Source: Deltaproteobacteria bacterium UBA2385
GTDB taxonomy: Bacteria > Myxococcota_A > UBA796 > UBA2385
Length of the DNA: 10,715 bases
Assembly (NCBI GenBank): GCA_002343455.1
Contig: DDSR01000408.1
Span: 1 to 10,715 of the forward strand
Direction: 5' to 3'
Part shown: positions 1 to 10,715 of the stretch, one piece after another
Position numbering within the stretch: the stretch's first letter is position 1
Layout: each line of letters opens with the position of its first letter
The notes under the pieces: model-generated
The model's database searches: none
The model's input: the letters and a program-made list of their open reading frames with translations, nothing else
What the model was told of the DNA's origin: nothing
Position numbers and translations under genes: made by a program

Positions 1-36
1 GGGGGGGTGAGGGGGAGAGAGCCCCCTTGCCCCCCC
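1..36. other. G-tract/C-tract hairpin before the permease gene
   Basis: Bases 1-15 pair with bases 22-36 around a 6-nt loop (agagag, 16-21). This gives 13 Watson-Crick pairs plus two G.T wobbles (8/29 and 9/28). The arms are almost pure G and pure C. No T-tract follows, so it is not a textbook intrinsic terminator on the + strand. It may be the end of an upstream gene's terminator, a leader structure for the permease, or low-complexity sequence. The complementary strand of 22-43 has several G runs and could form a G-quadruplex. The window begins inside or at the edge of it, so its full extent is unknown. Confidence 0.4.
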
Positions 37-45
37 ACCCCCGCC

Positions 46-966
46 ATGCGAATAGGGTCCGTGCCATCGCTGCCCCTCCCTCGCCTCGCCTCTCCCCTGG
101 TCGGCCAGGGCGGTCGGGCCGTCGGGCTGATGCTGCTCAGCTGCGTGTTCTTCGCGCTGATGGCCCTCTCCGTCGGCGCCGCCCACCGGGCGGACCCCGC
201 GCTCGACACGGTCGCCGCCAGCCTCTACCGCTCGGCCGTCAACCTGCTGGCCCTGGTGCTGCTCGTGCGCGGAGACCTGCGGGCCCTCTGGGGGGACGCG
301 CGGCCGGCGCTCTGGATCCGCGGCCTGACCGGGGCGCTGTCCCTGATCTGCTACTTCGGAGCCCTCGCCCACCTCGGCATCGGCGAGGCCGCCTTCCTCA
401 ACCAGACCAGCGCCTTCTGGGTCGCGGCGCTGGCGCCCTTCGTCCTGCACGAGCGGACCCGACCGCTGATCTGGCTGGCCATCGCGGGCTCGTTCGTCGG
501 CCTCGTGCTGCTGGTCGAGCCCCGCGGCGGTGACGTGTTGGGCCGGGCGCTGGGCCTGGGCTCGGGCCTGGCCGCGGCGATGGCCTACCTCTCCGTCCGG
601 ATGGCCTCCGGCAGCAACCCACCGACCACCATCGTCGCCTGGTTCACCGGTACGGGCACCGTCGTCTGCGCGGCCTGGGTCCTGCTGGCCGATCTGCCCA
701 TGCCCCGCGACCCCGCCGCCATCGGGCTGCTGGTGGCCAGCGGGCTGTCGGCCACCGTCGGCCAGCTGCTGATGACCCGCGCCTACCAGCTCGGCCCGGC
801 CGCCCCCGTCGCCGCCGCCGGGGCCGCCGGGCCGCTGGTGACCACGCTGCTCGGGGCCGGCGTGCTGGGGCAGGTGCCGGACGGCAAGGCCGCGCTGGGC
901 ATGGCGGTGCTGCTGCTCAGCGCCGTCCTGCTGCCCTTCCTGGCGAGCCGCGGGGCGGCCCGGTGA
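46..966 (+). CDS. EamA/DMT-superfamily membrane permease
   Basis: This is a 306-residue, strongly hydrophobic protein with about ten predicted membrane segments in two similar halves, the layout of the EamA (DUF6) drug/metabolite transporter family. The first half starts with a segment like GLMLLSCVFFALMALSVGAA and includes the typical stretch LSLICYFGALAHLGIGEA. The second half contains GLSATVGQLLMTRAYQLG and ends in LLLSAVLLPFLASRG. Such proteins are inner-membrane exporters of metabolites; the substrate cannot be read from sequence. The start is uncertain. A GTG at 7 lies inside the 1-36 hairpin, so I prefer ATG 46, but neither has a clear Shine-Dalgarno. ATG 130, just before the first membrane segment, is also possible. 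The TGA stop overlaps the next gene's ATG (TGATG), which suggests translational coupling to the PhoD gene. Confidence 0.85.
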   Translation: MRIGSVPSLPLPRLASPLVGQGGRAVGLMLLSCVFFALMALSVGAAHRADPALDTVAASLYRSAVNLLALVLLVRGDLRALWGDARPALWIRGLTGALSLICYFGALAHLGIGEAAFLNQTSAFWVAALAPFVLHERTRPLIWLAIAGSFVGLVLLVEPRGGDVLGRALGLGSGLAAAMAYLSVRMASGSNPPTTIVAWFTGTGTVVCAAWVLLADLPMPRDPAAIGLLVASGLSATVGQLLMTRAYQLGPAAPVAAAGAAGPLVTTLLGAGVLGQVPDGKAALGMAVLLLSAVLLPFLASRGAAR

Positions 967-2843
967 TGACAGCAGCGATGCTCCCGCTCCTCCTCGCCCT
1001 GGCCTGCGCGCCCAAGCCCGCAGACCCGGTCCGCGACGCGCCCCCCGGCGACGGAGGGACCGCCTCGCCGAGCGACGGCGGGGGCACGACCCCACCGGTC
1101 GACGCCGACGGCGATGGCGTCCCTGCCGACGAGGACTGCGACGACGCCGATCCCACCGTGTACCCGGGCCAGGCCGAGCGCTGCGACGGCCTCGACCAGG
1201 ACTGCGACGGGCAGGCCGACGAGGGCGTCATCACCGATGGGGCCGGCTGCCAGGACCCCGGCCCCCCGAGCTTCCCCGAGGCGGTGGAGATCGTCCACCT
1301 GACCCTGCGAACGGGCGAGGGCGGCTTTGACGGCAGCGACGATGGGGAGGTCCGCGCCTGCCTGGGGCCCGACCGCTGCCTGAGCCCCTACCTGCCAGAG
1401 TGGAACGACCTCGAGCCCGGCAGCCTGGACGTCTCCGCCCACGAGGGCCTGGGCTGGTCGCGCGCCGAGCTGGACCGCTTCACGATCGGCACGACCGACG
1501 GGGGCGATCAGTGGCAGCCCACCGGCTTCCAGGTCTCCCTGGACGGGGAGGTGGTGTACTGCCGGGAGCACACCGACCTGGAGATCGGCGACGCCTCGGA
1601 CGAGCTGCTCTCCTGGACGGATCCCGAGGGGCTGGGCCTGGGCTGCGAGAGCGTCTTCGAGTCGAAGCTGACCCACGGGCCGATGGTCGGCGCCGTCGGC
1701 CCGAGCCAGGCGACGTTGTGGTTCAGGACCGACGCGACCCGGCAGGTCCGGGTCTTCGTGGCGGCGGACGAGGCCTCCCTGGCGACGGCCGAGGCCGTGC
1801 ACACCGCCTGGCCCCTGGCCAGCGAGGACTTCACCCACCGTGTGACCATCCAGGGCCTCCAGCCCGACACCCGCTACGTCTACCGGGTCGAGGTCGAGGG
1901 GCAGGTGTTCGGGCCCCACGAGCTGCGGACCGCGCCCGAGGACGGTGCGGCGGGACTGTTCACGATGGCCTTCGGCAGCTGCAGCAAGGACGACGCCCAG
2001 CCGGTCTTCGGCGCGGTGGTCGCCTGGGACCCCGACCTCTTCCTGTTCATCGGCGACAACCACTACGGCAACACCGACCACCTCTCTGACCTGCGCCAGC
2101 ACTACCGCTGGGCCCACGAGCGCCCGCTGCGCAGCGACCTGCTGGCCACGACCTCCTCGCTGGCCACCTGGGACGATCACGACTTCGTCGGCAACAACAC
2201 CGACGGCAGCGAGCCCGGCCGCGACACCGCCCTGCGGGTCTTCCAGGAGTACTGGGCCAACCCGGCATTCGGCCTGGACGAGGCCCCCGGCGTCTTCTAT
2301 CGCCAGCGCTGGGGAGACGTGGAGCTGTTCGTCCTGGACGTGCGCTACCACCGTGGCGTCGACGGGACCCTGCTCGGCCAGCTCCAGCGGGACTGGCTCC
2401 TCGACGCCCTGACCGAGAGCGACGCCACCTTCAAGCTGCTGGCCAGCGGCAGCCAGTGGAGCCCTTACGGCAGCGACGACTCCTGGGCCGCCTGGGACTT
2501 CGACCGTGAACAGATCTTCGCGGCGATCGCCGACCTGGGCATCGGCGGCGTGGTCCTGCTCTCGGGCGACATCCACCGCTTCGAGCTGCGCGAGCTGAGC
2601 CCCGCCAGCGGCGGCTACCCGCTCCCCGAGCTCTCCAGCAGCCCCCTGGCCTACCCGACCCCCAGCTCCTGCGGGTCCGACGACTCCGAGCCCGATCGTC
2701 TGTTCTGCCTGGGAGGGGTCAACGGCTTCATCGGGCTCACCATCGACACGACCCTGGCCGACCCGGCCCTGACCGCGGAGATCGTGGACGGGTCGGGCTT
2801 CGTGCAGGAGCGCTGGACGATCCTGCGCAGCGAGCTGGAGTAG
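966..2843 (+). CDS. PhoD-family alkaline phosphatase lipoprotein with MopE-type motif
   Basis: This 625-residue protein is a lipid-anchored phosphoesterase. In order it shows: a 13-residue signal ending LLALAC (C14 lipidated); a Gly/Asp/Thr/Pro tether (about 15-45); a MopE-type Asp/Cys metal-binding motif (46-87, with CDD, CDG and DCDG blocks); a probable PLAT-like beta-sandwich (about 105-230); the fibronectin-like PhoD N-domain (about 235-325, THGPMVGAVGPSQATLWFR); and the catalytic domain. Visible catalytic motifs are GSC (337-339, Cys is a metal ligand in PhoD), IGDNHYGNTD (362-371), WDDHD (402-406) and SGDIHR (533-538). PhoD enzymes hydrolyse phosphomono- and diesters with Fe/Ca. Known PhoD proteins often use Tat; here the leader is a short Sec-type lipoprotein signal without twin arginines. 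ATG 966 overlaps the upstream stop; GTG 963 and ATG 978 are alternatives. The substrate is unknown. Confidence 0.88.
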   Translation: MTAAMLPLLLALACAPKPADPVRDAPPGDGGTASPSDGGGTTPPVDADGDGVPADEDCDDADPTVYPGQAERCDGLDQDCDGQADEGVITDGAGCQDPGPPSFPEAVEIVHLTLRTGEGGFDGSDDGEVRACLGPDRCLSPYLPEWNDLEPGSLDVSAHEGLGWSRAELDRFTIGTTDGGDQWQPTGFQVSLDGEVVYCREHTDLEIGDASDELLSWTDPEGLGLGCESVFESKLTHGPMVGAVGPSQATLWFRTDATRQVRVFVAADEASLATAEAVHTAWPLASEDFTHRVTIQGLQPDTRYVYRVEVEGQVFGPHELRTAPEDGAAGLFTMAFGSCSKDDAQPVFGAVVAWDPDLFLFIGDNHYGNTDHLSDLRQHYRWAHERPLRSDLLATTSSLATWDDHDFVGNNTDGSEPGRDTALRVFQEYWANPAFGLDEAPGVFYRQRWGDVELFVLDVRYHRGVDGTLLGQLQRDWLLDALTESDATFKLLASGSQWSPYGSDDSWAAWDFDREQIFAAIADLGIGGVVLLSGDIHRFELRELSPASGGYPLPELSSSPLAYPTPSSCGSDDSEPDRLFCLGGVNGFIGLTIDTTLADPALTAEIVDGSGFVQERWTILRSELE

Positions 2844-2855
2844 GGCCAGGCCCCT

Positions 2856-4676
2856 TCACCAGCTCGGCGCAGGCCGCTGGTCGCCGGTCCGCCGCGAGGC
2901 CACCCGCTGCGCGTGGACCTCCTTCCAGGCCGCCAGCTCCTCCTCGGTGTACTCCACCTCGGGGATCCCCCACAGGATCGTCGCCCCGCCGCGCACCAGG
3001 GGCGGCCCCAGGATCCCCGAGATCGCCGTCACCACCGGCTCGGGCACCGCCTCGCGCCCGCCGCGGTAGTTCAGCAGCACCTCTTCGAAGCCGGCCGCGC
3101 GCAGGATCGCCCAGTCCGGTCGGTAGTCGCCGCCCAGCACCGTGCTGATCCCCTCGTAGACGGGCTGCAGATCGTTCATCACCGGCAGGGCCCCGACGAA
3201 GTGAACGCCGTCGCGGGCGAAGAACTCGACCCGCTCGATCGGGACGGCCTGGATGGGGTGGTTGTGCACCATCTGGGCCGCCAAGGCGCTCGAACGGTTC
3301 TCGTTGTCCGGGCGGAGCTGCAGCGCCAGGTCGACCATCGCGTGTCCCCGGTGACCCTCGACCTCTTCGAGGATCTCGCTGTCCTGGGGGCGGAAGGTGT
3401 CCCGCGGGAAGTCGAGCATCTGGCCCCAGGTGATCTCCAGCGCGGCCAGCAGCCCCAGCAGCCATCCCCAGCCGCGCAGGGCCAGCGATGCCAGGGCCGC
3501 CAGGGCGGTGACCGTGATGGCGAGGAAGCGCACCGGGAAGTTGAGCGGCTCGGCGCCGAAGGCCAGCGCCCGGTTGAGCCAGAGCATCGGCAGGCGCACC
3601 GGCGCGCCCTGCTCCCAGCTGACCGCCGCCCCTCTCCAGATGAGCTCGCTGCCCGGGGCCAGGACGAGCCCGACCACGGCGACCGCCAGCCAGGGCAGCC
3701 CCTCTCGCGGGCGCCGGATCAGGCCGGCCAGGGCCAGCAGGCAGAGGCCGATCCCCAGGTAGCGGCCCCCGCTGTAGGCGGCCTCCTCCCGCGAGGTCGG
3801 CTCCCGGCGCGGGCTGAGCAGCTGGGCGGGATCCAGCCGCGAGCTGGGCGCGTCGACCACCGTCTGGCCGAAGTCCTCGAAGACGTAGGTCGAGAAGCCG
3901 ACATCGGGGATCTCCCCCATCTCGTAGCTGACCCGGAAGCTGCGCATCACCGGGTAGACCAGGGCGAAGGAGAGGGCCGCGGTCAGGGCGTAGCGGCCCA
4001 GCAAGAAGGGCGCGCGGGTGCGGGCGGCGACGGTGACGACCGCCCAGACCAGGGTGGCCAGGGCCAGGAAGAGGCCGTGGTAGAAGCAGGAGAGGGTGGC
4101 GCCGACCAGGCAGGCGCCCAGCAGGCCGAAGTCCCGCCAGGACTGCGAGGCGCGGGCGCGCACCAGGCAGCCCAGCCCGAGCGGCAGCCACCACAGATGC
4201 CAGAGCTCGCCGACGCCGACGTGCAGGAAGAAGGCCATGATGGCGCTGGACTGCAGGATCATGCCCGCCGCCAGCCCGCCGGCCAGGGTGCCAGAGACCT
4301 GCCGGCCGAACCAGGCCCCCGCGACCCCGGTCAGGCAGAGGTTGCCGATGGCCAGCAGGTTGGAGAGGACCACGACGCTGACGAAGGGCAGCAGCACGGC
4401 GAAGATGCCGTGCAGGGGCTCGATCGGGAAGAGGTCCAGGCCCTCGGGCCAGTTCACCAGCTCGGTCGAGAAGGGCAGGCTGCCCTCGGTCCAGACGCTG
4501 GCGCGCATCCACCACAAGGTCCACAGGTGCTTCATCCCGTCGGCGTTCTCGTGCCCGAGCGCCTCGGTGCCCAGGTGGGGCAGGGCCGGCCAGGACCAGA
4601 CGATGGCCCACAGCAAGAACCACAGCCAGACCGGCCATGACCCTCGTGCCAGCAGTCGGGCCAGGGCCCGCTCCAT
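2856..4676 (-). CDS. Polytopic GT-C-like membrane protein
   Basis: This 606-residue protein has about ten membrane segments between residues 12 and 420, then a soluble C-terminal part of roughly 180 residues. The first segment (WPVWLWFLLWAIVWSWPALP) is followed by a large loop with ADGMKHLWTLWW and VNWPEGLDLFP. That layout is seen in GT-C-fold glycosyltransferases and YfhO-like proteins, which use lipid-linked sugars at the outer face of the inner membrane. The soluble tail includes DWAILRAAGFEEVLLNYRGG, also like tails of that class. I cannot name a subfamily, and the catalytic acid is not certain. The start is well supported: GGAGG (4682-4686) lies 5 nt before the ATG. It follows the flavoprotein gene by 54 bp on the same strand. 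Its stop lies 12 bp from the end of the convergent PhoD gene, and I see no convincing terminator between them. Confidence 0.7.
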   Translation of the reverse strand: MERALARLLARGSWPVWLWFLLWAIVWSWPALPHLGTEALGHENADGMKHLWTLWWMRASVWTEGSLPFSTELVNWPEGLDLFPIEPLHGIFAVLLPFVSVVVLSNLLAIGNLCLTGVAGAWFGRQVSGTLAGGLAAGMILQSSAIMAFFLHVGVGELWHLWWLPLGLGCLVRARASQSWRDFGLLGACLVGATLSCFYHGLFLALATLVWAVVTVAARTRAPFLLGRYALTAALSFALVYPVMRSFRVSYEMGEIPDVGFSTYVFEDFGQTVVDAPSSRLDPAQLLSPRREPTSREEAAYSGGRYLGIGLCLLALAGLIRRPREGLPWLAVAVVGLVLAPGSELIWRGAAVSWEQGAPVRLPMLWLNRALAFGAEPLNFPVRFLAITVTALAALASLALRGWGWLLGLLAALEITWGQMLDFPRDTFRPQDSEILEEVEGHRGHAMVDLALQLRPDNENRSSALAAQMVHNHPIQAVPIERVEFFARDGVHFVGALPVMNDLQPVYEGISTVLGGDYRPDWAILRAAGFEEVLLNYRGGREAVPEPVVTAISGILGPPLVRGGATILWGIPEVEYTEEELAAWKEVHAQRVASRRTGDQRPAPSW

Positions 4677-4681
4677 GCGCT

Positions 4682-4701
4682 CCTCCCCGGGGCAGGCCCC
4701 G
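4682..4701 (-). promoter_or_regulatory. Ribosome binding site next to a small hairpin
   Basis: On the - strand, GGAGG (4682-4686) sits 5 nt from the ATG at 4676 and fixes the start of the GT-C-like gene. A 5-bp hairpin (CGGGG/CCCCG, 4688-4692 with 4697-4701, loop of 4) lies directly upstream of it. The hairpin could affect ribosome access or merely reflect GC richness. Confidence 0.5.
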
Positions 4702-4730
4702 TCGAGGGACTCTACCGCAGGCCGGCCCGC

Positions 4731-6284
4731 TCAGTCGCCGGTCGCTCCCGCCCAGGCCGCCGCGCTCCTGCCGGCCCGGCGACCGTACCAGACGGCGGCG
4801 CTGACCGAGCCGTTGAAGCCGTGGCCCGCCCAGGGCCCGCCCAGGAAGCCGCCGGCCTCGCCCGCGGCGTAGAGGCCGGGGATCGCCTCGCCCGAGCCGT
4901 CCAGCACCTCGCCCTGCACCCCCATCGAGGCGCCGCTGAAGCTCTTGGCCCGGGCCATCACCAGCGGGATGGCGCGGAACGGGGGCGTCAGCAGGGGCTG
5001 GAGGCAGTCGCCGCTCTTGCCGAAGTCGGTGTCGGCGCCCGCCGCGACGAGGCCGTTGTAGCGATCGGCGGCGGCGCGCAGGCTTGCCTCGTCCAGGCCG
5101 ATGGCGCGGGCGAGGCCCTCGACGTCCTCGGCGCTGGGGAAGGGCGAGAGCGCCTCGTACTCCGGCCCGTCCAGCCGGTTGGGCATGCTGCCGTCGGTGT
5201 AGTTGAAGCCCCGACCCGAGAATCCCAGGCGCAGGAAGCGGGTCTGGTCGACCAGGGCGAAGAGCGGGCCGCGGGCGAGGTAGTCGGCGCCACGCGCCCC
5301 CGAGCCGGCGTCCAGCTCCGAGGCGAAGCGCTGGCCCGTGGCGTCGACCATCATCGTGTAGCAGAGGCCTCCCACGACCATCGTCTCCGAGCCGCCGATC
5401 TGCGGGTCGGGGACCGAGTGGGTCAGCAGGGCCAGCCCCTCGGGGTTGGCGAGGACGCCGCCGGCCTGCTCGACCAGGTCCAGGCCGTTGCCGTCCATGC
5501 CGGGGTGGGACTCGTAGTAGACCGGCCAGGCCTCCACCCCGGGGCGGGCGACGGCCACCCGCAGGTCGTTGCGACCGAAGCCCCCTGTCGCCACCACCAC
5601 CGCGCCCGCCTCGATCCAGCCGGAGCTGCCGTCGGCCTGCTCGACGACCACGCCGATCACGCGGTCCTCGTCCATCACCAGGTCCACCGCCGTGGTCGAG
5701 TAGCGGATGCTCTCGCCGAGCGCGGCCTTCATCGCGTCCACCGGCTGCAGCCCGTCGTCGGAGAAGTCGTGGACCCGCGGCACCGAGCCCGAGTCGGTCG
5801 GCGCCTCGACGCCCGCCGTGAAGCCGACTCCCATACCCTCCAGCCAGAGCAGGACGTCCTCGGACTCCGAGAGGAAATTGACCACCGCGGGGTTCGAGGC
5901 GTCGCCGCCGGTGAAGTCCGGCCACTCCTCCAGCGCCAGCTCCACCGAGTCGACGATGCCAGCCTCGGCCTGCCAGCGGGTCTGCACCGCGAAGTAGCCC
6001 CGGGCGTGGCGCCCCGCGCCTCCCCAGGTGGTCTCGCGCTCCAGCACGATCACCTCCGCGCCGGCCTCCTGGGCTCCCGCTCCCGCCGCCAGCCCGCTGG
6101 CCCCCGCCCCGATCACCACCACCTCGGCCTGCGCCAGAGGGGGCTCCGTCGTGCTGGTGCCCCCGTCGCTGCCCCCGTCGCTGCCCCCGTCGGTCGGGGT
6201 GGTGCCCCCGCCGTCACCGATGGTCGCAGTGTCGCCAGGTTTGCCGGGAGGGGTGCAGGCCAGGGCGAGGGCGAGCAGGAGCAT
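4731..6284 (-). CDS. Lipoprotein FAD-dependent oxidoreductase (fumarate reductase flavoprotein-like)
   Basis: This 517-residue protein belongs to the FAD_binding_2 family (fumarate reductase, urocanate reductase, ketosteroid dehydrogenase relatives). It has a 9-residue signal ending LALAC (C10 lipidated) and a repetitive Gly/Asp/Ser/Thr tether (about 17-49). The Rossmann motif is VVVIGAGASGLAAGAG (55-70, GxGxxG) with an acidic end at E82. Further family blocks are VVVATGGFGRND, HPGMDGNGLDL and the C-terminal IPGLYAAGEAGGFLGGPWAG. The usual GGVHGAN-type catalytic block of fumarate reductases is replaced by GGFLGGPWAGHGFNGS, so the substrate is probably not fumarate and remains unknown. No haem or FMN-binding domain is present. 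The start at 6284 is chosen because AGGAG lies 5 nt upstream; an in-frame ATG at 6302 would add six residues. The small lipoprotein gene ends 36 bp upstream. Confidence 0.85.
   Translation of the reverse strand: MLLLALALACTPPGKPGDTATIGDGGGTTPTDGGSDGGSDGGTSTTEPPLAQAEVVVIGAGASGLAAGAGAQEAGAEVIVLERETTWGGAGRHARGYFAVQTRWQAEAGIVDSVELALEEWPDFTGGDASNPAVVNFLSESEDVLLWLEGMGVGFTAGVEAPTDSGSVPRVHDFSDDGLQPVDAMKAALGESIRYSTTAVDLVMDEDRVIGVVVEQADGSSGWIEAGAVVVATGGFGRNDLRVAVARPGVEAWPVYYESHPGMDGNGLDLVEQAGGVLANPEGLALLTHSVPDPQIGGSETMVVGGLCYTMMVDATGQRFASELDAGSGARGADYLARGPLFALVDQTRFLRLGFSGRGFNYTDGSMPNRLDGPEYEALSPFPSAEDVEGLARAIGLDEASLRAAADRYNGLVAAGADTDFGKSGDCLQPLLTPPFRAIPLVMARAKSFSGASMGVQGEVLDGSGEAIPGLYAAGEAGGFLGGPWAGHGFNGSVSAAVWYGRRAGRSAAAWAGATGD
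6159..6191. repeat. 12-bp tandem repeat in the flavoprotein tether
   Basis: The unit gcccccgtcgct occurs as two full copies plus a 9-bp partial third with no mismatches. On the coding (-) strand it reads as repeated Asp-Gly-Gly-Ser. It lies in the linker between lipidated Cys and the FAD domain, where length variation by slippage in multiples of four residues would be tolerated. Confidence 0.8.
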
Positions 6285-6289
6285 GGGCT

Positions 6290-6294
6290 CTCCT
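6290..6294 (-). promoter_or_regulatory. Ribosome binding site fixing the flavoprotein start
   Basis: On the - strand AGGAG is followed by 5 nt and the ATG at 6284. This favours the short 9-residue lipoprotein signal over the longer version from the ATG at 6302, which overlaps no comparable site. Confidence 0.6.
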
Positions 6295-6320
6295 GCCGGC
6301 ATTGTAGAGCGGGCGCTCGC

Positions 6321-6761
6321 CTATTGCGAGGGGACGGTCGTCACGCCCCCTTCCAGCGCCGGAGGAGCCTCTTGCCCGGGGGCGAGCTCGGGCCGCGGCA
6401 GCGCCGCCAGGCTCTCCTTCAGGCGGGCGATCAGGGCGTCGAACTGGGCGGGCACGGCGGGGTCGGCCTTGCCCTCGGCGCGCAGCGCGAGCTGCCCGAA
6501 GGCGTACTCCAGCTCCAACGTGGCCTGCGGATCGTGGGCGTGCAGGGCCGGCTCCAGCTCGGAGAAGGGCCCGCGGTAGGCCGCCCGCACGATCGCCGCC
6601 GCCCCGCTGCGATCCCCCTCGGTCCAGGCCCGCCGACCGTTCATCAGCTCGGTCGACAGCGCCACGCCCAGCGCCTCCGCCTGGATCGGGGCCGGCAAGG
6701 CCTCGATGTCGGTCTGCGGCCGACAGGCCAGCGCAAGCAGCAGGAGGAGGAGGGAGCGCAT
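6321..6761 (-). CDS. Small lipoprotein resembling an FTR1-permease ectodomain
   Basis: This 146-residue protein has a signal MRSLLLLLLALAC with lipidated C13, then a helical domain. The segment AAYRGPFSELEPALHAHDP followed by a Leu/Ala-rich helix resembles the soluble periplasmic part of FTR1-type iron permeases, where a motif of the form AYLxGFExxEPALxxxD precedes the membrane domain. Here there are no membrane segments and no REGLE iron motifs, so it would be a stand-alone, lipid-anchored version. The resemblance is by eye and moderate; a purely structural or unrelated helical role is possible. The C-terminus is Pro/Glu-rich and probably disordered. Its ATG is 3 bp past the stop of the M13 peptidase gene, with no clear Shine-Dalgarno, so translation is probably coupled to that gene. 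Confidence 0.7.
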   Translation of the reverse strand: MRSLLLLLLALACRPQTDIEALPAPIQAEALGVALSTELMNGRRAWTEGDRSGAAAIVRAAYRGPFSELEPALHAHDPQATLELEYAFGQLALRAEGKADPAVPAQFDALIARLKESLAALPRPELAPGQEAPPALEGGVTTVPSQ

Positions 6762-6764
6762 CGT

Positions 6765-8828
6765 CTACCAGACCGAGCAGGCCGAGGGTCGCACCATCGG
6801 CTGGCCGGCCGAGCAGCCGAAGGTGGAGTGGAAGGCCGGCAGGTTGGAGAGCGGGCCGTTGACCCGGTAGCGCGGCGGGCTGTGCGTGTCCGTCGTGGCG
6901 CGCAGGCGCTCGACCTCGGGCGAGGCCAGGGTGCACCAGCCCTGGGCGAAGGCGACGAAGAAGAGCTGGTCCTCGCTGAGCTGCTCCAGGGTGGGCGCTC
7001 CGGCGGGCGTGCTCTTGTAGGCCTCCCAGGCGAACTTCAGCCCGCCCAGATCGGCGATGTTCTCGCCCAGGGTCAGCTTGCCGTCCAGCTTCATGCCGTC
7101 GACCACCTCGTAGGCGGCGTACTGCTGCTCGACGCAGGCGGCGCGCTCCTCGAAGCCCTTGGCGGAGGGCTCGGTCCACCACTCCCGCATCGCCCCCGTC
7201 GGGTCGAAGAGCCTCCCGCTGTCGTCGAAGCCGTGGGTCAGCTCGTGGGCGATGACCATGCCGATGGCGCCGTGGTTGACGGCGGCGGGCAGCGAGCGGT
7301 GGAAGAAGGGCGGCTGGAGGATGCCGGCCGGGAAGACCATCTCGTTGATGCTGGGGTTGTAGTAGGCGTTGACCGTCGGCGCGGACATATGCCACTCCTC
7401 GCGGTCCACCGGCTTGCCGACCTTGTCCAGCTCGCGCCGCACATGGAAGCGGCGGGCTTCGAGCGCGTTGGCGGCCAGCGGCTGCACCGTCAGCTCCATC
7501 GTGCTCGTGTCGAGCCAGGCGTTGGGGTAGCCCATCTTCTTCGTCAGGGTGTCGACCTTTCCCGAGGCTGCGGCGCGGGTCTGCTCGTCCATCCAGCCGA
7601 CATCGGCGAGGTTTTCGCGGAAGGCCCCCTCGATGCCGCCGACCATCTGCAGCACCATCTCCTTGCTGTCGCCGGCGAAGCGGCTGGCGACGTAGTGGCG
7701 GCCCAGCGCGTCCCCCAGCTCGGCCTCGGCGAGGTCCACGCAGCGCTTCCAGCGATCCTTACGCGCGGCCTGTCCGGCGATCTTCTGCCCGAAGAAGGCG
7801 TGCTGCTGCTGGCCGAAGGCGTCGGGAAGGTGAGGGGAGAGGGCGGCGAGCACGGAGAGGCGCAGCCAGGCGCGCAGGGTCGGCAGCGGGGTCGCCGCCA
7901 CCTGCGCGGAGAGGGCGGCGAACCAGGCCTCGTCGTGCACGATGAGCGGGTTGGCCGGGTCCAGGCCCAGCGCGGCGGCGTAGGCGGAGAGGCCCAGTAC
8001 GGGGGCCTTCTTGTCCAGCTCGGCGAGGCTGCGCGGGTTGTAGATGCCCATCATGTCGCGCATCGCCGAGCGGGGCAGGCTGAAGCCCGCGATCTTCTCC
8101 TCCAGGGCGTAGACCGCCTCGGCCGAGGCGGTGGCCTCCTCCTGGGCCGAGCCGGCCAGCACCAGCATCGCGGCGAGGTGGGCGCGGTACTCGGCCTGCA
8201 GGCTGCGGGAGGCCTCGTCCGTGCGCAGGTAGTAGTCGCGATCGGGCAGGCCCAGGCCGGCCTGCCAGGCGTAGCTCTGGTTGACCGTCGGGTCTTTCAG
8301 ATCGGCCCAGGTGAGCAGGCTGAAGGCCGCCGGGATCCCGTTGGCGTGCAGCCCGGCCAGCAGGACCGGCAGATCGGCCGTCGAGGCCAGGCCCTCCACC
8401 GCCGTGAGCAGCGGCTCGATCGGCGTCAGCCCGGCGGCCTCGACCCCCGCCTCGTCCATGCAGCTGCCGTAGAGGTGGCCCAGTCGGCGCCAGTCCTCGG
8501 CCTCGGGCGTGCCCGCCGCCCCGCCGCCCCAAGGATCGGCGGCGGCGCGCTCCAGCAGCTCGTGCAGGAAGAGGCGGTTGTCCTCACGGATCACGCTGAA
8601 GCTGCGCGACCAGACCGCCTGGTCCGCCGGCCGCGTCGTGCGATCCAGCCAGCCCCCGCAGGCGTAGCGGTAGAAGTCCGTACACGGGTCGGCCGCCGGG
8701 TCCATGTCGGCGATCAACGCCGCCAGCGCCTGCGAGCGCTCGTCGGGGGCAGCGACCGCCGTCACGACCGGGGGCGCCGCGGTGGTCGGTGGCTTCGTGG
8801 AACAGGCGAGGATCAGCGTCAGCAGCAT
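6765..8828 (-). CDS. M13 (neprilysin/PepO-like) zinc metallopeptidase lipoprotein
   Basis: This 687-residue protein is a full-length M13 endopeptidase, expected to cleave oligopeptides in the periplasm or at the surface. It has an 8-residue signal (MLLTLILAC, C9 lipidated) and a Pro/Thr/Ala tether. The M13 N-domain starts at PCTDFYRYACGGW, and APTVNAYYNPSINEMVFPAG precedes the catalytic core. The zinc site is HELTH (H528, E529, H532) with GENIADLGG supplying E589 and D593. The C-terminal substrate-binding block VNGPLSNLPAFHSTFGC and the terminal CSVW are canonical, so the enzyme looks intact. The reading frame is open upstream to 8888, but those 20 residues would be translated from the 8838-8907 palindrome. 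I therefore start at ATG 8828, where the lipoprotein signal begins; its Shine-Dalgarno is weak. Only 9 bp separate this ATG from the palindrome. Confidence 0.93.
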   Translation of the reverse strand: MLLTLILACSTKPPTTAAPPVVTAVAAPDERSQALAALIADMDPAADPCTDFYRYACGGWLDRTTRPADQAVWSRSFSVIREDNRLFLHELLERAAADPWGGGAAGTPEAEDWRRLGHLYGSCMDEAGVEAAGLTPIEPLLTAVEGLASTADLPVLLAGLHANGIPAAFSLLTWADLKDPTVNQSYAWQAGLGLPDRDYYLRTDEASRSLQAEYRAHLAAMLVLAGSAQEEATASAEAVYALEEKIAGFSLPRSAMRDMMGIYNPRSLAELDKKAPVLGLSAYAAALGLDPANPLIVHDEAWFAALSAQVAATPLPTLRAWLRLSVLAALSPHLPDAFGQQQHAFFGQKIAGQAARKDRWKRCVDLAEAELGDALGRHYVASRFAGDSKEMVLQMVGGIEGAFRENLADVGWMDEQTRAAASGKVDTLTKKMGYPNAWLDTSTMELTVQPLAANALEARRFHVRRELDKVGKPVDREEWHMSAPTVNAYYNPSINEMVFPAGILQPPFFHRSLPAAVNHGAIGMVIAHELTHGFDDSGRLFDPTGAMREWWTEPSAKGFEERAACVEQQYAAYEVVDGMKLDGKLTLGENIADLGGLKFAWEAYKSTPAGAPTLEQLSEDQLFFVAFAQGWCTLASPEVERLRATTDTHSPPRYRVNGPLSNLPAFHSTFGCSAGQPMVRPSACSVW

Positions 8829-8837
8829 CAGAGCACC

Positions 8838-8907
8838 CGGCGTCAGGTATTGCCTTTTGCCATTTACCGATGGAGGGGCAAATGGCAAATGAGAATACCT
8901 GACGCCG
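8838..8907 (-). repeat. 70-bp palindromic repeat, copy 1 (REP-like)
   Basis: This is an imperfect palindrome. A 14-bp outer stem (8838-8851 with 8894-8907; cggcgtcaggtat and its complement are perfect) is followed by a small internal loop. A 10-bp inner stem (8856-8865 with 8880-8889), a 2-bp stem and an 8-nt loop complete it. It is AT-richer than its surroundings. The same sequence recurs at 9853-9922 in the same orientation, differing mainly in the loop. It fills the space between the RAYT stop codon (it abuts 8908) and the M13 gene start. Confidence 0.95.
8861..8888 (-). promoter_or_regulatory. Promoter-like pair in copy 1, facing the M13 gene
   Basis: On the - strand TTGCCA (8883-8888) and TAAATG (8861-8866) are separated by 16 nt, matching a sigma-70 -35/-10 pattern in five and four of six positions. 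They lie about 33 nt before the M13 peptidase ATG. Both boxes also form stem positions, so their conservation may be structural only. Confidence 0.3.
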
Positions 8908-9834
8908 CTACAGCAGCCCCTCCAGCCGCTCCAGCCAGCGGGCGACCCGCGGGTCGTCCTTGGCCAGGTCCAGCAGGTTGGTGCGCGAGCGGCTGATCGT
9001 CGAGGGCTGCACGCCGAGCGCTCGACCCAGCTCCGCCTGGGCCTGGCCCGTCGCCCGCGGCAGCCACCACAGCGCCAGCCACCAGGCCGGGTTCGGCGCG
9101 AGGCCTCGCCCGCGGACCTGGATCTCCTCCCGCGGCAGCCCGGTCACCGTCGCGAGGGCGAACCAGGCCTCGTCCTCTCCCATCGGCCAGGTCGCCCTTC
9201 CCGCTCGCGGCGGGTCTCGCTCCGCGGCCGGCTCGGGCGCGGGGACCACGCTCTGCCCCAAGCCCTCGGGGTCGAAGCCCTCCGGCCCCTTCTGACGGCC
9301 GATGCGCACCTCCCGCAGATAGTCGCGGTAGGCCTCCACCGAGCCGAACATCGCCAGCAGCTCCCGGGTCTGCAACCAGTCCGGCCGCGGGCTCCGGCCC
9401 GTGTAGGCCGCGTGGCTGGTCCACAGCGCCTGGTCCTCGTGCGGCACCAGCCGGGCCTGCACCGGGTTGAGGTGCAGGTAGGCCAGCAGGTGGATCCAGT
9501 AGGGCTCGCTCACGACCGCCTGGCTGCGGTAGCGGGCCCGCCAGACCGGGCCGTCCCAGCCCGAGACGCGGTTGAGCTTGCGGCTGTACTGCGCCTGCAG
9601 GTACTGCATCGCCGGGGCCAGCCCCGTCGGCCCGCTCTGCACCATCAGGTGGAAGTGGTTCGGCATCAGCGCATAGCCGTGGATGCGCAGCCCGTACCGC
9701 CGCGGCAGCTCGGCCAGCAGCTCGATGAACTCGATGCAGGCCTGATCGCTGTGGAAAAGCACCTGCCGCCGCGCCCCCCGGTTCATCAGGTGGTGGCGGC
9801 TGCCGGGCTCGTCAAGGCGGGGGGTGCGGGGCAT
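8908..9834 (-). CDS. RAYT / IS200-like Y1 transposase with C-terminal HTH
   Basis: This 308-residue protein is a REP-associated tyrosine transposase. The N-terminus MPRTPRLDEPGSRHHLMNRG is typical of the family. The HUH motif is MPNHFHLMV (H60, H62), and the catalytic tyrosine is probably Y83 in QYSRKLNR. The block WIHLLAYLHLNPVQARLV is also characteristic. Beyond the Y1 domain a C-terminal extension carries a helix-turn-helix-like segment (about 263-290, AELGRALGVQPSTISRSRTN), as in larger RAYTs. The enzyme would nick and join single-stranded DNA at hairpins such as those flanking it. The reading frame is open upstream as far as 10122, through the palindrome, but the family's usual N-terminus begins at ATG 9834. 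No Shine-Dalgarno is seen there: the bases before it are pyrimidine-rich on this strand. All key residues are present, so it may be active. Confidence 0.92.
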   Translation of the reverse strand: MPRTPRLDEPGSRHHLMNRGARRQVLFHSDQACIEFIELLAELPRRYGLRIHGYALMPNHFHLMVQSGPTGLAPAMQYLQAQYSRKLNRVSGWDGPVWRARYRSQAVVSEPYWIHLLAYLHLNPVQARLVPHEDQALWTSHAAYTGRSPRPDWLQTRELLAMFGSVEAYRDYLREVRIGRQKGPEGFDPEGLGQSVVPAPEPAAERDPPRAGRATWPMGEDEAWFALATVTGLPREEIQVRGRGLAPNPAWWLALWWLPRATGQAQAELGRALGVQPSTISRSRTNLLDLAKDDPRVARWLERLEGLL

Positions 9835-9852
9835 GGGAGGAGGATCCGGATC

Positions 9853-9922
9853 CGGTGTCAGGTATTGCCTTTTGCCATTTACCGGTGAGCGGGGAAATGG
9901 CAAATGCGAATACCTGACGCCG
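9853..9922 (-). repeat. 70-bp palindromic repeat, copy 2 (REP-like)
   Basis: This copy has the same design as the one at 8838-8907: an outer stem 9853-9866 with 9909-9922 (one T.G wobble at 9856/9919), the same internal loop, an inner 10-bp stem (9871-9880 with 9895-9904), a 2-bp stem and a different 8-nt loop. Apart from the loop it differs from copy 1 at only about three positions. It overlaps the end of a 12-bp perfect palindrome (ggatccggatcc, 9842-9853) just ahead of the RAYT start. Its other end abuts the remains of the GH18 gene. Confidence 0.95.
9876..9903 (-). promoter_or_regulatory. Promoter-like pair in copy 2, facing the RAYT gene
   Basis: TTGCCA (9898-9903) and TAAATG (9876-9881) on the - strand are spaced by 16 nt, exactly as in copy 1, and lie about 42 nt before the RAYT ATG. 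The spacer bases differ between copies while the boxes do not, but the boxes are also stem sequence. Confidence 0.3.
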
Positions 9923-10715
9923 CCCCGGGGCAGGGGTGGTCGCGGTTGACCGACCACATCGACAGCAGGCCCATGCCTTGAGAGAGGGCGAAGCTGCGGA
10001 GCTGGCCACCGTCCTCCAGGTCGAAGGTCTCGCTCAGCACATCGTTCAGGCCGATCATCGGCGTCGCGCCGATCCTGGCCCACAGCTCGTCCGCCGTCGG
10101 CGAGAGGCCCGCCTCGGTCCATAGGGTCGTCATCTGTTCATGCAGGCTGGTGACGGCTTCGATCGCGTACTCGCCCATCCGACCATCGGGGTCGGGCGGC
10201 GAGCTCGCCCTGCAAGGCCGCGATGGCCGCGTTGCGACGGGTCACGCTCTCGTCATGCGCAAGCCAGGCTCCCTCGATGTCGAAGTCGATCGCGGCCAGC
10301 TCCAGCCTGTCGACGATGGCCCGGAGCTGGTCGACCAGCTCGTCGGCGCTGTCGCAGGCGGCCGCCAGCGGCGTGCACGAGGCCCCTCCCAGCGAGACGA
10401 CCGCGTCGCCGCCTGCAGCGCGCACCCGGTCGATCTCGTCGTACAGGAAGTACTGGCCGGACTCGCCCCAGGAGTCGGGTCCCGCTTCCAAGCCGTGGTA
10501 CCCGCCCCAGCTCGGCGTACAGTCGCTCGGCCCTTGCGCCACCAGGAAGCCCAAGGTGTAGCGGAGGACGCCGGTCGCCTCGGCGATGTCCCCGATCCGG
10601 GCTACCGGGTACAGCGTGGAGTCGACGAAGGGCCGGAAATCCAGCTCGGTTCCCCCGCCATCTCCGGCGGTTCCCCCGCCATCTCTGCCGGTTCCTCCCC
10701 CGTCCCCGGCGGTTC
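9879..10715 (-). pseudogene. GH18 chitinase-like lipoprotein, broken and 5'-partial
   Basis: The frame is open from the window edge. A DGGG-rich tether leads into a glycoside hydrolase 18 domain beginning FRPFVDSTLYPVARIGDI. It has VVSLGGAS (the SxGG strand) and IDFDIEGAW (the DxDxE catalytic motif; the acid is the codon at 10273-10275). After AALQGELAA, near 10195-10210, coding continues only in another frame, as PDPDGRMGEYAIEAVTSLH and then GLLSMWSVNRDHPC, a typical GH18 C-terminal region. Compared with relatives, about 45-60 residues around the MDYG substrate-binding strand are missing, so this is an out-of-frame internal deletion. The retained frame runs into the palindrome at 9922 and stops at 9879, adding IRICHFPAHR. 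The intact enzyme would cleave chitin-like beta-1,4-GlcNAc polymers. An assembly error is the main alternative. Confidence 0.8.
10648..10710. repeat. Three 21-bp tandem repeats in the GH18 tether
   Basis: Three 21-bp units run back to back (10648-10668, 10669-10689, 10690-10710), with a fourth starting at the window edge. The first two differ at two positions and the third is more diverged. On the - strand each encodes seven residues of the form T-x-x-D-G-G-G. This is the linker between an unseen N-terminus, presumably a lipoprotein signal, and the GH18 domain. Confidence 0.85.

What the first reader, a model, noticed from the sequence alone, without database searches (positions are those of the whole stretch)
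8838..9922. RAYT gene between two 70-bp same-way palindromes: candidate new REP family
Known REPs are usually 20-40 nt with a GTAG-type tetranucleotide, often as inverted pairs around the RAYT. These copies are longer (70 bp), two-stage hairpins with conserved internal-loop mismatches, lack an evident GTAG, and are arranged as direct repeats. The RAYT stop codon abuts one copy. The RAYT and its hairpins would form a self-contained repeat-spreading system.
Basis: partly seen in the sequence, partly recalled or inferred. Interest (0 to 1): 0.7.

Follow-up and report, generated by a model that had tools for sequence, protein, structure and literature searches.

The report
Transposase gene between paired-end-repeat hairpins
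A bacterium of the phylum Myxococcota carries a single-strand DNA transposase gene flanked by two hairpins that recur elsewhere in its genome; they look like pairs of the inverted end repeats of a known but little-studied element class, not a new kind of REP.

Summary
In detail: two 72-nt, 90% identical hairpins in the same direction flank a Y1 (HUH) transposase gene at 8908-9834(-). The 'new REP family' reading is half right. The hairpins belong to a repeat family (39 arms of 24 nt in the own genome; 12 inward pairs, spacers 13-107 nt, 15 arms unpaired). The arm is not a small GTAG palindrome but a ~28-nt terminal inverted repeat (TIR): 42 of 51 loci tested (window included) have TIRs beside the gene, mostly one per side, starting near GKGTCAGR. 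The protein keeps H60-F-H62 and Y119, lacks most GTAG-reading residues, and ends in a DnaA-domain-IV-like fold. This fits the TIRYT/TIRtron of Di Nocera 2013. The window is uncommon in that each end is a TIR dimer, itself a complete mini-element (both ends in 3 of 42, plus some distant relatives). Best mechanism: the transposase moves TIR dimers in trans through single-stranded hairpins, as proposed for RAYTs and REPINs. Movement is inferred; of three sites tested in a sister species two are empty, one uninformative. An exploratory test hints that the catalytic domain goes with the outer 8 nt and the DnaA-like domain with the rest. New member of a known kind.

The parts
8838..8865 (+). TIR arm type A (middle block GCCTT), left outer end of the unit; outer end at 8838
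8866..8879 (.). 14-nt spacer (loop region) of left hairpin
8880..8907 (-). TIR arm type B (CTCAT), inner arm of left hairpin; abuts the stop codon
8908..9834 (-). TIRYT/RAYT-like Y1 transposase, 308 aa
   Evidence: PF01797; REP_Tyr_transpos 60.2 bits, below the cut-off of 80; 569 homologs at E<=1e-10; AlphaFold mean pLDDT 91.4
9649..9657 (-). HUH motif H60-F61-H62 (both His in 51 of 51 aligned homologs)
9478..9480 (-). predicted catalytic Tyr119 (51 of 51; aligned to the tyrosine that I count as residue 115 of 4er8)
8911..9183 (-). C-terminal DnaA-domain-IV-like helical domain (residues 218-308)
9853..9880 (+). TIR arm type A, inner arm of right hairpin
9881..9894 (.). 14-nt spacer (loop region) of right hairpin
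9895..9922 (-). TIR arm type B (CGCAT), right outer end of the unit; outer end at 9922

Best explanation
The unit 8838-9922 is a TIRtron: a TIR-associated Y1 transposase (TIRYT) with a C-terminal DnaA-like domain. Its two ends are not single TIRs but inverted TIR dimers, so each end is itself a complete mini-element (MITE/REPIN-like). The transposase most likely acts on single-stranded DNA. Two abutting or nearby TIRs fold into a long hairpin, the HUH/Tyr domain cuts at the foot near GGYGTCAGG, and the excised hairpin rejoins elsewhere. This spreads TIR dimers in trans. Shown: the family, its pairing, TIRs beside related genes, intact catalytic residues, the predicted fold, absence at two orthologous sites of a sister species. 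Inferred: binding, cutting, single-stranded intermediate, movement in trans.
Against: No movement was seen, and no strain of the same species was available. Only 3 of the 12 paired elements were tested for empty sites; one (C163) was uninformative, and the other two junctions are too diverged to give base-exact ends. The unit occurs once, so transposition of the gene itself is unproven. 15 of 39 arms are unpaired, though the 496-contig MAG may break copies (one arm lies at a contig end, C91). 9 of 51 loci show no TIR. The Z for the helical DnaA-like domain lies in the range where the tool warns of common arrangements; Pfam Bac_DnaA_C matches only 4 of 51 members, other HTH families more. The residue after the conserved aromatic (WR here) and YLHLNP are each one residue off the motifs tabulated for subclass 2.1.
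Confidence: 0.77

Rival explanations
1. A new REP family with a classical RAYT: each hairpin is a long REP, spread as single units.
For: Same protein superfamily (REP_Tyr_transpos 60.2 bits against a cut-off of 80); hairpins flank the gene and recur; the place of E. coli W94 keeps a W (W98).
Against: No conserved GTAG foot. Residues aligned to E. coli Q95, E100, H101, R104 are R99, S104, Q105, V108. The unit is an arm that pairs with another arm, mostly in inverted dimers. Relatives mostly have one such arm per side as a TIR.
Confidence: 0.08
2. An IS200/IS605-type insertion sequence with subterminal hairpins in the same direction at both ends, the scattered hairpins being decayed or mini copies.
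For: Two same-way hairpins around a Y1 transposase; fold match to IS608 and ISDra2 transposases.
Against: One copy of the gene; extra C-terminal domain; outermost arms are inverted repeats of each other, as in relatives with plain TIRs; in the 9 copies tested, only the arms match the unit beyond short chance hits (the 67-72-nt copies have little interior to test).
Confidence: 0.09
3. The hairpins are host sites (terminators or protein-binding sites) and the transposase gene lies between two of them by chance.
For: Many copies lie close to gene ends, by a simple codon score of mine.
Against: Each of the three other TIRYTs whose repeats were counted genome-wide (own C91, G008, G032) is flanked by its own, different, multi-copy repeat; two sites are empty in G001.
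Confidence: 0.06

Closest known systems
TIRYT / TIRtron (Di Nocera 2013, PMC3733652; abstract, passages and section 16 read, figures not held)
   Same: RAYT-like gene flanked by long TIRs; TIR families found as single, dimeric or grouped repeats; some TIRs self-complementary, e.g. Stenotrophomonas maltophilia ORF 1152; GGGGWSAS start.
   Different: Start here is GGYGTCAG (one base off GGGGWSAS); both ends are dimers of two unlike TIR arms; 'myxococc' and 'deltaproteobacteria' have 0 occurrences in that paper's main text.
TnpAY1 subclass 2.1 (Quentin 2018, PMC6006769; abstract, sections 11, 12, 20 and passages read)
   Same: NH[YF]H (here NHFH), C-terminal HTH/DnaA-like domain, TIRs rather than GTAG REPs; delta-proteobacteria among the prevalent hosts.
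   Different: Tabulated W[EQ]/FQ and Y[IV]HLNP are WR and YLHLNP here. They report no REP-like sequences near 2.1 genes; here REPIN-like TIR dimers flank the gene and recur in the genome.
REPIN/RAYT of Pseudomonas (Bertels and Rainey 2011, PMC3116915; passages read)
   Same: Inverted doublets that fold into hairpins, repeat type tied to transposase type, singlets as likely remnants.
   Different: REPIN halves are REPs; halves here are TIR arms that pair only with each other in the folds made. Excision reads exist there, none here.
IS200/IS605 (IS608, ISDra2; features recalled apart from the folds and the background of PMC6006769)
   Same: Y1 HUH catalytic fold; hairpin at each end in the same direction.
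   Different: Extra DnaA-like domain, inverted TIRs, single gene copy. I did not search for a TnpB.
CGTC REPs (Di Nocera 2013, section 6 passage)
   Same: The letters CGTC (or TGTC) occur near the arm start.
   Different: Those are 8-9-bp stems with CGTC as unpaired foot and no transposase; here CGTC lies inside a ~28-nt arm.

Membership tests
TIRYT/TIRtron | Y1 HUH transposase with intact HUH and Tyr | tested here: met
   H60, H62, Y119 in 51 of 51
TIRYT/TIRtron | Long terminal inverted repeats beside the gene | tested here: met
   Outermost arms 8838-8865 and 9895-9922 are inverted; 42 of 51 loci tested
TIRYT/TIRtron | TIR start GGGGWSAS (shared by some, not all, TIRs in the paper) | tested here: inconclusive
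   Window GGYGTCAG, one base off; 38 TIRs give GKGTCAGR (rows anchored on a GTC/GAC/GCC triplet, so positions 3 and 5 are conserved by construction)
TnpAY1 subclass 2.1 | C-terminal helix-turn-helix / DnaA-like domain | tested here: met
TnpAY1 subclass 2.1 | Motifs NHVH/NH[YF]H, W[EQ]/FQ, YIELNP/Y[IV]HLNP (table passage) | tested here: inconclusive
   NHFH fits; WR and YLHLNP are each one residue off
TnpAY1 subclass 2.1 | Placement in the reference tree of subclasses | not tested
   Reference sequences not held
REP/RAYT (GTAG type) | GTAG/GTGG tetranucleotide at the hairpin foot | tested here: not met
   GTAG directly before 1 of 39 arms, made by the gene's own stop codon
REP/RAYT (GTAG type) | Residues that read GTAG in E. 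coli TnpAREP (Q95, E100, H101, R104; W94 of unclear role) | tested here: not met
   R99, S104, Q105, V108 at the aligned places; W94's place keeps W98
REPIN | Two inverted repeats that form one hairpin, several copies | tested here: met
   12 inward pairs, no other close arrangement
REPIN | Each half is a REP that can fold by itself | tested here: not met
   In the two folds the arms pair with each other; single arms were not folded alone
IS200/IS605 | Element lacks terminal inverted repeats (recalled) | tested here: not met
IS200/IS605 | Insertion beside a fixed short target without duplication (recalled) | tested here: inconclusive
   Two empty sites found but too diverged

The most novel reading that the evidence does not exclude
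TIRYTs read their ends in two parts: the HUH domain reads a near-constant outer GKGTCAGR and cuts, while a captured DnaA-domain-IV fold reads the middle and inner part (consensus YTNNCANTTRMCACTT), giving each transposase its private repeat family. It would be a single-strand transposase whose specificity comes from a replication-initiator-type binding domain.
Probability: 0.3. Interest if true: 0.6.

Novelty: new member of a known kind. Interest (0 to 1): 0.42.

Why it matters
Subclass 2.1 genes, which Quentin 2018 equates with most TIRYTs, were found in 14.9% of the strains surveyed (PMC6006769, section 20), but their DNA partners and the role of their DnaA-like tail are left open there. In four of four genes whose repeats I counted genome-wide (window, C91, G008, G032), the gene goes with its own repeat family. 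Single-TIR and dimer forms occur side by side, and the TIR motif plus a testable split of labour between the two protein domains follow from them. They also tie TIRtrons to the REPIN idea.

Tried and rejected
arm pattern typed with wrong spacing, 0 hits; repeated correctly. Pfam on ORFs at 10138-10554 and 9879-10178: no family. Rfam on 8600-10200: 4 hits, all far below gathering scores, rejected. The arm in viral contigs (exact pattern, 0) and the 72-mer in plasmids (0): nothing; those tools may leave out the own genome. Internal homology of 9 longer or single-armed copies to the transposase unit: beyond short chance hits only the arms match, so origin by simple internal deletion of this unit is not shown.

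Idea that the inner TIR is a DnaA box: rejected. TTWTNCACA scores hardly better than shuffled inner halves (5.13 against 4.95, fraction of shuffles as high 0.118, 31 TIRs); shorter variants gave 0.036 and 0.010 but were chosen after seeing the motif.

Homodimer avoidance: 0 of 12 pairs have equal middle blocks, random pairing expects 2.70, P = 0.0215, not corrected for shared descent. In G032, 72 of 80 arms match the 21-nt pattern exactly and 32 of 38 pairs have two exact arms, so it is no general rule.

TIR survey: one search took 53 loci, those I judged full-length or close. Left out of it were weaker or truncated ones: of those tested, L070, L071, L073, L077, L078, L088, L090 show no repeat and L072, L079, L086, L087, L091, L092, L093 do; L033, L062, L081, L085 lie at contig edges. 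Of the 80 loci I examined 10 and 2 of these again. One search printed its table and then failed at saving a file.

Mantel tests: one search used a wrongly chosen reading frame for at least L083 (protein distance to L084 of 0.78 gave it away) and is replaced, where the effect is smaller. One search used 34 of the 42 TIR-positive loci: L032 (other motif), L059 (repeated end), L064 (aberrant inner half), L065 (short), L076 (deviant start), L238 and L239 (near copies) left out by me, L250 dropped by the script as too similar. One search used 38 of 42 (without L032, L059, L064, L238).

Target flanks: C before GG in 35 of 39 arms, A at -7 in 19 of 39 against 14.8% A in these loci; element edge and target preference cannot be told apart.

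Full report
What is there. The two hairpins lie at 8837-8908 and 9852-9923, 72 nt, 90% identical as direct repeats. As single-stranded DNA both fold far better than shuffles (z -8.05 and -7.38, 0 of 200 each). Between them lies a 308-aa Y1 transposase on the minus strand, 8908-9834 (PF01797), whose stop codon abuts the left hairpin. It scores 60.2 bits with NCBIfam REP_Tyr_transpos, below that model's cut-off of 80.

The repeat family. A BLAST with the 72-mer lists 58 matches in the own genome (both strands of each palindrome counted), of two sorts: near-full copies of about 67-72 nt, and separate arms. With the arm pattern GTCAGGTATTNNNNNTTGCCATTT and up to 3 mismatches there are 39 arms, 28 exact, against 1 for the reversed control. 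They form 12 inward-facing pairs within 200 nt, no other close arrangement, and 15 unpaired arms. Spacers between the 24-nt arms are 13-14 nt in six pairs and 45-107 nt in six (from the places); the long ones show no clear homology to the transposase unit. At least one unpaired arm (C386) has a degenerate partner at <=4 mismatches. The genome is a MAG-like assembly of 496 contigs, 87.6% complete; one truncated arm, C91:14321-14343, lies at a contig end, so the count is probably a lower bound.

Who else has it. With the 72-mer, 1 of 58 genomes matches, the own; with the arm pattern at <=1 mismatch, 1 of 63 genomes of the order, the own; 0 viral contigs; 0 plasmids. Protein relatives are wider: 21 of 58 genomes at E<=1e-10 and 36 of 377 phylum genomes at E<=1e-40, the own counted in both.

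The key comparison. I compared left and right flanks of 53 TIRYT loci, the window and its paralog included (2 at contig edges, 51 tested). 42 have an inverted repeat that beats the best of 40 shuffles by more than 1 point; 9 do not, four of these from one genome (G024). In most it is one TIR of about 18-38 nt on each side of the gene, starting GGGGTCAGG, GGTGTCAGG or near. Three of the 42, the window, its paralog in contig C91 and G032, have hairpins at both ends; L254 has an extra TIR pair at one end. In an earlier set of 41 loci (4 at edges, 37 tested, 25 with a repeat), the more distant L072, L079 and L086 also show self-complementary repeats on both sides, and L071 may. So hairpin ends are uncommon among close relatives but not unique. 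The window's arm is thus best read as a TIR, and its hairpin as two TIRs head to head: the outermost arms (8838-8865 and 9895-9922) are ordinary TIRs, and each end has one more TIR of opposite direction between it and the gene.

Two genomes show the logic. In G008 the transposase (53% identical) has a single TIR on each side, yet the genome holds 29 TIR sites with 7 inward dimers about 36 nt apart start to start, 1 other close arrangement and 15 unpaired. In G032 (41%) there are 80 arms, 38 inward pairs, 1 other, 4 unpaired, and the gene itself stands between two such dimers. The own genome's second TIRYT (C91, 41%) has its own palindrome at 37 sites, control 0. Four of four TIRYTs whose repeats were counted genome-wide therefore have a private multi-copy repeat. 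I counted no others.

What it is called. Di Nocera 2013 (PMC3733652; abstract, passages, section 16 read) named such genes TIRYT and the units TIRtrons, and reported TIR families in single, dimeric and grouped form, some self-complementary. Quentin 2018 (PMC6006769; abstract, sections 11, 12, 20 and passages read) placed 20 of 26 TIRYTs in TnpAY1 subclass 2.1, found no REP-like sequence beside subclass 2.1 genes, and doubted that the DnaA-like tail reads the TIR, because GGGGWSAS is not a DnaA box. Two of the motifs tabulated for 2.1 are one residue off here, so I file the window as a TIRYT, nearest to 2.1, with the subclass open. The word TIRYT occurs in 2 papers of the held library; most subscription papers are not in it, so I make no claim about print as a whole.

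Mechanism. Shown here: family, pairing, TIR identity, catalytic residues, predicted fold, and absence of the element at two orthologous sites in G001 (C109 and C63; the third site tested, C163, was not informative; 9 of the 12 pairs were not tested). At C109 the element sits between an ABC ATPase and its permease and lies in one open frame of 574 aa with both, while in G001 they are separate frames that just overlap, the permease start judged by eye. Inferred: single-stranded hairpins, cutting at the foot, rejoining elsewhere, action in trans.

A two-part TIR. Aligning 38 TIRs without gaps gives GKGTCAGR, then a variable stretch, then conserved C15 (30 of 37), T18 and T19 (34 and 35 of 36) and T26 (23 of 24). 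Rows were anchored on the GTC-like triplet, so positions 3 and 5 are conserved by construction; positions 15-26 are not. Over 34 loci, distances of the outer 8 nt follow the N-terminal domain given the C-terminal one (partial r 0.23, p 0.017) and not the C-terminal one given N-terminal and middle parts (0.08, p 0.19). Distances of positions 9-26 follow the C-terminal domain given the N-terminal and middle parts (0.20, p 0.005) and not the N-terminal given the C-terminal (0.09, p 0.13). Against it: without such control, positions 9-26 correlate with both domains (N 0.26, C 0.30); the effect comes mainly from positions 9-17 (0.18, p 0.005), while 18-26 alone miss it (0.12, p 0.07). Effects are small, the tests were several and exploratory, and shared descent is only partly removed. 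The inner part is not a DnaA box. I offer this as the boldest reading, not as a result; on rechecking I lowered its odds from 0.35 to 0.30 for these reasons.

Verdict. Real, well supported, and a member of a known kind with an uncommon end arrangement.

Noticed in passing
Own genome contig C91 (L032 1443-1469 and 2401-2427; 37 sites): A second TIRYT (41% identical) with its own family of near-perfect palindromes, core ACTAGCTAGTGCC N GGCACTAGCTAGT, widened to GGTGTG...CACACC in some copies.
   Followed up: partly
L169 794-2518 (contig C109): A TIR dimer at an ABC ATPase/permease junction lies in one open frame of 574 aa; in G001 (L182) the two genes are separate, just overlapping frames.
   Followed up: partly
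L241 about 1443-1471 (G084, another class of the phylum): One TIR reads GGGTGTCAGGTATTGCCTTTTGCCTATTT, nearly the window's arm A, beside a TIRYT only 45% identical; the other end differs in its middle block. Long-lived TIR or transfer.
   Followed up: partly
G032 (genome-wide): 38 compact TIR dimers, 32 of them with both arms exact over 21 nt: a very uniform, perhaps recently active family.
   Followed up: no
L047 (contig C393) 1081-1104 and 2120-2143: Two unpaired arms about 1 kb apart in the same direction, with similar flanking sequence, as if part of a tandem duplication.
   Followed up: no
window 10647-10715: Three copies of a 27-nt repeat at 21-nt spacing at the window's (and contig's) end.
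   Followed up: no
window 9879-10178 (-) and 10138-10554 (-): Two overlapping frames on the right of the unit without Pfam match; the first one's stop codon lies inside the right hairpin.
   Followed up: no
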